Assembly (NCBI GenBank): GCA_913777025.1
Contig: CAJYQM010000016.1
Coordinates: 17,720 to 81,719 of the forward strand
Direction of reading: 5' to 3'
Source: an uncultured Massilia sp.
GTDB lineage: Bacteria; Pseudomonadota; Gammaproteobacteria; Burkholderiales; Burkholderiaceae_D
DNA: 64,000 nucleotides
The position numbers and the translations under genes are program-made. Below the pieces are notes generated by a model, which saw only the letters and a program-made list of their open reading frames with translations, was not told where the DNA came from and did not search any database. Shown here in pieces: positions 1 through 64,000 of the stretch (within the stretch, counting starts at the first letter, position 1; every line of letters begins with the position of its first letter).

Positions 1-424
1 CACGGCGCGCTACTACACGCCCAAGGGCCGCTCGATCCAGGCGCTGGGCATCGTGCCCGACCTGAAAGTCGACGAAACCCCCGAAGGCGACGGCCTGAAC
101 GCGCTGCAGGTGCGCGAAGCCGACCTCGACCACCATCTGGAAAACGAGGGCGACAAGAGCAAGCCGGCCAGGCATGCCGCCGCCAAGGCGAAGCGCGACG
201 AGCTCGAGGAGGAGCAGCGCGCGCTGGCCCTGCTGAAGACTGCCAAGCCGCTCGAGTTCGGCGGCAAGGACGACTTCCAGCTGGCCCAGGCGATCAACCA
301 CTTCAAGGGTTTGCCGGTACGCCTGGCGAAACCCGATCCTGACGCCGACCAGGCCGCCCCGGCCAAGCTGCCGGGCGAGGAACAGAAGCCGCCCGAGCTC
401 AAGGGCGGCGCGCAGAAGAAGTAA
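1..424 (+). CDS. C-terminal part of an S41 family (C-terminal processing) peptidase, truncated by the window edge
   Basis: The reading frame is open from base 2 and ends at the TAA at 422-424, so only the last ~140 residues are seen. The start TARYYTPKGRSIQALGIVPD is the conserved strand region that follows the catalytic Ser/Lys core in CtpA/Prc peptidases, which cleave periplasmic proteins near their C-termini. The rest is a charged Lys/Glu-rich tail without a domain I recognise. The catalytic residues and PDZ domain lie upstream of the window. moeB follows after 11 bases, and a protease-moeB pair is common in betaproteobacteria. The family call rests on the short conserved stretch only. Confidence 0.8.
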   Translation, partial: TARYYTPKGRSIQALGIVPDLKVDETPEGDGLNALQVREADLDHHLENEGDKSKPARHAAAKAKRDELEEEQRALALLKTAKPLEFGGKDDFQLAQAINHFKGLPVRLAKPDPDADQAAPAKLPGEEQKPPELKGGAQKK

Positions 425-435
425 GCACCTCCGAT

Positions 436-1188
436 ATGGACGACCGGCAACTGCTGCGCTACTCGCGCCACATCCTGCTCGACGAGGTCGGCATCGAAGG
501 CCAGCAGCGCGTCCTCGGCGCGCACGTGCTGGTGATCGGTGCCGGCGGCCTAGGCTCGCCGGCCGCCCTGTACCTGGCCGCCAGCGGCGTCGGCCGCATC
601 ACCCTGGTCGACGACGACGAAGTCGACCTCACCAACCTGCAGCGCCAGGTCATGCATACGACGGCACGCGTCGGCCAGCCGAAAGTCGAGTCCGGCCGCG
701 AGGCGCTGCGCCAGATCAATCCCGAGGTCGAGGTCGTCGCGCTGCGCGAACGCGCCGGGCCCGAACGGCTGGCGGAACTCGCAGTCTCGGCCGATGTCAT
801 ACTCGACTGCAGCGACAACTTCGCGACCCGCCATGCCGTCAACCGCGCCTGCGTGGCCGCGAAGGTCCCGCTGGTGGCCGGCGCCGTGATCCGCTTCGAC
901 GGCCAGGTCTCGGTGTTCGACGTGCGCGATCCCGCTTCACCCTGCTATGCCTGCCTGTTCCCGCCGGACAGCCGCTTCGAGGACGTGGCCTGCAGCACCA
1001 TGGGCGTGTTCGCGCCCCTGGTCGGCGTCATCGGCGCGGTGCAGGCGGCCGAGGCGCTCAAGCTGCTGGTGGGCATCCGGCCGTCGCTGGCCGGGCGCCT
1101 GCAAATGCTGGACGGACGCGCCATGGAATGGACCGAGGTCAAGGTGGCGCGCAATCCCGCCTGTCCGGTCTGTGGGGGGCGGGCCTGA
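436..1188 (+). CDS. moeB: HesA/MoeB/ThiF family adenylyltransferase, probably molybdopterin-synthase adenylyltransferase MoeB
   Basis: This E1-like enzyme adenylates the C-terminal glycine of MoaD (or ThiS) so that it can accept sulfur for molybdopterin (or thiamine) synthesis in the cytoplasm. The 250-residue length matches MoeB. The nucleotide-binding loop GAGGLGS is at residues 35-41, followed by DDDEVDLTNLQRQ, which is typical of the family. Two zinc-binding CxxC pairs are visible at C170/C173 and C243/C246. CSTMGVFAPLVG at ~186 carries the conserved cysteine. It starts 11 bases after the protease gene, so the two are probably cotranscribed. ThiF is the alternative; the lack of a rhodanese domain and the absence of thi genes favour MoeB. 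Confidence 0.9.
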   Translation: MDDRQLLRYSRHILLDEVGIEGQQRVLGAHVLVIGAGGLGSPAALYLAASGVGRITLVDDDEVDLTNLQRQVMHTTARVGQPKVESGREALRQINPEVEVVALRERAGPERLAELAVSADVILDCSDNFATRHAVNRACVAAKVPLVAGAVIRFDGQVSVFDVRDPASPCYACLFPPDSRFEDVACSTMGVFAPLVGVIGAVQAAEALKLLVGIRPSLAGRLQMLDGRAMEWTEVKVARNPACPVCGGRA

Positions 1189-1313
1189 CCGTCTGAAGGC
1201 GTGCGGGGGGCAGGCATCTGGCATAGAATGGCCTGCCCCCGTATCAGAGGGTACAAGGCTGTAGAAGGTGTCATGCACAACAGGTTATCTTACAATTGGA
1301 AAAGCTTGTAAGG

Positions 1314-1343
1314 TGGCTTATTGTCATAAATCCGCCTTATACT
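1314..1343 (+). promoter_or_regulatory. Candidate sigma70 promoter of the gsp operon
   Basis: The 194-base gap between moeB and gspG contains TATACT at 1338-1343, with a weak -35 candidate TGGCTT at 1314-1319 (18-base spacer). The first gsp start codon is 40 bases downstream of the -10. The base composition here is noticeably AT-richer than in the flanking genes. The -35 match is poor, so an activator may be needed, or the true promoter may differ. Confidence 0.4.
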
Positions 1344-1382
1344 AGTTCGTTTTCTCCGACCGTCATCCAAAGATAGAGCCTT

Positions 1383-1850
1383 ATGCAAAATGTTTCGCAA
1401 CGCTTGAAGCAGCCGCGGCAACATCGTCGCCAACGCGGTTTCACCCTCGTCGAGATCATGGTCGTCGTGGTCATCATCGGCATCCTCGGCGCGCTGGTCG
1501 TGCCCAAGCTGCTGGGCCGTACCGGCGAAGCCCGCGTCACCGCCGCCCGTACCGACATCTCGGCGCTGATGGCCGCACTCAAGCTGTACAAACTGGACAA
1601 CCAGCGCTATCCGACCACCGAGCAGGGACTGCAATCCCTGGTCCAGAAGCCGACCACCGGCCCGGCCGCCAACGGCTGGAAAGAGGGCGGCTACATCGAC
1701 AAGCTGCCGAAGGATCCGTGGGGCAACCCTTACCAGTACCTCCAGCCGAGCCTGCACGGCGCGGACGTCGACGTGTTCTCCCTGGGCGCGGACGGCCAGC
1801 CGGGCGGTACCGGCGAGGATGCGGACGTCGGTTCCTGGGACACCAAGTAA
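1383..1850 (+). CDS. gspG: Type II secretion major pseudopilin GspG
   Basis: GspG is the major subunit of the periplasmic pseudopilus that pushes folded substrates through the outer-membrane secretin. A 19-residue basic leader ends in the prepilin peptidase site RG^FTLVE, with Glu at +5, and is followed by a hydrophobic helix MVVVVIIGILGALVVP. The C-terminal LGADGQPGG...GSWD loop matches the GspG calcium-binding region. The 155-residue length is usual. It is the first gene of the operon. The prepilin peptidase needed to mature it is not encoded in this window. Confidence 0.97.
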   Translation: MQNVSQRLKQPRQHRRQRGFTLVEIMVVVVIIGILGALVVPKLLGRTGEARVTAARTDISALMAALKLYKLDNQRYPTTEQGLQSLVQKPTTGPAANGWKEGGYIDKLPKDPWGNPYQYLQPSLHGADVDVFSLGADGQPGGTGEDADVGSWDTK

Positions 1851-1884
1851 GCCGGACCGGGCCACGCCGAGGAGCGCCATTCCC

Positions 1885-2370
1885 ATGACCAGCCCAACGC
1901 GCGGCCTGCCGCGCCGTCCAGGCGGCTTCACCCTGGTGGAGATCATGGTCGTGATGGTCATCGTCGGCATCACGATCGGCATGGTGTCGCTGAACGCGAT
2001 CCCGAGCCCGCGCCAGGACCTGCAGGACGAAGCGCGCCGCCTGTCGCTGCTGCTGCAGCTGGCGCGCGACGAGGCGATCGTGCGCAACCGCCCGGTCACC
2101 TTCGAAGCGACCCCCGAGCGCTACCACTTCCTGGTGCGCAACGAAACGCGCTGGGAACCGATCAGAAGCGACGACATGCTGCGCGAGCGCGCCTTCCGCG
2201 ACGCGCCGCTGACCCTGCTGCTGGAACCGACCAGTGCCGGCACCGCCAATCCCCTGCGCATCACCTTCGGCCGCGAACCGGTCGACAAGCCCTTCGTGCT
2301 GAGCCTGGTCCGCGGCGACATCCGCGTCGCGATCCGGGCCGACGGCGTCGGGCATTTCACGGTCGAATGA
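1885..2370 (+). CDS. gspH: Type II secretion minor pseudopilin GspH
   Basis: This is a minor pseudopilin near the tip of the type II pseudopilus. I chose the ATG at 1885 instead of the track start at 1819: the latter overlaps gspG and lacks a ribosome site, while GAGGAGCGCC precedes 1885. The 161-residue product has a short leader, the cleavage motif GGFTLVEIM with Glu5, and a hydrophobic helix VVMVIVGITIGMVSL. The remainder fits the GspH beta-sandwich domain (residues such as LSLLLQLARDEAIVRNRPV). It lies 34 bases after gspG, between G and I as in other gsp operons. Confidence 0.93.
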   Translation: MTSPTRGLPRRPGGFTLVEIMVVMVIVGITIGMVSLNAIPSPRQDLQDEARRLSLLLQLARDEAIVRNRPVTFEATPERYHFLVRNETRWEPIRSDDMLRERAFRDAPLTLLLEPTSAGTANPLRITFGREPVDKPFVLSLVRGDIRVAIRADGVGHFTVE

Positions 2371-2380
2371 ACTGGGACAA

Positions 2381-2794
2381 ATGAACATGTTCCGCCCACG
2401 CTCCCCTTGGCAACGCCAACGCCATCGACGCCGATGCGGTTTCACCCTGCTCGAAGTGCTGGTGGCACTGGTCATCGTCGGCACCGCGCTCGGCGCCGGC
2501 CTGCGCGCGGTGGGCAGCCTGAGCTCGAACAGCGCGGGCCTGCGCACCAACATGATGGCCACCTGGTCGGCCGAGAACCGCCTGGTGCAGATCCGCCTGG
2601 CCAGGCAGTTCCCGGAGGTCGGCAAGCGCAGCTTTGATTGCCCGCAAGGCGACCTCCACCTGGTGTGCCAGGAAGAAGTCATCGTCAGCCCGAACCCGCG
2701 CCTGCGCCGGGTCGAGGTGTCCGTGTTCGACATCGCGAATCCGAACCGGCGCATCGTCAAGCTGGTCCAGCTGGTGCTGAGGCCGCGGCCATGA
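2381..2794 (+). CDS. gspI: Type II secretion minor pseudopilin GspI
   Basis: GspI forms the pseudopilus tip complex with GspJ and GspK. The 137-residue protein has a basic leader, the prepilin site CGFTLLEVLVAL with Glu5, and then a hydrophobic helix. The downstream AENRLVQIRL and the terminal VKLVQLVLRPRP are typical of GspI. The stop codon overlaps the gspJ start (ATGA), which suggests translational coupling. Confidence 0.93.
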   Translation: MNMFRPRSPWQRQRHRRRCGFTLLEVLVALVIVGTALGAGLRAVGSLSSNSAGLRTNMMATWSAENRLVQIRLARQFPEVGKRSFDCPQGDLHLVCQEEVIVSPNPRLRRVEVSVFDIANPNRRIVKLVQLVLRPRP

Positions 2795-3450
2795 GGCGGC
2801 CGCTGCATCCCCGCGCGCCGCATCCTCCCGGCTTTACGCTGGTCGAGCTGCTGGTGGCGATCAGCATCCTGGCCATCGTGGCCGTGCTCGGCTGGCGCGG
2901 GCTGGACGGCATCGTGCGCGCCCGTTCGGCCCTGACCGAGCAGATGGAAACCACGCGCGGCATGCAGCTGGCCTTCGCCCAGCTGCAGAGCGACTGCGAG
3001 CACATCGTCGAACCGGGCACCATCAACCAGCGCCCGCGCCTGCTGACCGGTACCGACCGCATTACGATGGTGCGCGAAGTCTTCACCGAAAACCAGCCGG
3101 CGCGCCTGCAGGTGGTGTCCTACCGCATCCTCGACGGCACGCTGGTGCGGCGCGAATCGAACGTCACCCGCGACCTGGCCCAGCTCGACGCGCTGTGGCA
3201 GGCCGCGATCACCAACGCCGACACCAGCGGCGGCGTGGCGCTGCAGGGTGGCCTGACCGGCATGCAGGTCCTGGTCTGGCAGAACGGCGGCTGGCGCCAG
3301 GCCGTCACCACCACCAACGCCAATGCGGCCCTGGTGCAGCAATCGACCGGCAGCACCCAGTCGCTGGACCCGACCGGCCTGCAGGTGGCGCTGGTGCAGC
3401 AGGGACAGGAAGTCCCGCTGAGCAAATTCTTCCTGCTGGGGGAACCATGA
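2791..3450 (+). CDS. gspJ: Type II secretion minor pseudopilin GspJ
   Basis: GspJ is a component of the GspI-J-K pseudopilus tip. The true start is the ATG at 2791, which overlaps the gspI stop; the track start at 2638 lies inside gspI. The 219-residue product has the cleavage motif PGFTLVELLVAIS with Glu5 and a membrane helix ending near AVLGWRGLD. It continues with the conserved GspJ pattern AFAQLQSDCEHI and the later FTENQPARLQVVSYRI. Its stop overlaps the gspK ATG by four bases. Confidence 0.93.
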   Translation: MRRPLHPRAPHPPGFTLVELLVAISILAIVAVLGWRGLDGIVRARSALTEQMETTRGMQLAFAQLQSDCEHIVEPGTINQRPRLLTGTDRITMVREVFTENQPARLQVVSYRILDGTLVRRESNVTRDLAQLDALWQAAITNADTSGGVALQGGLTGMQVLVWQNGGWRQAVTTTNANAALVQQSTGSTQSLDPTGLQVALVQQGQEVPLSKFFLLGEP

Positions 3451-4526
3451 AACCGGACCGCACGATGGCGCCGGCGCGCATCCTGCGCCGCGCGCGCGAA
3501 CGCGGCGTCGCCGTGATCACCGCGCTGCTGCTCACCACGCTGGCTGTGGCGATCGTCGCCAGCCTGTTCTGGCAGCAGCAGGTGCAGGTGCGCTCGATGG
3601 AAAACCAGCGCTTGCACCTGCAGACCAAGTGGATCCTGCGCGGCGCCCTCGACTGGGCGACGCTGGTGCTGGACACCTTCAACAACGCACCCTACACGAG
3701 CCTGGACCAGGCCTGGGCCACGCCGCTGGCGGAAACCCGGCTCGACCAGTACATCGAGCGCGAGCGGATCGTTGGAGAAAATTTCGATGCGACCCTGTCC
3801 GGTAACGTTACTGACGCATGCTCGCGTTACAATTTGACCAATCTTGCCGCCAGCCGCCAGCCGGATGCGGACCAGATCGCGCTGTTCGGCCGCCTGCTGC
3901 GCAATTTGCAGCTGCAGGAAACGCTGGCCAGCCGGGTCGCGAGTTTTGTCGCGGCCAGCCAGACGGTGCAGGCGACGCCGGAGAACGGGCAGGGGCCCGA
4001 TGGCGGAACCGGTACGGGAACTGGCACCGGCACCGGCACCGGCACCGGCACCGGCACCGGCACGCCCGGCGGCAGCATTGCGCCGGCGGGCGCGAACGCG
4101 GTCTCGGGTTCGCCGATGAAGCTGCTGCAGGTCGATGATTTGCTGTCGGTGCCGGGCTTCACGCCGGAAATCGTCGAGCGCCTGCGGCCGTTCGTGATCG
4201 TGCTGCCGCAAAAGAGCGAGATCAATGTGAACACGGCATCGCCCGAAGTGCTGGCGGCGCTGGTGCCGAACATGTCGGTGTCGGAAGCGAATTCGCTGGT
4301 GGCGCGGCGCAAGCAGGTGCCCTGGCGCGACATCAGCTACTTCTCGAGAGAGGTGGGCGAGACCCGGCCGCTGGCGCCGAATTCGGCCGGTGTGAAGAGC
4401 GACTGGTTCCTGGTGGCCAGCCGCATTCGCCTGGACCGGGCGGCGCTCGATGCCGAGGCGCTGGTCCAGCGCGGCTCGGCATTGACGGGTACCGGTACCA
4501 GGGTGGTCTGGATTCGCCAGAATTAA
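3447..4526 (+). CDS. gspK: Type II secretion pseudopilin GspK
   Basis: GspK is the largest minor pseudopilin and caps the pseudopilus. The 359-residue product starts at the ATG at 3447, overlapping the gspJ stop. The N-terminal segment RGVAVITALLLTTLAVAIVAS lacks the +5 glutamate, which is normal for GspK. SEINVNTASPEVLAALV is the helix-hairpin-helix-like segment characteristic of the family. An unusual feature is a run of Gly-Thr dipeptides (residues ~188-206) encoded by a GGCACC hexanucleotide array in the middle of the globular domain. gspL follows after 40 bases. Confidence 0.93.
   Translation: MKPDRTMAPARILRRARERGVAVITALLLTTLAVAIVASLFWQQQVQVRSMENQRLHLQTKWILRGALDWATLVLDTFNNAPYTSLDQAWATPLAETRLDQYIERERIVGENFDATLSGNVTDACSRYNLTNLAASRQPDADQIALFGRLLRNLQLQETLASRVASFVAASQTVQATPENGQGPDGGTGTGTGTGTGTGTGTGTGTPGGSIAPAGANAVSGSPMKLLQVDDLLSVPGFTPEIVERLRPFVIVLPQKSEINVNTASPEVLAALVPNMSVSEANSLVARRKQVPWRDISYFSREVGETRPLAPNSAGVKSDWFLVASRIRLDRAALDAEALVQRGSALTGTGTRVVWIRQN
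4005..4065 (+). repeat. GGCACC hexanucleotide repeat inside gspK
   Basis: About ten copies of GGNACN, at least six of them perfect GGCACC, run head to tail and encode (Gly-Thr)n. Because the unit is six bases, gain or loss of copies keeps the reading frame and changes only linker length. A similar shorter run is present in gspD around 8041-8070. Confidence 0.9.
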
Positions 4527-4566
4527 GAACAAGAGCAAGACAGCAAGATCAAGAAAGCGAGACGGT

Positions 4567-5778
4567 TTGACTACACTTTATATCCGGCATCCCGCCCGCG
4601 CGGAAGGCGAACATGCGCTGAGCCGCTTCGCCCTGGTCAATGACGGCGGCGTCATCGAGCAGCAGGGCGAGGGACCGCTGCGCAACCTGGGCGACCTGGT
4701 CGGCACCAGCCGCCGCGTCGTGCTGCTGCTGGCCGCCACCGACGTGACCCTGTTGTCGGTGCAGGCGCCGCCGCTGTCCGGGGCGCGCCTGAAGGCCGCG
4801 CTGCCGGGGCTGGTCGAAGAACACATCCTGGGCGACCCGCTCGATTCGGTGCTGGTGGCCGCGCCCGAGCAGCCGGACGGCACCCGCCCGATCGCGGTGG
4901 CCGACCGCGACTGGCTGGAAGCCATCGTGCGTGCCCTGCTGGCCCAGGGCGCGCGCGCCGTCGCCGCCATTCCCGCCCAATTGTGCCTGCCGCTGCAGCC
5001 GGGCAGCGTCGCCGCCGCCATCGAAGGCGCCGAGCTGACCCTGCGCCAGGGCCTGTTCCAAGGCTTTGGCCTGGCCCTCGAGGCCACGCCTTCGGTCGTG
5101 CTGCAGACCGCGCGCGCCTTTTCCGGCGACGCCCCGCTGGTGCTGTACGTGCCGCCCGCCCGGATGGGCGAATACCAGGTGCTGGTCCAGGAAGCCGGGC
5201 CCGGTATCACGCTCGAGGCCGACGACTGGGCGCACTGGATCGCCGCCTCGCGCAGCACGGCGCTCGACCTGGTCGGCGGCCTGGGCGCGGCCGGCAGCCC
5301 GATACGCGACTGGCGCCGCTGGCGCTGGCCGATCCGCCTGGCCGGCCTGGCGGTCGCGGTCAACCTGATCGGCCTGAACGTCGACTGGCTGCGCCTGAAG
5401 CGCGAAGCCGACACCGTGCGCCAGTCGATGATCCAGACCTATCGCCAGGTGTATCCGAACGAGACCACGATCCTCGATCCGGTGCTGCAGATGCGCCAGC
5501 ACATCGCGCGTGCGCGCGCCGGCAGCGGCGAGGTCGCGCCCGACGAATTCACCTGGCTGGCGACCGCGCTCGGCGATGCAGCACAATCCAGCGGACGCCA
5601 ACCTAGTATTACATCAATTGAATACCGCGAACGCGCGTTGTCGGTCAAAGTCAAACCAGAAACGGCCGACCCCGGTCTGACCGGGCAGCTGCGCACCGCG
5701 CTGGCCGCGCGTGGGCTCAGCCTGCAGGAAACCGCGCCGGGCAGCTGGGTCATCCGCAGCACAGGAGCCACACAATGA
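4567..5778 (+). CDS. gspL: Type II secretion inner-membrane platform protein GspL
   Basis: GspL links the cytoplasmic ATPase GspE to GspM and the pseudopilus. The 403-residue product appears to start at a TTG (4567); no ATG or GTG fits better, and the upstream AAGAAAGCGAG is only a weak ribosome site. The N-terminal ~250 residues match the cytoplasmic actin-like domain of GspL (VLLLAATDVTLLSVQAPPL). One transmembrane helix lies near LAGLAVAVNLIGLNV (~residue 260). A periplasmic ferredoxin-like domain follows. The stop overlaps the gspM start. Confidence 0.9.
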   Translation: MTTLYIRHPARAEGEHALSRFALVNDGGVIEQQGEGPLRNLGDLVGTSRRVVLLLAATDVTLLSVQAPPLSGARLKAALPGLVEEHILGDPLDSVLVAAPEQPDGTRPIAVADRDWLEAIVRALLAQGARAVAAIPAQLCLPLQPGSVAAAIEGAELTLRQGLFQGFGLALEATPSVVLQTARAFSGDAPLVLYVPPARMGEYQVLVQEAGPGITLEADDWAHWIAASRSTALDLVGGLGAAGSPIRDWRRWRWPIRLAGLAVAVNLIGLNVDWLRLKREADTVRQSMIQTYRQVYPNETTILDPVLQMRQHIARARAGSGEVAPDEFTWLATALGDAAQSSGRQPSITSIEYRERALSVKVKPETADPGLTGQLRTALAARGLSLQETAPGSWVIRSTGATQ

Positions 5779-6293
5779 GCCTTGCCACCACCATCGCCCA
5801 GTACCGCGAGCGTGCCAACACGCTCTGGCTCGCGCGCACCGAGCAGGAGCGGCGTTTCCTGGCCGTGGGCGGCGCCGTCGTGCTGCTGGCCCTGCTGTAC
5901 CTGCTGCTGGTCGATCCCGCCGTCGAGGGGCGTGCCCAGCTGAACCGCCAGCTGCCCCAGCTGCGCCAGCAGGCCGCCGAACTGCAGGCCATGGCCCAGG
6001 AAGCTTCCAGCCTGGCCCGCGCGCCCAGCACGCAAGTCGCGCCGCTGAGCCGCGAAGCCGTCGATGCCAGCCTGAACGGCCGCGGCCTGAAACCGCAATC
6101 GCTGTCGATGACCGCCGACTACATCAAGCTGCAGTTGAATAACGTCCCGTTCGCCGGGCTGGCCGCCTGGCTCGACGAGCAGCGCCGCGCCAACCGCGTG
6201 CTGGTGCAGGACGCCGTCGTCACCGCCTTGCCGGTCGCCGGCCAGGTCGATGCCAACCTGACGCTGCGTCAGAACACCGGCGCGGCCCAATGA
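5775..6293 (+). CDS. gspM: Type II secretion inner-membrane protein GspM
   Basis: GspM is a bitopic partner of GspL in the assembly platform. The 172-residue product has a short cytoplasmic N-terminus with ARTEQERRFL, a single membrane helix VVLLALLYLLLVDPA (~35-49), then a periplasmic coiled-coil-like stretch and a small alpha/beta domain. The sequence and its position between gspL and gspN fit GspM. ATG overlaps the gspL stop and its own stop overlaps the gspN ATG. Confidence 0.92.
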   Translation: MSLATTIAQYRERANTLWLARTEQERRFLAVGGAVVLLALLYLLLVDPAVEGRAQLNRQLPQLRQQAAELQAMAQEASSLARAPSTQVAPLSREAVDASLNGRGLKPQSLSMTADYIKLQLNNVPFAGLAAWLDEQRRANRVLVQDAVVTALPVAGQVDANLTLRQNTGAAQ

Positions 6294-7063
6294 AGCGGGC
6301 GGTCCTGTGGGGCGCGCTGGTCGCGCTGGCGGTGCTCGTGACGATCCTGGCTTTCCTGCCGGCGGCCTGGCTGGGGCCGATGGTCGAACGCCAGACCGGC
6401 GGCCGTTTGACTCTGGGGGATGCGCAAGGTACGCTGTGGCGCGGCTCAGCCTTCGTGGGTGGCGCGCCGGGCGAGGGTGGGGCGGTCACGCCATTGCTGC
6501 CGGGACGTTTTTCCTGGCGCTTGTCGCCCCTGGTGCTGTTCGGCCAGGTCAGCATGGACCTGGCCAACGACCAGGCGCTGGCCCAGCCGGTGCGCATCAC
6601 CGGCAGCTGGTCGCAATGGCAGGTCAGCGCCGGCGAACTCCTGCTGCCGGCCGAGGGCCTGTCCGGGCTGGGTGCGCCGTTGAACACGCTGGCGCCGTCG
6701 GGCGTCATCAAGCTGTCGTGGAATTTGCTGGACATCGCGCGCCAGGGGCAAATGGTGGCGGTGAGCGGGCGTACGGTGCTGTCCCTGAGCGACATGGGGT
6801 CGCGCATGAGCCCGATCAAACCGCTGGGCAGCTACGAGATGGCCATGGACTGGCGCGGCCAGCAGGCCGACCTGGGCCTGCGTACCGTCCGCGGCGCGCT
6901 GCTGCTGTCCGGAAACGGTGCACTGGAAAATGGCCGCCTGCGCTTCTCGGGACAAGCCTCGGCCGCCGAAGGATATGAAGACACGCTGGGCAACCTGCTC
7001 AACCTGCTGGGCCAGCGCCGAATGGTCAACGGCAAGAACATAATCGCATTAGAGTTCAGATAA
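6290..7063 (+). CDS. gspN: Type II secretion protein GspN
   Basis: GspN is an accessory protein found in some type II systems, anchored by an N-terminal helix and facing the periplasm. The 257-residue product begins with a membrane helix GALVALAVLVTILAFLPAAW, followed by GRLTLGDAQGTLWRG, the signature of the family. The rest is beta-rich. Overlaps of four bases with gspM and one base with gspD (taATG) indicate a tightly coupled operon. Its mechanistic role in secretion is poorly understood. Confidence 0.9.
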   Translation: MKRAVLWGALVALAVLVTILAFLPAAWLGPMVERQTGGRLTLGDAQGTLWRGSAFVGGAPGEGGAVTPLLPGRFSWRLSPLVLFGQVSMDLANDQALAQPVRITGSWSQWQVSAGELLLPAEGLSGLGAPLNTLAPSGVIKLSWNLLDIARQGQMVAVSGRTVLSLSDMGSRMSPIKPLGSYEMAMDWRGQQADLGLRTVRGALLLSGNGALENGRLRFSGQASAAEGYEDTLGNLLNLLGQRRMVNGKNIIALEFR

Positions 7064-9396
7064 TGAAAAATAATTCCGGTAGCACCCTGCCAACCCCGAC
7101 GCTGCGCCGTATCGCGGCCAGCGTCATGCTGTGCTGCGCCGTGGCCACGGCAGTCCCGCCCGTGCCCGCCTTCGCCCAGGAAGGCAACGGCGCGGCGCTC
7201 AACTTCGTCAACGCCGACATGGAATCGGTGATCAAGGCGGTCGGCCACTATACCGGCATGACCTTCATCATCGACCCGCGCGTGAAAGGCACGCTGACCC
7301 TGGTCTCGGAGCGCACGCTGACCAAGGCCCAGGCCTTCTCGCTGCTGACCTCGGCGCTGCGCCTGCAGGGTTACGCGGTCGTCACCGGCGACGGTTTCGC
7401 CAAGGTGGTGCCGGAAGCGGAAGCCAAGCTGCAATCCTCGCCGACCCAGATCGGCACCGGCGGTTCGCGCGCGCGCGGCGACCAGGTCGCGACCCAGGTC
7501 TACCGCCTGCAGCATGAATCGGCGCCCAACCTGGTGGCCGTGCTGCGCCCGCTGATCTCGCCCAACAACTCGATCATGGCCGACCCGGGCAACAACAGCG
7601 TGGTGATCACCGACTACGCCGACAACCTGCGCCGCCTGTCGAAGATCATCGCCGCGCTGGACTCGCCGGCCACGGGCGACCTCGACGTGATCCCGATCCG
7701 CAACGGCATCGCCAGCGACGTCGCGACCCTGGTCACGCGCCTGCTGGAGCCGGGCGCCGGCGGCGACGCCGGCCGCGTCACCGTGCTGGCCGACGCCCGC
7801 ACCAACTCGGTGGTGGTGCGCGCGCCGTCGCAGGCGCGCGCCAACATGGCCAAGAACCTGATCGCCAAGCTCGACCAGCCGACCACCGAGCTGGGCAACA
7901 TCCACGTGGTCTACCTCAAGAATGCCGACGCCAGCAAGGTCGCCCAGACCCTGCGCGCGGTGGTGTCCCAGGATGCGTCGGCGGTGCCGGTGCAGCAGCA
8001 GGGCACCGCGGGCGGCTCGATCCAGTCCGGCACCACGGGCGGGACCGGCACCGGCACCGGTACGCTCGGCGGCAACCAGCAGCAGAACAGCATCGGCGCC
8101 GGCGGCACCGGCGGCACCTTCGGCCAGCAGAGCCAGGCCACGGCCGGCGGCGCGGGCGGCGGCCAGGGCTCCGGCTTCATCCAGGCCGACGCCTCGACCA
8201 ACAGCCTGATCATCACCGCGCCGGACGCGCTCTACCGCAACCTGCGTTCCGTCATCGACCAGCTCGACGTGCGCCGCGCCCAGGTCTACATCGAGGCGCT
8301 GGTGGTCGAGGTCAACGCGGCCAAGGCCTCCGAATTCGGCGTCCAGTGGGTCGGCCTGACCGGCAACGACGCCAGCCGCTACCGCGTGGGCGGCCTGCAG
8401 TCGTTCGCGTCGAACAGCTCGAACAACATCATCAACCTGGCGGCGGCCGCGCAGAGCGGCCTGACCGGCGCCAACGGCGCCAGCCTGCCGACGCTGGGCG
8501 GCCTGTCGATCGGCCTGTTCCGCCAGGTAAACGGCCAGCTCGGCCTGGGCGCGATCGCGCATGCCCTTGAAACCGACGGCGACACCAACATCTTGTCCAC
8601 GCCGAACATCATCACGCTGGACAACGAACTGGCAACGATCAAGGTCGGCCAGAACATCCCGATCCTGACCGGCTCGTTCACCACCAACTCCAGCGGTTCG
8701 AGCAACCCGTTCCAGACGATCGACCGCAAGGATATCGGCCTGCTGCTGAAAGTGCGCCCGCAGATTTCCGAAGGGGGTACGATCAAGATGGCGATCTACC
8801 ACGAGAACTCGGGCATCGACAATTCCGTCGCGTCGACCTCGGGCATCGTGACCACCGTTCGCGCGATCGAGAACAACATCATCGCCGACGATGGCCAGGT
8901 CGTCGTACTCGGTGGCCTGATCTCGGACGACGAGAACCACAACGAAGAAGGCGTGCATGGCCTGGCCGACATCCCGGTCATCGGCAACTTGTTCAAGTAC
9001 CGCACCCGGACTCGTACCAAACGCAACCTGATGGTCTTCCTGCGTCCGATCATCATCCGCAGCAAGGAACAGAACGCCAGCATCTCGATGGACCGTTACG
9101 ACTACATGCGCGCAGCGGGCGCGGAGGCCCAGCCGAACGACGACAGCGTCCTGCTGCGCAATCTCGGCGCCCCGATCCTGCCGCAGCTGACCAATGGCCA
9201 GCCGCCGGTGAACAACGGCATGATGGCCACGGTGCCGCCTCCGGCGCCGGTCGCGCCGCGTCCGGGCCAGGCCACCGGTGCCGGTACCGCGCAGCCGCAG
9301 GCCTCCGGCCAGCGCGACAGCCGCCCGGCCCAGCCGGTCGTCGTGTCGCCGAGCGGCAACGCGTACCGGCCGGCGACCCCGACGCAGCAGAACTGA
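7063..9396 (+). CDS. gspD: Type II secretion outer-membrane secretin GspD
   Basis: GspD is the multimeric outer-membrane channel of the type II system. The 777-residue product has a signal peptide ending near PAFAQ (~residue 38). The N0 domain follows (LNFVNADMESVIKAVGHYTG), then the N1-N3 repeats (about 140-400). A long Gly/Thr/Gln-rich insertion (~320-372) sits in N3. The secretin core (~400-670) ends with VPVIGNLFKYRTRTRTKRNLMVFLRP-type sequence, written here as DIPVIGNLFKYRT. The C-terminal tail is Pro/Gln-rich and of low complexity. No lipobox is seen, so pilotin dependence is unclear. Confidence 0.96.
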   Translation: MKNNSGSTLPTPTLRRIAASVMLCCAVATAVPPVPAFAQEGNGAALNFVNADMESVIKAVGHYTGMTFIIDPRVKGTLTLVSERTLTKAQAFSLLTSALRLQGYAVVTGDGFAKVVPEAEAKLQSSPTQIGTGGSRARGDQVATQVYRLQHESAPNLVAVLRPLISPNNSIMADPGNNSVVITDYADNLRRLSKIIAALDSPATGDLDVIPIRNGIASDVATLVTRLLEPGAGGDAGRVTVLADARTNSVVVRAPSQARANMAKNLIAKLDQPTTELGNIHVVYLKNADASKVAQTLRAVVSQDASAVPVQQQGTAGGSIQSGTTGGTGTGTGTLGGNQQQNSIGAGGTGGTFGQQSQATAGGAGGGQGSGFIQADASTNSLIITAPDALYRNLRSVIDQLDVRRAQVYIEALVVEVNAAKASEFGVQWVGLTGNDASRYRVGGLQSFASNSSNNIINLAAAAQSGLTGANGASLPTLGGLSIGLFRQVNGQLGLGAIAHALETDGDTNILSTPNIITLDNELATIKVGQNIPILTGSFTTNSSGSSNPFQTIDRKDIGLLLKVRPQISEGGTIKMAIYHENSGIDNSVASTSGIVTTVRAIENNIIADDGQVVVLGGLISDDENHNEEGVHGLADIPVIGNLFKYRTRTRTKRNLMVFLRPIIIRSKEQNASISMDRYDYMRAAGAEAQPNDDSVLLRNLGAPILPQLTNGQPPVNNGMMATVPPPAPVAPRPGQATGAGTAQPQASGQRDSRPAQPVVVSPSGNAYRPATPTQQN

Positions 9397-9436
9397 GCAG
9401 AACTGAGCAGCATTGAGCTCGACCGAGCAGAACCGA
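9380..9436 (+). repeat. Degenerate 10-bp tandem repeats across the gspD-gspE junction
   Basis: The segment reads as successive decamers related to AGCAGAACTG (AGCAGAACTG, AGCAGAACTG, AGCAGCATTG, AGCTCGACCG, AGCAGAACCG). The gspD stop codon lies inside the first copies and the gspE ribosome site (GAGGAA) at the end. It looks like replication slippage that has lengthened an intergenic junction; no function is evident. Confidence 0.7.
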
Positions 9437-9442
9437 GGAATC

Positions 9443-10870
9443 ATGAACAACCTGTTGCCCTACGCATTCGCACGCGACTATGGCGTGCTGGCGCGTTCCA
9501 ACGGCGACCCCACGCAAGCCGTCGAAGTCCTGGTGTCGAATGCCACCAAGCCGGCGGCGATCGCCGAAGTGTCGCGCCGCTTCGGCCGCATCATGCTGCG
9601 CCGCATGGAACGCGCCGAACTCGAAGCGGCGATCGCGTCCGCCTACCAGTCGGCGGGCGGCGACGCCTCCCAGGTGGCGGACGAATTCGACGCCGACCTG
9701 GATCTCACCAAGCTGCTGCAGGACGTCCCCGCGATCGAGGACTTGCTGGAGTCGTCCGACGACGCCCCGGTGATCCGCATGATCAACGCCCTGCTGACGC
9801 AATCGCTGCGCGAAGGGGCGTCCGATATCCACATCGAGCCGTTCGAGCAGACCTCGGTCGTGCGCTTCCGCATCGACGGCGCGCTGCGCGACATCGTGCG
9901 TCCTCGTAAAGCCATCCACGCCTCGCTGATCTCGCGTATCAAGATCATGTCGGCGCTGGACATCGCCGAGAAACGCCTGCCGCAGGACGGCCGCATCACG
10001 CTGCGCATCGGCGGCAAGCCGGTCGACGTGCGCGTGTCGACACTGCCGACCGGCCACGGCGAGCGCGCCGTGCTGCGTCTGCTTGACAAGGAAGCCGGCC
10101 GCCTCGACCTGAGCCACCTCGGCATGAGCGAGCGCATGCTGCCGAAGTTCGACAAGCTGATCAACCAGCCGCACGGCATCGTGCTGGTCACCGGCCCGAC
10201 CGGTTCCGGTAAAACCACCACGCTGTACGCGGCCCTGTCGCGCCTGAACGCGTCGACCACCAACATCATGACGGTGGAAGACCCGATCGAATATGACCTG
10301 ACCGGCATCGGCCAGACCCAAGTCAATGCCCGCATCGACATGACCTTCGGCAAGGCCCTGCGCGCGATCCTGCGCCAGGACCCGGACGTGATCATGATCG
10401 GCGAGATCCGCGACCTGGAAACGGCGCAGATCGCGGTGCAGGCCTCGCTCACCGGCCACCTGGTGCTGGCGACCCTGCACACCAACGACGCGCCCTCGGC
10501 CGTGACCCGCCTGCTGGACATGGGCATCGAGCCGTTCCTGCTGTCATCGAGCTTGCTCGGCGTGATGGCGCAGCGCCTGGTGCGCAAGCTGTGCCCGCAT
10601 TGCAAGAAACAGGACGGCAATGGCCATTGGGTGCCGGTCGGCTGCGACCGCTGCGGCCACACCGGCTACCATGGCCGGGTCGGTGTCTACGAACTGCTCG
10701 AAACCAACGAGCGGATCCGTGCCCAGATCCACAACCAGGTGTCCGAGGCCGAGATCCGCGACACCGCGATCGCCTCCGGCATGCAGACGATGCGCGAGGA
10801 TGGCGAGCGCTGGGTGCGCGAGGGCATCACGACCGAAGCCGAGTTGTTGCGCGTGACGAAGGCGGACTGA
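9443..10870 (+). CDS. gspE: Type II secretion ATPase GspE
   Basis: GspE is the cytoplasmic hexameric ATPase that powers pseudopilus assembly. I prefer the ATG at 9443 (after GAGGAA) to the track start, a TTG at 9413 inside the repeat region; this gives 475 residues. Visible motifs are the Walker [16 protein letters not shown], the Asp box [11 protein letters not shown]-like stretch ([10 protein letters not shown]), Walker [13 protein letters not shown], and the His box [11 protein letters not shown]. The zinc-binding tetracysteine is intact as CPHC...CDRC. gspF follows after three bases. Confidence 0.97.
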
Positions 10871-10873
10871 TCC

Positions 10874-12094
10874 ATGCCTGCCTTCCGCTACGAAGCCGTC
10901 GACACCGGCGGCATCACCCGCAAGGGTGTGCTCAACGCCGACAGCCCGCGCGCGGCGCGTGCCGACCTGCGCCTGCAGGGATTGACGCCGCTCGCCGTCG
11001 AAGCCATCGCGGCCCAGGTCGACGACAGCGGGGCGGCGCGCGCGCGCGGCTTTGGCGAGCGCCTGTCCCAGGTCGAGCTGGCCCTGTTCACGCGCCAGCT
11101 GGCCAGCCTGCTGGAAGCCGGCCTGCCGCTCGAGCAGGCGTTCACGGCGCTGCTGGAACAGGCCGAGCGCGCCTACGTGCGTGACCTGATCGCCTCGATC
11201 CGTTCCGAAGTGATGGGCGGCGCCTCGTTTTCCAGCGCGCTGTCGCGCCATCCGCGCGATTTCGCCGAGATCTACCGCGCGCTGGTCTCGTCCGGCGAGC
11301 AGATCGGCCAGCTGTCGCGCGTGCTGTCGCGCCTGGCCGACTACATCGAGCGCCGCAACGCGCTGGTGCAGCGGGTGCGCCTGGCGTTCACCTATCCGGC
11401 CATCGTCACCGTGGTCGCGTTCGCCATCGTCATCTTCCTGCTGACCTATGTGGTGCCGCAGATCGTGTCGGTGTTCGCGAACACCAAGCAGAAGTTGCCG
11501 GTCCTGACCGTGATCATGCTGGGCGTGTCGAACTTTACGCGGGCTTATGGCATCTATGTCGCGTTGGCCGTGATCGCGGCCTGGTTCGCGTGGCGCCGGG
11601 CGCTGCAGAATCCCGTGCTCAAGCGCCGCTGGCATACCTGGCTGCTGACGGCGCCGATATACGGCAAGTTCGAGCGCAGCCTGAACACCACGCGTTTCGC
11701 CAGCACGCTGGCAATCACCACCGGTTCCGGCGTGCCGATCCTGCGCGCCCTGGAAACCAGCCGCGACACGCTGTCGAACGTGGCCATGAAGGAATTGGTG
11801 GAGGGGGCCTCCGCCAGCGTGCGCGAAGGCGTCAGCCTGGCGCGCGCGCTGTCGGCGCAAAAGCTGTTCCCGCCGATGCTGGTGCACATGATCCGCGCCG
11901 GCGAAATCACCGGCGAATTGCCGGCCATGCTGGAGCGCGCGTCGAATTCGCAGCAGGCCGACCTCGAGCGGCGCACGCTGACGATTGCCGGCCTGCTCGA
12001 GCCGGTGCTGATCCTGGCCATGGGCCTGGTCGTACTGCTGATCGTGCTGGCCGTGCTGATGCCGATCATTGAAATCAATCAGTTGGTGCGGTGA
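10874..12094 (+). CDS. gspF: Type II secretion inner-membrane platform protein GspF
   Basis: GspF is the polytopic inner-membrane core of the assembly platform. The 406-residue length is standard. It contains two homologous T2SSF domains. The first is recognisable in FTRQLASLLEAGLPLEQAF (~75-93) and the second in FASTLAITTGSGVPILRAL (~276-294). Membrane helices lie around TYPAIVTVVAFAIVIFLLTYVV and at the C-terminus ILAMGLVVLLIVLAVLMPIIE. It immediately follows gspE and precedes gspC by 11 bases. Confidence 0.97.
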   Translation: MPAFRYEAVDTGGITRKGVLNADSPRAARADLRLQGLTPLAVEAIAAQVDDSGAARARGFGERLSQVELALFTRQLASLLEAGLPLEQAFTALLEQAERAYVRDLIASIRSEVMGGASFSSALSRHPRDFAEIYRALVSSGEQIGQLSRVLSRLADYIERRNALVQRVRLAFTYPAIVTVVAFAIVIFLLTYVVPQIVSVFANTKQKLPVLTVIMLGVSNFTRAYGIYVALAVIAAWFAWRRALQNPVLKRRWHTWLLTAPIYGKFERSLNTTRFASTLAITTGSGVPILRALETSRDTLSNVAMKELVEGASASVREGVSLARALSAQKLFPPMLVHMIRAGEITGELPAMLERASNSQQADLERRTLTIAGLLEPVLILAMGLVVLLIVLAVLMPIIEINQLVR

Positions 12095-12105
12095 CAAGGA
12101 AATAG

Positions 12106-12834
12106 ATGAACAAGCGCTTGCCCTTAATTTTGAGCCTGGTCGGCGTGATCCTGCTGGCGGTCTCCCTTGCCTACTGGATCCTGCAGCTGTATCGACCGCC
12201 GCAACGGCCGCTGGCCGCCGTGCCGCATGCCACGATGCCGGAACCGCCGATCCAGGCGGCGGCCACGCTGTTCGGTGGCCAGGTCGCGACCGCCACCGTC
12301 ACCAGTTACCAGCTGACCGGCATCGTCGCAGCCGGCCGCGACAGCGTGGCGATCATCGTGGCCGAGGGCTCGCCGCCGAAGGCGCTCAGGGTGGGCAAGG
12401 AATTGTCGCCGGGGATCACGCTGGCCGAAGTCCATCCGCGCTACGTGATGCTGTCCGACGGTGGCGTCATGAAGCGCATCGATCTCGCAGCCGACGCCAA
12501 GGCGGCGGCGCCGATGGGCGGTCCCGCCAACGATGCCAATGGCGCGATGGCCGCACCCATGCCGCAAGCGCCCGCAGGCAATACAGTGAGCAATCCGGTG
12601 AACGCGCCGCAATTGGCGTCGCCGGTGCCGGAAGGACCGCTGCCGCCCAGCGAGAACACGCCCGAGCCGCCGATGTCGCCGGGCGCCGTGTCGCAGCAGA
12701 TGCCGGGAAGTAATCAGATGGGCCCGTCCGGCCAGGCGCCGGCCCAGAACGCCGTGCAGCCGCCGGCGGCGCAGATGGCACCGCCGGTGCAGGGCAGTGC
12801 CAGCCCTGGCGGCCGCGTACCGCCGAGCCAGTAA
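12106..12834 (+). CDS. gspC: Type II secretion inner-membrane protein GspC (short form)
   Basis: GspC connects the inner-membrane platform with the secretin. The 242-residue product has one N-terminal membrane helix (LSLVGVILLAVSLAYWIL). A homology-region domain follows (~45-125), with the typical AAATLFG and YQLTGIVAAG. The PDZ or coiled-coil domain of enterobacterial GspC is missing; a ~115-residue Pro/Gln/Ala-rich tail replaces it. Short GspC proteins of this type are known in betaproteobacteria. Its place as the last gene of the operon, after gspF, differs from the canonical gspC-D-E order. Confidence 0.85.
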   Translation: MNKRLPLILSLVGVILLAVSLAYWILQLYRPPQRPLAAVPHATMPEPPIQAAATLFGGQVATATVTSYQLTGIVAAGRDSVAIIVAEGSPPKALRVGKELSPGITLAEVHPRYVMLSDGGVMKRIDLAADAKAAAPMGGPANDANGAMAAPMPQAPAGNTVSNPVNAPQLASPVPEGPLPPSENTPEPPMSPGAVSQQMPGSNQMGPSGQAPAQNAVQPPAAQMAPPVQGSASPGGRVPPSQ

Positions 12835-12857
12835 AGCGGTTCACACCGCGTTGGCGC

Positions 12858-13589
12858 TCAGCGGCGCAAGGCCGTGAACGCCGCGAATTCCCACGAACGG
12901 AAGCCGACGAGCAGGGTGAAGCCGTCGCGTTCCTGCGGCGCCAGGCGCCGGTCGTTGCGGTGCATGCGCGCCAGTTCCCCCGCCAGTTGATGAATGCGTT
13001 CCGCGAGCTCGGCCGCCGAGGCCAGCGACAGGCGCGCCGGCAGGCACATCAGCGTCTCGCCGGGCCCGTCGAAGCGGCCCTCGAAATAATCGCCGACGAC
13101 GTTGTCGCGGAAGAAGCGCTGTACCGGACCGTCCGGCAGCCAGCGGAAGGCGTTCGAGACGCGCAGGCTGTAGCGGTTCAGGGGTTTCAGTTCGATCACG
13201 CCGAGGCGGTCGAGTTCCACCAGCAAGCCGATGCATTCGGCCTGGGTCAAGCGGTAGGTTTCGACGACTTGCTCCAGGCTCCAGTGGCCGAGGCAGCAAA
13301 TCGCCACCAGCAGCAGGCGCGGATTGGCGACCAGCGCGTTTTCCTGGACCAGCGTCAGGGTATCGGCTTGCGGGCGCGCATCGGCGGCGCGCCGCATCAC
13401 GTCTTCCATGGCGATGCCGGCCGCCTGGCAGATTTGCGCCAGGCGCGACAAGGTCATGTCCTTTTGGCCGAACATGCGCTTGATGCTCGATTCGCTCATG
13501 GCGATGCGGTCGGCCAGCATCTTGTAGGTAATGCCTGCGGCACGCAGTTCGGCGCGCAGGATGTCCAGCAGCATGTCGGGAGAGCTCAT
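12858..13589 (-). CDS. XRE/Cro-type helix-turn-helix transcriptional regulator
   Basis: The 243-residue protein begins with an HTH_XRE domain (~10-65). ITYKMLADRIAMSESSIKRMF forms the helix-turn-helix, and DMTLSRLAQICQAAGI follows as in this family. The remaining ~170 residues have no domain I recognise; they look alpha-helical and could sense a ligand or make a dimer. It is convergent with the gsp operon (24 bases to gspC). A perfect inverted repeat 13-34 bases upstream of the start suggests autoregulation. The target genes cannot be deduced from this window. Confidence 0.85.
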   Translation of the reverse strand: MSSPDMLLDILRAELRAAGITYKMLADRIAMSESSIKRMFGQKDMTLSRLAQICQAAGIAMEDVMRRAADARPQADTLTLVQENALVANPRLLLVAICCLGHWSLEQVVETYRLTQAECIGLLVELDRLGVIELKPLNRYSLRVSNAFRWLPDGPVQRFFRDNVVGDYFEGRFDGPGETLMCLPARLSLASAAELAERIHQLAGELARMHRNDRRLAPQERDGFTLLVGFRSWEFAAFTALRR

Positions 13590-13601
13590 GGGGTTCCGTT
13601 G

Positions 13602-13623
13602 TTCGTTACCTTACGTTAACGAA
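13602..13623. promoter_or_regulatory. Inverted repeat TTCGTTA-N8-TAACGAA, candidate operator of the XRE regulator
   Basis: Perfect 7-bp arms separated by 8 bp lie immediately upstream of the regulator start codon (13589). Position, symmetry and spacing fit a dimeric HTH repressor site that would overlap the promoter or 5' end of its own gene. Confidence 0.55.
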
Positions 13624-13724
13624 TGTACAGAAGATGGGCGGGGAGTACAAGGCGCAACGCGGCCGTGGCCGCGTGCTTGGGGACGCCGCAAGGAAATCGC
13701 GGCACGTTGTAACGGAGCAATAAC

Positions 13725-13922
13725 TTACTCGTCCTCGGGTTCGAGTTTGACCTTCTTCAGCGCCCGCTTGGCGGCCAGCCGTTCGCTGGCCTCGGGCTTG
13801 GCGTGCGGCCCGGCCACACGCGCCTTGGCGAAACCCGCGAACGGGTTGCGCGGTTTCAGGGGCGGCGCTGGCTGGGCGCGAAGGCGCATCTTCTGCCGGG
13901 TTGCCAGTGCTTTGTTCGCCAT
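13725..13922 (-). CDS. Small basic conserved hypothetical protein
   Basis: The 65-residue, Lys/Arg/Ala-rich protein starts MANKALATRQKMRLRAQPAP and ends in an acidic EPEDE. No signal peptide, membrane helix or known domain is visible. It sits 33 bases upstream of the hslU stop on the same strand, downstream of hslU. The composition resembles ribosome-associated or nucleic-acid-binding small proteins, but there is no direct evidence for that. The codon use matches the neighbours, and no overlapping gene competes for this interval. Confidence 0.6.
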   Translation of the reverse strand: MANKALATRQKMRLRAQPAPPLKPRNPFAGFAKARVAGPHAKPEASERLAAKRALKKVKLEPEDE

Positions 13923-13955
13923 CGCCGCTCCTTTTCCTCTGATTACAGTACCGCG

Positions 13956-15326
13956 TTACAGCACGTAGCGCGACAGGTCTTCGTTCACCGCCAGCGCATC
14001 GAGCCGCTCGTTCACGTAGGCCGCATCGATCGTCAGGGTCTGGCCCGATTTGTCGGTGGCCGAGTACGAGATCTCTTCCAGCAGCTTTTCCATCACCGTG
14101 TACAGGCGGCGCGCACCGATGTTCTCGGTACGCTCGTTGACCGAGAAGGCGATCTCGGCCAGGCGATGGATGCCCTCGTCCGCGAACTCCAGCTTGACGC
14201 CCTCGGTCGCCAGCAAAGCCTCATATTGCTTGGTCAGGCTGGCGTCGGTCGAGGTCAGGATGCTCTTGAAGTCGTCCACCGACAGCGCTTCGAGTTCGAC
14301 GCGGATCGGGAAGCGGCCCTGCAGTTCCGGGATCAGGTCCGACGGCTTCGACAGGTGGAACGCGCCCGAGGCGATGAACAGGATGTGGTCGGTCTTGATC
14401 ATGCCGTACTTGGTGTTCACCGTGGTGCCCTCGACCAGCGGCAGCAGGTCGCGCTGCACGCCCGCGCGCGAGACGTCGGCGCCGCCGTGTTCCGAGCGCG
14501 TGACGATCTTGTCGACCTCGTCCAGGAACACGATGCCGTTCTGCTCGACGTTGGCGATCGCCTTCTGCTTCATCTCGTCTTCGTTGATGAGCTTGGCGGC
14601 TTCCTCGTCGATCAGGAGCTTCATCGCTTCCTTGACCTTCATCTTGCGCGTCTTCTTGCGGGTGTTGCCCACGCCGGCGAACATCGACTTGATCTGTTCC
14701 GTCATCTCTTCCATGCCCGGTGGCGCCATGATCTCCATCTGCGGCGCCGATTCGGCCACTTCGATCTCGATTTCCTTGTCGTCGAGCGCCCCTTCGCGCA
14801 GGCGCTTGCGGAAGGTCTGGCGGGTATTGTCGCCATCCTTGCCTTCGCTTGCACTGACGTTGAAGCCGAAGTCGCGCGACGGCGGCACCAGGATGTCGAT
14901 GACGCGGTCTTCGGCGGCGTCCTCGGCGCGCTGGCGGTTTTTCTTGACCTCGCTGGCGCGGGTCTGCTTGACGCCGATGTCGATCAGGTCGCGGATAATG
15001 GTATCGACGTCGCGGCCGACGTAGCCGACCTCGGTGAACTTGGTCGCTTCGACCTTGATAAAGGGCGCATCGGCCAGCTTGGCCAGGCGGCGCGCGATCT
15101 CGGTCTTGCCGACGCCGGTCGGGCCGATCATGAGGATGTTCTTCGGGGTGATCTCGTGGCGCAGCGGTTCATCGACCTGCTGGCGGCGCCAGCGGTTGCG
15201 CAGCGCGATCGAGACCGCACGCTTGGCCTTGCCCTGGCCGACCACGTGCTTGTCGAGTTCCGAAACGATTTCGGAAGGGGTCATGTTCATGAGGGTGTTC
15301 ATTTGCTCTTTCAGGATCGAGACCAT
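13956..15326 (-). CDS. hslU: ATP-dependent protease ATPase subunit HslU
   Basis: HslU is the AAA+ unfoldase that feeds substrates into HslV. The 456-residue protein starts at ATG 15326 (GGAG eight bases upstream); an internal ATG at the [17 protein letters not shown] block, the usual start in other bacteria, is the alternative. Walker [14 protein letters not shown] (~63-75), the I-domain insertion (~115-245) and Walker [12 protein letters not shown] are clear. The C-terminus EDLSRYVL has the terminal Leu that docks into HslV. Only three bases separate it from hslV. Confidence 0.97.
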
Positions 15327-15329
15327 GGC

Positions 15330-15866
15330 TTACTCCAGCGTCTCGATGATGTGCGACATGTTCGTGTAGATGCACAGCTCGCCGGCGATGGTCAGCGCTT
15401 TCTTGACCACCTCGCCCGGTGCCATGTCCGTATTCTCTTGCAGCGCCTTGGCTGCGGACTGGGCGTAGATGCCGCCCGAACCGATCGCGCCGATGCCATC
15501 CTCGGGCTCGAGCACGTCGCCGTTGCCGGTGATGATCAGGGTTTTCTCGCGGTCGGCCACCAGCAGCATCGCTTCCAGGCGGCGCAGCACGCGGTCGGTG
15601 CGCCAGTCCTTGGCCAGTTCGACCGAGGCACGCAGCAGGTTGCCCTGGTGTTTTTCCAGCTTGGCTTCGAAACGGTCGAGCAGGGTGAAGGCGTCGGCGG
15701 TGCCGCCGGCAAAGCCGCACAACACCCTGTTCTGGTAAAGCTTGCGCACCTTGCGTGCGGAGCCCTTCATGACGACGTTGCCTAAGGTAACTTGTCCATC
15801 GCCGCCCAAGGCGACCTGGTTGCCGCGCCGGACGCTGACGATCGTCGTGCCGTGAAATTGTTCCAT
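15330..15866 (-). CDS. hslV: ATP-dependent protease proteolytic subunit HslV
   Basis: HslV is the threonine peptidase of the HslUV (ClpQY) protease. The 178-residue protein begins [15 protein letters not shown], so a six-residue propeptide must be removed to expose the catalytic N-terminal Thr7. The Gly-rich [16 protein letters not shown] region and the C-terminus are typical. It is the first gene of the hslVU pair and is preceded by a candidate heat-shock promoter. Confidence 0.97.
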
Positions 15867-15895
15867 AATTGCCTCGTGATTGATCTGCCCACCGC

Positions 15896-15923
15896 AATTG
15901 GGGGTGGCTCAGAAAATTGCAAG
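15896..15923 (-). promoter_or_regulatory. Candidate sigma32 (heat-shock) promoter of hslVU
   Basis: Read on the minus strand, CTTGCAA (-35, 15917-15923) is followed after 13 bases by CCCCAATT (-10, 15896-15903). This closely matches the sigma32 consensus (CTTGAAA, 13-ish bases, CCCCATNT). It lies 30 bases upstream of the hslV start codon. hslVU is a classical heat-shock operon in enterobacteria. Confidence 0.6.
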
Positions 15924-15961
15924 ACGCAACAATAAAACGGTGCCGCAGTTCAATACCCAGG

Positions 15962-17329
15962 TCAATACTTGTGGGCGTACAGCCGCACCTGCCCGCCAGC
16001 GCCCAGCAGGCGCAGCAGGACGGCGACCAGGTGGTTCAGGTCGCGGAGTTCGACCTTGCGGGCAGCCTCCTTCCCCTCGGATTCCTTGCCCTCGGCGTCC
16101 TTGCCGGCAGTGGCCAGTACGCGCAGACGGGGTACCAGCGCCGCGGCGGCGCCGTAATCGATGCGCGCCAGGCGCGAACAGTCCAGCACCAGCACGCCAT
16201 GCTGGCCGGCATGGGCGTCGATCGCGTCCAGCAGCGCGCCCACGCTGTCGCCGCCGATCGCCCCCGGCAGCAGGAAGCGGTCGCCCTCGATGGCCGGGGC
16301 AGTGCCGACGCTGAGCGCGCTGCGCTGGGGCGGCTCGAACGAGGGCGGCGAGACTTCGAAGGTGACGCAGTAATCCATCGCCGTCTCTTCGAAATCCTTT
16401 TCGCGGTGCATCAGCAGCAGCAATTCCAGCAACAGCAGCCAGGGCGCCTGGCTGGCATGGCGCTCGCCGATCGCCAGCATCGGGCGCAGCACGCCGACCA
16501 GGTGCTCGGCCCCGGCCAGCACCAGTTCGCGCCCGCCGCGGCGCAAGGTCTGCAGCGCGTCCAGCAAGACGGTACAACCTTCCGGCGTGGCGCTGGCGAT
16601 GGCGCCGAACTCGAGCCGTACGACCGCCGCGGGCGAGGGCGCCAGCAGGCGGGCCAGTTGGGTGCCAGCGCCGGCATCGAGGCGGCCACTCAGGCTGGCG
16701 GTCGGGGTGACGCCGGAAAAGGCGCTGCCGGCAGCCTGGCCATGGTGCGCCGGCGCCGGCGGCTGCCAGGCCGGTGGCGAGGTTTCGAAACGGCTCGCAT
16801 AGTCGATCGCGATACTGTCGAAGTCCTGCTCGCGGCCGGTGGCCTGGTACAGGTCGAACAGCATCCACCAGGGCAGGCGGTCGGGGCCGGCCAGGCTGGC
16901 GCGCAGCGCCAGTTCGGCGGCGTCGAACTGGCCATTGGCGTAGAGGATGGCGGCTTCATCGGCCGCCGGCGCGCTGGACGGGCTGGCCGCGGCGTCGGGC
17001 ATGCTTTCCGGGCCGAGCAGGCCATCGGTGTTCAGGTCGACCAGGGCGCTGCGGGCCGCGTTGGACGCCACCGCGGGCGCGCGGCGGGGGCTGCCCCAGG
17101 CTTCGTCGTCGAAGATGTCGGATGCCATCTCGAGTTCGATCTCGTCGATCTTGGCGGCGGTGGCGCGCGCGATCTCGCGCTGGCGTTCGCGCTCGGCCTC
17201 GGTATCGAGCGGCATGCGGGTATTGGGCGGGCCGGGCACGGTCGAGGGATGGCCGCCGGCGGGACGCGGGCGGGCCGGCGCCGCCGCAGGCGCCTCGCTC
17301 TTTTTCTTCAGGAAGGAGAAAAATCCCAC
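15962..17329 (-). CDS. Protein with two STAS-like domains, function unknown
   Basis: I place the start at GTG 17329 (VGFFSFLKKK, with AAGGGA upstream); the track ORF extends another 47 codons through the dksA terminator. The 455-residue product has a disordered, charged N-terminus (~1-110) followed by two similar halves. Each half carries a helical motif (DFDSIAIDYASRFETSPPAW and DFEETAMDYCVTFEVSPPSF) and an STAS-like module. The last module (~350-455) contains VLVLDCSRLARIDYGAAAAL and a Lys/Glu-rich insertion. STAS domains often act in signalling or lipid-trafficking complexes, but no partner is encoded nearby. It lies between hslVU and dksA. Confidence 0.7.
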   Translation of the reverse strand: MGFFSFLKKKSEAPAAAPARPRPAGGHPSTVPGPPNTRMPLDTEAERERQREIARATAAKIDEIELEMASDIFDDEAWGSPRRAPAVASNAARSALVDLNTDGLLGPESMPDAAASPSSAPAADEAAILYANGQFDAAELALRASLAGPDRLPWWMLFDLYQATGREQDFDSIAIDYASRFETSPPAWQPPAPAHHGQAAGSAFSGVTPTASLSGRLDAGAGTQLARLLAPSPAAVVRLEFGAIASATPEGCTVLLDALQTLRRGGRELVLAGAEHLVGVLRPMLAIGERHASQAPWLLLLELLLLMHREKDFEETAMDYCVTFEVSPPSFEPPQRSALSVGTAPAIEGDRFLLPGAIGGDSVGALLDAIDAHAGQHGVLVLDCSRLARIDYGAAAALVPRLRVLATAGKDAEGKESEGKEAARKVELRDLNHLVAVLLRLLGAGGQVRLYAHKY

Positions 17330-17459
17330 GTCATCCCTTGTCAATCGTTCGCCGGTCGAGACAGTAGCACGGCGGCGCGTAACGGATGGCGCGCACGCCT
17401 GCGTTGCGTCAAGCCTCGTGCAAGCCGGCTCTAGTGTATCCCATGGGAAATTATTCCAT

Positions 17460-17491
17460 AAAAAAAGCATGCGGCAGGCGCATGCTTTTTT
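17460..17491. terminator. Strong intrinsic terminator downstream of dksA
   Basis: A perfect 13-bp stem AAAAAAGCATGCG / CGCATGCTTTTTT with a 5-base loop forms an A-tract/U-tract hairpin that works in both directions. It lies 37 bases beyond the dksA stop on the minus strand and so separates dksA from the STAS gene. Confidence 0.92.
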
Positions 17492-17527
17492 CGAATTCCG
17501 GCGTGTCCTATTGGAAACGCAGGATGA

Positions 17528-17980
17528 TCAGTCACCGTAGAGCTTCTGCTTCAGTTCGCGGCGCTGCTGGGCTTCCAGCGACAGGGTGGCGGTCGGACGG
17601 GCGATCAGGCGCGGGATGCCGATCGGTTCGCCGGTTTCCTCGCACCAGCCGTATTCGCCGGACTCGATCGAGGCCAGCGATTGCTGGACTTTCTTGAGCA
17701 GCTTGCGCTCGCGGTCGCGGGTACGCAGTTCGAGTGCGTGTTCTTCCTCGATCGTGGCGCGGTCGGCCGGGTCCGGCACGAGGACGGTTTCACGCAGGTG
17801 TTCTGTGGTCTCGCCAGCATTTTTCAGCAGCTCTTTTTCGAGCTCCTGCAGGCGGTTCTTGAAGAACGCCAGCTGGGCCGGGTTCATGTAGTCGTCGTCG
17901 CTCATCGCCCGAATTTCTTCTTCCGTCAGGAGGCGTTCTTCGGGCTGCGCAACGGTATTCGGTTTCGTTGTTTTAGTCAT
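17528..17980 (-). CDS. dksA: RNA polymerase-binding transcription factor DksA, degenerate zinc site
   Basis: DksA binds the RNA polymerase secondary channel and potentiates ppGpp. The 150-residue length, the coiled coil, and the tip DPADRA (D70, D73, A75) match functional DksA. The C-terminal globular domain has C113 but Thr116, Ser134 and Ala137 where classical DksA has the other three zinc-ligating cysteines, giving a C-T-S-A pattern. It should therefore fold without zinc, like the zinc-independent DksA2 paralogues. It is preceded by a COG0523 GTPase on the same strand (117-base gap) and followed by a strong terminator. Confidence 0.95.
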   Translation of the reverse strand: MTKTTKPNTVAQPEERLLTEEEIRAMSDDDYMNPAQLAFFKNRLQELEKELLKNAGETTEHLRETVLVPDPADRATIEEEHALELRTRDRERKLLKKVQQSLASIESGEYGWCEETGEPIGIPRLIARPTATLSLEAQQRRELKQKLYGD

Positions 17981-18097
17981 GACTTCACTTACCTTTGATA
18001 CGACAGAGTTTCCATTTTATCAGCTAACTCAGCAGTTACCGTTGAAGCGGTGCGTGCCGGCCGGCTGCCGTAATATGCAACACAGAACCGATGTAGT

Positions 18098-19153
18098 TTA
18101 TACCAAACACTGTTCCAGTCCGCGGATAAACACATCTTTTGGTAAATTTTTACCAATAAAGACCATCTTGCTGGCGCGTGTCTCGTCGTCCGCCCACTTT
18201 GCACCCAGGTCGCTGCCCATGATTTGATGCACGCCTTGGAATACCACCTTGCGGTCCGCGCCAGCCATCGATAACACGCCCTTGTAGCGCAACATGTTCG
18301 GTCCGAAGACTTGGACCATGCTGCCGAGGAATTGATCCAGGCGCTCGGGATCGAAAGCGCGCTCGCTCTTGAACACGAAGGCGGCGATATCGTCGGCGTG
18401 GTGACCGTGGTGATGGTCGTGGCTATGGTCGCAGGCCTCGGTGTGCACGTGGTCGTGATCGTGCCCGTGATCATGGTCGTGGGCATGCGCTTCCTCGGTG
18501 GTGAGGAAGGCCGGGTCCAGCTCCAGCTTGTCGTTCAGGTTGAAGCCGCGCAGGTCGAGCACTTCGCTGATCGGCGCGCGGCCGAAATCGGAGGTGCTGA
18601 TCGGGGCGCGCGGATTGATGCGGCGGATGCGCGCCTTCAGCGTTTCCACGGCTTCGGCATCGACCAGGTCGGTCTTGGACAGCAGGATCTTGTCGGCAAA
18701 GCCGACCTGGCGCTGCGCTTCCTCCTGGCGGTCTAGCTGGTCCATGCCGTGGCGCGCGTCGACCACGGTCACGACGGCGTCCAGCAGGTAGTGGGCGCCG
18801 ACTTCCTCGTCGACGAAGAAGGTCTGGGCGACGGGGCCGGGATTGGCCAGGCCGGTGGTTTCGATGACCACGCGGTCGAACTGGATTTCTCCGGCTTCGC
18901 GCTTTTGCGCCAGGTTAGTCAGGGCGACGATCAGGTCGCCGCGCACGGTGCAGCAGATGCAGCCGTTGTTCATCTCGACGATCTGCTCGCTCGAGTCCTG
19001 CACCAGGATCTCGTTGTCGATGTTTTCCTGGCCGAATTCATTCTCGATGACGGCGATGCGCAGGCCGTGTTCTTCCTGCAGGATACGGTTGAGCAGGGTG
19101 GTTTTGCCGGCGCCGAGGAAGCCCGTCAGGATGGTGCTGGGAATCAATTCCAT
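18098..19153 (-). CDS. COG0523 (CobW/ZNG1-like) metallochaperone GTPase
   Basis: These GTPases deliver metals, often zinc, to target proteins. The start at ATG 19153 (MELIPSTILTGFLGAGKTTLL) is the usual family N-terminus; the track start is an upstream TTG. Walker A GFLGAGKTT, the metal-binding motif GCICC, the ETTGLANP loop and SKTD (guanine recognition) are all present. A long His/Asp-rich segment (~230-260, HDHDHGHDHDHVH) precedes the CobW C-terminal domain and probably binds metal. The 351-residue length is normal. It lies directly upstream of dksA, as in other betaproteobacteria. Confidence 0.92.
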   Translation of the reverse strand: MELIPSTILTGFLGAGKTTLLNRILQEEHGLRIAVIENEFGQENIDNEILVQDSSEQIVEMNNGCICCTVRGDLIVALTNLAQKREAGEIQFDRVVIETTGLANPGPVAQTFFVDEEVGAHYLLDAVVTVVDARHGMDQLDRQEEAQRQVGFADKILLSKTDLVDAEAVETLKARIRRINPRAPISTSDFGRAPISEVLDLRGFNLNDKLELDPAFLTTEEAHAHDHDHGHDHDHVHTEACDHSHDHHHGHHADDIAAFVFKSERAFDPERLDQFLGSMVQVFGPNMLRYKGVLSMAGADRKVVFQGVHQIMGSDLGAKWADDETRASKMVFIGKNLPKDVFIRGLEQCLV

Positions 19154-19290
19154 ATGTCGCTGTCCGTTCAATAAAACCGCATCGACTGCGGAGAATCGGA
19201 GGATTATGCCGGAATTTACGAAATGCCACCACCCGCGTGCTCGTGCCCGGCACGCCGCGGATTCCGGACATGGTGGCCCGGCACGGATGC

Positions 19291-20229
19291 CTATTTGACC
19301 TTGGCGCGCGGATGGGTTTTATCGTAGACGGCCGCCAGATGCTGGAAATCGAGCGCCGTGTAGATCTGGGTCGAGGTGATACTGGCATGGCCCAGCAGTT
19401 CCTGCACGGCACGCAGGTCGCCCGAGGATTGCAGCACGTGCGAAGCGAACGAGTGGCGCAGCACGTGCGGATGGACGTGGACCGGCGTGCCGGCGCGCTG
19501 CGCATGGGCTTTCAGGCGCAGCTGGACCACGCGTGGGCTGACGCGTGTGCCGCGCTCGGACAGGAACAGGGCGGCGCTGCCGTCGCGCGCGGGCGGACGC
19601 ACCGCCAGCCAGGCCGCCAGCGCTTCGCGGGCGGGGCCGCCGACCGGTACCCGGCGCATCTTGCCGCCCTTGCCGGTGACGATGACTTCGCCGGCATCGA
19701 GTTCCAGCCAGCCGAGCGAGGCGGCCTGGCCATCGCGCGCCGGGACGTGGCCGATGTCCAGACTCGCCAGTTCCGACACCCGCAAGCCGCTCGAGTACAG
19801 CAGTTCGAACATCGCGCGGTTGCACAGTTCGGCCGGTTCGGGATGCGCGCTGGTCTGGCTTTCCATCAATTGCACGGCGTCGTCCACGGCCAGTGCCTTG
19901 GGCAGCCGCTTGGCGCGGCGCGGGGCGCGCACGCCTTCGACCGGGTTGGCATCCAGCGCTGTCTGGCGCGACAGCCATTCGAAAAAGCCGCGCCAGCCGG
20001 ACAGCTTGCGGGCGATCGTGGCCGGACCCTGTCCTTCGGCGTGCAACTTGGCGGTGAGGCGGCGGATGTCGAAGTGGGTCAGGCGCGCCCACTCGCTGTG
20101 TCCGGCGAGCCGGGCCAGTTCGGCCAGGTCGCGCCGGTAGGCCGCGATGGTATGCCCGGACAGCTGGCGCTGGGTAGCCAGCTCGGCCAGGTAACGGCCG
20201 GTCCAGTCGTCGGCGGCCGGGGTATCCAT
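19291..20229 (-). CDS. xerC: Tyrosine recombinase XerC
   Basis: XerC works with XerD at dif to resolve chromosome dimers. The 312-residue protein has an N-terminal SAM-like core-binding domain (~8-92) and a C-terminal catalytic domain. The catalytic residues are visible: R150 (SSGLRVSEL), K190 (TGKGGK), H255 and R258 (HVLRHS), H281 (LGHAS) and Y290. It directly abuts the DUF484 gene, the partner seen in many proteobacteria. This context and its length argue against a mobile-element integrase. Confidence 0.96.
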   Translation of the reverse strand: MDTPAADDWTGRYLAELATQRQLSGHTIAAYRRDLAELARLAGHSEWARLTHFDIRRLTAKLHAEGQGPATIARKLSGWRGFFEWLSRQTALDANPVEGVRAPRRAKRLPKALAVDDAVQLMESQTSAHPEPAELCNRAMFELLYSSGLRVSELASLDIGHVPARDGQAASLGWLELDAGEVIVTGKGGKMRRVPVGGPAREALAAWLAVRPPARDGSAALFLSERGTRVSPRVVQLRLKAHAQRAGTPVHVHPHVLRHSFASHVLQSSGDLRAVQELLGHASITSTQIYTALDFQHLAAVYDKTHPRAKVK

Positions 20230-20892
20230 TTACGCCTTCAGCGGCGCCAGCGCAGTGCTGGCGGTTTCGCCGATGTGGACCAGGAAATCGGTGGCCATCG
20301 CGGCATTGAAGCGTTCCGCGTCGGGCGAGCCCAGCACCAGAAGACCAAAGGCGCTGCCGCCGGCGCGCAGCGGAATCAGGGCGGTGGAGCGGATGCCGTC
20401 GGCCTCGCCGAGCCAGCGCACCGCTTCGAAATCCTTGTTCGCTCCGCAATACGGCGCGCGCAGGCTGTTGGTGAACAGGCGCACGTCGTCGCTCACGCCG
20501 CTGGAGAACGGCGCGTCCGCGTACTCGGCCGCCAGGTTCCACAGGCGCAGGCTGGCCTGCGGCACCATGAAATGCTTGACCAGGCCCTGGGCCACGGCGT
20601 CGGGCCTGGCGCCAGGTGCGTCCGCGCGCAGCAATTGCTGGGTCCAGCCGTGGAAACGGTTGGCGATCGCGTTGTTTTCCTCAGCGCGGCGCATCAGCTC
20701 GGCCATGCGCAGTTCCAGCGCGTTGTACTTGGCGCGCATGACTTCCATCTGCCGCTCCTGCAGCGACACCGCCCGGCCGGTCAACGGGCTCGACAGCTTT
20801 ACCTCGCCCAGCAGGCCGGCATGCTCTTCGAAAAAATGCGGGTGGTCGAGCAGGTATTGGGCGACGGCAGCGGAATCCAGGGGGGCGGTCAT
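20230..20892 (-). CDS. DUF484 family protein
   Basis: The 220-residue cytoplasmic protein starts at ATG 20892 (MTAPLDSAAVAQYLLDHPHFF); the longer track ORF upstream reads through noncoding DNA and the porin gene. The N-terminal helix with YLLDHPHFFEEHAGLL and the coiled segment SLQERQMEVMRAKY, followed by a GAF-like domain (~75-215), define the family. The biochemical function is unknown. The conserved link to xerC suggests a role in chromosome or cell-division processes (inference). Its stop touches the xerC start. Confidence 0.93.
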   Translation of the reverse strand: MTAPLDSAAVAQYLLDHPHFFEEHAGLLGEVKLSSPLTGRAVSLQERQMEVMRAKYNALELRMAELMRRAEENNAIANRFHGWTQQLLRADAPGARPDAVAQGLVKHFMVPQASLRLWNLAAEYADAPFSSGVSDDVRLFTNSLRAPYCGANKDFEAVRWLGEADGIRSTALIPLRAGGSAFGLLVLGSPDAERFNAAMATDFLVHIGETASTALAPLKA

Positions 20893-20949
20893 GACAGGTC
20901 TTGCGAAATGGGTTAGACCACGCATTTTACCTGACCGCAACGCAGGGGC

Positions 20950-20965
20950 GCACGGAAAACCGTGC
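20950..20965 (-). terminator. Small stem-loop after the first porin gene
   Basis: GCACGG-AAAA-CCGTGC forms a 6-bp stem with a 4-base loop 32 bases past the porin stop on the minus strand, between the porin and DUF484. No long U-tract follows, so termination is likely weak or Rho-assisted. Confidence 0.35.
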
Positions 20966-20996
20966 CGTCGCCGCCCGCCGTGGCGCAGCTGCAAAG

Positions 20997-22286
20997 TCAG
21001 AAGCGGTGCCGCACGCCCAGCTGGAGCGCGCGCCCGTCGTCGCCGGGCGCCCTGGTGAAGCCGCCCGGGGCGCCGGCCGTCGCCGGACTGTACTGGGCCT
21101 CGTTGTCGTTGCGGATGAAGGCGGCCACCGCATAGATGTCGGTGCGCTTGGAAAAGAAATAGTTGTAGCCGAGCGCGAACAGCAGGGCGTTGCTGCTTGA
21201 CGTCGTGCGGTCGCTCTGGTGCGCCACCGAGGCCATGATGCGGTTCGGGCCGATGCGGTAGTGCAGGCCGGCCTGCACGCTGGCGGCATCCTGCTGGCTG
21301 TTGACGGTGATGTTGTTGACGAAGACCGCGCGCAGGGCGGCGGCCGTGGCCGGGCCGAGCGGCGCGATCTGCGGCGCGATCTGCGCATCCCAGCCGGCGA
21401 TATAGGTCGGCAGCAGGGGCGAGTTGCGGTTGTGCTGGTCGTGCCAGCCGGCGAAGAATTTCCATGGTCCCCAGGTGTAGGAACCGCCGACGGTCGTGGT
21501 GCGCAGGCTGGGCCTGCCTTGGGGGTCGTAGGCGTGGTTGTGGCCGATGCCGACGTCCCAGCCGCGCGCTTTATACGTGATAGCCGCACCCCAGAACTTG
21601 TCGTACAGGCCGAGGTAGCCGGAGCCCTTGCCCGCGATCATGGCCGAGCCGCCCAGGCCCGAGGGCAGGGCGATCCGGTACTGCGCCGCGCGCTGCGAGC
21701 GGATGTCGGCGCCCAGCACCGTGAAGCCGCCGGTGCCGCCGGTGATGCTGCCCCAGGTGCCGCCGGTGCCGACCTCGAAGGTGTCGGCGGCGGCGAACAC
21801 CTCGTAGCCCGGCGTGTACATGCGTCCCAGCAGGACGGCGCCCAGCGGGGTGACCAGGCCGACCATGCTGGTGCGGTCGAACAGCGCGCGCTCCGGGTTC
21901 ACCGCCGGTCCGCCGAGCGGCTGCAGCGCCGAGCGCACCGCGGCCAGGACCGGTGGGGGCAGGGCGCCCATGCCGCGCGTCAGGTACAGGCCCTGGTTCT
22001 CGTTGACCAGGGTCGGGACCTGGGTGCCGGTGTCGAGTTCGACGCGCGCCTCGAGGTTGAAGATCGCCTTCATCCCACCGCCCAGGTCCTCGGTGCCCTT
22101 GACCCCGAGGCGCGAGCCGTCGGCGCCGCCGCTGATGACCTTGACCCGGCTGCCGCGCTGCCACATCACGCCGGCGTCGGCGATGCCGTAGAGCTGGACG
22201 CTGGACTGGGCCAGCGCAGGCGTGGGAAGACAGGCGGGAATGCACGCGGAAGCGCTCGCCAGTGTGGCCAGCAAATACTTGTTCAT
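20997..22286 (-). CDS. Gram-negative porin (Burkholderia/Bordetella OmpC-like family)
   Basis: A trimeric outer-membrane diffusion channel is expected. The 429-residue precursor has a signal peptide ending PALA-QSSVQLYG. The first strand and turn (SSVQLYGIADAGV), GVKGTEDLGGGMKAIFNLE and the C-terminal phenylalanine (LQLGVRHRF) are the family signature. Loops are larger than in the neighbouring porin, with extra Gly/Pro-rich segments near 105-125 and 175-190. It sits downstream of a second porin on the same strand, with 215 bases between them. The two are clearly divergent paralogues, not recent duplicates. Confidence 0.94.
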   Translation of the reverse strand: MNKYLLATLASASACIPACLPTPALAQSSVQLYGIADAGVMWQRGSRVKVISGGADGSRLGVKGTEDLGGGMKAIFNLEARVELDTGTQVPTLVNENQGLYLTRGMGALPPPVLAAVRSALQPLGGPAVNPERALFDRTSMVGLVTPLGAVLLGRMYTPGYEVFAAADTFEVGTGGTWGSITGGTGGFTVLGADIRSQRAAQYRIALPSGLGGSAMIAGKGSGYLGLYDKFWGAAITYKARGWDVGIGHNHAYDPQGRPSLRTTTVGGSYTWGPWKFFAGWHDQHNRNSPLLPTYIAGWDAQIAPQIAPLGPATAAALRAVFVNNITVNSQQDAASVQAGLHYRIGPNRIMASVAHQSDRTTSSSNALLFALGYNYFFSKRTDIYAVAAFIRNDNEAQYSPATAGAPGGFTRAPGDDGRALQLGVRHRF

Positions 22287-22433
22287 CGCATCTCTCCAGG
22301 TTAAAAGGAAGGCAATAACAAGGCAGCAAACAAGGCAAAACGCAGACCGGCAAATAAGGCCGTTTCGTTTGCCTGGGCGGTACCGATCAGCCGCCTCAAG
22401 CGTTGTGCAAATCGCACAGGGCCCAGATGCAGC

Positions 22434-22465
22434 AAGGGCGGACCTGGTTGCCCAGGCCCGCCCTT
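22434..22465 (-). terminator. GC-rich hairpin downstream of the second porin
   Basis: AAGGGCGGACCTGG and CCCAGGCCCGCCCTT can pair with one bulge around a 3-base loop, 37 bases past the porin stop at 22502. No U-tract follows on the minus strand. It is the only structured element I see in the 215-base gap between the porins, which also must carry the upstream region of the first porin. Confidence 0.45.
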
Positions 22466-22501
22466 GCGGATCAGCTTGGCGGGGACAGGCCCCGCGTCAG
22501 C

Positions 22502-23587
22502 TTAGAACGAGTGGTTCACGCCCACGTCGTAGGAGTTGATGGTCGGGATCGCGCCCAGCGCGCCCGAACGCAGGTTGACGCTGTTCTTCTTGCGCGACGC
22601 GTCGATGTACAGGTAGGTACGCTTCGACAGGCTGTACTCGTAACCCAGCGATGCCTGGCGGGTGAAGATGTCGTTCGCGAAGTTCGTCTGTTCGGTCTGC
22701 TTCACACCGTAGCCGGCCAGGATTTTGCCAGGGCCCATTGCGTAGGTCGCACCCAGGACGGCGCCCTTGACGACCGGACGCAGGGTGTTGGTGTGCTCGC
22801 GGTCCTGATGGGTGTAGGTGCCCATGACTTTCAGTTCCGGCGAGATCGAGAACGAAGCGGCCAGCGACCAGACCTTCGATTCGACGGCATTGCGCTCGTA
22901 AGCCACCATGGCAGCTGCCGGGCCGTTGTTGTAGGTTGCAGCGACGGAGAACGGATTCGAGGTGCCCTGGCTGTTTGCAGCGTAGTTGGTGGCGCCCGCG
23001 CCGATGCCGGCCCAGTTGCCGCCGTTGGCTTCCTTGGTTGCCCACGAGGCGTTCACCTGGAAGCCGTTCGCGACCGGCGAGTTGTAGAAGATCGCGTTCG
23101 AGATACGGTTGCTGTTCGCACCGGTACCGTTCACGTCGGAGCCGCTGTCCAGCGGGGCCGAGTTGAAGCCGGCGACGCTGATGTCGGTATAGAAGCCGAG
23201 CGGGGTCGGCAGGCCGTGCCACGGTTCGAACGAACCGACGACTTCCTGGAACGAGGTCAGGCCACGGCCCAGGCGGACCGTACCGAAATCACCCTGCAGG
23301 CCGACGCGGCTCTGGCCCTGGAACAGCGGACGCGTGTTGTTTTCAACGGTGCCGGTGTCCGGCTCGTAGCGCATTTCCAGCTGGAACAGTGCTTTCAGGC
23401 CATTGCCCAGGTCTTCGGTGCCCTTGAAACCCAGGGTGTTGGCAGCGCGCTTGCCGATGCTCATCGTCTGGTTGGTCTGCTTGGTGAAGCCAGCATCGAT
23501 GTTACCGTAGATCTGCACGGCGGTCTGCGCGTGTGCGACGCCGGCGAAGGCGCCCAGCAGAGCTACTGCCATGAGTGATTTTTTCAT
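22502..23587 (-). CDS. Gram-negative porin
   Basis: This is a general outer-membrane porin of the betaproteobacterial OmpC-like family. The 361-residue precursor begins MKKSLMAVALLGAFAGVAHAQ, a clean signal peptide. NTLGFKGTEDLGNGLKALFQLE, VGLQGDFGTVRLGRG and the C-terminal SYDVGVNHSF, ending in Phe, are typical. The length is standard and codon bias looks like that of a highly expressed gene. A long AT-rich region upstream (23588-24032) probably carries its promoter. Confidence 0.96.
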   Translation of the reverse strand: MKKSLMAVALLGAFAGVAHAQTAVQIYGNIDAGFTKQTNQTMSIGKRAANTLGFKGTEDLGNGLKALFQLEMRYEPDTGTVENNTRPLFQGQSRVGLQGDFGTVRLGRGLTSFQEVVGSFEPWHGLPTPLGFYTDISVAGFNSAPLDSGSDVNGTGANSNRISNAIFYNSPVANGFQVNASWATKEANGGNWAGIGAGATNYAANSQGTSNPFSVAATYNNGPAAAMVAYERNAVESKVWSLAASFSISPELKVMGTYTHQDREHTNTLRPVVKGAVLGATYAMGPGKILAGYGVKQTEQTNFANDIFTRQASLGYEYSLSKRTYLYIDASRKKNSVNLRSGALGAIPTINSYDVGVNHSF

Positions 23588-24032
23588 CTAGTTCTATCCT
23601 TTTTAGTTGAATCGAAAGAATCCAGAGAGTATTGAGATTTCTTGTAGTTTCTGAACACTCGGATGCTTGAACCTTAAATGCTTAACGCCTCAAGGTTGAC
23701 GGATTAGTCAATTATGACTGTTTCACTTGGTGGAAAGCCAATAAATCCAATCGTGCTGTTGTATTTTCGAAACGCCGGACTGGGTCTTGGGGGCATGAAC
23801 TTAAGCTTTGTTTAAGTTTCCGGCAGTCATCATGCCAGCCTTGGACCACAGCAGTATTTGTGCGGGCTCAAACGGCCGAGGAATCGCAAACGAATCGCGC
23901 CGACGCGGCCTTAGACTCTGGCCCATCCGACGCCTGCAGCCCGCAATGCCACTGGTTGGTCGCAACGGGCGCTATCGTGCCTGCTTCTGCACGTATTTCC
24001 ACGGCGTTTTTAATTTCCAGAAAAGATGAGCG
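23588..24032. promoter_or_regulatory. AT-rich 445-base region between the porin and the SEL1-repeat gene
   Basis: No convincing gene lies here; the track ORFs at 23808 and 23860 are short and unlike proteins. It separates divergent genes, so it must hold both promoters. Two palindromes stand out: AGTCA-ATTA-TGACT at 23706-23719, and AACTTAA-N7-TTAAGTT at 23798-23818. The base composition is far more AT-rich than average for the window, as expected for regulated outer-membrane protein genes. I could not assign -35/-10 boxes with confidence. Confidence 0.45.
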
Positions 24033-25592
24033 ATGGCAAATCGTGAAGAATTGGCGATCATCCGCGGCGCCCGCGCCGGCCGTGCCGAATCCCAGCTGGC
24101 GCTGGGAAGACTGTATCTTTTTGGCAGCAACGGTTTGCCCAAGAGCCTGCCGACCGCGCTGCACTGGCTCGACCGCGCCGCCCAGCAGGGCTGTGCCGAG
24201 GCATGGCAGCTGATCGGCAATCACATTCCCTTCGAGTTGGCGCAGCAGAGTCCGCAATCTGTGACCGGCTGGTACGAACGCGCCTACGACGGCGGCCTGG
24301 TGCGCGCCGGCCTGGTATTCGCCCAGCTGGTGCTCGGACTGCGCGGTGCCGGGCAGGGACAGCGCGCCAAGGCCTTGCGCGCCCTCGAGGAAGCGGGCCG
24401 CGCCGGCTTCGCCCAGGCGCAGTGGCTGCTGGCGCGTGAACATGGCGCCGCCCAGCCGGACGCGGCAAGCGCGCCTGCCGCCGGCCTGGCGGGACAGTCT
24501 CCGGCCGGGCCCGGCAAGGCCGGCCCGGGTTGGCTGCGACAGGCGGCCGACAGCGGCGTCGCGCCGGCCCAGTTCGCGCTGCTCGAGCAGGCCTGGGAGG
24601 GCGGGGACCGCAGCGCCTACCTGCAGCGCGCGCTGCCGCTGGCGCGCGCCGTGGCCGCCTCCGACGCCGCACGCGACGGCGCCTGCGCGCGGCTCGCGCC
24701 CGACGAAGTCAGCCTGCTGTCGCGCTGCGCCCGGCTGGTCGAGTCGGGCACGCCCGGCCACGACGTCAGCGAGCACGAACTGCATACGTTCTGGGAACTC
24801 GCCGCGGCCGAGCAGGACCGTCACGCCCAGCTGTCGCTCGGCCTGTGGTGCGCGCGCATGCGCGTGGACGGCAAGCGCATCCCCGGCAGTGGCGGCGCGG
24901 CCAACTTCAAGAAAGCGGTGCGCTGGCTGTCACAGGCCGGCGAGCAGGGCCTGGCCGAAGCCTGGTATGCCTTGTCGCGTATCTATATCAAGCCCGAGTT
25001 TTCCCAGCGTAACGTCATGGAAGCACAGAAATACCTGGAGCGTGCCGCCGAGATGGGTTACCGCGATGCCCAGCTCGAATGCGGTAACGCGGCCTGGCGC
25101 GCGCGCCGGGAAAACGAGAGCAATGATGTGCGCGCCGTGTTCTGGCTGCAGAAGGCGGCGGCCCAGGGTTGTGCCAGGGCGGCAACGGCACTGCGCAAGA
25201 TCGCGCCGCGGTCGACGGACGCCTGGGCCGGACTGGATTCGCTGCTGGCGGGACGCGACCTGTCGGCGCATCCGCTGCTGGCGGCGCGCCTCGAACTGGC
25301 GCTGGCTTTTGGGCTCAGCCGGGCGGAAGCGCTGTTGCTGGACGTCAGGAACGCCGACCGCGGGCATTGCCTGGTCGTCGACATCCGCGCCAGCTATGGG
25401 CGCAGCCGGCGCCGCCTGGTGCTGGTGGAAACGGCGCAGGAGCGCCAGTTGCTCGACCGTCTCGCACAGGTGTTCGACACGGTCGATTGCGGGCCGGCAG
25501 GCCCGGAAGGGAATTACCGGCAACGCCTGTACCGCCTGCGTACCCTGCTGCCGGATACCGGCAACGATGCCGATTACGGCCTGGCGGCCTAG
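24033..25592 (+). CDS. SEL1-like (TPR-type) repeat protein
   Basis: The 519-residue protein contains at least six SEL1-type helical repeats, for example ALHWLDRAAQQGCAEAWQLIG (~42-62), ALRALEEAGRAGFAQAQWLLA, AVRWLSQAGEQGLAEAWYALS and VFWLQKAAAQGCARAATALR. Such repeats mediate protein-protein contacts. No signal peptide is seen, so it is probably cytoplasmic. The C-terminal ~130 residues do not fit the repeat pattern and show no known domain. It is convergent with dapF (7-base gap) and divergent from the porins. Its function is unknown. Confidence 0.8.
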   Translation: MANREELAIIRGARAGRAESQLALGRLYLFGSNGLPKSLPTALHWLDRAAQQGCAEAWQLIGNHIPFELAQQSPQSVTGWYERAYDGGLVRAGLVFAQLVLGLRGAGQGQRAKALRALEEAGRAGFAQAQWLLAREHGAAQPDAASAPAAGLAGQSPAGPGKAGPGWLRQAADSGVAPAQFALLEQAWEGGDRSAYLQRALPLARAVAASDAARDGACARLAPDEVSLLSRCARLVESGTPGHDVSEHELHTFWELAAAEQDRHAQLSLGLWCARMRVDGKRIPGSGGAANFKKAVRWLSQAGEQGLAEAWYALSRIYIKPEFSQRNVMEAQKYLERAAEMGYRDAQLECGNAAWRARRENESNDVRAVFWLQKAAAQGCARAATALRKIAPRSTDAWAGLDSLLAGRDLSAHPLLAARLELALAFGLSRAEALLLDVRNADRGHCLVVDIRASYGRSRRRLVLVETAQERQLLDRLAQVFDTVDCGPAGPEGNYRQRLYRLRTLLPDTGNDADYGLAA

Positions 25593-25599
25593 GCGGTAT

Positions 25600-26466
25600 T
25601 TATATCAGGTCGATCTCGCCTTCGAATACCGTCACGGCCGGACCGCTCAGGTAGACCGGTTCGCCTTCCCCGGCCCAGGCAATGCTGAGCGTGCCGCCGC
25701 GCGCGTCGACCCGAACCGGCGAATCCAGCAGCCCGCGCCGGATGCCGGCGACCACGGCCGCGCAGGCGCCGGTGCCGCAGGCCAGCGTCTCGCCGGCGCC
25801 GCGCTCGAACACGCGCAACTTCACGTGGCTGCGGTCCAGCACCTGCAGGTAGCCGGCGTTCACGCGCTTCGGGAAGCGCGGATGGTGTTCGATCTGCGGG
25901 CCGGTTTCCGCTACCGGGGCGGTCTCGACATCGTCGACCACTTGCACCGCATGCGGATTGCCCATCGAGACCACCGACACCAGCACTTCCTGCGTGCCGG
26001 CACCCTGGTTCACGGTGAGCGGCCACAGCGTGTCGCGGCCCTGCGCCACACCCGCCAGGCCCTGCGCGTCAAAGGGCACGCGCGCCGGTTCGAGTACCGG
26101 CGCGCCCATGTCCACGGTGACGCTGCCGTCCGTTTCCAGGCGCGGGGTGATGATGCCGGACATGGTCTCGACGCGGATCGCCTGCTTCGAACTCAAGCCT
26201 TTTTCGCTCACGAAGCGGACAAAGGCGCGCGAACCATTGCCGCACTGTTCGACTTCGCCGCCATCGCTATTGAAGATGCGGTAGCGGAAATCGCAGCCCT
26301 CGGTGGTGGGACGTTCGACCACCAGGATCTGGTCGGCGCCGATGCCGAAGCGGCGGTCGGCGATGCGGCGCCACCCGTCGGGGCCCAGTTCGACGTGCTG
26401 GTTGATCGCGTCGATCACGACGAAGTCGTTGCCGGCGCCGTGCATCTTGGTGAATTTCAGTTTCAT
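25600..26466 (-). CDS. dapF: Diaminopimelate epimerase
   Basis: DapF converts LL- to meso-diaminopimelate for lysine and peptidoglycan synthesis. The start at ATG 26466 ([19 protein letters not shown]) is the canonical one. Both catalytic cysteines are present, in [14 protein letters not shown] and [14 protein letters not shown]. The 288-residue length is slightly above the usual ~275. It lies seven bases downstream of an LpxL-like acyltransferase on the same strand. Confidence 0.97.
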
Positions 26467-26473
26467 GATGGGC

Positions 26474-27337
26474 TTAGTCGTAGAGCGAGGGCTCACCCGG
26501 TGGCCGGGTCTTGAAGCGTTTATGGGTCCAGAAGTATTCGGCCGGATGCTCGCGCACGCGCGCTTCGATGAAGTCGTTCATGCGTTGCGTGGCGGCGATC
26601 ATGTCCTTGCCCGGATAGTCTTCCCAGGCCGGATAGAATACCACGCGGTAACCTTTGTAATTGGGCAAGAAAGTGGCGATGACGGGGATCACCTTGGCGC
26701 CGGTTGCGGCCGACAGGCGGCCCAGTGCGGTCAGCGTCGCGGCCGGGATGCCGAAGAAGGGGACGAAAGCGGCATCCTTTTCGCCGAAATCCATGTCCGG
26801 CAACATGAAGTAGGGCAGGCCGTCGCGCAAGGCACGCAGGATGGGTTTGACGCCGTCTTCGCGGGTGAACAGGCGTACAGGGCCGAAGCGCTCGCGGCCA
26901 TAACGCAGCAGGTCGTCGAAGGCCTTGTTCTTCTGCGGCGAATAAATCGTCGACACCGGGATCACGCGGGCCGCCACGCCGGCCACGTCGAGGCAGACGA
27001 AATGCGGGCACAGCAGGATGGTCGGGCCGCTTTCCATCTCGGCTTGCGGCACCGAAGGTTCGATATGGATCAGGCGGCGCAGGCGCGGAATCGGTGCCCA
27101 CCAGATCAGCGAGCGTTCCAGGATGCTGCGCGAATAGCCCATGAAGTGGCGCTTGGCGATGTCGACGCGCTGGGCCTCGCCGAGTTCGGGCATGCACAGC
27201 CGCAAATTGGTCAGCGCGATCTTGCGCCGCTTCGGGATCGCGTAATACATCAGCCAGCCGATGGCATTGCCGATGCGGCCGAGGATGGGCAGCGGCAACC
27301 AGTGCAGCAGCCAGAGCAGGGCAATCAGGAACCTCAT
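26474..27337 (-). CDS. LpxL/HtrB-type lysophospholipid (lipid A) acyltransferase, second copy
   Basis: These inner-membrane enzymes add secondary acyl chains to lipid A from acyl-ACP. The ATG at 27337 gives 287 residues; the longer track ORF runs back through the neighbouring gene. An N-terminal membrane helix ([18 protein letters not shown]) and the catalytic HX4D motif (CPHFVCLD) are present. [16 protein letters not shown] and the ending [13 protein letters not shown] are typical of LpxL/LpxM. It overlaps the upstream paralogue by four bases (ATGA), so the two are coupled. Which acyl position it uses cannot be told from sequence. Confidence 0.92.
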
Positions 27338-28185
27338 GCGACGGCCTCGGCGTCCGGTGCGGCGACGCCCTGGGGACGTTTGTAGCGGTTGTAACTCCAG
27401 AAATACTGGGATGGGCAGCGTGCGATCAATTGTTCCATTGCGCGATTGATACTGGCGGCCTGTTCGGCCGGGGTGCCGGACAGCTCGCCTTCGAAGGGGA
27501 CGAAGCGGATCGCGTAGCCGCGTCCGCGCGGCAGGCGCTCGGCGTAGACCAGCAGGATGTCGGCCTTGCCCAGCTGGGCCAGCTTGGCGGGCAGGGTCAT
27601 GGTGTAGGCGTCGCGGCCGAAGAACGGCGCCCATACGCCTTCGCCTTCCTGCGGTACCTGGTCGGGCAGGACGCCGACCGGCTGGCCGCCCTTCAGCGCC
27701 TTGACCAGCATGCGCACGCCGGACAGGTTGGCCGGTGCCAGGTGCATGTGCTGGCGCGCGCGCGCGCCTTCGACCAGCGGCTTGAGCGCGCTCTTGCGCG
27801 GCGGACGGTACATGACCGTCAGCTCGACGCGCAGCGACACCTGTTGCGCGGTCAGTTCGAAACAGCCCAGGTGCGGTGTCAGGAACACGATGCCCTTGCC
27901 ACTGTCGAGCTGGCGCTGCACCAGCTCCCAGTTTTCCATCGTCACGTGGCGGGTGACGCGCGGCTGTGGCGCGCACCATACAAAAGGCAGTTCGACGATG
28001 GCCTTGCCGGATTCGGCGATTGCCGCGCGCAACTGGCCGCCATAGCCGGCGCCTTCCAGGTTGCTGCGCAGCCGACGGCGGTAAGAGGGGGAAACCAGGT
28101 AAACCAGCCAGCCAAGTGCCGCGCCGAGCATATGTAGCACGGATAGTGGGAGCACCGACAGGAGGCGGAACAAAAGAACAAGCAT
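27334..28185 (-). CDS. LpxL/HtrB-type lysophospholipid (lipid A) acyltransferase, first copy
   Basis: The 283-residue protein has an N-terminal hydrophobic helix (MLVLLFRLLSVLPLSVLHML), the catalytic HX4E motif (TPHLGCFE), the PPRKSAL segment, LPDQVPQEGEGVWAPFFG and the ending YFWSYNRYKRP. It is a paralogue of the next gene, and the two presumably add two different secondary acyl chains to lipid A. It is divergent from metK across 214 bases. Confidence 0.92.
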   Translation of the reverse strand: MLVLLFRLLSVLPLSVLHMLGAALGWLVYLVSPSYRRRLRSNLEGAGYGGQLRAAIAESGKAIVELPFVWCAPQPRVTRHVTMENWELVQRQLDSGKGIVFLTPHLGCFELTAQQVSLRVELTVMYRPPRKSALKPLVEGARARQHMHLAPANLSGVRMLVKALKGGQPVGVLPDQVPQEGEGVWAPFFGRDAYTMTLPAKLAQLGKADILLVYAERLPRGRGYAIRFVPFEGELSGTPAEQAASINRAMEQLIARCPSQYFWSYNRYKRPQGVAAPDAEAVA

Positions 28186-28272
28186 GGTTTGATTCAGGGT
28201 AGAGGAGAGACGCCTTGCCTCACCAAAATTTTTTAAGGAGCGTAAAATACCACTTTAGAGCACGCGATAGAA

Positions 28273-28348
28273 CTTTAGCGCGGCGCTCATCGGCAGGATC
28301 CGCGGAGTTAATGACAACTTGCGAAGCGGAATACAAATATCGCTAAAG
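28273..28348 (+). ncRNA. Possible structured 5' leader of metK
   Basis: In the 214-base region upstream of metK, CTTTAGCG (28273-28280) pairs perfectly with CGCTAAAG (28341-28348). Nested inside are CCGC/GCGG and AGTT/AACT pairs around GGAGTTAATGACAACTTGCGAAGCGG-like sequence, giving a long imperfect hairpin that ends 52 bases before the start codon. It does not match any SAM riboswitch class I can recall, and no intrinsic terminator follows. It could also be a chance palindrome or part of the upstream regions of the two divergent genes. Confidence 0.35.
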
Positions 28349-28399
28349 CGTCGCAGGCATGGTACTGCGGCAATTATTTAACAGTATCAGGAGCCTCAA

Positions 28400-29569
28400 T
28401 TGTCTTCGAACGACTATCTCTTCACTTCCGAATCCGTCTCGGAAGGCCATCCGGACAAAGTTGCCGACCAAATTTCCGACGCCATTCTCGACGCGATCCT
28501 GGAACAGGACCCGCGCGCCCGTGTGGCCGCCGAAACCCTGTGCAACACGGGCCTGGTCGTGCTGGCCGGTGAAATCACCACGCACGCGAACGTCGATTAT
28601 ATTCAAGTTGCGCGCAACACCATCAAGCGCATCGGTTACGACAATACCGACTTCGGCATCGACTACAAAGGTTGCGCCGTGCTGGTCGCCTACGACAAGC
28701 AGTCGCCGGACATCGCCCAGGGCGTGGACGAAGGCGCCGGCCTCGACCTCGACCAGGGCGCGGGCGACCAGGGCCTGATGTTCGGCTACGCCTGCGACGA
28801 AACCCCGGAACTGATGCCGGCCGCCATCTATTACGCCCACCGCCTGGTCGAGCGCCAGTCGCAGCTGCGCAAGGACGGCCGCCTGCCCTGGCTGCGTCCG
28901 GACGCCAAGTCCCAGGTCACGCTGCGCTACGTCAACGGCCGTCCGGTGTCGGTGAACACCGTGGTGCTGTCGACCCAGCATGCGCCGGAAATCAGCCACA
29001 GCCAGATCGAAGAAGCCGTGATCGAAGAGATCATCAAGCCGGTGCTGCCGAAGGAATGGCTGCAGGACACCCGCTACCTGGTCAACCCGACCGGCCGCTT
29101 CGTCATCGGCGGCCCGCAGGGCGACTGCGGCCTGACCGGCCGCAAGATCAGCGTCGACACCTATGGCGGCGCCGCGCCGCACGGCGGTGGCGCGTTCTCG
29201 GGCAAGGACCCGTCCAAGGTCGACCGTTCGGCCGCCTACGCCGCCCGCTACGTGGCCAAGAACGTGGTGGCCGCCGGCCTGGCGCGCCAGTGCCAGGTAC
29301 AGGTCAGCTACGCGATCGGCGTCGCCAGGCCGATCAACATCACGGTCTACACCGAAGGCACCGGCGTCATCTCGGATGAAAAAATCGCCGAACTGGTGAT
29401 GGAGCACTTCGACCTGCGCCCGAAAGGCATCGTGCAGATGCTGGACCTGCTGCGCCCGATCTACCAGAAGAGCGCCGCCTACGGCCACTTCGGCCGCGAA
29501 GAGCCGGAGTTCAGCTGGGAACGCACCGACAAGGCGGCGCTGCTGCGCGCCGAGGCCGGCCTGGCGTAA
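28400..29569 (+). CDS. metK: S-adenosylmethionine synthetase
   Basis: MetK makes S-adenosylmethionine from methionine and ATP. The 389-residue protein starts at TTG 28400, with CAGGAG seven bases upstream; no ATG is suitably placed. The [18 protein letters not shown]-terminus, the [12 protein letters not shown] motif and the phosphate-binding [16 protein letters not shown] motif are conserved. It is the first gene of the methyl-cycle set metK-ahcY-holin-metF and is divergent from the acyltransferase pair. Confidence 0.97.
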
Positions 29570-29580
29570 GCCGGGCCGCT

Positions 29581-29618
29581 GTAGGGTGGACCCGGGCGCG
29601 CAGCCGGCTCCACCCTAC
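29581..29618. repeat. Palindromic element GTAGGGTGGA...TCCACCCTAC after metK
   Basis: Perfect 10-bp arms enclose an 18-base GC-rich loop, 11 bases past the metK stop. It can act as a terminator-like hairpin, and the motif resembles the short intergenic palindromes (REP-like) scattered in Oxalobacteraceae genomes, although only one copy is in this window. Just downstream (29675-29710) are three imperfect 12-bp direct repeats of the type CACCAACCGAAG. Confidence 0.6.
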
Positions 29619-29768
29619 CGTTTGCATCCACGCTGCCGCCCTGCCGTCCACGCGTAACGCGTGCAAGGCCCGCGGCACCAACCGAAGCATCAACCGAAGC
29701 ACACCGAGTCCACCAGCAATACAACACCAGGGCCCAACAGCAGCCTACCCGTGTTAAACTTATGAATT

Positions 29769-29830
29769 CCGAGGAGCGTTGCGACGGATTCCCCATCCGC
29801 CAGGCTCGGATCATCAACACCGCGCTCACG
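29769..29830 (+). ncRNA. S-adenosylhomocysteine (SAH) riboswitch upstream of ahcY
   Basis: The sequence contains the conserved SAH riboswitch elements in order: CCGAGGAGCG...TGCGAC, CAGGCTCGG and the terminal CGCTCACG. P1 pairs CCGAG (29769-29773) with CTCGG (29805-29809). CGGAT and ATCCG form the internal hairpin, and GAGCG (29774-29778) pairs with CGCTC (29823-29827) as the pseudoknot. Known members of this class sense SAH and switch on SAH hydrolase. It ends 32 bases before the ahcY ATG, leaving room for the free AAGGAGGG ribosome site. Confidence 0.92.
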
Positions 29831-29862
29831 TTACTTTTTTCTTAACTTGAAAGGAGGGCGTG

Positions 29863-31290
<1,428 letters not shown>

Positions 31291-31333
31291 TTTAGTAATC
31301 TGGTAAGCTCTTCCGTGAATAGTTAAAGAAAGT

Positions 31334-31370
31334 GCCGCGGCCACCAGGGCAGAGCCCGTGTGGCCGTGGC
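31334..31370 (+). terminator. Hairpin between ahcY and the 4-TM membrane protein
   Basis: GCCGCGGCCAC pairs with GTGGCCGTGGC (11 pairs, one G-U), with a second stem GGGC-AGA-GCCC inside. It is a very stable stem-loop 43 bases after the ahcY stop but is followed only by CCATCATTCTC, not a U-run. It may attenuate transcription or stabilise the mRNA 3' end. Confidence 0.5.
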
Positions 31371-31396
31371 CCATCATTCTCACGAAAGACACCGAC

Positions 31397-31750
31397 ATGC
31401 GTTTGCTCCTGACCTGGTTGATCAATGCCGCAGCCCTGATGGCGCTGCCTTACCTGATGCACTCCGTGACCGTCACCAACATCGGCACCGCCCTCGTGGC
31501 CGCGCTGGTGCTGGGCCTGGTCAATACCCTGATCCGTCCCGTGCTGGTCGTCCTGACCTTGCCCGTGACTTTCCTGTCGCTCGGATTGTTCATCCTGGTC
31601 ATCAACGCGTTGCTGTTCTGGCTGGTGTCGCACCTGGTCGCGGGCTTCCACGTTGCCGGATTCTGGTCGGCCTTCCTGGCCGCCATCCTGTACAGCGTGA
31701 TTTCGTGGGCGCTTTCTACCTTACTCCTGAAAAAAGATGGAAACCCCTAA
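31397..31750 (+). CDS. Phage-holin-family/4-TM small membrane protein
   Basis: The 117-residue protein starts at ATG 31397 (MRLLLTWLINAAALMALPYL), giving four hydrophobic segments. It belongs to the PF04020-type family named after holins but widespread on chromosomes. No other phage gene is nearby, so a lysis role is unlikely. It lies between ahcY and metF and overlaps the metF start by 14 bases, an arrangement found in other betaproteobacteria. Its function is unknown. Confidence 0.85.
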   Translation: MRLLLTWLINAAALMALPYLMHSVTVTNIGTALVAALVLGLVNTLIRPVLVVLTLPVTFLSLGLFILVINALLFWLVSHLVAGFHVAGFWSAFLAAILYSVISWALSTLLLKKDGNP

Positions 31751-32570
31751 TCTCAGTATCGAGTTTTTCCCGCCCAAGACCCCCGAGGGCGCGGAAAAGC
31801 TGCGGGTGGCGCGCCAGAAGCTGGCGGCGCTGCACCCCAAATACTTTTCGGTGACCTTCGGCGCCGGCGGCAGCACCCAGCAGGGCACGCTGTCGACGGT
31901 GCTCGAGATCCAGGCCGAAGGCCACCAGGCGGCGCCCCACCTGTCCTGCGTCGGCGCCACACGCGAATCGATCCGCGCCATCCTGAACGAGTTCAAGGCC
32001 AAGGGCATCCGCCGCATCGTGGCCCTGCGCGGCGACTTGCCGAGCGGTTATGGCGGCGCCGGCGAACTGCGTTACGCCAGCGAGCTGGTCGAGTTCATCC
32101 GTCTTGAAACCGGCGACTGGTTCCACATCGAGGTCGCGGCCTATCCGGAAATGCACCCGCAGGCGAGGTCGCCGCAGGACGACCTGCAGAACTTCGCGCG
32201 CAAGGTGCAGGCCGGCGCGGACGCGGCGATCACCCAGTATTTCTACAACCCGGACGCTTATTTCCAGTTCGTCGACAACGTCGGCAAGCTGGGCGTGGAC
32301 GTGCCGATCGTGGCCGGCATCATGCCGATCACGAACTACACGCAGCTGATGCGTTTTTCGGAAATGTGCGGCGCCGAGATCCCGCGCTGGATCCGCCTCA
32401 AGCTGGCCAGTTTCGGCGACGATTCGGCCTCGATCAAGGCCTTTGGCCTGGACGTGGTCAGCGGTCTGTGCGAGCGCCTGCTGGCCGGCGGCGCGCCCGG
32501 CCTGCATTTCTACAGCATGAACCAGGCAGCGGCGACCGCCGCGATCTGGGAACGTGTCAAAGCGGCCTGA
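31737..32570 (+). CDS. metF: 5,10-methylenetetrahydrofolate reductase
   Basis: MetF is the FAD enzyme that makes 5-methyl-THF for methionine synthesis. The 277-residue protein has the family N-terminus LSIEFFPPKTPEG, FSVTFGAGGST, ALRGDLP and AAYPEMHPQA, with the catalytic Glu in the EFFPPK segment. LHFYSMNQA near the end is also typical. It closes the activated methyl cycle set with metK and ahcY. Confidence 0.97.
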   Translation: METPNLSIEFFPPKTPEGAEKLRVARQKLAALHPKYFSVTFGAGGSTQQGTLSTVLEIQAEGHQAAPHLSCVGATRESIRAILNEFKAKGIRRIVALRGDLPSGYGGAGELRYASELVEFIRLETGDWFHIEVAAYPEMHPQARSPQDDLQNFARKVQAGADAAITQYFYNPDAYFQFVDNVGKLGVDVPIVAGIMPITNYTQLMRFSEMCGAEIPRWIRLKLASFGDDSASIKAFGLDVVSGLCERLLAGGAPGLHFYSMNQAAATAAIWERVKAA

Positions 32571-32593
32571 CCCGGGCCGCCCACAGGCACGAT

Positions 32594-32621
32594 GCCCGCG
32601 CGACCAGGCCGGTCCGCGGGC
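32594..32621. terminator. Hairpin between convergent metF and the cyclo-ligase gene
   Basis: GCCCGCG/CGCGGGC and inner GACC/GGTC form a two-part stem in the 62-base convergent gap. No U-tract is present on either side, so it is likely a weak bidirectional terminator or mRNA-end stabiliser. Confidence 0.45.
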
Positions 32622-32632
32622 AGGTGCATGCC

Positions 32633-33283
32633 TCAAGTGATCCGCGTTGTCTCGGTGACGATCACATCCAGCGCCACGTCGTGCGGCGCATGCGGGAACA
32701 CGGCTTGCTGGTTACTGTAGGCAATGCCCAGCGTGTGGGGGCGCGGACTTTGTTCCAGCGTGCGGTCGTAGTAGCCGCCACCATAGCCGAGGCGATAGCC
32801 TTCGTCGTTGAAACCCAGGCAAGGAATCAGGAGCGCCGGCGGGCGGGCCACGAAACGCAGCTCGGCCGGCACCTGCACCCCCATCTCGTCCGGAATCATC
32901 GGTTCGCCCGGCGTCCATTCGACAAAGGAGAGGGGCGCGTCGCGCTCCATCACGACAGGCAGGCACAACTGCACGCCCGCCTTGGCCAGTTCCGCATAGG
33001 TGGCGCGCAGGTCGGGTTCGCCGGCCAGCGGCCAGTACACGCCGACGCTGCCGACCTGGCGCAGCCGCCACCAGGCGACCACTTGGGCGCCGATCTGCGC
33101 ATCCCACTGGACCTTGATTGCCGGCTCAAGCGCCCCACGTGCTGTCCTGAGCGCTTTACGAAGCGCCGCCTTGTTTGCCTGCTCCGCCGCCTGTTTCTCG
33201 ACGTCTTGTCTTGTGCCCGCCACGCTTGCGCCGGAGTCTGGCAAGCCGTCAGAGCCGCATGGTATTCTTGATTCGCCGGTCAT
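32633..33283 (-). CDS. 5-formyltetrahydrofolate cyclo-ligase
   Basis: The enzyme converts 5-formyl-THF to 5,10-methenyl-THF with ATP, feeding folate to MetF next door. The domain is clear from ALRKALRTARGAL, VGVYWPLAGEPDL, the LLIPCLGFNDEGYRLGYGGGYYDRTL motif and the C-terminal half. The start is uncertain. ATG 33283 gives 216 residues but overlaps the start of the divergent transglycosylase and lacks a ribosome site. In-frame TTG 33244 or GTG 33223 would give more usual lengths. The track ORF beyond 33283 is antisense to the transglycosylase. Confidence 0.9.
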   Translation of the reverse strand: MTGESRIPCGSDGLPDSGASVAGTRQDVEKQAAEQANKAALRKALRTARGALEPAIKVQWDAQIGAQVVAWWRLRQVGSVGVYWPLAGEPDLRATYAELAKAGVQLCLPVVMERDAPLSFVEWTPGEPMIPDEMGVQVPAELRFVARPPALLIPCLGFNDEGYRLGYGGGYYDRTLEQSPRPHTLGIAYSNQQAVFPHAPHDVALDVIVTETTRIT

Positions 33284-35363
33284 GGATGATATGAAGCGTA
33301 CATTGAAAGTTGGTTTGATGTTCCCGTCGAAACTGTTAGCCGGCGCCGGTGTTGCCACCAGCCTGGTGTTCCTCCCCGCGGCCTGCGTTGCCGCCCAGTC
33401 CAACGCCCCGGCCCCTGCGGCCGCGCCGACAGCGGTCCTGGCCGCGCCCGGTGCCGCGTCCGCCATTGCAGCCGCACCTGCCGCACCCGCCGGCGCTGCC
33501 GCGAACGAGGCCACGCGCGAACAGGACGACATCTTCCTGCAACTGCGCGATGCCGCCCGCAAGGGCGATGCCGACAAGGCGGCCCAGCTCGCGGCCCGGC
33601 TGCCGGACTACCCGATTCCCGGGTATGTCGACTATTATCGGTTGAAACCGCGTTTGCGCGACGCATCGAACGAGGAAGTGCTGGATTTCCTGAAGCGCTA
33701 CGAGGGCAGCGCCATCGCCGACCGCCTGCGTAACGACTGGCTGCTCGAGCTCGGCCGCAAGCGCGACTGGGCCAATTTCGATCGCGAACTGCCGCTGTTC
33801 GTCAAGAACGACGACTACCAGGTCAAGTGTTACGCCTTGCTGTCGCGCGCCGTGAAGGGCCAGCAGGTGGCCCAGGAAGCGCGCGCCCTGCTCGACAATC
33901 CGCCGCTGTACGGCGACGCCTGTGCCGCGCTGGTGGGCCAGCTGGCGCAGTCCGGGCAATTCACGGCCAATGACTTGCTGGCCCAGCTGCGCCTGGCCGG
34001 CGAGATGCACGCCACCGGTCCTTCGCGCCGCACCGCGCTGCTGCTGGGCGCGTCCGACACGCGGGCGGCCCAGGCGGTCGACGTGCCAGCGGTGGCGATG
34101 GCGCGCGGCATCGGCGACAGCCGTGCCGAGCACGAGATCTACCTGGTGGCCGTCGGCCGCATGGCGCGCACCAGCCTGAAACTGGCGACGGTGGCGCTGG
34201 AAAAGAACGCCTCGAAACTGGCGCCCGACGAGCGCGCGATCGGCTGGTCGAACATCGCGCTGGCCGCCTCGCTGACGCTGGCGCCGGAAGCCTACGATTA
34301 CTGGCAGCGCGCGGCCGGCGCCCCGCTGTCCGAATACCAGCTCGAGTGGAAGACCCGCATCGCGCTGCGCCGCGGCGACTGGAAGACGGTGCGCGCGACC
34401 ATCGAGGCCATGCCGGCCGACCAGCAGAATTTGTCGGCCTGGACCTACTGGCTGGGCCGGGCGCTGCAAAACCAGAACCGCAGCGAGGATGCGCAGGCGC
34501 TGTTCCGCCGTATTGCCGACCAGAACAGTTTCTATGGCCAGCTGGCAATGGAAGAGCTGGGCATGCAGATCTCGATCCCGCCCAGCGCCACGCCGCCGAC
34601 CCCCGCCGAACTGGCGCAGGTGGCGGCCAATCCCGGTTTCAAGCGCGCCCTGAAATTTTTCGGCATGCGCCTGCGCTTCGAAGGCACGCGCGAATGGAAC
34701 TGGACGCTGAGTAATTTCACGGAGCGCCAGTTGCTGGCCGCGGCCGAATTCGCGCGCCAGAACGCCATCCTGGACCGCATGGTCAATACCTCGGAACGCA
34801 CACGTACCGAGTTCGACTACAGCCAGCGCTTCCCGGCACCGCACAACGACATCCTGCATCCCACCGCCCAGGGCCTCGGCCTGGACCAGGCCTGGGTGTA
34901 TGGGCTGATTCGCCAGGAATCGCGCTTTATTTCGGACGCCCAGTCCGGCGTCGGCGCGTCCGGGTTGATGCAGGTGATGCCGGCGACCGCGAAATGGGTG
35001 GCGGGCAAGATCGGCCTGGACGATTACGGCCACGGCATGCTGAACGATATCCGCACCAACATCCTGCTCGGCACCAATTACCTGAACATGGTATTGGGGA
35101 ACGCCGAAGGCTCGCAGGTGCTGGCCACCGCCGCCTACAACGCCGGGCCGGGCCGCGCACGCACCTGGCGCGGCCTGCTGAATACGCCGATGGAAGGCGC
35201 GGTATTCGTCGAGAGCATTCCTTTCGAGGAAACGCGCAACTACGTGCGCAACGTGATGTCGAACGCAACGAACTACGCGGCGTTGTTCGAAAAACGTCCT
35301 CAATCGCTCAAGGCCCGCCTGGGCACGATCACGCCGCGGGGCAATACACTCGGCCTGCCTTGA
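33282..35363 (+). CDS. Soluble lytic murein transglycosylase (SLT family)
   Basis: This periplasmic enzyme cleaves peptidoglycan to 1,6-anhydromuropeptides. From ATG 33282 it has 693 residues; ATG 33291 (MKRTLKVGLMF) is equally possible. A signal peptide (ending near CVAAQS) is followed by an Ala/Pro-rich linker. The long alpha-helical superhelical region then follows (~80-530). The C-terminal SLT catalytic domain has the catalytic Glu in GLIRQESRF and the motifs GLMQVMPATAKW and AAYNAGPGRARTW. The length and architecture match Slt70. Confidence 0.94.
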   Translation: MDDMKRTLKVGLMFPSKLLAGAGVATSLVFLPAACVAAQSNAPAPAAAPTAVLAAPGAASAIAAAPAAPAGAAANEATREQDDIFLQLRDAARKGDADKAAQLAARLPDYPIPGYVDYYRLKPRLRDASNEEVLDFLKRYEGSAIADRLRNDWLLELGRKRDWANFDRELPLFVKNDDYQVKCYALLSRAVKGQQVAQEARALLDNPPLYGDACAALVGQLAQSGQFTANDLLAQLRLAGEMHATGPSRRTALLLGASDTRAAQAVDVPAVAMARGIGDSRAEHEIYLVAVGRMARTSLKLATVALEKNASKLAPDERAIGWSNIALAASLTLAPEAYDYWQRAAGAPLSEYQLEWKTRIALRRGDWKTVRATIEAMPADQQNLSAWTYWLGRALQNQNRSEDAQALFRRIADQNSFYGQLAMEELGMQISIPPSATPPTPAELAQVAANPGFKRALKFFGMRLRFEGTREWNWTLSNFTERQLLAAAEFARQNAILDRMVNTSERTRTEFDYSQRFPAPHNDILHPTAQGLGLDQAWVYGLIRQESRFISDAQSGVGASGLMQVMPATAKWVAGKIGLDDYGHGMLNDIRTNILLGTNYLNMVLGNAEGSQVLATAAYNAGPGRARTWRGLLNTPMEGAVFVESIPFEETRNYVRNVMSNATNYAALFEKRPQSLKARLGTITPRGNTLGLP

Positions 35364-35372
35364 GGAGCTGAC

Positions 35373-36335
35373 ATGGACCCGCTGTCGGTGGTTTTGTTCG
35401 GAGGAACTGGATTCATCGGCAGCCACCTGGCGGCGCGCCTGTCCGAGCATGATGTCGGCGTCGTCGCCGTCACGCGCCACGAAGCGCATGCGATGCACCT
35501 GATGCCGCTGCCGGGCGTCGACATCCATGAAGCCGACTTGCACGACGATGCCGCGCTGCGGCGCCTGGTGCAGGGCAGGGATGCCGTCATCAACCTGGTC
35601 GGCATCCTGTACGCGCATCGCGGTACGCCGTATGGCCCGGAGTTCCGGCAAGCCCACGTCGAATTCCCGCGCCGCCTGGCCGAAGCCTGCGCGGCGGTCG
35701 GCGTGCGGCGTTACCTGCACATGAGCGCGCTGGGTGCCGATCCGCACGGGCCTTCGATGTACCAGCGCTCGAAGGGCGATGGCGAGATCGCCGCGCGCAG
35801 CATGCCGCAGGTCGCGGCCACCATTTTCCGGCCTTCGGTCGTGTTCGGCCCGGAAGACAATTTCATGAATCTGTTCGCGTGCCTGCAGAAACACTATCCA
35901 GTGCTGCCGCTGGCAGGCGCCCATGCGCGCTTCCAGCCGGTGTACGTCGGCGACGTCGCGGAAGCCTTTGTCCGGGCGCTGCTCGACCACCACACCGATG
36001 GCAATATCTACGCGCTGGCCGGGCCCCAGGTCTACACGCTGGGCGAGCTGGCGCACCTGGCGGGTCGCTACAGCGGCCATGAACGGCGGGTGCTGGCGCT
36101 GCCGGATGGGCTGGCGCGGCTGGAGGCCGCCTTCTTTGAGTTGCTGCCTGGAACACCGATGCTCAGCCGCGACAATCTGGACTCGATGAAAGTCGATAAT
36201 GTTATCGATTCATCCACGCGGGTCTTGACAGCGGAAGCGCTGGGAATCAAGCTCACGGCGCTCGAGGCCGTCGCGCCGCAGTATTTGTCGCCGACCGGCC
36301 GCATCGACGTCCTGCGCGAACGCGCCGGACGCTAA
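35373..36335 (+). CDS. NDUFA9-like NAD(P)-binding oxidoreductase (atypical SDR)
   Basis: The 320-residue protein has an N-terminal Rossmann motif VVLFGGTGFIGSHLA and the family pattern INLVGILY, then YLHMSALGAD and FRPSVVFGPED, typical of the complex-I NDUFA9 group of extended/atypical SDRs. The bacterial proteins are thought to act on lipid- or quinone-linked substrates, but no reaction is established. The catalytic Tyr/Lys of classical SDRs is replaced by SMYQRSKGDGE. It lies nine bases after the transglycosylase and 29 before the GST gene. Confidence 0.85.
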   Translation: MDPLSVVLFGGTGFIGSHLAARLSEHDVGVVAVTRHEAHAMHLMPLPGVDIHEADLHDDAALRRLVQGRDAVINLVGILYAHRGTPYGPEFRQAHVEFPRRLAEACAAVGVRRYLHMSALGADPHGPSMYQRSKGDGEIAARSMPQVAATIFRPSVVFGPEDNFMNLFACLQKHYPVLPLAGAHARFQPVYVGDVAEAFVRALLDHHTDGNIYALAGPQVYTLGELAHLAGRYSGHERRVLALPDGLARLEAAFFELLPGTPMLSRDNLDSMKVDNVIDSSTRVLTAEALGIKLTALEAVAPQYLSPTGRIDVLRERAGR

Positions 36336-36364
36336 CCCGACAGACCAGACAGAGACAGCACGCC

Positions 36365-37081
36365 ATGCAGACCATCGAACTCGACCCGACCCTTTCCCAG
36401 ACCCTCGACCAGGCCCGCCAGGCCGGCCTGACCCTGGTCATCGGTAACAAGAATTACTCGTCGTGGTCGATGCGTCCGTGGGTGGCGGCGGTGGCGGCCG
36501 GGATCCCGTTCACCGAGGTGCGCGTGCTGCTCGACCAGCCGGACACCTCGGCCAATATCGCACGCTACTCGGCCGCCGGCCGCGTGCCCGTGCTGCTGGC
36601 GGGAGAGATGACGATCTGGGACAGCCTGGCCATCTGCGAATACCTGGCCGAGCAATTTCCCGACAAACACCTGTGGCCGCAGGACGTGGCGGCGCGCGCG
36701 ATGGCGCGTGCGGTCGTGGCCGAGATGCACTCGGGCTTCCCCGACCTGCGCAGCGCGATGTCGATGAACATCAAGGCGAGACTGCCGGGCCGCGGCCGCA
36801 CGCCCGGCGCCCAGGCCGACATCGGCCGCATCTGCGAAATCTGGGAAGAGTGCCTGGCGCGTTTCGGTCACCACCGCTTCCTGTTCGGCGACTTCTCGAT
36901 CGCCGACGCCTTCTATGCGCCTGTCGTGATGCGCTTCAAAACCTATGGCGTGGCACTGGCCCCGGCCCTGCAAGCCTATTGCGACCGCATGCAGGCGCAC
37001 CCGGCCGTGTCGCGCTGGGTCGAGGAAGCGATGAAGGAAACCGACATCGCCGCCGATCACGAAGAAGACTTGCCGGACTGA
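36365..37081 (+). CDS. Glutathione S-transferase family protein
   Basis: The 238-residue protein has the GST N-terminal thioredoxin-like domain (~20-105), with KNYSSWSMRPW at the glutathione-binding position and GRVPVLLAGEMTIWDSLAICEYLAE as the conserved gamma-Glu-binding strand-helix. The helical C-terminal domain (~115-225) has FLFGDFSIADAFYAP. The substrate is unknown. A 20-residue N-terminal extension precedes the domain. It overlaps the cca start by one base. Confidence 0.9.
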   Translation: MQTIELDPTLSQTLDQARQAGLTLVIGNKNYSSWSMRPWVAAVAAGIPFTEVRVLLDQPDTSANIARYSAAGRVPVLLAGEMTIWDSLAICEYLAEQFPDKHLWPQDVAARAMARAVVAEMHSGFPDLRSAMSMNIKARLPGRGRTPGAQADIGRICEIWEECLARFGHHRFLFGDFSIADAFYAPVVMRFKTYGVALAPALQAYCDRMQAHPAVSRWVEEAMKETDIAADHEEDLPD

Positions 37082-38325
37082 TGCCGATGCAAGCCTATGT
37101 GGTGGGCGGCGCGGTCCGCGATGCATTGCTGGGTCTGCCGGTGCAGGACCACGACTGGGTCGTGGTCGGCGCCACGCCCGAACAAATGGTTGCCAAGGGT
37201 TTCAGGCCTGTCGGCAAGGATTTTCCGGTCTTCCTGCACCCGGACACGCACGAGGAATACGCGCTGGCGCGCACCGAGCGCAAGACCGCGCCGGGTTACC
37301 ACGGCTTCGTGTTCCACACCTCGCCCGACGTCAAGCTGGAAGACGACCTGATCCGGCGCGACCTGACCATCAACGCGATGGCGCGCGCCGAGGACGGCAG
37401 CATCGTCGACCCCTACGGCGGCCAGCAGGATCTGCAAGACCGCGTGTTCCGCCATGTGTCGGACGCCTTTGCCGAAGATCCGGTGCGCATCCTGCGCCTG
37501 GCGCGCTTCGCCGCGCGCCTGCCGGACTTTCGCGTGGCCGATACCACGCTGGCCCTGATGCGCAAGATGGTCGACGAGGGCGAAGTCGATGCGCTGGTGC
37601 CGGAGCGGGTCTGGCAGGAATTTTCGCGCGGGCTGATGGAGCAAAAGCCCTCGCGCATGATCGAGGTCTTGCGCGACTGCGGCGCCCTGGCCCGCATCCT
37701 GCCCGAGCTGGACGCGCTGTGGGGCGTGCCGCAACCGCCGCTGCACCACCCGGAAGTCGACACCGGCGTACACATGATGCTGGTCATCGATTACGCGGCC
37801 GAGCGCGGTTACGACCTGGCCGTCCGCTTCGCCGCCCTGATGCACGACCTGGGCAAGGGCGTGACGCCAGCCGAACACTGGCCGAAACACCATGGCCACG
37901 AAGGCATGGGGCCGCGCCTGATCCAGGAGTTGTCGAAACGCCTGCGCGTGCCGGCCGAGTGCCGCGACCTGGCGGTGATGACGGCGCGCGAACACGGCAA
38001 CGTCAGCCGCGCAATGGAACTGCGCCCGAACACCATCGTCACCCTGTTCGAGCGCTGCGACGGTTTCAGGAAGCCCGAACGCTTTGCGCAGATGCTGCTG
38101 GCTTCCGAATGCGACGCGCGCGGACGCGGGCATGAGACGCACGAAATGCGTACCCGCGACTATCCGCAGGGGCCGTACCTGTTGAAGGCGCTGGCGGCGG
38201 CGCGCGCCGTGAATGCGGGCGAGATCGCGGCGTGCTACACGGAAAACCGCGAAAAGATCCCGGAAGCCGTGCATGCGGCGCGGGTGGCGGCGGTCAAGGC
38301 GGCCCTGGGCGATGTGCGGGATTGA
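37081..38325 (+). CDS. cca: Multifunctional CCA tRNA nucleotidyltransferase
   Basis: Cca adds or repairs the 3' CCA of tRNAs. The start at ATG 37081 overlaps the GST stop; the track ORF begins upstream in another gene. The 414-residue product has the class II motif GGAVRDALLGLP, HPDTHEEYALARTERK, RRDLTINAMA and the HD-domain motif ALMHDLGKGVTP. The HD domain indicates the phosphatase/phosphodiesterase-containing gammaproteobacterial-type enzyme. Confidence 0.96.
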   Translation: MPMQAYVVGGAVRDALLGLPVQDHDWVVVGATPEQMVAKGFRPVGKDFPVFLHPDTHEEYALARTERKTAPGYHGFVFHTSPDVKLEDDLIRRDLTINAMARAEDGSIVDPYGGQQDLQDRVFRHVSDAFAEDPVRILRLARFAARLPDFRVADTTLALMRKMVDEGEVDALVPERVWQEFSRGLMEQKPSRMIEVLRDCGALARILPELDALWGVPQPPLHHPEVDTGVHMMLVIDYAAERGYDLAVRFAALMHDLGKGVTPAEHWPKHHGHEGMGPRLIQELSKRLRVPAECRDLAVMTAREHGNVSRAMELRPNTIVTLFERCDGFRKPERFAQMLLASECDARGRGHETHEMRTRDYPQGPYLLKALAAARAVNAGEIAACYTENREKIPEAVHAARVAAVKAALGDVRD

Positions 38326-38407
38326 CGCCACACCGAACGGTGCGATGCGGGGATATTCGCTACAATAAGCGTATTGGTGCACCGCACAAATCCCACGCCC
38401 GAGCAAA

Positions 38408-39073
38408 ATGACCCAGGAAAACCCCTTACGCCGCTGGCTGAAAAGCCTGCGCGGCAAGAACGGCCGTGAACCCGTGCTGGTCAAGGCATTGGGCGAGCAC
38501 GACCGCCGCCGGGTACTGCGTCACTTCATGGCGCTGGACAGCAGCGACCGCCTGCTGCGCTTCGGCAGCATGCTGCCGGACGAGCGCGTGGCCGATTACG
38601 TCGGCAAACTGGATTTCGTGAACGACATCGTGTTCGGCGTCTACAACCGCGTGTTCCAGCTGGTCGGTGTCGGCCACCTGGCCTTCACCTCGAAGGAAGC
38701 GCACCCGGACGCCATCCACTACACCGACAAGGAAAAGGTGGCCGAGTTCGGCGTCTCGGTGTCGAAGTCGGCGCGCGGGCAGGGTGTCGGCACCCGCCTG
38801 TTCGAGCGCGCCGCCATCCACTGCCGCAACTCGGACGTCGACACCCTCTACATGCAGTGCCTGTCCTCGAACCGCACGATGATGCACATCGCCAAAAAGG
38901 CGGGCATGGAAATCCACCGCGAATACGGCGAGGCCGACGCCCACCTGCACTTGCCGCCGCCCAGCCCCTCGAGCGTGCTGGCCGAGGCGCTGGAAGAGCA
39001 ATTTGCCAAGATCGACTACACGGTCAAGGCGAATGCGCGCGCCGCCATTAAACTGTTCGGCTCCAAGAAGTAG
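38408..39073 (+). CDS. GNAT family N-acetyltransferase
   Basis: The 221-residue protein contains a GNAT fold (~25-180). The acetyl-CoA-binding motif is in VSVSKSARGQGVGTRLFERAA, and a later SSNRTMMHIAKKAGMEI fits motif B. The N-terminal RWLKSLRGKNGREPVLVKAL and the charged C-terminus are unassigned. Similar proteins are common in Burkholderiales but their substrate is not known. The small gap upstream includes a possible TACAAT -10 box near 38360. Confidence 0.85.
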   Translation: MTQENPLRRWLKSLRGKNGREPVLVKALGEHDRRRVLRHFMALDSSDRLLRFGSMLPDERVADYVGKLDFVNDIVFGVYNRVFQLVGVGHLAFTSKEAHPDAIHYTDKEKVAEFGVSVSKSARGQGVGTRLFERAAIHCRNSDVDTLYMQCLSSNRTMMHIAKKAGMEIHREYGEADAHLHLPPPSPSSVLAEALEEQFAKIDYTVKANARAAIKLFGSKK

Positions 39074-39200
39074 CCAGGCGACGTCCGGCAGTCATGCGGG
39101 CTTGTGCCTGGTGCGCAGCAGCTGGACTTGCGCCGCAGTCTTGCATGAGTATCATCACATGGTCAACCCGCTTGGGGTCGTTCCGGCAAATACTGCCGGC

Positions 39201-39230
39201 TTTACTAAACAGGCGGTTCCCGGCTATATT
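39201..39230 (+). promoter_or_regulatory. Candidate promoter of the GH3-GH5 operon
   Basis: TTTACT (39201-39206) and TATATT (39225-39230) with an 18-base spacer form the best sigma70-like promoter in the 268-base intergenic region. The rest of that gap (39074-39200) shows no gene or strong hairpin. A LacI-type palindrome starts ten bases after the -10. Confidence 0.5.
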
Positions 39231-39239
39231 CTGTTCTAA

Positions 39240-39251
39240 GAAATCGATTTC
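39240..39251. promoter_or_regulatory. LacI-family-like operator GAAATCGATTTC
   Basis: This is a perfect 12-bp palindrome with a central CG, the hallmark of LacI/GalR-family sites. It is placed where the transcription start of the glycosidase operon is expected, which suggests repression in the absence of a sugar inducer. No LacI-type regulator is encoded in this window. Confidence 0.5.
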
Positions 39252-39341
39252 ATAAGAGCGATCTTCCGGCGCCGCGGGAACCCATCCCCAGCGTCATGCT
39301 CGTCCGGACCATCCAAGAACTCGAACAAAGAGAGACAATCC

Positions 39342-41582
39342 ATGCGCATCCGTTCTACCCTGCTTGCCGCCGCGCTCGCCACGGCCTTCCCCCTGTTTGC
39401 CAACGCCGCCAGCACGCCGCCCGAACCGGCCCAGAAACCCTGGCTCGACCGCGCCCTGAGCGCCGACCAGCGCGCCCAGCTGGCCGTCAAGGCCATGACC
39501 CAGGAAGAAAAGCTGCGCTGGGTGATGGCCTATTTCGGCAATGACTTCGGCAAGGGCAAGCGGATTCCGGAATCGCTGGTGCAGTCGGCCGGCTACGTGC
39601 CGGGCACGCCGCGCCTCGGCCTGCCGGCCCTGTTCGAGACCGATGCCGGCCTGGGGGTGGCTTCGCAGGCCGGACCCAACGTGCGCGAGCGCACCTCGCT
39701 GCCCTCGGGCCTGGCCACGGCCTCGACCTGGGATCCGAAGGTGGCCTACGCGGGCGGCGCGATGATCGGTTCGGAAGCGCGCGCCTCCGGCTTCAACGTG
39801 ATGCTGGCCGGCGGCGTCAACCTGATGCGCGAGCCGCGTAACGGCCGCAACTTCGAATACGCGGGCGAGGATCCGCTGTTGGCCGGCATCATGGTGGGCC
39901 ACGCGATCAAGGGCATCGAATCGAACAACATCATCTCGACCCTCAAGCACTACGCGCTGAACGACCAGGAAACCGGCCGCAACGAACTCGATGCGCGCAT
40001 CGACAAGGCGGCCTTCCGCATGTCCGACCTGCTGGCGATGCAGCTGGCCTTCGAACAGTCCGACGCCGGTTCCGTCATGTGCTCGTACAACCGCGTCAAC
40101 GGCCCCTACGCCTGCGAGAACGACTACCTGCTGAACCAGGTGCTCAAGCGCGACTGGGGCTTCAAGGGTTTCGTCATGTCCGACTGGGGCGCGACCCACA
40201 GCACGGTGGCCGCCGCCAACAATGGCCTGGACCAGCAGTCCGGCCACGAGTTCGACAAGTCGCCGTACTTTGGCGGCGCGCTGCAGGAAGCGATCAAGAC
40301 CGGCGCCGTGCCGCAAGCCCGCCTGGACGACATGGTGACCCGCATCCTGCGCGCGATGTTCGCCAAGGGCGTAGTCGACAATCCGGTCAAGGAAGGCGGC
40401 GCGATCGACTTCGCCAAAAACGGCGCGGTCAGCCGCACGACGGCGGAAGAGGGCATGGTGCTCCTGAAAAACGACAATCGCGTGCTGCCGCTGGCGAAGA
40501 CGGTGCGCACCATCGCCGTCATCGGCGGCCATGCCGATGCCGGCGTGCTGGCGGGCGGCGGTTCCTCGCTGGTGTATCCGGTCGGCGGCAATGCGGTCAA
40601 GGGCCTGAAGCCCGACACCTGGCCGGGCCCGGTCATGTACCACAACTCGTCGCCGCTGCGCGCGATCCGGGCGCAGGCGCCCAACGCCAAGGTGGTGTAC
40701 GACGACGGCCTAGATGCGGCGCGCGCCGCCCGCGTTGCAAGCCAGGCCGACGTGGCGCTGGTGTTCGCCACCCAGTGGGTCGGCGAAGCGCTGGACGCCA
40801 CCTCGCTGGCGCTGCCGGACCGCCAGGACGACCTGATCGCGCAGGTGGCCGGTGCGAACCAGCGTACCGTGGTCGTGCTGGAAAACGGCGGCCCGGTCGC
40901 CATGCCCTGGCTGGCCAAGGTGCCGGCCGTGCTGGAAACCTGGTACCCGGGCACCAGCGGCGGCGAGGCGATCGCCAACGTCCTGTTCGGGAACGTGAAC
41001 CCGTCCGGCCACCTGCCGGCGACCTTCCCGGCGGCCGAGCAACAGCTGCCGCGCCCGAAGGTGGACGGCGATCCGGCGCAGCCGGAGATGCAGTTCGCCG
41101 TCGACTACACGGAAGGCGCGGCGGTCGGCTACAAATGGTTCGACTTGAAGGGCCACAAGCCGCTGTTCCCGTTCGGGCACGGCCTGTCGTATACCACCTT
41201 CTCGTATTCCGGCCTGAGCAGCCAGATGAAGGACGGGCGCCTGCACGTGCGCTTCAAGGTCACGAACACGGGCAGCGTCGCCGGCAAGGACGTGCCGCAG
41301 GTGTACGTGGCGCCGGTGAGCGCGAAATGGGAAGCGCCGAAGCGCCTGGGCGGCTGGGACAAGGTCGCGCTGCAGCCGGGCGAATCGAAAGAGGTCGAGG
41401 TGACAGTGGAGCCGCGCGTGCTCGCCATGTTCGACGAAACCTCGCGCACCTGGCGCACGGCCAAGGGCAAATACAAGGTGACGCTGGCCGAGGATGCCGC
41501 CGGCACGAATGCCAGCAGCGTGACCGTCGACCTGCCGGCCAGCACGCTGGACGTGCGCGGCCGCGCCCGGGCCGCCCGCTGA
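39342..41582 (+). CDS. Exported GH3 family beta-glucosidase-type enzyme
   Basis: The 746-residue protein starts with a signal peptide MRIRSTLLAAALATAFPLFANAA. The GH3 N-terminal barrel follows (~40-370), with STLKHYALNDQETGRN and the nucleophile Asp in GFVMSDWGATHS. The GH3 C-terminal sandwich (~400-600) and a fibronectin-III-like domain (~640-725) complete it. GH3 enzymes of this layout release glucose, xylose or related sugars from beta-linked oligosaccharides. It precedes a GH5 enzyme by 19 bases, so the pair probably degrades a plant beta-glucan or glucomannan. The exact specificity is inference. Confidence 0.93.
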   Translation: MRIRSTLLAAALATAFPLFANAASTPPEPAQKPWLDRALSADQRAQLAVKAMTQEEKLRWVMAYFGNDFGKGKRIPESLVQSAGYVPGTPRLGLPALFETDAGLGVASQAGPNVRERTSLPSGLATASTWDPKVAYAGGAMIGSEARASGFNVMLAGGVNLMREPRNGRNFEYAGEDPLLAGIMVGHAIKGIESNNIISTLKHYALNDQETGRNELDARIDKAAFRMSDLLAMQLAFEQSDAGSVMCSYNRVNGPYACENDYLLNQVLKRDWGFKGFVMSDWGATHSTVAAANNGLDQQSGHEFDKSPYFGGALQEAIKTGAVPQARLDDMVTRILRAMFAKGVVDNPVKEGGAIDFAKNGAVSRTTAEEGMVLLKNDNRVLPLAKTVRTIAVIGGHADAGVLAGGGSSLVYPVGGNAVKGLKPDTWPGPVMYHNSSPLRAIRAQAPNAKVVYDDGLDAARAARVASQADVALVFATQWVGEALDATSLALPDRQDDLIAQVAGANQRTVVVLENGGPVAMPWLAKVPAVLETWYPGTSGGEAIANVLFGNVNPSGHLPATFPAAEQQLPRPKVDGDPAQPEMQFAVDYTEGAAVGYKWFDLKGHKPLFPFGHGLSYTTFSYSGLSSQMKDGRLHVRFKVTNTGSVAGKDVPQVYVAPVSAKWEAPKRLGGWDKVALQPGESKEVEVTVEPRVLAMFDETSRTWRTAKGKYKVTLAEDAAGTNASSVTVDLPASTLDVRGRARAAR

Positions 41583-41601
41583 TCCGCCACCGGGAGCCGC
41601 C

Positions 41602-42942
41602 ATGAAACGCAAGCGCCTGGGCGTCGCCGCCGCGCTGGCCGCATTGGCCTCCGTATCGGCAGCCGGCGGCGCCAGCGCCGCGGATGCCGGCTTCGTCGCC
41701 GTGAAAGGCACGCGGTTCGTGCGCCACGGCCAGCCGTATTACATTGCCGGCACCAACCTCTGGTACGGCGGCTACCTGGGCGCACCCGGCGCTGTCGGCC
41801 GGCGCGCGCGCCTGGTGAAGGAACTGGACCGCTTGCAGGCCCTCGGCATCAACAACGTGCGCGTGCTGGCCGTGTCGGAAAAGACGGCGATGAAGAGCGC
41901 GGTCAGTCCGGCGACGACCTCGGCACCCGGCCAGTACGACGAGCAGCTGCTGCAAGGGCTGGACTTCCTGCTGGCCGAACTGGGCAAGCGCGACATGACG
42001 GCCGTGCTCTACCTGAACAACTTCTGGCAGTGGTCGGGCGGCATGACCCAGTACCTGAACTGGTTCACCGGCAGCCCGGCGCACGACCCGAACGTCAGCA
42101 AGGATTACGAGCGCTTCATGGCCGGGAATGCGCGCTTCTATACGAACGACAAGGCGCAGCTTGAATACCGGCAGGTCATCGCGCGCATCGTCAAGCGCAG
42201 GAACAGCGTTACCGGCCAGGCCTACGGCGACGACCCGGCCATCATGGCCTGGCAGCTGGCCAACGAACCGCGGCCCGGCAACAGTCAAGCCACGCCGGCC
42301 GAGAAAACCGTTTATATCAAATGGATCGCGGACACCGCCCGCTACATCCGTGGGCTGGATGCGAAACACATGGTCAGCAGCGGTAGCGAGGGCCTGGCCG
42401 GATCCGCCCAGGACGCCCAGCTGTATATCGATGCGCACCGCGCACCGGACATCGCCTATCTGACCTATCACCTGTGGCCGACCAACTGGGGCTGGTTCGA
42501 TCCGAAGCAGCCGGCGACGACCTGGGACGGCATGATGGACAAGAGCCTGCGCTACCTGAACCAGCACGTCGACTACGCGAAGCAGCTGGGTAAACCCATC
42601 GTGCTCGAGGAATTCGGCCTGAACCGTGACGCCGGGTCCTTCGACATCCGGTCTTCCACCGCCGTGCGCGACCGCTTCTACGGCGCCGTGTTCGACCTGG
42701 TGCAGCAGCGCGCCAGCGCCGGCGACCCGGTCGCCGGCTGGAACTTCTGGGCCTGGGGCGGCGCAGGGCGCGCGGCGAATGCCGACTACTGGTGGAAGCC
42801 GGGGAACGATTTCGTGGGCGACCCGCCGCAGGAAGAGCAGGGCCTGTATTCAGTGTTCGACAGCGACGCCGCGTCGCTGAAGCTGATCGGGGACGCAGCC
42901 CGCCGCCTGCACGCACTGGACGGCAAGCCCGGCGCAAGATAA
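41602..42942 (+). CDS. Exported GH5 family glycosidase, mannanase-like
   Basis: The 446-residue precursor has a signal peptide ending ASAAD. The catalytic barrel resembles the GH5 mannanase group: GTNLWYGGYLG, GINNVRVL, the acid/base Glu in AWQLANEPRPG, and the nucleophile Glu in GKPIVLEEFGL. WNFWAWGG and YWWKPGNDF near the end match known beta-1,4-mannanases. No carbohydrate-binding module is attached. It is in an operon with the GH3 gene and is a plausible type II secretion substrate. An endoglucanase role is the alternative. Confidence 0.9.
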   Translation: MKRKRLGVAAALAALASVSAAGGASAADAGFVAVKGTRFVRHGQPYYIAGTNLWYGGYLGAPGAVGRRARLVKELDRLQALGINNVRVLAVSEKTAMKSAVSPATTSAPGQYDEQLLQGLDFLLAELGKRDMTAVLYLNNFWQWSGGMTQYLNWFTGSPAHDPNVSKDYERFMAGNARFYTNDKAQLEYRQVIARIVKRRNSVTGQAYGDDPAIMAWQLANEPRPGNSQATPAEKTVYIKWIADTARYIRGLDAKHMVSSGSEGLAGSAQDAQLYIDAHRAPDIAYLTYHLWPTNWGWFDPKQPATTWDGMMDKSLRYLNQHVDYAKQLGKPIVLEEFGLNRDAGSFDIRSSTAVRDRFYGAVFDLVQQRASAGDPVAGWNFWAWGGAGRAANADYWWKPGNDFVGDPPQEEQGLYSVFDSDAASLKLIGDAARRLHALDGKPGAR

Positions 42943-42950
42943 GTCCAGCT

Positions 42951-42972
42951 AATGCATCGACAGCAATGCATT
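42951..42972. terminator. Weak hairpin between the GH5 gene and the convergent Lrp-type gene
   Basis: AATGCAT-N8-ATGCATT is a 7-bp stem in the 38-base convergent gap. It has no U-tract; its position fits a shared end. Confidence 0.35.
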
Positions 42973-42980
42973 GGCGCCGC

Positions 42981-43481
42981 TTATACCAGCGGCAGCGCCG
43001 TGGTCTCCTTGATACGTTGCAGCGCAAAGCTCGACTTCACGTCCAGCACGGCCGGGTGGCGCAGCAGCGTGCCCATCATGAAGCGAGAGAAGTGCTCCAT
43101 GTCTTCCACGTGCACACGCAGCAGGAAATCCATCTCGCCCGTCATCGCATAGCAGGCGATCACTTCCGGCCAGGACGACACGGCTTGCGCGAACTCGAAG
43201 CGCGGCGAGGTGGCCGGCACGCGCGCGTTCGGCGCGCCCTCCGCATGCTTTTCCAGGCGCACGTTGACATAGGCCAGCAGGCCCAGGCCCAGCTTGTCGG
43301 GATCGAGCAGGGCGACGTACTGGCGGATTACGCCGGCCTCTTCCAGGCGCTTGATGCGGCGCAGGCAGGGCGAAGGCGACAGGCTGACGCGCTCGGCCAC
43401 GTCCTGGTTGGACAGGCGCCCGTCGGACTGCAGGATGGCCAGGATCTTGCGGTCGGTTTTATCCAGCTCGATTTTTGACAT
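42981..43481 (-). CDS. Lrp/AsnC family transcriptional regulator
   Basis: The 166-residue protein has the AsnC-type HTH (LDKTDRKILAILQSDGRLSNQDVAERVSLSPSPCLRRIKRLEEAG) and a C-terminal RAM ligand-binding domain (ACYAMTGEMDFLLRV). Such proteins usually respond to amino acids. It is divergent from the indolepyruvate oxidoreductase gene, with overlapping CGCAA/TTGCG palindromes between them. It very likely controls that gene and itself. Confidence 0.93.
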   Translation of the reverse strand: MSKIELDKTDRKILAILQSDGRLSNQDVAERVSLSPSPCLRRIKRLEEAGVIRQYVALLDPDKLGLGLLAYVNVRLEKHAEGAPNARVPATSPRFEFAQAVSSWPEVIACYAMTGEMDFLLRVHVEDMEHFSRFMMGTLLRHPAVLDVKSSFALQRIKETTALPLV

Positions 43482-43507
43482 GAATGCCCCTCGTCAGTCA
43501 GGTGTGT

Positions 43508-43531
43508 CGCAATTTTATTGCGCAATTTGCG
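43508..43531. promoter_or_regulatory. Two overlapping CGCAA-TTGCG palindromes, candidate Lrp/AsnC operator
   Basis: CGCAAT-TTT-ATTGCG (43508-43522) is a perfect 15-bp palindrome. A second one, CGCAA-T-TTGCG (43521-43531), overlaps its end. They lie 27-50 bases upstream of the Lrp start codon and ~45 bases before a TATACT -10-like box (43576-43581) for the oxidoreductase gene. This places them where an Lrp-type octamer could repress its own gene and activate the divergent one. Confidence 0.6.
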
Positions 43532-43637
43532 TTGCGTGGGGAATTCATTGAAATTTAATGCTTGATGGAGAGGTCTATACTGACTTGAACAACGACGCGG
43601 TCCGAACCGCGCACCCCCATAATCTGGAGACAAACGC

Positions 43638-46600
43638 ATGAACGCACCCCTGGACCGCTCCCAGCTGGAGCCGGCGCAGCCGCAGCATGACATCACGCTC
43701 GACGACAAATGGACGCTCGAGCGTGGCCGCGCTTTCATGACCGGCACCCAGGCGCTGATCCGCCTGCCGATGCTGCAGCGCGAGCGCGACGAAAAGGCCG
43801 GCCTCAACACCGCAGGCTACATCACCGGCTACCGCGGCTCCCCGGTCACCCAGGTCGACCAGACCGCCTGGAAGGCAAAAAAACACCTGGAAGCGCACCA
43901 CGTGCACTTCCACCCGGGCATGAACGAAGACCTGGCCGCCACCGCGGTCTGGGGCACCCAGCAGACAAACCTGTTCAAGGATGCGAAGTATGACGGCGTG
44001 TTTGCCATGTGGTACGGCAAGGGCCCGGGCGTCGACCGCTGCGGCGACGTCTTCAAGCACGGCAACAACGCCGGGTCCGCCAAGCATGGCGGCGTGATCG
44101 TGCTGGCCGGCGACGACCATGCGGCAAAATCCTCGTCCACCGCCCACCAGTCCGACCACATCCTGCACCACGTCGGCATGCCGGTGCTCTATCCGTCGTC
44201 GGTGCAGGAATACATCGACTACGGCCTGCACGCCTGGGCGATGAGCCGTTTCAGCGGCCTGTGGGTGTCGATGAAGTGCGTGACCGACATCATCGAATCC
44301 GGCGCCGTGGTCGACCTCGATCCGGACCGCGTCCAGCCCGTCATCCCCACCGATTTCGAAATGCCGCCGGGCGGCCTGAACATCCGCTGGCCGGATGCTG
44401 TGCTCGACCAGGAAGTGCGGATGAACAACTATAAATGGTACGCGGCCCTGGCCTATGCGCGTGCGAATAAACTGAACCAGATCGTCTGGGACAGCCCGAA
44501 CCCGAAGATCGGCATCATCACCGCCGGCAAGAGCTACCTGGACACCCGCCAGGCGCTGGCCGACCTCGGCATCGACGAGCAGGCGGCGCGCGACATCGGC
44601 CTGCGCGTCTACAAGATCGGCATGACCTGGCCGCTCGACTCGGTCGGCGTGCACGAATTCGCGCGCGGCCTGGACGAGATCCTGGTGGTCGAGGAAAAGC
44701 GGCAAGTCCTGGAATACGCGCTGAAGGAGGAACTGTACAACCTGCCCGACGGCGAGCGTCCGCGCGTGGTGGGTAAATTCGACGACAGCGGCGAGTGGAG
44801 CGAAAAGAGCCGCTCCGGCCGCGGCGACTGGCTGCTGCCCGGTACCTATGAACTGAACCCGGCCCAGATCGCGCGCGCGATCGCGTCGCGCATCTCGCAC
44901 TACTGTGCCGGCCACCCGGTCGCCGAACGCGTGCGCGAGCGCATCGCCTTCCTGGAAGCCAAGGAACTGGTGCTCAAGGCGATCCCGGCCAAGGCCAATC
45001 CGGACACCGACCGCATCCCGTATTTCTGCTCGGGCTGCCCGCACAACAGTTCGACCAAGGTGCCGGAAGGCTCACGCGCGCTGGCCGGCATCGGCTGCCA
45101 CTACATGGTGCTGTGGATGGACCGCGAAACCTCCACCTTCACCCACATGGGTGCCGAAGGCACGACCTGGATCGGCCAGGCCCCGTTCACCGACGAAAAG
45201 CACGTGTTCGCCAACCTGGGCGACGGCACCTACTTCCACTCGGGCGTGCTGGCGATCCGCGCGGCGGTGGCGGCCAAGGTCAACATCACCTATAAAATCC
45301 TGTACAACGACGCGGTCGCGATGACCGGCGGCCAGACCCACGACGGTCCGCTCGATCCCGCCAAGATCAGCCGCCAGCTCGCCGCCGAAGGCGTCAAACC
45401 CATCATCGTCGTGACCGACGAGCCGGAAAAATACCCGGCCGATTATCCGTGGGCCGAAGGCGTGACCGTGCGCCACCGCCTGGAACTGATGGACGTGCAG
45501 AAGGCATTGCGCGAGATGCCGGGCGTCTCGGCGATGATCTACGACCAGACCTGCGCCTCCGAAAAACGCCGCCGCCGGAAAAAAGGCGAGTACCCCGACC
45601 CGGCCAAGCGCGCCGTGATCAACGAAGCCGTGTGCGAAGGCTGCGGCGATTGCTCGAAGCAGTCGAACTGCCTGTCGGTCGAACCGCTGGAGACGGAACT
45701 GGGGAGAAAACGCCAGATCAACCAGTCGTCCTGCAACAAGGATTTCTCGTGCGTGACCGGCTTCTGCCCGAGTTTCGTCACCGTCGAAGGCGGCGGTTTG
45801 AAGAAGCCCAAGAAAGCGACCACGACTGAAGCCGCCCCGCCGGCCCTGCCGATGCCGCGCATCCCGTCGACCGACACGCCCTTCGGCATCCTGGTCACCG
45901 GCATCGGCGGCACCGGCGTGGTCACCGTCGGCCAGATCCTGGCGATGGCGGCCCACGTCGAGAACAAGGGCGCGCTGGTGCTGGACATGAGCGGCCTGGC
46001 CCAGAAGGGCGGCCCGGTGATGTCGCACGTGCGCCTGGCCGACCGCCAGTCGGACCTGCATTCGACCCGCGTCGGCACCGGCAACGCGGACCTCGTCATC
46101 GGCTGCGACCAGATCGTCACCGCCAGCCGCGACGCGCTGTCGCGCATGGGGGAAGGGCGCACCTGGGCCGCGGTGAACGCCAGCGGCGCCACCACCGCCG
46201 CCTTCATCAAGAACCCGGACTGGCAATTCCCGGCCGAGGGTTCGCGCGGCGCCATCGTGCAGGCTTGCGGCGCCAGCAACGTCGATTTCGTCGACGCCGG
46301 CCAGATCGCCACTTCGCTGATGGGCGACGCCATCGCCACCAACATGTTCATGCTCGGCTACGCCTTCCAGAAGGGTCATGTGCCGCTGAAGGAAGCCTCG
46401 ATCATGAAGGCGATCGAATTGAACGGCGTCTCGATCCCGTTCAACAAGGCCGCCTTCGACTGGGGCCGCACGGCCGCCCACGACCTGGCGTCGGTCACCC
46501 GCCTGACGACCCCCGCCAAGGTGATCGAGTTCAAGCGCGCCCAGACCCTGGACGACCTGGTCAAGCGCCGTGCCGAGCTGCTCACGGCCTACCAGAACGT

Positions 46601-47195
46601 GGCGTATGCGCTTGACTACCAGGACTTCGTGGCGCAGGTGCGGGCGGCGGAAGAGAAGCTGGGCAAAGGCACGCGCCTGTCGGAAGCCGTGGCGCGCTAC
46701 CTGCACAAGCTGATGGCCTACAAGGACGAGTACGAAGTCGCGCGGCTTTACACCGACCCGGCCTTCATGCAGAAAATCGAAGGCATGTTCGAAGGCGACG
46801 TCACCCTGAAATTCCACCTGGCGCCGCCGATCATGGCGAAGAAGGACAAGCAGGGCCACCTGGTGAAGCAGGAATTCGGTCCGTGGATGATGAAGGCCTT
46901 CGGCGTGCTGGCAAAGCTGAAAGGCTTGCGCGGCACGGCGCTGGATCCATTTGGCCGCACCGAGGAGCGGCGCATGGAACGTGCGCTGATCAAGGACTAC
47001 CGCCGCACGATCGAAGCCTTGCTGCCCAGGCTGACGCCCGAGAACCTGGCGCAGGCGGTGGCGATCGCCAGCGTCCCGGAAGACATCCGCGGCTTCGGCC
47101 ACGTCAAGGAGCGCAACCTGGCTGCCGCCAAGCGCAAGGAAGCGGAGCTGGTCGCCGCCTTCCATGCGCCCGGCGCGACCCCGCGCGCGGCTTGA
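43638..47195 (+). CDS. Indolepyruvate ferredoxin oxidoreductase, fused alpha/beta form
   Basis: This large fused enzyme oxidatively decarboxylates aryl-pyruvates (from Phe, Tyr, Trp) to acyl-CoA with TPP and Fe-S clusters. The 1185-residue protein has the N-terminal pyruvate-ferredoxin-oxidoreductase-like region (~30-460), then the TPP domain (GIGCHYMVLWMDRE, GDGTYFHSG and AMTGGQTHDG). The 4Fe-4S motif CEGCGDCSKQSNC (~670) follows. A gamma-type domain starts GIGGTGVVTVGQI (~755). A C-terminal helical region of ~200 residues is shared with proteobacterial homologues. The divergent Lrp-type gene fits regulation by amino acids. Confidence 0.93.
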   Translation: MNAPLDRSQLEPAQPQHDITLDDKWTLERGRAFMTGTQALIRLPMLQRERDEKAGLNTAGYITGYRGSPVTQVDQTAWKAKKHLEAHHVHFHPGMNEDLAATAVWGTQQTNLFKDAKYDGVFAMWYGKGPGVDRCGDVFKHGNNAGSAKHGGVIVLAGDDHAAKSSSTAHQSDHILHHVGMPVLYPSSVQEYIDYGLHAWAMSRFSGLWVSMKCVTDIIESGAVVDLDPDRVQPVIPTDFEMPPGGLNIRWPDAVLDQEVRMNNYKWYAALAYARANKLNQIVWDSPNPKIGIITAGKSYLDTRQALADLGIDEQAARDIGLRVYKIGMTWPLDSVGVHEFARGLDEILVVEEKRQVLEYALKEELYNLPDGERPRVVGKFDDSGEWSEKSRSGRGDWLLPGTYELNPAQIARAIASRISHYCAGHPVAERVRERIAFLEAKELVLKAIPAKANPDTDRIPYFCSGCPHNSSTKVPEGSRALAGIGCHYMVLWMDRETSTFTHMGAEGTTWIGQAPFTDEKHVFANLGDGTYFHSGVLAIRAAVAAKVNITYKILYNDAVAMTGGQTHDGPLDPAKISRQLAAEGVKPIIVVTDEPEKYPADYPWAEGVTVRHRLELMDVQKALREMPGVSAMIYDQTCASEKRRRRKKGEYPDPAKRAVINEAVCEGCGDCSKQSNCLSVEPLETELGRKRQINQSSCNKDFSCVTGFCPSFVTVEGGGLKKPKKATTTEAAPPALPMPRIPSTDTPFGILVTGIGGTGVVTVGQILAMAAHVENKGALVLDMSGLAQKGGPVMSHVRLADRQSDLHSTRVGTGNADLVIGCDQIVTASRDALSRMGEGRTWAAVNASGATTAAFIKNPDWQFPAEGSRGAIVQACGASNVDFVDAGQIATSLMGDAIATNMFMLGYAFQKGHVPLKEASIMKAIELNGVSIPFNKAAFDWGRTAAHDLASVTRLTTPAKVIEFKRAQTLDDLVKRRAELLTAYQNVAYALDYQDFVAQVRAAEEKLGKGTRLSEAVARYLHKLMAYKDEYEVARLYTDPAFMQKIEGMFEGDVTLKFHLAPPIMAKKDKQGHLVKQEFGPWMMKAFGVLAKLKGLRGTALDPFGRTEERRMERALIKDYRRTIEALLPRLTPENLAQAVAIASVPEDIRGFGHVKERNLAAAKRKEAELVAAFHAPGATPRAA

Positions 47196-47212
47196 GCGCG
47201 ATCTGGTAGGGG

Positions 47213-47248
47213 AATGGCGCTGCGGCATATGCATGCCACAGCGCCATT
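47213..47248 (+). terminator. Hairpin after the indolepyruvate oxidoreductase gene
   Basis: AATGGCGCTG/CAGCGCCATT (10 bp) with inner GGCAT/ATGCC forms a long stem 18 bases beyond the stop; GTCGCTTTCTC follows, so a weak T-rich stretch is present. The S41 lipoprotein gene starts 68 bases later, with CCTATAAT-like sequence at 47301 that could be its -10 box. Confidence 0.65.
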
Positions 47249-47315
47249 GTCGCTTTCTCCCAACTGTTACAGTTGGATGGTTTCTGGCAAGCAGACGCGT
47301 CCTATAATCGGGCGC

Positions 47316-48902
47316 ATGAACCCGCTCCTTATTTCCACCGGTCGTTCGACCACCTTTCCTCGTCTTGCCGCCTGCACCCTCGCGGCCACCGTCTTGCTGA
47401 GCGCATGCGGCGGCGGCGGCGGCAGCCCCGGCGCGACCACCGGCTCCTCGTCCAGCGTCGGCACCACGCCCACCACGCCCACCACGCCGGGCACGCGCAC
47501 GCCCGACGCGATCCCGGCGAATTTCCAGACCTATGCGAACCTGTGCGTCAAGCCGCGCAGCGGCGCCGACCCCTACACCGGTGTCACCTACCAGGACCGT
47601 CAGGGCACGCTGCTCGACGAGCTGAAATTCCTGCGCGGCTGGGTCGACCTCAGCTACCTCTGGTACAACGAAATCCCGAACAATTTCTACATGGCGGATT
47701 TCAGCAACACGCTGGATTATTTCGACAAGCTCAAGACCCCGGCGGTCACCGCCTCCGGCAAACCGAAGGACCAGTTCCACTTCACCTACACGACGGCGGA
47801 ATGGAGCGCCCTCAACACCGCGGGCCAGGAAGTCGGCTATGGCCTGACCTGGTCGCGCGACTCGACCACCGCGCCGCGCGCCTGGTACGCGTCGATCGTC
47901 GAGCCCGGCTCGCCGGCCGCCATCGCCGGCCTGAAGCGCGGCGACCGCTTGCTGACCATCGACGGCGTCGACTTCGTCAATACCAGCAGCGCGTCCGGCG
48001 TGGACACGATCAATGCCGGCCTGTTCCCGGAACGCAGCGGCGAAAGCCACAGGCTGACCGTCCAGCGCGCCGGCGCCAACATCGACGTGACCCTGACCGC
48101 GAGCGTGGTCACCAGCGCATCGGTGAAGAACGCGAAAGTGATCGAGACGGCCTCCGGCCGCGTCGGCTACCTGATCTTCGACGACTTCAACGCCACGGCC
48201 GAGAAGCAGCTGATCGACGCCTTTACCATGCTCAAGAGCCAGAACGTGAGCGACCTGGTGATCGACATGCGCTACAACGGCGGCGGCCTGCTCGACATCG
48301 CTGGCGAGCTGGGCTACATGATCGCCGGCCCCACCTCGAAAGGCAAAACCTTCGAGCGCCTGGTTTACAACGGCAAGACCGGGCCGGACCAGACGATCGC
48401 CTTCCACGACACCGCCGTCGGCTTCAACTCGCCGAACCCGGCGCGCCAGGGCCAGGCGCTGCCTTACCTGGGCCTGAAGCGCGTCACGGTGTTGACCACC
48501 TCCGGTACCTGCTCGGCCAGCGAATCGGTGATCAATGGCTTGCGCGGCATCGACGTGCAGGTCGACATCATCGGCGGCGGCACCTGCGGCAAGCCCTTCG
48601 GTTTCACGCCACAGGACAATTGCGGCACGACTTATTTCGCGATCCAGTTCCAGGGCGTGAACGCCAAGAACTTCGGCGACTACGCCGACGGCTTCGCCCC
48701 GACCTGCAACGTGCGCGACGACCTGTCGCACGCGCTGGGCGACACGGCCGAGACCATGCTGGCGGCGGCGCTGAACTACCGCAACACCAACACCTGCGCG
48801 CCGGCGGCGACGGCGCTGACCGGTGTGCAGGTGAGCGAGGCGCAGATGAAGCTGGTGCGGCCGGCGGCGAAGGAGATTGCGGTACTGCCCCGCACACGCT
48901 GA
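47316..48902 (+). CDS. S41 family peptidase, predicted lipoprotein
   Basis: The start at ATG 47316 replaces the track start inside the preceding hairpin. The 528-residue precursor has a lipoprotein signal with lipobox TVLLSACGG, then a Gly/Ser/Thr/Pro-rich linker. An N-terminal helical domain (~65-150) and a PDZ-like domain (~160-265) follow (GSPAAIAGLKRGDRLLTIDG). The S41 catalytic core (~275-470) has LVIDMRYNGGG and the nucleophile Ser in TSGTCSASESVINGL. The substrate is unknown. Export to the outer membrane or cell surface is expected. Confidence 0.92.
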   Translation: MNPLLISTGRSTTFPRLAACTLAATVLLSACGGGGGSPGATTGSSSSVGTTPTTPTTPGTRTPDAIPANFQTYANLCVKPRSGADPYTGVTYQDRQGTLLDELKFLRGWVDLSYLWYNEIPNNFYMADFSNTLDYFDKLKTPAVTASGKPKDQFHFTYTTAEWSALNTAGQEVGYGLTWSRDSTTAPRAWYASIVEPGSPAAIAGLKRGDRLLTIDGVDFVNTSSASGVDTINAGLFPERSGESHRLTVQRAGANIDVTLTASVVTSASVKNAKVIETASGRVGYLIFDDFNATAEKQLIDAFTMLKSQNVSDLVIDMRYNGGGLLDIAGELGYMIAGPTSKGKTFERLVYNGKTGPDQTIAFHDTAVGFNSPNPARQGQALPYLGLKRVTVLTTSGTCSASESVINGLRGIDVQVDIIGGGTCGKPFGFTPQDNCGTTYFAIQFQGVNAKNFGDYADGFAPTCNVRDDLSHALGDTAETMLAAALNYRNTNTCAPAATALTGVQVSEAQMKLVRPAAKEIAVLPRTR

Positions 48903-48910
48903 GTCGTAAG

Positions 48911-48937
48911 ACCGCCGCCCCGCCCCGGGGCGGCGGT
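48911..48937 (+). terminator. GC-rich hairpin after the S41 lipoprotein gene
   Basis: ACCGCCGCCCC pairs perfectly with GGGGCGGCGGT (11 bp) around a 5-base loop, eight bases beyond the stop. No U-tract follows, but the stem is very stable. Confidence 0.65.
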
Positions 48938-49019
48938 GTCCTGACCAACTGGACATGAAGCCTTGGCTGTTGCCAGTCTATAATTTCCGGCTAACCCAAC
49001 CCTCGCCGGAGTTCCCTCG

Positions 49020-50780
49020 ATGCTGCGTTCCGCCCTCCTGCTGGCCCTGCTGGCAGCCTTCCCCCTGGCGCAAGCCGCCCCCAGTCTCGTCACCGTCTCC
49101 GAACGTTCCGGCTTCACCGCCACCGGCCGCTACGACGAAGTCATCCAGTTGTGCGCCGCCTTCCAGCAGGCTTATCCGAAGCAGGTCAAATGCCTGCAGT
49201 TCGGCACCACGCCCGAAGGCCGGCCGATGCTGGCCCTGGCCGTCAACGCCCAGGGCGTGTTCACGCCGGCAGCGGCGCGCGCCAAGGGCTTGCCGGTGAC
49301 GCTGATCCAGGGCGGCATCCACGCCGGCGAGATCGATGGCAAGGACGCCGGTTTCCTGGCCTTGCGCGAGATCCTGGACCGCAAGCTGGCGCAAGGCGCG
49401 CTGGATAAACAGGTGCTGCTGTTCGTCCCGGTGTTCAACGTCGACGGCCACGAGCGCTTCGCCAAGTGGAACCGCCCGAACCAGCGCGGCCCGGTCGAGA
49501 TGGGCTGGCGCACCACCGCCCAGAATTTCAATTTGAACCGCGACTACGTCAAGGCCGACGCCCTCGAGATGCAGGCGATGCTCGCCCTGGTCAATGCCTG
49601 GGATCCGCTGACCTATGTCGACCTGCACGTGACCGACGGCGCCATGTTCCAGCACGATGTCTCGATCCAGGCCGAACCGGTCAATTCCGGCGACCCGGCA
49701 TTCCGCAAGGCCGGCGTGGCGCTGCGCGACGGCATCATCGGCGACATCAGCAAGCAGGGCTCCTCGCCCCAGTCCTATTACATGTCGTTCAAGGACACCG
49801 ACGACCCGGCCTCCGGCTTCGTCAACACCGTGTACGAGCCGCGCTTCTCGACCGGCTATTTCCAGCTGCGCAACCGCATCGCGGTGCTGGTCGAAACACA
49901 CTCCTGGAAGGATTACCCGACGCGCGTGCGCATCACGCACAACACCATTGTCTCGATCCTGCAGCAGGTCGCCGACCATGGCCAGGCCTGGCAGCGCGCC
50001 GCGGCGGACGCGGACGCGCGCGCGGCCCGCCTCGCCGGCCAGCCCGTGGCGCTGAGCTACAAGACCACCGACAAGACCACCATGGTCGACTTCCAGGGTT
50101 ACGCCTACACCCGCACGATGTCCGACGTGTCCGGCATGCTGATGACCCATTACGACGAAAGCAAACCGCAAGTCTGGCATGTGCCGCTGCGCGACGAGGT
50201 CGTCGACGACCTGCAGGTCAGGGCGCCGGGCGCCGGCTACGTGGTGCCGGCGGCCTGGGCCGGGCAGGTGGCCGCCAAGCTCGACCAGCACGGCATCCGC
50301 TACCGCAAGCTGGACAAGGCGATCGCCGCCGCCCCGGTCGAGACCTTCCGCGCCGACAAGGCGAGCTTCGCCGCCGGCTCGGTGGAATCGCACCAGCGCC
50401 TGAAGGTCGAGGGCGCGTGGAAGCCGGAACCGCGCGCGCTGGGCAAGGGCGCGCTGTTCGTGCCGATTTCCCAGCCGAAGGCGCGCCTGGTGATGGCGAT
50501 GCTGGAGCCGCAGGCGCCGGACTCGCTGCTGGCCTGGGGCGAGTTCAACAACGCCTTCGAGCGCAAGGAATACATGGAAGAGTACGTCGCCGAAGACGTG
50601 GCGCGCGAGCAGATGGCGAAGGATCCGGCACTGGCCGCCGCCTTCCGCGCCAGGGTCGAGAGCGACCCCGCCTTTGCCAAGAATCCGCACGCGCGCCTCG
50701 AATTCTTCGCGCGCCGCCACCCGTCCTGGGACGAGCGCCTGAACCTGTATCCGGTGATGCGCACCGACAGCGCGCTGTAA
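49020..50780 (+). CDS. Exported M14-family zinc carboxypeptidase-like protein
   Basis: The 586-residue protein has a signal peptide MLRSALLLALLAAFPLAQAA. An M14 peptidase domain follows (~35-330): the zinc ligands His and Glu lie in GGIHAGEIDGK, the third ligand probably in VDLHVTDG, and the catalytic Glu in AVLVETHSWK. FNLNRDYVK is also typical. The C-terminal ~200 residues are unassigned. The true cleavage specificity of this subgroup is uncertain. It stands alone between two hairpins. Confidence 0.9.
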   Translation: MLRSALLLALLAAFPLAQAAPSLVTVSERSGFTATGRYDEVIQLCAAFQQAYPKQVKCLQFGTTPEGRPMLALAVNAQGVFTPAAARAKGLPVTLIQGGIHAGEIDGKDAGFLALREILDRKLAQGALDKQVLLFVPVFNVDGHERFAKWNRPNQRGPVEMGWRTTAQNFNLNRDYVKADALEMQAMLALVNAWDPLTYVDLHVTDGAMFQHDVSIQAEPVNSGDPAFRKAGVALRDGIIGDISKQGSSPQSYYMSFKDTDDPASGFVNTVYEPRFSTGYFQLRNRIAVLVETHSWKDYPTRVRITHNTIVSILQQVADHGQAWQRAAADADARAARLAGQPVALSYKTTDKTTMVDFQGYAYTRTMSDVSGMLMTHYDESKPQVWHVPLRDEVVDDLQVRAPGAGYVVPAAWAGQVAAKLDQHGIRYRKLDKAIAAAPVETFRADKASFAAGSVESHQRLKVEGAWKPEPRALGKGALFVPISQPKARLVMAMLEPQAPDSLLAWGEFNNAFERKEYMEEYVAEDVAREQMAKDPALAAAFRARVESDPAFAKNPHARLEFFARRHPSWDERLNLYPVMRTDSAL

Positions 50781-50798
50781 TCGTGTAATCGTATGAAC

Positions 50799-50831
50799 GC
50801 CGTCCCCGTGCGCTTTGCGCAACGGGACGGC
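50799..50831 (+). terminator. Hairpin after the M14 peptidase gene
   Basis: GCCGTCCC/GGGACGGC forms the outer 8-bp stem, with GCGC-TTT-GCGC inside, 18 bases after the stop codon. There is no U-tract. Confidence 0.6.
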
Positions 50832-50928
50832 GCATGGGCTTCGGCACGGATCAAAACGGGGACCATCGACGCGCATGCGCTGCCGCCGCGGCGCTAGACT
50901 GCGGGCACCACAGCAGGCGTCGATCTCC

Positions 50929-52371
50929 ATGGTCTCTTCCGTCTTGTCCAGGCAGGGCGTCCGGCAAGCCTGGGCCTCGGCCCTGGTGCTGGGCTTTCCA
51001 TTGACGAGCCTGGTCACAGGTTTCGGCATCGGCCTGGCCGGCTTCCTGTTCCTGTTCACCGCCTGCTGCTGGTGGCGTGCCTGCCGCGACGCCCTGTCTG
51101 CCCAATGGCCGCAACTGCGCTGGGTGCTGTTCGCCTTCCTGCTGCACTTCCTCTATCAAGCCTGGCTGGTCCTGGGCCAGGGGCGCGGTGCCAATACGCT
51201 GGACGCGCCGGGACGCATGGTGCTGGTGCTGTCCGCGCTGCTGGTGGTGCGGGTGGCCGGGCCGCCGCCGGCGGCGTTGTGGCTGGGTGCGGCCGGTGGT
51301 GCGCTGCTGGGCGCCGGCTTCGTCGCCTGGCAGCGCTGGATGCTGGGCCTGGACCGCCCCGGGGGATTGCTGAACCCCATCACCTTCGGCGACTTGTCGC
51401 TGTGTCTCGCCCTGCTGGCGCTGGTCGGCCTGGCCGAGGCGCGCACGGCGCCGCGGCGCTGGATCGCAGGAGGCGGTATCGCGGCGGGGCTGGCGGCCTC
51501 GCTGCTGACCGGCAGCCGCGGCGGCTGGCTGGCGCTGGCCGCAGCTTTCTTGCTGCCGGCCTGGAGACGCGACCTGCTGCCGCGCCGGCTGGCGTTGGGC
51601 GTGCCGCTGCTGGCCTGCGCGCTGGCCGGCGCCGCCTGGGCCTTGCCGCAGACCGGGGTGCGCACGCGCGTGGCCGAGGGCGTGCGCGACGTCCGGCTTT
51701 ATTTGGCCGGCAGCCCGCTGCCGACCTCGGTCGGCGTGCGCCTGGACCTGTGGCGCGCCGGCCTGCGCCTGGCCGCCGAACATCCGTGGCGCGGCCAGGA
51801 CACGCCAGCCTATAAACGCCGCATGCGCGAATGGGTCGCGGCCGGCGAGCTCGGCCCGGCCGTGTTCGCACCGCCCGAACCGCCGCACCTGCACAACGAC
51901 GCGCTGCAGGCGCTGGTCACGCGCGGCATCCCCGGTTTGCTGGCCTGGCTCGGCATCCTGCTGGCCCCGCTTGCCTTTTTCCGCGCGCAGCTGATGCAAG
52001 CCAGGGGAACGCGGCGCGCGGCCGCGCTGGCCGGCCTGCTGATGGTGCTGGCCTACGCCGCCTTCGGCCTGAGCGAAGTCATCTTCTGGTCGATGAAGGC
52101 CAGCGTCTTCTATGCGCTGATGGTGGCCCTGCTGATGGGCTGGTGCCTGGCCGACGAGGCGTCATGGACGGTGCCCCGCCCGCAGCCGGCTGTCCGCGCG
52201 CGCCTGCTGCAAGCGTTCCAGCGCCGCCGGAAACGGCCCCAGCCGGCCGCTGCAACCATCGGCGAGCGCCCGCCACAGGATGCGCAGGCTGCCCCGGCGC
52301 AGGCGGCCTGCGCAGGCCAGCCACAGGGAGGTGCCGAACAGCAGCGCAAGCGCAGTCGGCACGGCGGGTAG
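50929..52371 (+). CDS. O-antigen ligase-like (Wzy/WaaL superfamily) membrane protein
   Basis: The ATG at 50929 gives 480 residues with about ten hydrophobic helices from ASALVLGFPLTSLVTGFGIG to FYALMVALLMGWCLAD. The LLTGSRGGWLAL motif and the periplasmic loop LRLAAEHPWRGQDTPAY with PHLHNDALQALVTRGIPG fit the O-antigen ligase/polymerase superfamily. It may join or polymerise the glycan made by the neighbouring locus. The last ~70 residues are a Pro/Gln/Ala-rich tail. This tail overlaps the convergent GT2 gene by 210 bases, so the true stop could be questioned, although no earlier stop exists in frame. Confidence 0.85.
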   Translation: MVSSVLSRQGVRQAWASALVLGFPLTSLVTGFGIGLAGFLFLFTACCWWRACRDALSAQWPQLRWVLFAFLLHFLYQAWLVLGQGRGANTLDAPGRMVLVLSALLVVRVAGPPPAALWLGAAGGALLGAGFVAWQRWMLGLDRPGGLLNPITFGDLSLCLALLALVGLAEARTAPRRWIAGGGIAAGLAASLLTGSRGGWLALAAAFLLPAWRRDLLPRRLALGVPLLACALAGAAWALPQTGVRTRVAEGVRDVRLYLAGSPLPTSVGVRLDLWRAGLRLAAEHPWRGQDTPAYKRRMREWVAAGELGPAVFAPPEPPHLHNDALQALVTRGIPGLLAWLGILLAPLAFFRAQLMQARGTRRAAALAGLLMVLAYAAFGLSEVIFWSMKASVFYALMVALLMGWCLADEASWTVPRPQPAVRARLLQAFQRRRKRPQPAAATIGERPPQDAQAAPAQAACAGQPQGGAEQQRKRSRHGG

Positions 52372-53103
52372 GGTGGCATAGGCACGCGCCACGGCGATGC
52401 GGTTGCGGATGACGAAGTAATGCTTGCGCCCGAATGGCCCGGCGCGCAGGCGGGCGCGGCGTTCGCGCAAGTGCTCGACCACGCTGTCCGGTACCAGCCA
52501 CAGCGCCAGGCCGGCGCGGCCCAGGCGCAGCGAATATTCGGTGTCGTCGTAGCCCAGGAAGAAGCCCGGTTCGGGCAGGCCGGCGCGCGCGATGGCCGCC
52601 GCCGACACCAGGAAGCCGACAAAGGAGGCGGTGTCGACGCGGCAGGGCGGGCCGTCGTAGGCGGCCTGCGGCAATGCGCGCTCGAGGCCGGTCGGCAGGT
52701 GGTAGCGGCGCCGGTGCCGGCGCGCGACGTCGCCGAATTCGCGCACCGTGCCGCACACGGCGCCGGCATCCGCGGCCGGGCCGTCCAGTGCATCGAGCAG
52801 ACGGGCCAGCGCGTCCGGCCGGACCAGCGCATCGTCGTCCAGCAGCCAGATCCAGTCGTGCCCGGCCGAGAAGGCCCGGGTCATGCCGAACGCGAAGCCG
52901 CCGGCGCCGCCGAGGTTGCTGCCCGGCCGCAGCAGCGTCACGCCGTCCAGGTTGGCTCCCGGCGCGCCCGGCGCCGCGGCATCGCCCCCGTTGTCGACCA
53001 CGTAGATCGCGTCCAGCCGCCGGCTCTGGGCACGCAGCGCCGCCAGGGCCTGCAGCAGCAGGGCCGGACGGTTGTTGGTGACGAGGACGGCCGCGATCTG
53101 CAT
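52162..53103 (-). CDS. Glycosyltransferase family 2 (rhamnosyl/galactofuranosyl-transferase type)
   Basis: The 313-residue cytoplasmic GT-A enzyme transfers a sugar to the growing glycan. AAVLVTNNRPALL at the N-terminus, YVVDNGGD, NLGGAGGFAFGM and the metal-binding DDD in WLLDDDALV are clear. FLGYDDTEYSLRLGRAG matches the ED(Y)-type motif of the rhamnosyltransferase group. A C-terminal hydrophobic/amphipathic segment may touch the membrane. Its 3' end lies antisense to the ligase-like gene. It is the last gene of the minus-strand glycan operon. Confidence 0.92.
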   Translation of the reverse strand: MQIAAVLVTNNRPALLLQALAALRAQSRRLDAIYVVDNGGDAAAPGAPGANLDGVTLLRPGSNLGGAGGFAFGMTRAFSAGHDWIWLLDDDALVRPDALARLLDALDGPAADAGAVCGTVREFGDVARRHRRRYHLPTGLERALPQAAYDGPPCRVDTASFVGFLVSAAAIARAGLPEPGFFLGYDDTEYSLRLGRAGLALWLVPDSVVEHLRERRARLRAGPFGRKHYFVIRNRIAVARAYATLPAVPTALALLFGTSLWLACAGRLRRGSLRILWRALADGCSGRLGPFPAALERLQQARADSRLRAGHRP

Positions 53104-53130
53104 GTTCGGCTCAGTTCAGTTCAGCTCGGT

Positions 53131-54168
53131 TCAGCTCTGCGCCAGGCGCCGCACGATGCGCGCCGCCAGCCGGCGCATCGGGTGGTGCGGCCGCTGCGGA
53201 TCGAACAGCATCGCGTGCAATGCGCTGCTGCGCTGGAAGGCCAGGCGCGCCAGTGCCTTCTGGCGCCGGCGCCGTTCGATCAGCCGCCGCAGCGGCGCCG
53301 GATCGGCGACCCCGGCCAGTTGCGGATTGGCCAGCGCCAGCCAGTCCAGGTGCATCAGGTTGTTCAGGCGCTGGAAGGACGAGGCGCCGACCCAGTCGTA
53401 TTTCATGAAGCGCAGGCCGATCTGCCAGGGGTCGAGCAGCATCACGTCCCGGACCAGGAAGCGCTCGAAGTCGGCTAGCACGGTGTCCGCGGTGTCGTTC
53501 AGGAAGCGTGGGCAGGCGTAGCCGCGCGCGCGGGCGAAGTGCATGCACAGATACTGTTCCACTGCAAAGCGCGCGCGGAACTTGCGTTCGAAGACGGTCG
53601 AGCCGGCCGCATGCCCCTGGGTTTCGTGCAGGCGCGCATCCTTGGCCGACATCGGCGGGGCCGACCAGTAGTCCTGCAGCAGCGCCGTCGGCCCGAACTG
53701 GAACCAGTCGCTCAGGTGGTAGGGCAGGCGCTCGAACATGGTGGGATCGAGCGTGAAGAAGGAGCAGGCCAGCAGGCGCTCGTGCCCGCCGTCAAGCAGC
53801 AGCTGCTCGCGGTAGTAATCGAGGAAGCCCGCGTGTTCGAGGAAGCAATCGGTGCGCAGCTTGACGGCATAGGGCGTGCCGACGGCCGCCAGGCCGGCGC
53901 GGGCGCTGACCAGCTGGCGGTTGATGTTGTTGGCATGCGGGTTGTCGAGCTTGAGCGGCGCCAGGCTGCCCGGGTCCTCGCTCTCGACCAGCGCATCCAG
54001 CGCCATGCCGGGCGGCAGCTCGGCGCCGGCCCAGGTGGAGAGGATCACGCGCGCGCCCGGCAAGACCTTGCGCGTCAGCTTGATGTTGCGCGCGAAGTCC
54101 TCGCGCTCGCGCGTGATATAGGGTTTGAAGGCACCCTGGAACACCAGCGTGATGTCAGCGGTTTTCAT
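53131..54168 (-). CDS. WavE-like lipopolysaccharide/capsule synthesis protein
   Basis: The start at ATG 54168 (MKTADITLVFQGAFKPYI) overlaps the previous gene end by 14 bases. The 345-residue protein matches the WavE family of LPS core genes by its N-terminus, by VILSTWAGAELP and by the conserved YAVKLRTDCFLEHAG. KLRTD is reminiscent of the DXD-type motif of glycosyltransferases, so it is probably one. The acceptor is unknown. Confidence 0.88.
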   Translation of the reverse strand: MKTADITLVFQGAFKPYITREREDFARNIKLTRKVLPGARVILSTWAGAELPPGMALDALVESEDPGSLAPLKLDNPHANNINRQLVSARAGLAAVGTPYAVKLRTDCFLEHAGFLDYYREQLLLDGGHERLLACSFFTLDPTMFERLPYHLSDWFQFGPTALLQDYWSAPPMSAKDARLHETQGHAAGSTVFERKFRARFAVEQYLCMHFARARGYACPRFLNDTADTVLADFERFLVRDVMLLDPWQIGLRFMKYDWVGASSFQRLNNLMHLDWLALANPQLAGVADPAPLRRLIERRRRQKALARLAFQRSSALHAMLFDPQRPHHPMRRLAARIVRRLAQS

Positions 54169-55414
54169 GAGGCGGATGGGCGCGCGGCCGTTTGGGCACG
54201 GGCACGGGCGCGGTGTTCGATGGCGGCGCCTGCGCCGGTGCGCCGGGCGGCGGACCAGTTTCCACGGCGTCATGCGCGTGCTTGCCGGCTTGCGTGCTCG
54301 ATTGAGCAGATTGCTCGCTCAGTTGATCTGTCAGATGCGCTGACAGATGCGCGGACAGATGCGCGGCCAGCTGCGAGTCCGGCTGCGCGTCCAGGCGCGC
54401 ATCGGGTTGCTCAATCGCCTGGTCCCGGTCTTGCGCCCTGAGTTGTTCCCTGAGTTGCTCCCCGAGTTGGTCGATGTACCGGCGCAGCGGGGCTTCCACC
54501 CGCCGCGGCACGCGCTTGACACCGAACAGGCCGTGGCGCTCGAACACGCGCCATTTGCTGTTGCCGTCGGACAGGCTTTCGTAGGGCGCCAGCTCGTCTG
54601 CGCGGTCGGCGGCGATGCGTTCGACCCAGGCCTGGTCGATGCGGTGGAAGCCGGAGCGGATCATGATGAATTCGAGCGCCCGGCGCGGCAGCCAGCGCGC
54701 ATCGCCCGGGCGCCCGAGCAAAGGGTCGACGAAACGCAGCAAGCGCCAGAAGGCGCGGTCGAAGCGGTGCACTTCCGAGAACACATAGGGCGTGCCGACG
54801 ACGGGCGCCGCGCGCGCGTGGGCCACCGTCGACAGCCAGACTTCCTCGCGCGGGTAGGACAGCAGCGTCGGCTGGCGTACCGCATGCTTGATGATGTCGG
54901 CGATTTCGAACAGCAGCGCCGGTTCGTAGCTCGAGCCTTCGACCTGGGAACCGACGATCGGTACCTCGCCCAGGCGCTTGCGCACCGCGTGCAGGGTCAT
55001 GTCGCTCAGGGCCGCGTGGGCGAAGCGCCAGCGGCTGCCCGGCAGGATCGGGCGATGGTGCAGGAAGTTGCCGCCGCGCGCGAGATGGCGCGCGAGGCCG
55101 GCGCGCACCAGCATGTCGTTCGATGCGTGCAGGCAGATGCGCGTGCAGCCTGGCGCATTGCGCCGGATCCAGGCCGCGTTCGCCAGGTGCGCCGCCAGGA
55201 TATTGCCCCAGCCCGTGGACAGGCGCTGCGGATTCAGGATCGCGTTGCCGCAGTCGCGCGCGTCCAGTGCGTCTTCCAGCTGGGCCAGCGTGAAGCGCGC
55301 ATTGGCCGACAGGTGCAGCACCACCTTGGCACCGGGCAGGAAGGCGGCGAAATTGGCCAGCTGCCCGGCGATGACGGCGGGGCGCGTGTGCACGGGCAGC
55401 GAAACGTAGATCAA
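54155..55414 (-). CDS. Unrecognised protein of the glycan locus, possible glycosyltransferase
   Basis: The 419-residue protein starts at TTG 55414 (MIYVSLPVHTRPAVIAGQL). It has GGAG six bases upstream and overlaps the preceding stop by four bases, so it is translationally coupled. The first ~320 residues are well structured (VVLHLSANARFTL, NILAAHLANAAWIRRNAP, LHASNDMLVR, SYPREEVWLSTV). They loosely recall GT14-type transferases, but I cannot assign a family. The last ~95 residues are a low-complexity Gln/His/Pro tail encoded partly by 12-bp repeats. The position in the operon argues for a role in building or decorating the glycan. Confidence 0.7.
   Translation of the reverse strand: MIYVSLPVHTRPAVIAGQLANFAAFLPGAKVVLHLSANARFTLAQLEDALDARDCGNAILNPQRLSTGWGNILAAHLANAAWIRRNAPGCTRICLHASNDMLVRAGLARHLARGGNFLHHRPILPGSRWRFAHAALSDMTLHAVRKRLGEVPIVGSQVEGSSYEPALLFEIADIIKHAVRQPTLLSYPREEVWLSTVAHARAAPVVGTPYVFSEVHRFDRAFWRLLRFVDPLLGRPGDARWLPRRALEFIMIRSGFHRIDQAWVERIAADRADELAPYESLSDGNSKWRVFERHGLFGVKRVPRRVEAPLRRYIDQLGEQLREQLRAQDRDQAIEQPDARLDAQPDSQLAAHLSAHLSAHLTDQLSEQSAQSSTQAGKHAHDAVETGPPPGAPAQAPPSNTAPVPVPKRPRAHPPHENR
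54329..54364. repeat. Three 12-bp tandem repeats in the tail of the unrecognised glycan gene
   Basis: TGTCAGATGCGC, TGACAGATGCGC and GGACAGATGCGC follow one another and encode the Leu-Ser-Ala-His units of the protein tail. The unit keeps the reading frame, so copy-number changes alter only tail length. Confidence 0.8.
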
Positions 55415-56154
55415 GGCAGGCTCCGGTGCGAGGCCACCAGCGCGCCATATTCGGCCGGGGTGCCGGCGAAGTGCACGCGGCTGGCCGGCGCTTCGTCGTA
55501 GACGATGTGCTTGCCGGCGCCGATCAGCGTGTTGTACAGCGGCGCCACGTACAGCTCGCCCCAGCATTCGAGGTAGTCGCCGGCCGCTTGCAAGGCCGTC
55601 TCGCAGGCCGCCGTGAAGTCGGCCGCGCGCGCAAAGTAATACAGGCCGGTGCAGCACAGTCCCGAGATGCGGCGCTTTTCCGAGGTTTCCGCCACGCGCC
55701 GGGTGAACGAGGCCGTGGGGCGCACGAAGGACCAGTGTTCGCCCGCCGCACGCACGACTTCCAGGTAGCCGTCGCTGTGCGCCGCCTCGGGCGGGAAGCC
55801 GTAGCCGGGGCGGATGGTGTCGATGTTGAAGACCAGGATCGCGTCATTGCCTGGACAGCCGGCTTCGCGCAGGCCCAGCAGCACGGTCTCGGCCTGGCCG
55901 CGCGTGGGCGCGTCGAGCGTGACGATGCGGCGGTCGGCGATGCCCAGGCGCGCGCATTCGTCGAGCACGAAGGTCTCGGCGCCGCAGCCGCCGCGCACCA
56001 CGAACAGGAAGCGCTCGCTGTCGAAATAGCGTTCGAAGGAGCGCAGGCAGCCGGCGAACAGCGATGCCCCGTGCAAGGGCAATTCGTATTTGGGACGCTC
56101 GTAGCCGGCCTCACGAAAGCGCCGGCTCTGGCCCGCCATCGGGATGACGATCAT
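55411..56154 (-). CDS. Nucleotidyltransferase of the sugar/phospho-alcohol type
   Basis: The 247-residue protein begins IVIPMAGQSRRFREAGYERPKYELPL, a GT-A pyrophosphorylase signature with the Gly-rich loop and the basic PKYELP motif. ILVFNIDTIRPGYGFP contains the acidic metal-binding residue. It should couple a phosphate ester to a nucleotide (CTP, UTP or GTP; not decidable). It overlaps the end of the preceding fused gene by 44 bases and the start of the next by four. Similar proteins occur in capsule loci of Campylobacter. Confidence 0.8.
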   Translation of the reverse strand: MIVIPMAGQSRRFREAGYERPKYELPLHGASLFAGCLRSFERYFDSERFLFVVRGGCGAETFVLDECARLGIADRRIVTLDAPTRGQAETVLLGLREAGCPGNDAILVFNIDTIRPGYGFPPEAAHSDGYLEVVRAAGEHWSFVRPTASFTRRVAETSEKRRISGLCCTGLYYFARAADFTAACETALQAAGDYLECWGELYVAPLYNTLIGAGKHIVYDEAPASRVHFAGTPAEYGALVASHRSLP

Positions 56155-57769
56155 CGGAAATCCACTCCAGGTAGAGCCTGATGCCGTTCGCCATCAGCGC
56201 CTGCTGGCGCCGCGGGTCGTCCGCATGCAGGGGAAGCATCGACAGGAACAGCAGCACCATGCCCGGATGACACTGCCACTCGACGGGCAGGCGGCCGGCG
56301 AACGGGGTCGCGGCGAACAGGCGCTGTACCGGCAGGCAGCGCTTGGCCAGCACGCGGAAGTCCAGCGCCTGGCCTTCGCGGCGCAGCAGGTAGAAGCCAG
56401 CGATGATGAAGTCGTACAGCCCGAGCACCGAGTGCGCGAGCTTGGCCAGGTCGTAGCGCAGGTCGCCGAAGCGGCTGGGGCGGCCCAGCGCGTCGGTGCC
56501 GCGCGGGTCGACCATCTTGACGCGGCCGGCGCGGAAGTCGAACAAGATATTGCTGAAGCAAAAGTCACCATGCAGGAAGGCCGGCACCGCCGGCGCCGCC
56601 AGCAGTGCCTGGGCCGCTTCCCGGGCAATGACGCGCAGCGGCGGCGCCGGACGAGTGTTCAGGGTCCAGGGCGCGTCGAGGTCGACGTCGGCCCGGGCGG
56701 CATAGGTTTCCAGGCGTTGCAGGGTCTTGTCCAGGTAGGTCTGGCGGATGGCCTCGGCTTCCAGCGGCGCGGCCTGCAGGCTGCTCGCAGTGCGCAGGTA
56801 GGCGTCGCAGGCGCGGAAGATGCGCCGCCACACGCGCTCGGGCAGGCGGCCGAACACGTACAGCTCGTTCAAGGCGGCCAGGTGGAGGTATTCCAGCTGG
56901 TAGCCGCAGCCGGCGCCGTCGCCGGTGTCGCCGTTGCCGGTCGTGCCATTGCCGGTCGTGCCATTGCCAGTATTGCCATCGCCGGTGCTGCCATCGGTGC
57001 GGCAGATGTAGGGTGCCAGGAAGGGCTTGATGCGGGGTGGTGCCTGTTCGAACCAGCTGGCCTCGGCCAGGATCTTGGCGCTGTCGCTGCCGGACTTGGT
57101 GACCACGCCGTCCGCCACGCGCAGCTGGTTGAAGTGGCGCTGGGTCGTCATCACGCGCTTGGAGTCGAAATAGGTGTGCACGTGGCCGAAATCGAGCCAG
57201 CGCGCCACCGGCCAGTGCGCCATGCCGCCGACCGCGCGGTCGTAGGCGTTCACGCCATCGATGAAGTCGTCGTTGCCGTCGAGCTGGTCACGCAGCAGGA
57301 GCGCATCGGAAAACGAGAACAGGCCGGTCCAGGTGCCGCCCGGCTGGCCGGCGCGCGGCGCGGCCTGGTACCAGTCGTAGTATTCGTCGGTGTGGCCCAC
57401 GGCCAGCCAGTCGCTGCCCTCGCGCAGCGGGTCGGCGATGAGCGTATCGCCGTACAGCAGGTCGAGCGGGCCTGCCGTGCCGGCGCCATCGGCCATGTCG
57501 AGGACCTCGCGCACCGCCGCCCCCAGAGGCGCGCCGGGCGCGGTGCGCAATACCTCGACCCCGTGCTCGCGCAGCCACAGGGCATCCGCTTCGTCGAGCT
57601 GGAAATCGACCGGCAGGGTCAGGCAGACGCGCCCGTGCGCCCGTCCGAACTGCGTCACCTGGTAGGTGTACAGGCGCCGGTTCCCGACCGGCAGGAAGGC
57701 GGGCGGGATGCGCCCGAACTCGGCGGCGAGTTCGCTTTCGACGTAGGCGCCCGAAGTGATGAGCAGCAT
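56111..57769 (-). CDS. Fused nucleotidyltransferase plus APH/choline-kinase-like protein
   Basis: The 552-residue protein has an N-terminal half (~1-250) with LLITSGAYVESELAAEFGRIPPAFLPVGNRRLY and LDLLYGDTLIADP, typical of a GT-A nucleotidyltransferase. The C-terminal half (~285-535) carries the phosphotransferase motif FLHGDFCFSNILFD and the metal motif VDPRG. The halves are joined by a Gly/Asn/Thr repeat (GNGTTGNGTTGNG) encoded by a 15-bp array. The fusion of kinase and nucleotidyltransferase resembles a LicA plus LicC pair, suggesting activation of a small alcohol as its NDP derivative (inference). It is coupled to the HAD gene by a 0-base gap. Confidence 0.8.
   Translation of the reverse strand: MLLITSGAYVESELAAEFGRIPPAFLPVGNRRLYTYQVTQFGRAHGRVCLTLPVDFQLDEADALWLREHGVEVLRTAPGAPLGAAVREVLDMADGAGTAGPLDLLYGDTLIADPLREGSDWLAVGHTDEYYDWYQAAPRAGQPGGTWTGLFSFSDALLLRDQLDGNDDFIDGVNAYDRAVGGMAHWPVARWLDFGHVHTYFDSKRVMTTQRHFNQLRVADGVVTKSGSDSAKILAEASWFEQAPPRIKPFLAPYICRTDGSTGDGNTGNGTTGNGTTGNGDTGDGAGCGYQLEYLHLAALNELYVFGRLPERVWRRIFRACDAYLRTASSLQAAPLEAEAIRQTYLDKTLQRLETYAARADVDLDAPWTLNTRPAPPLRVIAREAAQALLAAPAVPAFLHGDFCFSNILFDFRAGRVKMVDPRGTDALGRPSRFGDLRYDLAKLAHSVLGLYDFIIAGFYLLRREGQALDFRVLAKRCLPVQRLFAATPFAGRLPVEWQCHPGMVLLFLSMLPLHADDPRRQQALMANGIRLYLEWISDDRHPDGGPEPALS
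56921..56995. repeat. Five 15-bp tandem repeats linking the two domains of the fused enzyme
   Basis: Units of the type GCCGGTCGTGCCATT are repeated five times, two of them identical. They encode a five-residue repeat, Gly-Asn-Gly-Thr-Thr-like, on the minus strand. The unit length preserves frame, so the linker length may vary between strains. Confidence 0.9.
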
Positions 57770-58165
57770 TCAGGCACCGGCCTTTTCGGCGGCGAGCAGG
57801 GCATGGATGGCCGGCAGCGAATAGCGCAGGAACTCCGAAGGCCGGATCGATTTGTCGTCCACGTAGAATCCCTCCAGGCCGCACCAGGGCTTGCCGACAT
57901 GGACTTCGTCGAAGGGGACGGCGTGCCGGTCGAGCCAGTCGAGGATGACGGGCAGCGTGTGCGCGTTGATCTTGCCGATGTTGCCGTCGAAGGTGCGCAT
58001 GCTGCGGCTGGTGTTGATGACGATGTCGAAACCCCCGGCCTTGTAGTCGCGCAGGCGGGCGATCAGCGCCAGGTTGGGCAGCGCGTTCGCATAGTCCGCG
58101 GGCATGGCGCCTTCCGGTGCGGCCAGCGTGAGGGTGTCGTCGAGGTCGATGATCAAGCGTTTCAT
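57770..58165 (-). CDS. Small HAD-superfamily phosphatase of capsule loci
   Basis: The 131-residue protein has the HAD motif I LIIDLDDTLTL at its N-terminus, motif II in IVINTSRSMRTF, and a Lys in VHVGKPWCGLEGFYVDDKSIRP that fits motifs III/IV. It lacks a large cap domain. Its small size and position resemble the HAD enzymes of Campylobacter capsule clusters that dephosphorylate an aminoalcohol or sugar phosphate. It is the first gene of the minus-strand cassette and its stop touches the next start. Confidence 0.85.
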   Translation of the reverse strand: MKRLIIDLDDTLTLAAPEGAMPADYANALPNLALIARLRDYKAGGFDIVINTSRSMRTFDGNIGKINAHTLPVILDWLDRHAVPFDEVHVGKPWCGLEGFYVDDKSIRPSEFLRYSLPAIHALLAAEKAGA

Positions 58166-58217
58166 GCACCCAGCATAGCCCGCACGATTTGCGCCATTGC
58201 TGATCCACGTCTATCGG

Positions 58218-58296
58218 GCGCGTCGAAGACCTACTGCGCGTTGCAGGTGGGCTTCTCGAGCCCACCTGCCGCCGCTCGCTACGGTCTTCGAAGCGC
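58218..58296. terminator. Nested inverted repeat between the ABC ATPase gene and the HAD gene
   Basis: An inner perfect hairpin GCAGGTGGGCT/AGCCCACCTGC (11 bp, 5-base loop, 58243-58269) is enclosed by an outer repeat GCGC-GT-CGAAGACC/GGTCTTCG-AA-GCGC. It fills most of the 146-base gap between two minus-strand genes. It could terminate the exporter transcript; the large two-level symmetry is unusual for a plain terminator. Confidence 0.7.
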
Positions 58297-58311
58297 CTGC
58301 GCCTGTCGTGC

Positions 58312-59031
58312 CTACAATTCGCCGGCCTCGATTTCCGTGACCTGGCCGTGTTCGAGCCGCAGGAACCGGCGGCAGTAGCGCTTCATGGCCGCGATGTCGT
58401 GCGAGGCGAACACGAAGATGCTGACGCTGGAGATCAGTTCGTGCATGCGCCGGGCCGCCTTTTCCTGGAATTCGGCGTCGCCGGCGCCGAACACTTCGTC
58501 GACCAGCAGGATGTCGGGGCGCGTGGAGGTGGCCACCGCGAACATCAGGCGCGTGGCCATGCCGGCCGAATAGGTGCGCACCGGCAGGCCGAGGAAGGGG
58601 CCGAGCTGGGTGAAGGCCTCGATGTCGTCCATGCGGGCGCGGATCTCGTGCTGGCGCAGGCCCAGCAGCAGGCCCATGCGCTGGATGTTTTCGTAGCCGG
58701 ACAGTTCGCTGTCCATGCCGGCGCCGAGTTCGAACACGGTGGCGATCCGGCCCTCGCGCAGCACCTCGCCCCAGGCCGGGTGGTAGACCCCGGCCATGGT
58801 GCGCAACATGGTGCTCTTGCCGGCACCGTTGTGGCCGACGAGGCCGACCGTATCGCCGTCCGCCAGCGTGAAGCTGACGTCGCGCAGCGCGGTCACGATC
58901 TGCACGCCCGAGGCTTCGCGCTCGATCCGGCCGCCGGTCGAGATGCTCACCAGGCGCGATCGCAGCGATTTCGCGCGCACGTCGTACACCGGGTACTGGA
59001 CGGTCACGCCATGGAATTCGAGCCGGGCCAT
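58312..59031 (-). CDS. Polysaccharide ABC exporter, ATP-binding protein (KpsT/short Wzt type)
   Basis: This subunit powers export of a lipid-linked polysaccharide across the inner membrane. The start at ATG 59031 (MARLEFHGVTVQYPVY) gives 239 residues; the track ORF extends wrongly upstream. Walker A GHNGAGKSTMLR, the signature-like RTYSAGMATRLMF, Walker B ILLVDEVFGAGD and the switch His in FASHD are present. The C-terminal carbohydrate-binding domain of long Wzt proteins is missing, so it is of the KpsT-like type. It starts 11 bases after the permease gene. Confidence 0.93.
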   Translation of the reverse strand: MARLEFHGVTVQYPVYDVRAKSLRSRLVSISTGGRIEREASGVQIVTALRDVSFTLADGDTVGLVGHNGAGKSTMLRTMAGVYHPAWGEVLREGRIATVFELGAGMDSELSGYENIQRMGLLLGLRQHEIRARMDDIEAFTQLGPFLGLPVRTYSAGMATRLMFAVATSTRPDILLVDEVFGAGDAEFQEKAARRMHELISSVSIFVFASHDIAAMKRYCRRFLRLEHGQVTEIEAGEL

Positions 59032-59042
59032 CGACCGGTTTC

Positions 59043-59873
59043 CTAGAGCCAGTACGCGATGCGGTTGCGCTTGGCGTTGAACAGCCACAGCGTGACGACC
59101 CAGCCGGCGGCGGCGAGCAGGCCGGTCGTCAGCACCACGAAGCCGGGCGGCGGGCTGCCCAGCAGCGGATAGCGCACGATCTCGATCAGGTGGCTCAAGG
59201 GGTTGAACCAGACGAAGCGCTCGTTGAACGGCAGGTAGCTGGGCCGGTAGAACACGGGACTCAGGAACATCAGCAGGGGCATCGCCGCGCCGATCACGTA
59301 TTCGAGGTCGCGGAAGCGCGCCCCCAGCATCGACAGCAGCAGCGTGATCCAGAGCAGGTTGATGGCCACCAGCGCCAGGCAGGGGACGACCAGCAGCGTG
59401 GCGGCGCCGACCGGCAGGTGGAAGATCAGGAGCACGGCGACCAGCACCGGCACGTTGTGCAGGAAATTGATCAGGTGCTTGAGCAGCATCTGGATCGGCG
59501 GCATCGACAGCGGCACGCTGAGGTTGCGCAGGATCGCGCTCTGGCGCCAGTAGGTGCTGGTGGCTTCCGTGATGCAGCCGCTGAGCAGGTACCACATGAC
59601 CAGGCCGCAGGTGAGCGAGGGGACGAAGGCGGCGCGGTCCATGTGCAGCAGCTCGCTCCACACCAGGCCCAGGCCGAGCGAGCCGGCGGCGGTGCCGAGC
59701 GTCATCCAGAACGGGCCCAGCACGCTGCGCCGGTAGCGCGCGCGCAGGTCGCCGGCGGCCATGAAGGCGATCACGTGCAGCAGGCGCATGGCGCGCCCGA
59801 GGTCGGCCAGGGCCGGGGGCGTGGCCGAAGCGACCGGCGGGGGCGTGGCAATGTCGTGTGCGCTTGCGGTCAT
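59043..59873 (-). CDS. Polysaccharide ABC exporter, permease (KpsM/Wzm type)
   Basis: The 276-residue protein starts at ATG 59873 (MTASAHDIATPPP). It has about six membrane helices in the ABC-2 arrangement, with the family features RYRRSVLGPFWMTLGT, NFLHNVPVLVAVLLIFHLP and VFYRPSYLP. FNPLSHLIEIVRYPLLG is typical of Wzm/KpsM. It forms the channel of the exporter with the next gene. A 158-base gap divides it from the divergent methyltransferase, and I could not identify promoter boxes in it. Confidence 0.93.
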   Translation of the reverse strand: MTASAHDIATPPPVASATPPALADLGRAMRLLHVIAFMAAGDLRARYRRSVLGPFWMTLGTAAGSLGLGLVWSELLHMDRAAFVPSLTCGLVMWYLLSGCITEATSTYWRQSAILRNLSVPLSMPPIQMLLKHLINFLHNVPVLVAVLLIFHLPVGAATLLVVPCLALVAINLLWITLLLSMLGARFRDLEYVIGAAMPLLMFLSPVFYRPSYLPFNERFVWFNPLSHLIEIVRYPLLGSPPPGFVVLTTGLLAAAGWVVTLWLFNAKRNRIAYWL

Positions 59874-60031
59874 GGGAATGCGGATCGGGTGGCTGGAAGC
59901 GCCGATTTTCCGGCAGCCGACCCGGCGCCGACTGATCTTGCGCAATCCGGCTCGATTCCGCTGCAACCGTCCAGCCGCGAATCGCTCTGAGCTCAGGTAC
60001 GGCCCTGGCGGCCGATGTCGAGGAGGGGACG

Positions 60032-60880
60032 ATGACCGATTTCCTGAAGCAGTACGCGAACATGCAAAAGGTGTTCTACGACGAGACGCCGGCTTCGGTC
60101 GAGGAAATCGTCGGCAACTACGACTACCACGAGAACTTCCCCTACGAGACCCACCTGCTGCACCGCTATGGCGACATCCGCAAGCCGGTGCTGGCCGATC
60201 CGGCGCGCGCGCGCGGCTTCGAGATCGGCTGCGGCGAGGGCCGCATGATCCGGCGCATGGCGCGCCTGCTGCGCCAGGTCGATGGCGCCGACATCTCGGA
60301 CAAGATGGTGCGCGCCGCGCGCGCCCGCACGCCCGGCGCCGAGATCTTCCTCAGCGCCGGCACCGATTGCGGCGCCGCGCCGTCCTCGAGCTACGACTTC
60401 GCCTACTGCGCGATCTCGCTGCAGCACATCTGCGTGCACGACACCCGCGCCAGCATCCTGGACGACATGGTGCGCATCCTGCGCCCGGATGGCTGCGCCA
60501 CCCTGCAGTTCTTCTTCTCGAAGTACTACCCATATTGCCGCACCGCGGCGCCGCCGGCCAACGAATCCTTCCTGGTCGACGTGCACCACGTCGATCGCCT
60601 GCACGCGCGCTGGTTCGAGAACCGCTGGGACGCCGTGGGCACCAACAGCATGTGCGACGTGGCCTTCGGTACCCAGGACATTCCCGAGGTGGTCGGCGAT
60701 TTCGGGCGCTGGTTCGGTTCGGTCGAGGTCTGGTTCCACGACATCTCGATCGGCCGTCCCGAACCGCGCGGGAACACGCGGCCGCGGGTCCTGCCCGAGG
60801 TGCACCCGAACTGCCATGGATGGAACGATGCCTGGTTTACGCACATGGCCTTCTTCCACCTGCGCGAGCCGAAAAAATGA
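60032..60880 (+). CDS. Class I SAM-dependent methyltransferase
   Basis: The 282-residue protein has the SAM-binding motif I GFEIGCGEGRMIRRMA (~61-76), motif II VDGADISDKMV and the motif VRILRPDGCATLQFF. A very strong ribosome site (AGGAGGGGACG) precedes the ATG. It is divergent from the exporter and its stop overlaps the next GT2 start, so it probably methylates a sugar or caps the chain of the glycan. Methyl capping of exported polysaccharides is known in ABC-dependent pathways (inference here). Confidence 0.85.
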   Translation: MTDFLKQYANMQKVFYDETPASVEEIVGNYDYHENFPYETHLLHRYGDIRKPVLADPARARGFEIGCGEGRMIRRMARLLRQVDGADISDKMVRAARARTPGAEIFLSAGTDCGAAPSSSYDFAYCAISLQHICVHDTRASILDDMVRILRPDGCATLQFFFSKYYPYCRTAAPPANESFLVDVHHVDRLHARWFENRWDAVGTNSMCDVAFGTQDIPEVVGDFGRWFGSVEVWFHDISIGRPEPRGNTRPRVLPEVHPNCHGWNDAWFTHMAFFHLREPKK

Positions 60881-61758
60881 ACGCGGCAGCGGTGGCGGCG
60901 AGTTGTTGCATCGTCTGCTACCACAGCAGGCCGGACCAGGTCGAGCGCCTGCTGGCCAGCGTCACCACCGCGCGGCCGCGCGTTCTGGTCTACGTCGTCG
61001 ACAATTCGCGCACCGATGCCCTGTGCGGCCTGGCCGGACGCTTCGGCGCGCATTACCGCCACCAGCCGGACAACCCCGGTTATGCGCGCTCGCACAACTG
61101 GGCGCTGGCGGCGGCGGCGGCCGCCGGCAGTCCCTATCACTTCGTGCTGAACCCGGACATCCAGCTGCCGCTGGACGGCATCCACAAGATGCTGGCCTAC
61201 ATGGCCCAGCATCCGGACGTCGGCCTGCTGGCGCCGCGCGTGCATTATCCGGATGGCCGCCTGCAGCCGCTGTGCAAGCTGTTGCCGCACCCGTTCGAAC
61301 TCGCGGTGCGGCGCTTCTTCCCGCTGCTGCACCGTTCGAGCGGACGGCTGGCACGCTACGAATTACACGGCAGCGGCTACAACCGGGTGATGGAGGTGCC
61401 GGCGCTGTCCGGCTGCTTCCTGTTGATGCGGGTCGAGACCGTGCTGCGCGCCGGCCTGTTCGACGAACGCTTCTTCCTGTATTTCGAGGACGTCGATTTG
61501 TCGCGCCGGGTGGGGCGCATCGCGCGCACGGTGTTCGTGCCGCACGTGAGCATCGTCCACGATTACGCGCGTGGTTCCTACCGCAACGGACGGCTGCTGT
61601 GGCACCACCTGGTATCGGCGGCGCGCTATTTCAACAAGTGGGGATGGTTGCGCGACGAGGAACGCGACCGCATCAATGCGCGGGCGCTGCGCGCGGCCGG
61701 ACTGGCGCCGGGCCGCGCGGCGGGACCGAGTCCGGCCGAAACCGACCTGCGGCCCTGA
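60877..61758 (+). CDS. Glycosyltransferase family 2
   Basis: The 293-residue GT-A enzyme starts at ATG 60877, overlapping the methyltransferase stop. CCIVCYHSRPDQVERLL, YVVDNS, DNPGYARSHNWAL and the FVLNPDIQLPLDG acid motif are visible. ALSGCFLLMRVETVLRAGLFDERFFLYFEDVDLSRRV is the classic ED-type acceptor-binding motif of rhamnosyl- and similar transferases. Basic C-terminal residues may contact the membrane. It belongs to the glycan locus. Confidence 0.92.
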   Translation: MNAAAVAASCCIVCYHSRPDQVERLLASVTTARPRVLVYVVDNSRTDALCGLAGRFGAHYRHQPDNPGYARSHNWALAAAAAAGSPYHFVLNPDIQLPLDGIHKMLAYMAQHPDVGLLAPRVHYPDGRLQPLCKLLPHPFELAVRRFFPLLHRSSGRLARYELHGSGYNRVMEVPALSGCFLLMRVETVLRAGLFDERFFLYFEDVDLSRRVGRIARTVFVPHVSIVHDYARGSYRNGRLLWHHLVSAARYFNKWGWLRDEERDRINARALRAAGLAPGRAAGPSPAETDLRP

Positions 61759-61779
61759 ATGCGCTTTTGGAAGGAAGAA

Positions 61780-63072
61780 TCAGCAGCGTTGCAGCGGCTT
61801 GCGCGCAAACCAGCCGAACGCCAGGATCACCAGGTAGCAGACTGCCGGCACGCCCAGGGCCATGCGCAGGCTCGACACGTCGGCCGCATAGCCGGTAATC
61901 AGCGGCACGATGGCGCCGCCGACGATGGCCATGCAGATCAGGCCCGAACCTTCGGCCGCGCGCTCGCCCAGGCCTTCCGAGGCCAGCGTGAAGATGGTCG
62001 GGAACATGATCGAGTTGACCAGGCCGATGGCCAGCAGCGACCAGCCCGACACGGCGCCGGTGCTGGTGGCCGAGACCAGCAGCAGCACGGCGGCGATGGC
62101 GCCGCTTGACGCCAGCACCTTGCCCGGTGAGCAGATACGCAGGACATAAGCACCCAAGAAACGGCCGACCATGGCGCCGCCCCAGTACAGCGACACGTGC
62201 TTGCCGGCGGCTTCGTCGCCCAGGCCCAGCACATCGGCTTGCATCAGGTAATTCACGATCAGCGAGCCGACCGCGACTTCCGCGCCCACGTACAGGAAGA
62301 TGCACAGGGCACCGAAGGCGAAGCGCGGCTGCTTGAGCAGGCCGAAGGCCTTGAGGATGCTGCCTTCCGGGCTGGTGTGCTCGACCAGCTTGCCGCGGTT
62401 GATCCAGACCAGCGCTGCGACCACCGCCAGCGCGATCGCCAGGCCGAGATAGGTATGCACGACCACCTGGCTCTCGGCTGCGCGGTAGGCGGCCAGCGCG
62501 GTGGCCGACAGGGTTGCCTGGTCGACCTGGGCCAGCGAACCCAGGATCAGGATCGAGCCCACATACGGGAACACCGTGGTGCCGAGCGAATTGAAAGCCT
62601 GGGCGAAGGTCAGGCGGCTGGACGCCGTGGCCGGCGCGCCCAGCATCGAGATCAGGGGATTGGCCACCACCTGCACGATGGTGATGCCGGCTGCCAGCAC
62701 GAACAGCGCGCCCAGGAAGGTGATGAACAGGCCGGACGATGCGGCCGGGATGAACAGCAGGCAGCCGGCGGTCATGGTCAGCAGGCCGACCACGGCAGTG
62801 CGCATGTAGCCGAGGCGGCGCACGATGGCGGCGGCCGGCAGCGAGACGACGAAGTAGGCGGCGAAGAAGGCGGACTGCACCAGCATCGCCTGGGCATAGC
62901 TCAGGGTGAACAGGTCTTTCAGCTTGGGGATGATGACGTCGTTCAGGCTGGTGATGCCGCCGAAGATGAAGAACAGCGCGAACACGAAGACGCGCAGGCT
63001 GCCCATCTGGGTATTGACGGGCGTGGAGGCGCTGCGGGTCTGGGCAGCGCCGGCAGGATGGCCGATTTGCAT
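61780..63072 (-). CDS. FucP-like sugar MFS transporter
   Basis: The start at ATG 63072 gives 430 residues with about twelve membrane helices. FALFFIFGGITSLNDVIIPKLKDLF at the first helix is the signature of the FHS/FucP (fucose, glucose/galactose:H+) group, and GWFARKPLQR ends the protein. It imports a hexose or fucose across the inner membrane. It is convergent with the GT2 gene (21 bases apart) and could feed sugars released by the secreted glycosidases. No sugar-specific operon is attached. Confidence 0.92.
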   Translation of the reverse strand: MQIGHPAGAAQTRSASTPVNTQMGSLRVFVFALFFIFGGITSLNDVIIPKLKDLFTLSYAQAMLVQSAFFAAYFVVSLPAAAIVRRLGYMRTAVVGLLTMTAGCLLFIPAASSGLFITFLGALFVLAAGITIVQVVANPLISMLGAPATASSRLTFAQAFNSLGTTVFPYVGSILILGSLAQVDQATLSATALAAYRAAESQVVVHTYLGLAIALAVVAALVWINRGKLVEHTSPEGSILKAFGLLKQPRFAFGALCIFLYVGAEVAVGSLIVNYLMQADVLGLGDEAAGKHVSLYWGGAMVGRFLGAYVLRICSPGKVLASSGAIAAVLLLVSATSTGAVSGWSLLAIGLVNSIMFPTIFTLASEGLGERAAEGSGLICMAIVGGAIVPLITGYAADVSSLRMALGVPAVCYLVILAFGWFARKPLQRC

Positions 63073-63383
63073 GGGAAGGTCCGGTAATTGATGCAGGAGT
63101 CCGCCCGGCGAACGTTGTTGCCGAGCTAAGTAGGAATAGTACATCTATTCGTCCGGATAGTGGTGTCCTGGAAATCTTGGACAGTACGAGAGATCCCATT
63201 GCCCGCTTGAGGATATTAGTGAAACTACATCCGGAACATGGTGACGGCGAACTCTACGCTTACTTGATCCCCGATAAGGAACCCAGCGCGCATACGCCCT
63301 AGTCTGGCATCACCGGCCTCGCGGCATGCCGGACGATACTGTGCCGGGCGGCTGGCTCTTATCGACTCCAGATGGGGAACAAC
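63073..63383. other. 311-base intergenic region before the beta-helix gene
   Basis: This gap separates divergent genes and should contain both promoters. It is AT-richer than the genes. A frame without stops runs from the upstream region to TAG 63297-63299 and reads LDSTRDPIARLRILVKLHPEHG from TTG 63177. It has no ribosome site, so I do not call it a gene. No hairpin with a U-tract is seen. CCTGCGGCATGCCGGA-like short symmetry near 63320 is not convincing. Confidence 0.4.
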
Positions 63384-64000
63384 ATGGCAACCTATTACAT
63401 CGATCCTTCCGTCACCGTGACCGGCAACGGCACCCTTGCCAGTCCTTTCCGGTCATGGACCAGCGTGACCTGGGCTCCTGGCAATACCTATCTGCAAAAG
63501 CGCGGCACCACCTATAGCGGCGTGTTCCGGTTGCCGGTCAGCGGTACCGCAACCGCGCGCATCACGATTGCTGCTTATTACGGGACCAACGGCAGCGACG
63601 ACCCATCCAGGCCGAAACCGATCATCATCCTGCCGGGCGCGCCGACGACGCCCGCGAACGGCGCGTCGATTGCGGTGTATCGGCAGGAGCGCGACTTCAT
63701 CACCTACCGTAACCTGGACATCCGGAACACGGCCCTGCCGCAAGCGAGCGATACCGCGATCATCTGGCTCGGCAACGACTGCATCTTCGAGAACAATAAC
63801 GTGACTTCGAATTGCGCCGGGGTGTACATCTACGAGAAGAACCGCGTGACCGTGTCGGGCTGCGTGATCGATGCCATCAACAACAGCACGGCTTATGCAA
63901 ACCATTGCATCCTGGTGGCGGGAAACGTCAATATGGACAGCATCAGGTTGATCGACAACACCGTGTATCACCGCGGCGGCGGCTCGCCGGCATCCTTCGG
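63384..64000 (+). CDS. Right-handed parallel beta-helix protein, truncated by the window end
   Basis: Translation from ATG 63384 (MATYYIDPSVTVTGNGTLASPF) stays open to the window end, giving ~205 residues. It is not in the ORF track because it has no stop here. TYYIDP...GNGTLASPFRSW and repeats such as DFITYRNLDIRNTAL, DCIFENNNVTSNCAG and NRVTVSGCVIDA are typical of parallel beta-helix proteins (pectate lyase or exopolysaccharide-related). No signal peptide is seen at this start. GGGGAAC seven bases upstream is a fair ribosome site. Confidence 0.85.
   Translation, partial: MATYYIDPSVTVTGNGTLASPFRSWTSVTWAPGNTYLQKRGTTYSGVFRLPVSGTATARITIAAYYGTNGSDDPSRPKPIIILPGAPTTPANGASIAVYRQERDFITYRNLDIRNTALPQASDTAIIWLGNDCIFENNNVTSNCAGVYIYEKNRVTVSGCVIDAINNSTAYANHCILVAGNVNMDSIRLIDNTVYHRGGGSPASF

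Follow-up and report, generated by a model that had tools for sequence, protein, structure and literature searches.

β-D-Fructofuranose is present in the capsules of Escherichia coli K4, K11 and K52 and of Campylobacter HS1, and no description of a fructofuranose donor (NDP-fructose) for these capsules was found in the literature. In K4, fructose is carried on a chondroitin backbone that, as described, has no phosphate; KfoE has been published as the capsule "fructosyltransferase", and KfoD is given as a protein of unknown function. Deletion of kfoE yields unfructosylated chondroitin, and the deletion arms have been printed (PMC7429809). CP103510.1 is the K11 plasmid, for which a figure legend lists Fru (PMC10433991), and K52, the commonest K locus of CC69 (PMC13171598), has a structure paper whose title names a "fructose-containing" polymer, so that two of the three E. 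coli fructose assignments (K11 and K52) rest on titles or legends. In Campylobacter jejuni HS1, the fructose transferase is HS1.08. A different use of fructose is seen in C. jejuni HS:5, in which a CDP-6-fructose/CDP-6-glucitol pathway begins from fructose-6-phosphate (PMC10918830).

We analyzed a cassette of five genes in a 64,000-nucleotide stretch of DNA from an uncultured Massilia sp. (the window). A sequence-only reading had proposed that the cassette makes a nucleotide-activated phospho-substituent and attaches it to a surface glycan. The five genes, their order and their junctions were re-derived from the sequence and agreed with that reading in every case: all five frames lie on the minus strand, the TGA stop of the HAD gene abuts the ATG of the fused gene with 0 bases between them, and the following overlaps are 44 bases (fused gene/second nucleotidyltransferase, 56111–56154), 4 bases (second nucleotidyltransferase/~320-residue-domain gene, 55411–55414) and 14 bases (undescribed-family gene/WavE gene, 54155–54168). 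The motifs DLDDTLTL, LHGDFCFSN and MAGQSRRF were present as reported. The range given for the cassette, 54155–58165, holds four of the genes, and the WavE gene (54168–53131) lies almost wholly outside it. The TTG start at 55414 is backed by homologues that begin M-IYVSLxVH at the same residue, and the ATG start of the WavE gene by a second locus (L011). As the HAD gene lies 146 bases downstream of Wzt, the cassette follows the genes of the Wzm/Wzt exporter, with which it shares a strand. On its 3′ side lie a GlfT1-like family 2 glycosyltransferase (GT2) gene and, on the opposite strand, an O-antigen ligase gene, which suggests that the glycan is linked to lipopolysaccharide (LPS). The source genome has a single HAD copy and a single WavE copy.

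Table 1. Features of the cassette and its surroundings (positions in the window).
Feature	Position	Strand	Basis
O-antigen ligase (Wzy_C)	50815..52371	+	domain assignment
Family 2 glycosyltransferase, GlfT1-like, below curated cut-off	52162..53103	-	profiles
WavE-family protein (PF07507), candidate transferase for the activated sugar	53131..54168	-	Pfam profile; ATG start 54168
Undescribed family ('WUNK'), ~320-residue domain plus low-complexity tail, possible glycosyltransferase	54155..55414	-	TTG start 55414
Second nucleotidyltransferase, canonical signature (MAGxSxRF..PKY, NIDT), putative maker of nucleotide-activated sugar	55411..56154	-	profile, PDB 4evw match
Fused protein, KfoE family: nucleotidyltransferase fold plus APH-type kinase, putative sugar kinase	56111..57769	-	profile, model, homology
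HAD phosphatase, TIGR01689 (EcbF/BcbF family), putative 6-phosphate remover	57770..58165	-	profile, PDB 1xpj match
Wzt, ATPase of polysaccharide ABC exporter	58312..59049	-	profiles
Wzm, permease of polysaccharide ABC exporter	59043..59966	-	profiles

The HAD protein scored 174.9 bits against TIGR01689 (EcbF-BcbF; curated cut-off 162) in the NCBIfam profiles and matched PDB 1xpj at E=4e-47; its catalytic residues D7, D9, T52, K92, D103 and D104 are all conserved in the family alignment. The second nucleotidyltransferase matched the Pfam family NTP_transf_3 (E=1.2e-6) and PDB 4evw (E=4e-60), and G8, R12, P21, K22 and D112, which include the signature Arg/Lys and the metal-binding Asp, are invariant in its alignment.

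The fused protein carries a C-terminal APH domain (Pfam, E=1.5e-6), whose kinase residues K225, E236, H400-G-D402, N407 and D421 are invariant in 17 sequences reaching down to a Patescibacteria relative; their loss had been named as a possible refutation of the proposed function, and they are intact. The Fructosamine kinase profile is touched weakly by 5 of the 17 family members (best E=0.012). A structural model of the fused protein (pLDDT 76, pTM 0.77) places its N-domain among nucleotidyltransferases in Foldseek (GDP-mannose pyrophosphorylase, MurU, HddC and 4evw), and this domain aligns with the second nucleotidyltransferase (P=2.5e-5). The GxGxR..PK signature is absent from the N-domain, with SGAYVESELxAEFGxIPPxFLP in its place; judged by this replacement, the N-domain appears to be degenerate or to perform different chemistry. 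The kinase domain and the canonical second nucleotidyltransferase look catalytically active because they keep their catalytic or signature residues. Between the two domains of the fused protein, a ~15-base tandem repeat (56915–56996) encodes a Gly/Asn/Thr/Asp-rich insert that is absent in the aligned relatives.

Whether all five genes travel together had been posed as a check on the cassette. A core of three does: the HAD, fused and second nucleotidyltransferase genes are complete in 32 of the 37 loci with a fused protein, mostly within ~2.7 kb on one strand, which argues against a chance assembly, and the WavE and undescribed genes vary between loci. Of the five incomplete loci, three (L007, L009 and L015) are on short contigs that end close to where the gene is missing, and L046 seems genuinely to lack HAD. 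In the fifth, L008, from a Massilia metagenome assembly, the HAD frame (7400–8003) is apparently shortened internally and the other core genes are intact. Gene order is shuffled in K52 and in L020, L016 and L059. Two fusions were also observed, one joining the HAD and second nucleotidyltransferase in a single frame (L016 727–1827, a Patescibacteria contig) and one joining the second nucleotidyltransferase to a KfoD-type domain in an 803-residue frame (L057 10022–12433). The fused gene of L060 (9372–11615; E. coli, O92-type wzm/wzt) appears in the annotation as a pair of short hypothetical genes separated by a gap and may be broken. Distances among the three core proteins correlate (Mantel r 0.73–0.87), with shared ancestry accounting for part of the correlation. 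Carriers are sporadic, with full-length matches in 4/399 genomes of the order, 14/399 of the phylum (E<=1e-30) and none of the four other sampled genomes of the same genus, and some core loci are plasmid-borne, suggesting that the core has spread horizontally. The core is thus a genuine activation unit that is both conserved and mobile, and it is constant while the glycosyltransferase-like genes beside it are interchangeable.

The window's fused protein is homologous to K4 KfoE over its full length (547 aligned columns, E=1e-116). In the E. coli locus L019, which carries the core together with the chondroitin synthase of K4, almost identical to PDB 2z86, the published kfoE arms (PMC7429809) map with 0 mismatches to 12220–12269 and 13839–13888. 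The arms thus border the fused gene (12270–13838) exactly, to the base, and identify it as kfoE. The deletion also extends into the HAD gene, taking its final 10 bases, and may have a polar effect on the second nucleotidyltransferase. In work of 2014 ascribed to Liu, kfoE alone is said to complement. The core is likewise carried by the K11 plasmid (locus L005) and by an O15 ST69 locus (L017) taken as K52. It is absent from the K2 (CFT073) and K1 (UTI89) capsule loci, both read directly and the only two negative control loci; the E. coli DNA searches were of limited sensitivity, making the list of core-bearing serotypes a lower bound.

Outside capsules, two LPS-core loci of the Vibrio cholerae wav kind (L050 and L014) carry the core beside waaA, kdkA, heptosyltransferase and O-antigen ligase genes, and V. 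cholerae core LPS contains fructose. The core is also present in the O78 and O20/O137 O-antigen clusters. The O78 structure is a GlcNAc/Man tetrasaccharide, and neither it nor the O20/O137 structures are known to contain fructose. Between galF and wzx, O78 encodes WavE in addition to three ordinary glycosyltransferases, so that neither WavE nor the core seems to be needed for the tetrasaccharide; this fits the loss of an acid-labile branch without proving one, and an acid-labile fructofuranose could have been lost from O78 during isolation. The trio is missing from the published gene list of the fructose-making C. jejuni HS1 locus. HS1 therefore adds fructose without the trio in its locus, and another route to fructose exists. 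C. jejuni IA3902 (HS1/8) has uncharacterized genes (CJSA_1353-1355) of 240, 507 and 132 residues, the sizes of the trio.

Taken together, these data indicate that the trio is probably a fructose-activation unit whose donor is passed by a neighboring glycosyltransferase to the exported glycan as β-D-fructofuranose. The part of the sequence-only reading that described an activation cassette of a kinase and nucleotidyltransferases, which supplies the transferases of an exported glycan, is borne out by co-occurrence and by the APH catalytic residues. Its phospho-substituent, of the LicA/LicC or phosphoramidate type, is a different matter. The combination of a kinase with nucleotidyltransferases does follow LicA/LicC logic, and TagF-like genes are found in the loci of both K11 and K52, whose polymers contain phosphate; but the K2 locus, whose polymer also contains phosphate, has TagF without the core, and no LicD or choline-kinase family match was found among the cassette proteins in Pfam or NCBIfam. 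K4 has the same three genes, is phosphate-free as described and loses its fructose when kfoE is removed. With the core required for fructose in this phosphate-free capsule, its product there would be activated fructose, and a phospho-substituent is highly improbable.

The published assignment, in which KfoE itself transfers fructose and the genes on either side act elsewhere in the pathway, derives from that same deletion, whose phenotype cannot tell donor synthesis from transfer. No glycosyltransferase domain was found in KfoE-type proteins by Pfam, NCBIfam or Foldseek, only the nucleotidyltransferase fold and an APH kinase whose kinase residues do not vary, and a separate KfoD family is common to the K4, K11 and K52 loci; we therefore consider it very unlikely that KfoE is the transferase. 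More weight, although still well on the unlikely side, is given to a core whose activated product, a ketose or some other sugar, is not always fructose and is here a different one such as another ketofuranose. Its presence in O-antigen clusters whose structures are not known to contain fructose, the varying transferase partners and the low identity (35%) between the window protein and K4 KfoE speak for this reading, but the family keeps its catalytic residues, and many others, without variation and the HAD and second nucleotidyltransferase are 54% and 45% identical to their K4 counterparts, which favors one substrate. Fructose is the best-supported product, and the chemistry is predicted.

The partner transferase families differ among core loci: WavE, KfoD and the undescribed family. 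The window's WavE protein scored 134.3 bits against a Pfam gathering cut-off of 27 (E=7e-39). The undescribed protein had no Pfam or NCBIfam match. Structure prediction, which had been suggested for this product, was carried out and gave a poor model (pLDDT 45) from which no fold was gained; its motifs look GT14-like by eye, and searches of PDB and Pfam profiles returned no match. It is possibly a glycosyltransferase. The same family also stands beside the core in L053/L054, and the Ramlibacter locus L013 has the core and WavE without it. Its low-complexity C-terminal tail, far longer than those of its relatives, is encoded by 12/24-base tandem repeats (54332–54469). A single superfamily of WavE and KfoD was considered from a short common motif and rejected on weak hhalign scores (P 0.007–0.012, probability 3–5%), and kinship of the undescribed protein with KfoD was likewise rejected. 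The name KfoD for L019 10415–11848 was given by position and not from a sequence record. The K52 "acyltransferase" (L017 8647–11148) has a KfoD-type domain in residues 300–831, and this annotation may hide a fructosyltransferase.

We propose the following route for the fructose-activation unit. Since fructose is linked through C2, activation would take place at this carbon: the KfoE-type kinase domain would phosphorylate the anomeric C2 hydroxyl of fructose-6-phosphate to give fructose-2,6-bisphosphate, the HAD enzyme would remove the 6-phosphate to leave fructose-2-phosphate, and the second nucleotidyltransferase, perhaps bound to KfoE's degenerate nucleotidyltransferase domain, would convert this to NDP-fructose. 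In heptose activation, the bifunctional kinase/nucleotidyltransferase HldE acts with the HAD enzyme GmhB, which removes the distal phosphate, and it is from this analogy that we infer the order kinase, HAD, nucleotidyltransferase. Transfer of β-D-fructofuranose would likely fall to WavE here, the undescribed protein being the next candidate, and to the KfoD family in E. coli capsules; the acceptor glycan would be exported by Wzm/Wzt.

The sequence-only reading knew of no description of this exact gene set; kfoE, TIGR01689 and the K11 and K52 loci are already in the literature, and a description of the set as a fructose-activation unit was not found. A wider proposal is quite possible, although we stop short of calling it probable: that the core is the missing fructofuranose donor pathway, that KfoE is misassigned, that KfoD, WavE and possibly the undescribed family are the transferases, and that fructose in O78 and other O-antigens has been overlooked as acid-labile. 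If this is true, a compact signature of three genes would let fructosylated capsules and O-antigens be predicted from genome sequence, likely transferase families would be named, and a function would be corrected for KfoE, whose gene, as that of "the fructosyltransferase", is regularly knocked out in chondroitin engineering. It would also provide a nucleotide-activated ketose that is open to a simple tube assay.

Among known systems, HldE/GmhB shares the kinase/nucleotidyltransferase and HAD logic of the core but acts on an aldose rather than a ketose and uses a PfkB kinase, whereas the core has an APH kinase and a separate canonical nucleotidyltransferase; neither a PfkB-type kinase nor a GmhA isomerase was found among the cassette proteins in Pfam and NCBIfam. 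The HS:5 pathway resembles the proposed route in nucleotide activation from fructose-6-phosphate but places the nucleotide at C6, followed by a reductase, has no kinase or HAD enzyme and allows no C2 glycoside (PMC10918830). The K11 and K52 loci share the core and have fructose-containing capsules but differ in their TagF-like/Stealth polymerases and, in K52, in the order second nucleotidyltransferase–HAD–KfoE. Vibrio-type wav clusters carry the core, with WavE in L050, and serve the LPS core rather than an exported polymer; PDB 1xpj and 4evw, the latter from V. cholerae, are relatives. The K4 locus has the core in the same order as the window, in a KpsMT capsule context with a chondroitin backbone and a KfoD-family transferase in place of WavE and the undescribed protein. 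The locus on plasmid p3 of Caballeronia grimmiae, which differs in its plasmid location and in a nearby glf (not found in the genome of the window), has all five genes in the same order as the window, together with an ABC exporter and a GT2.
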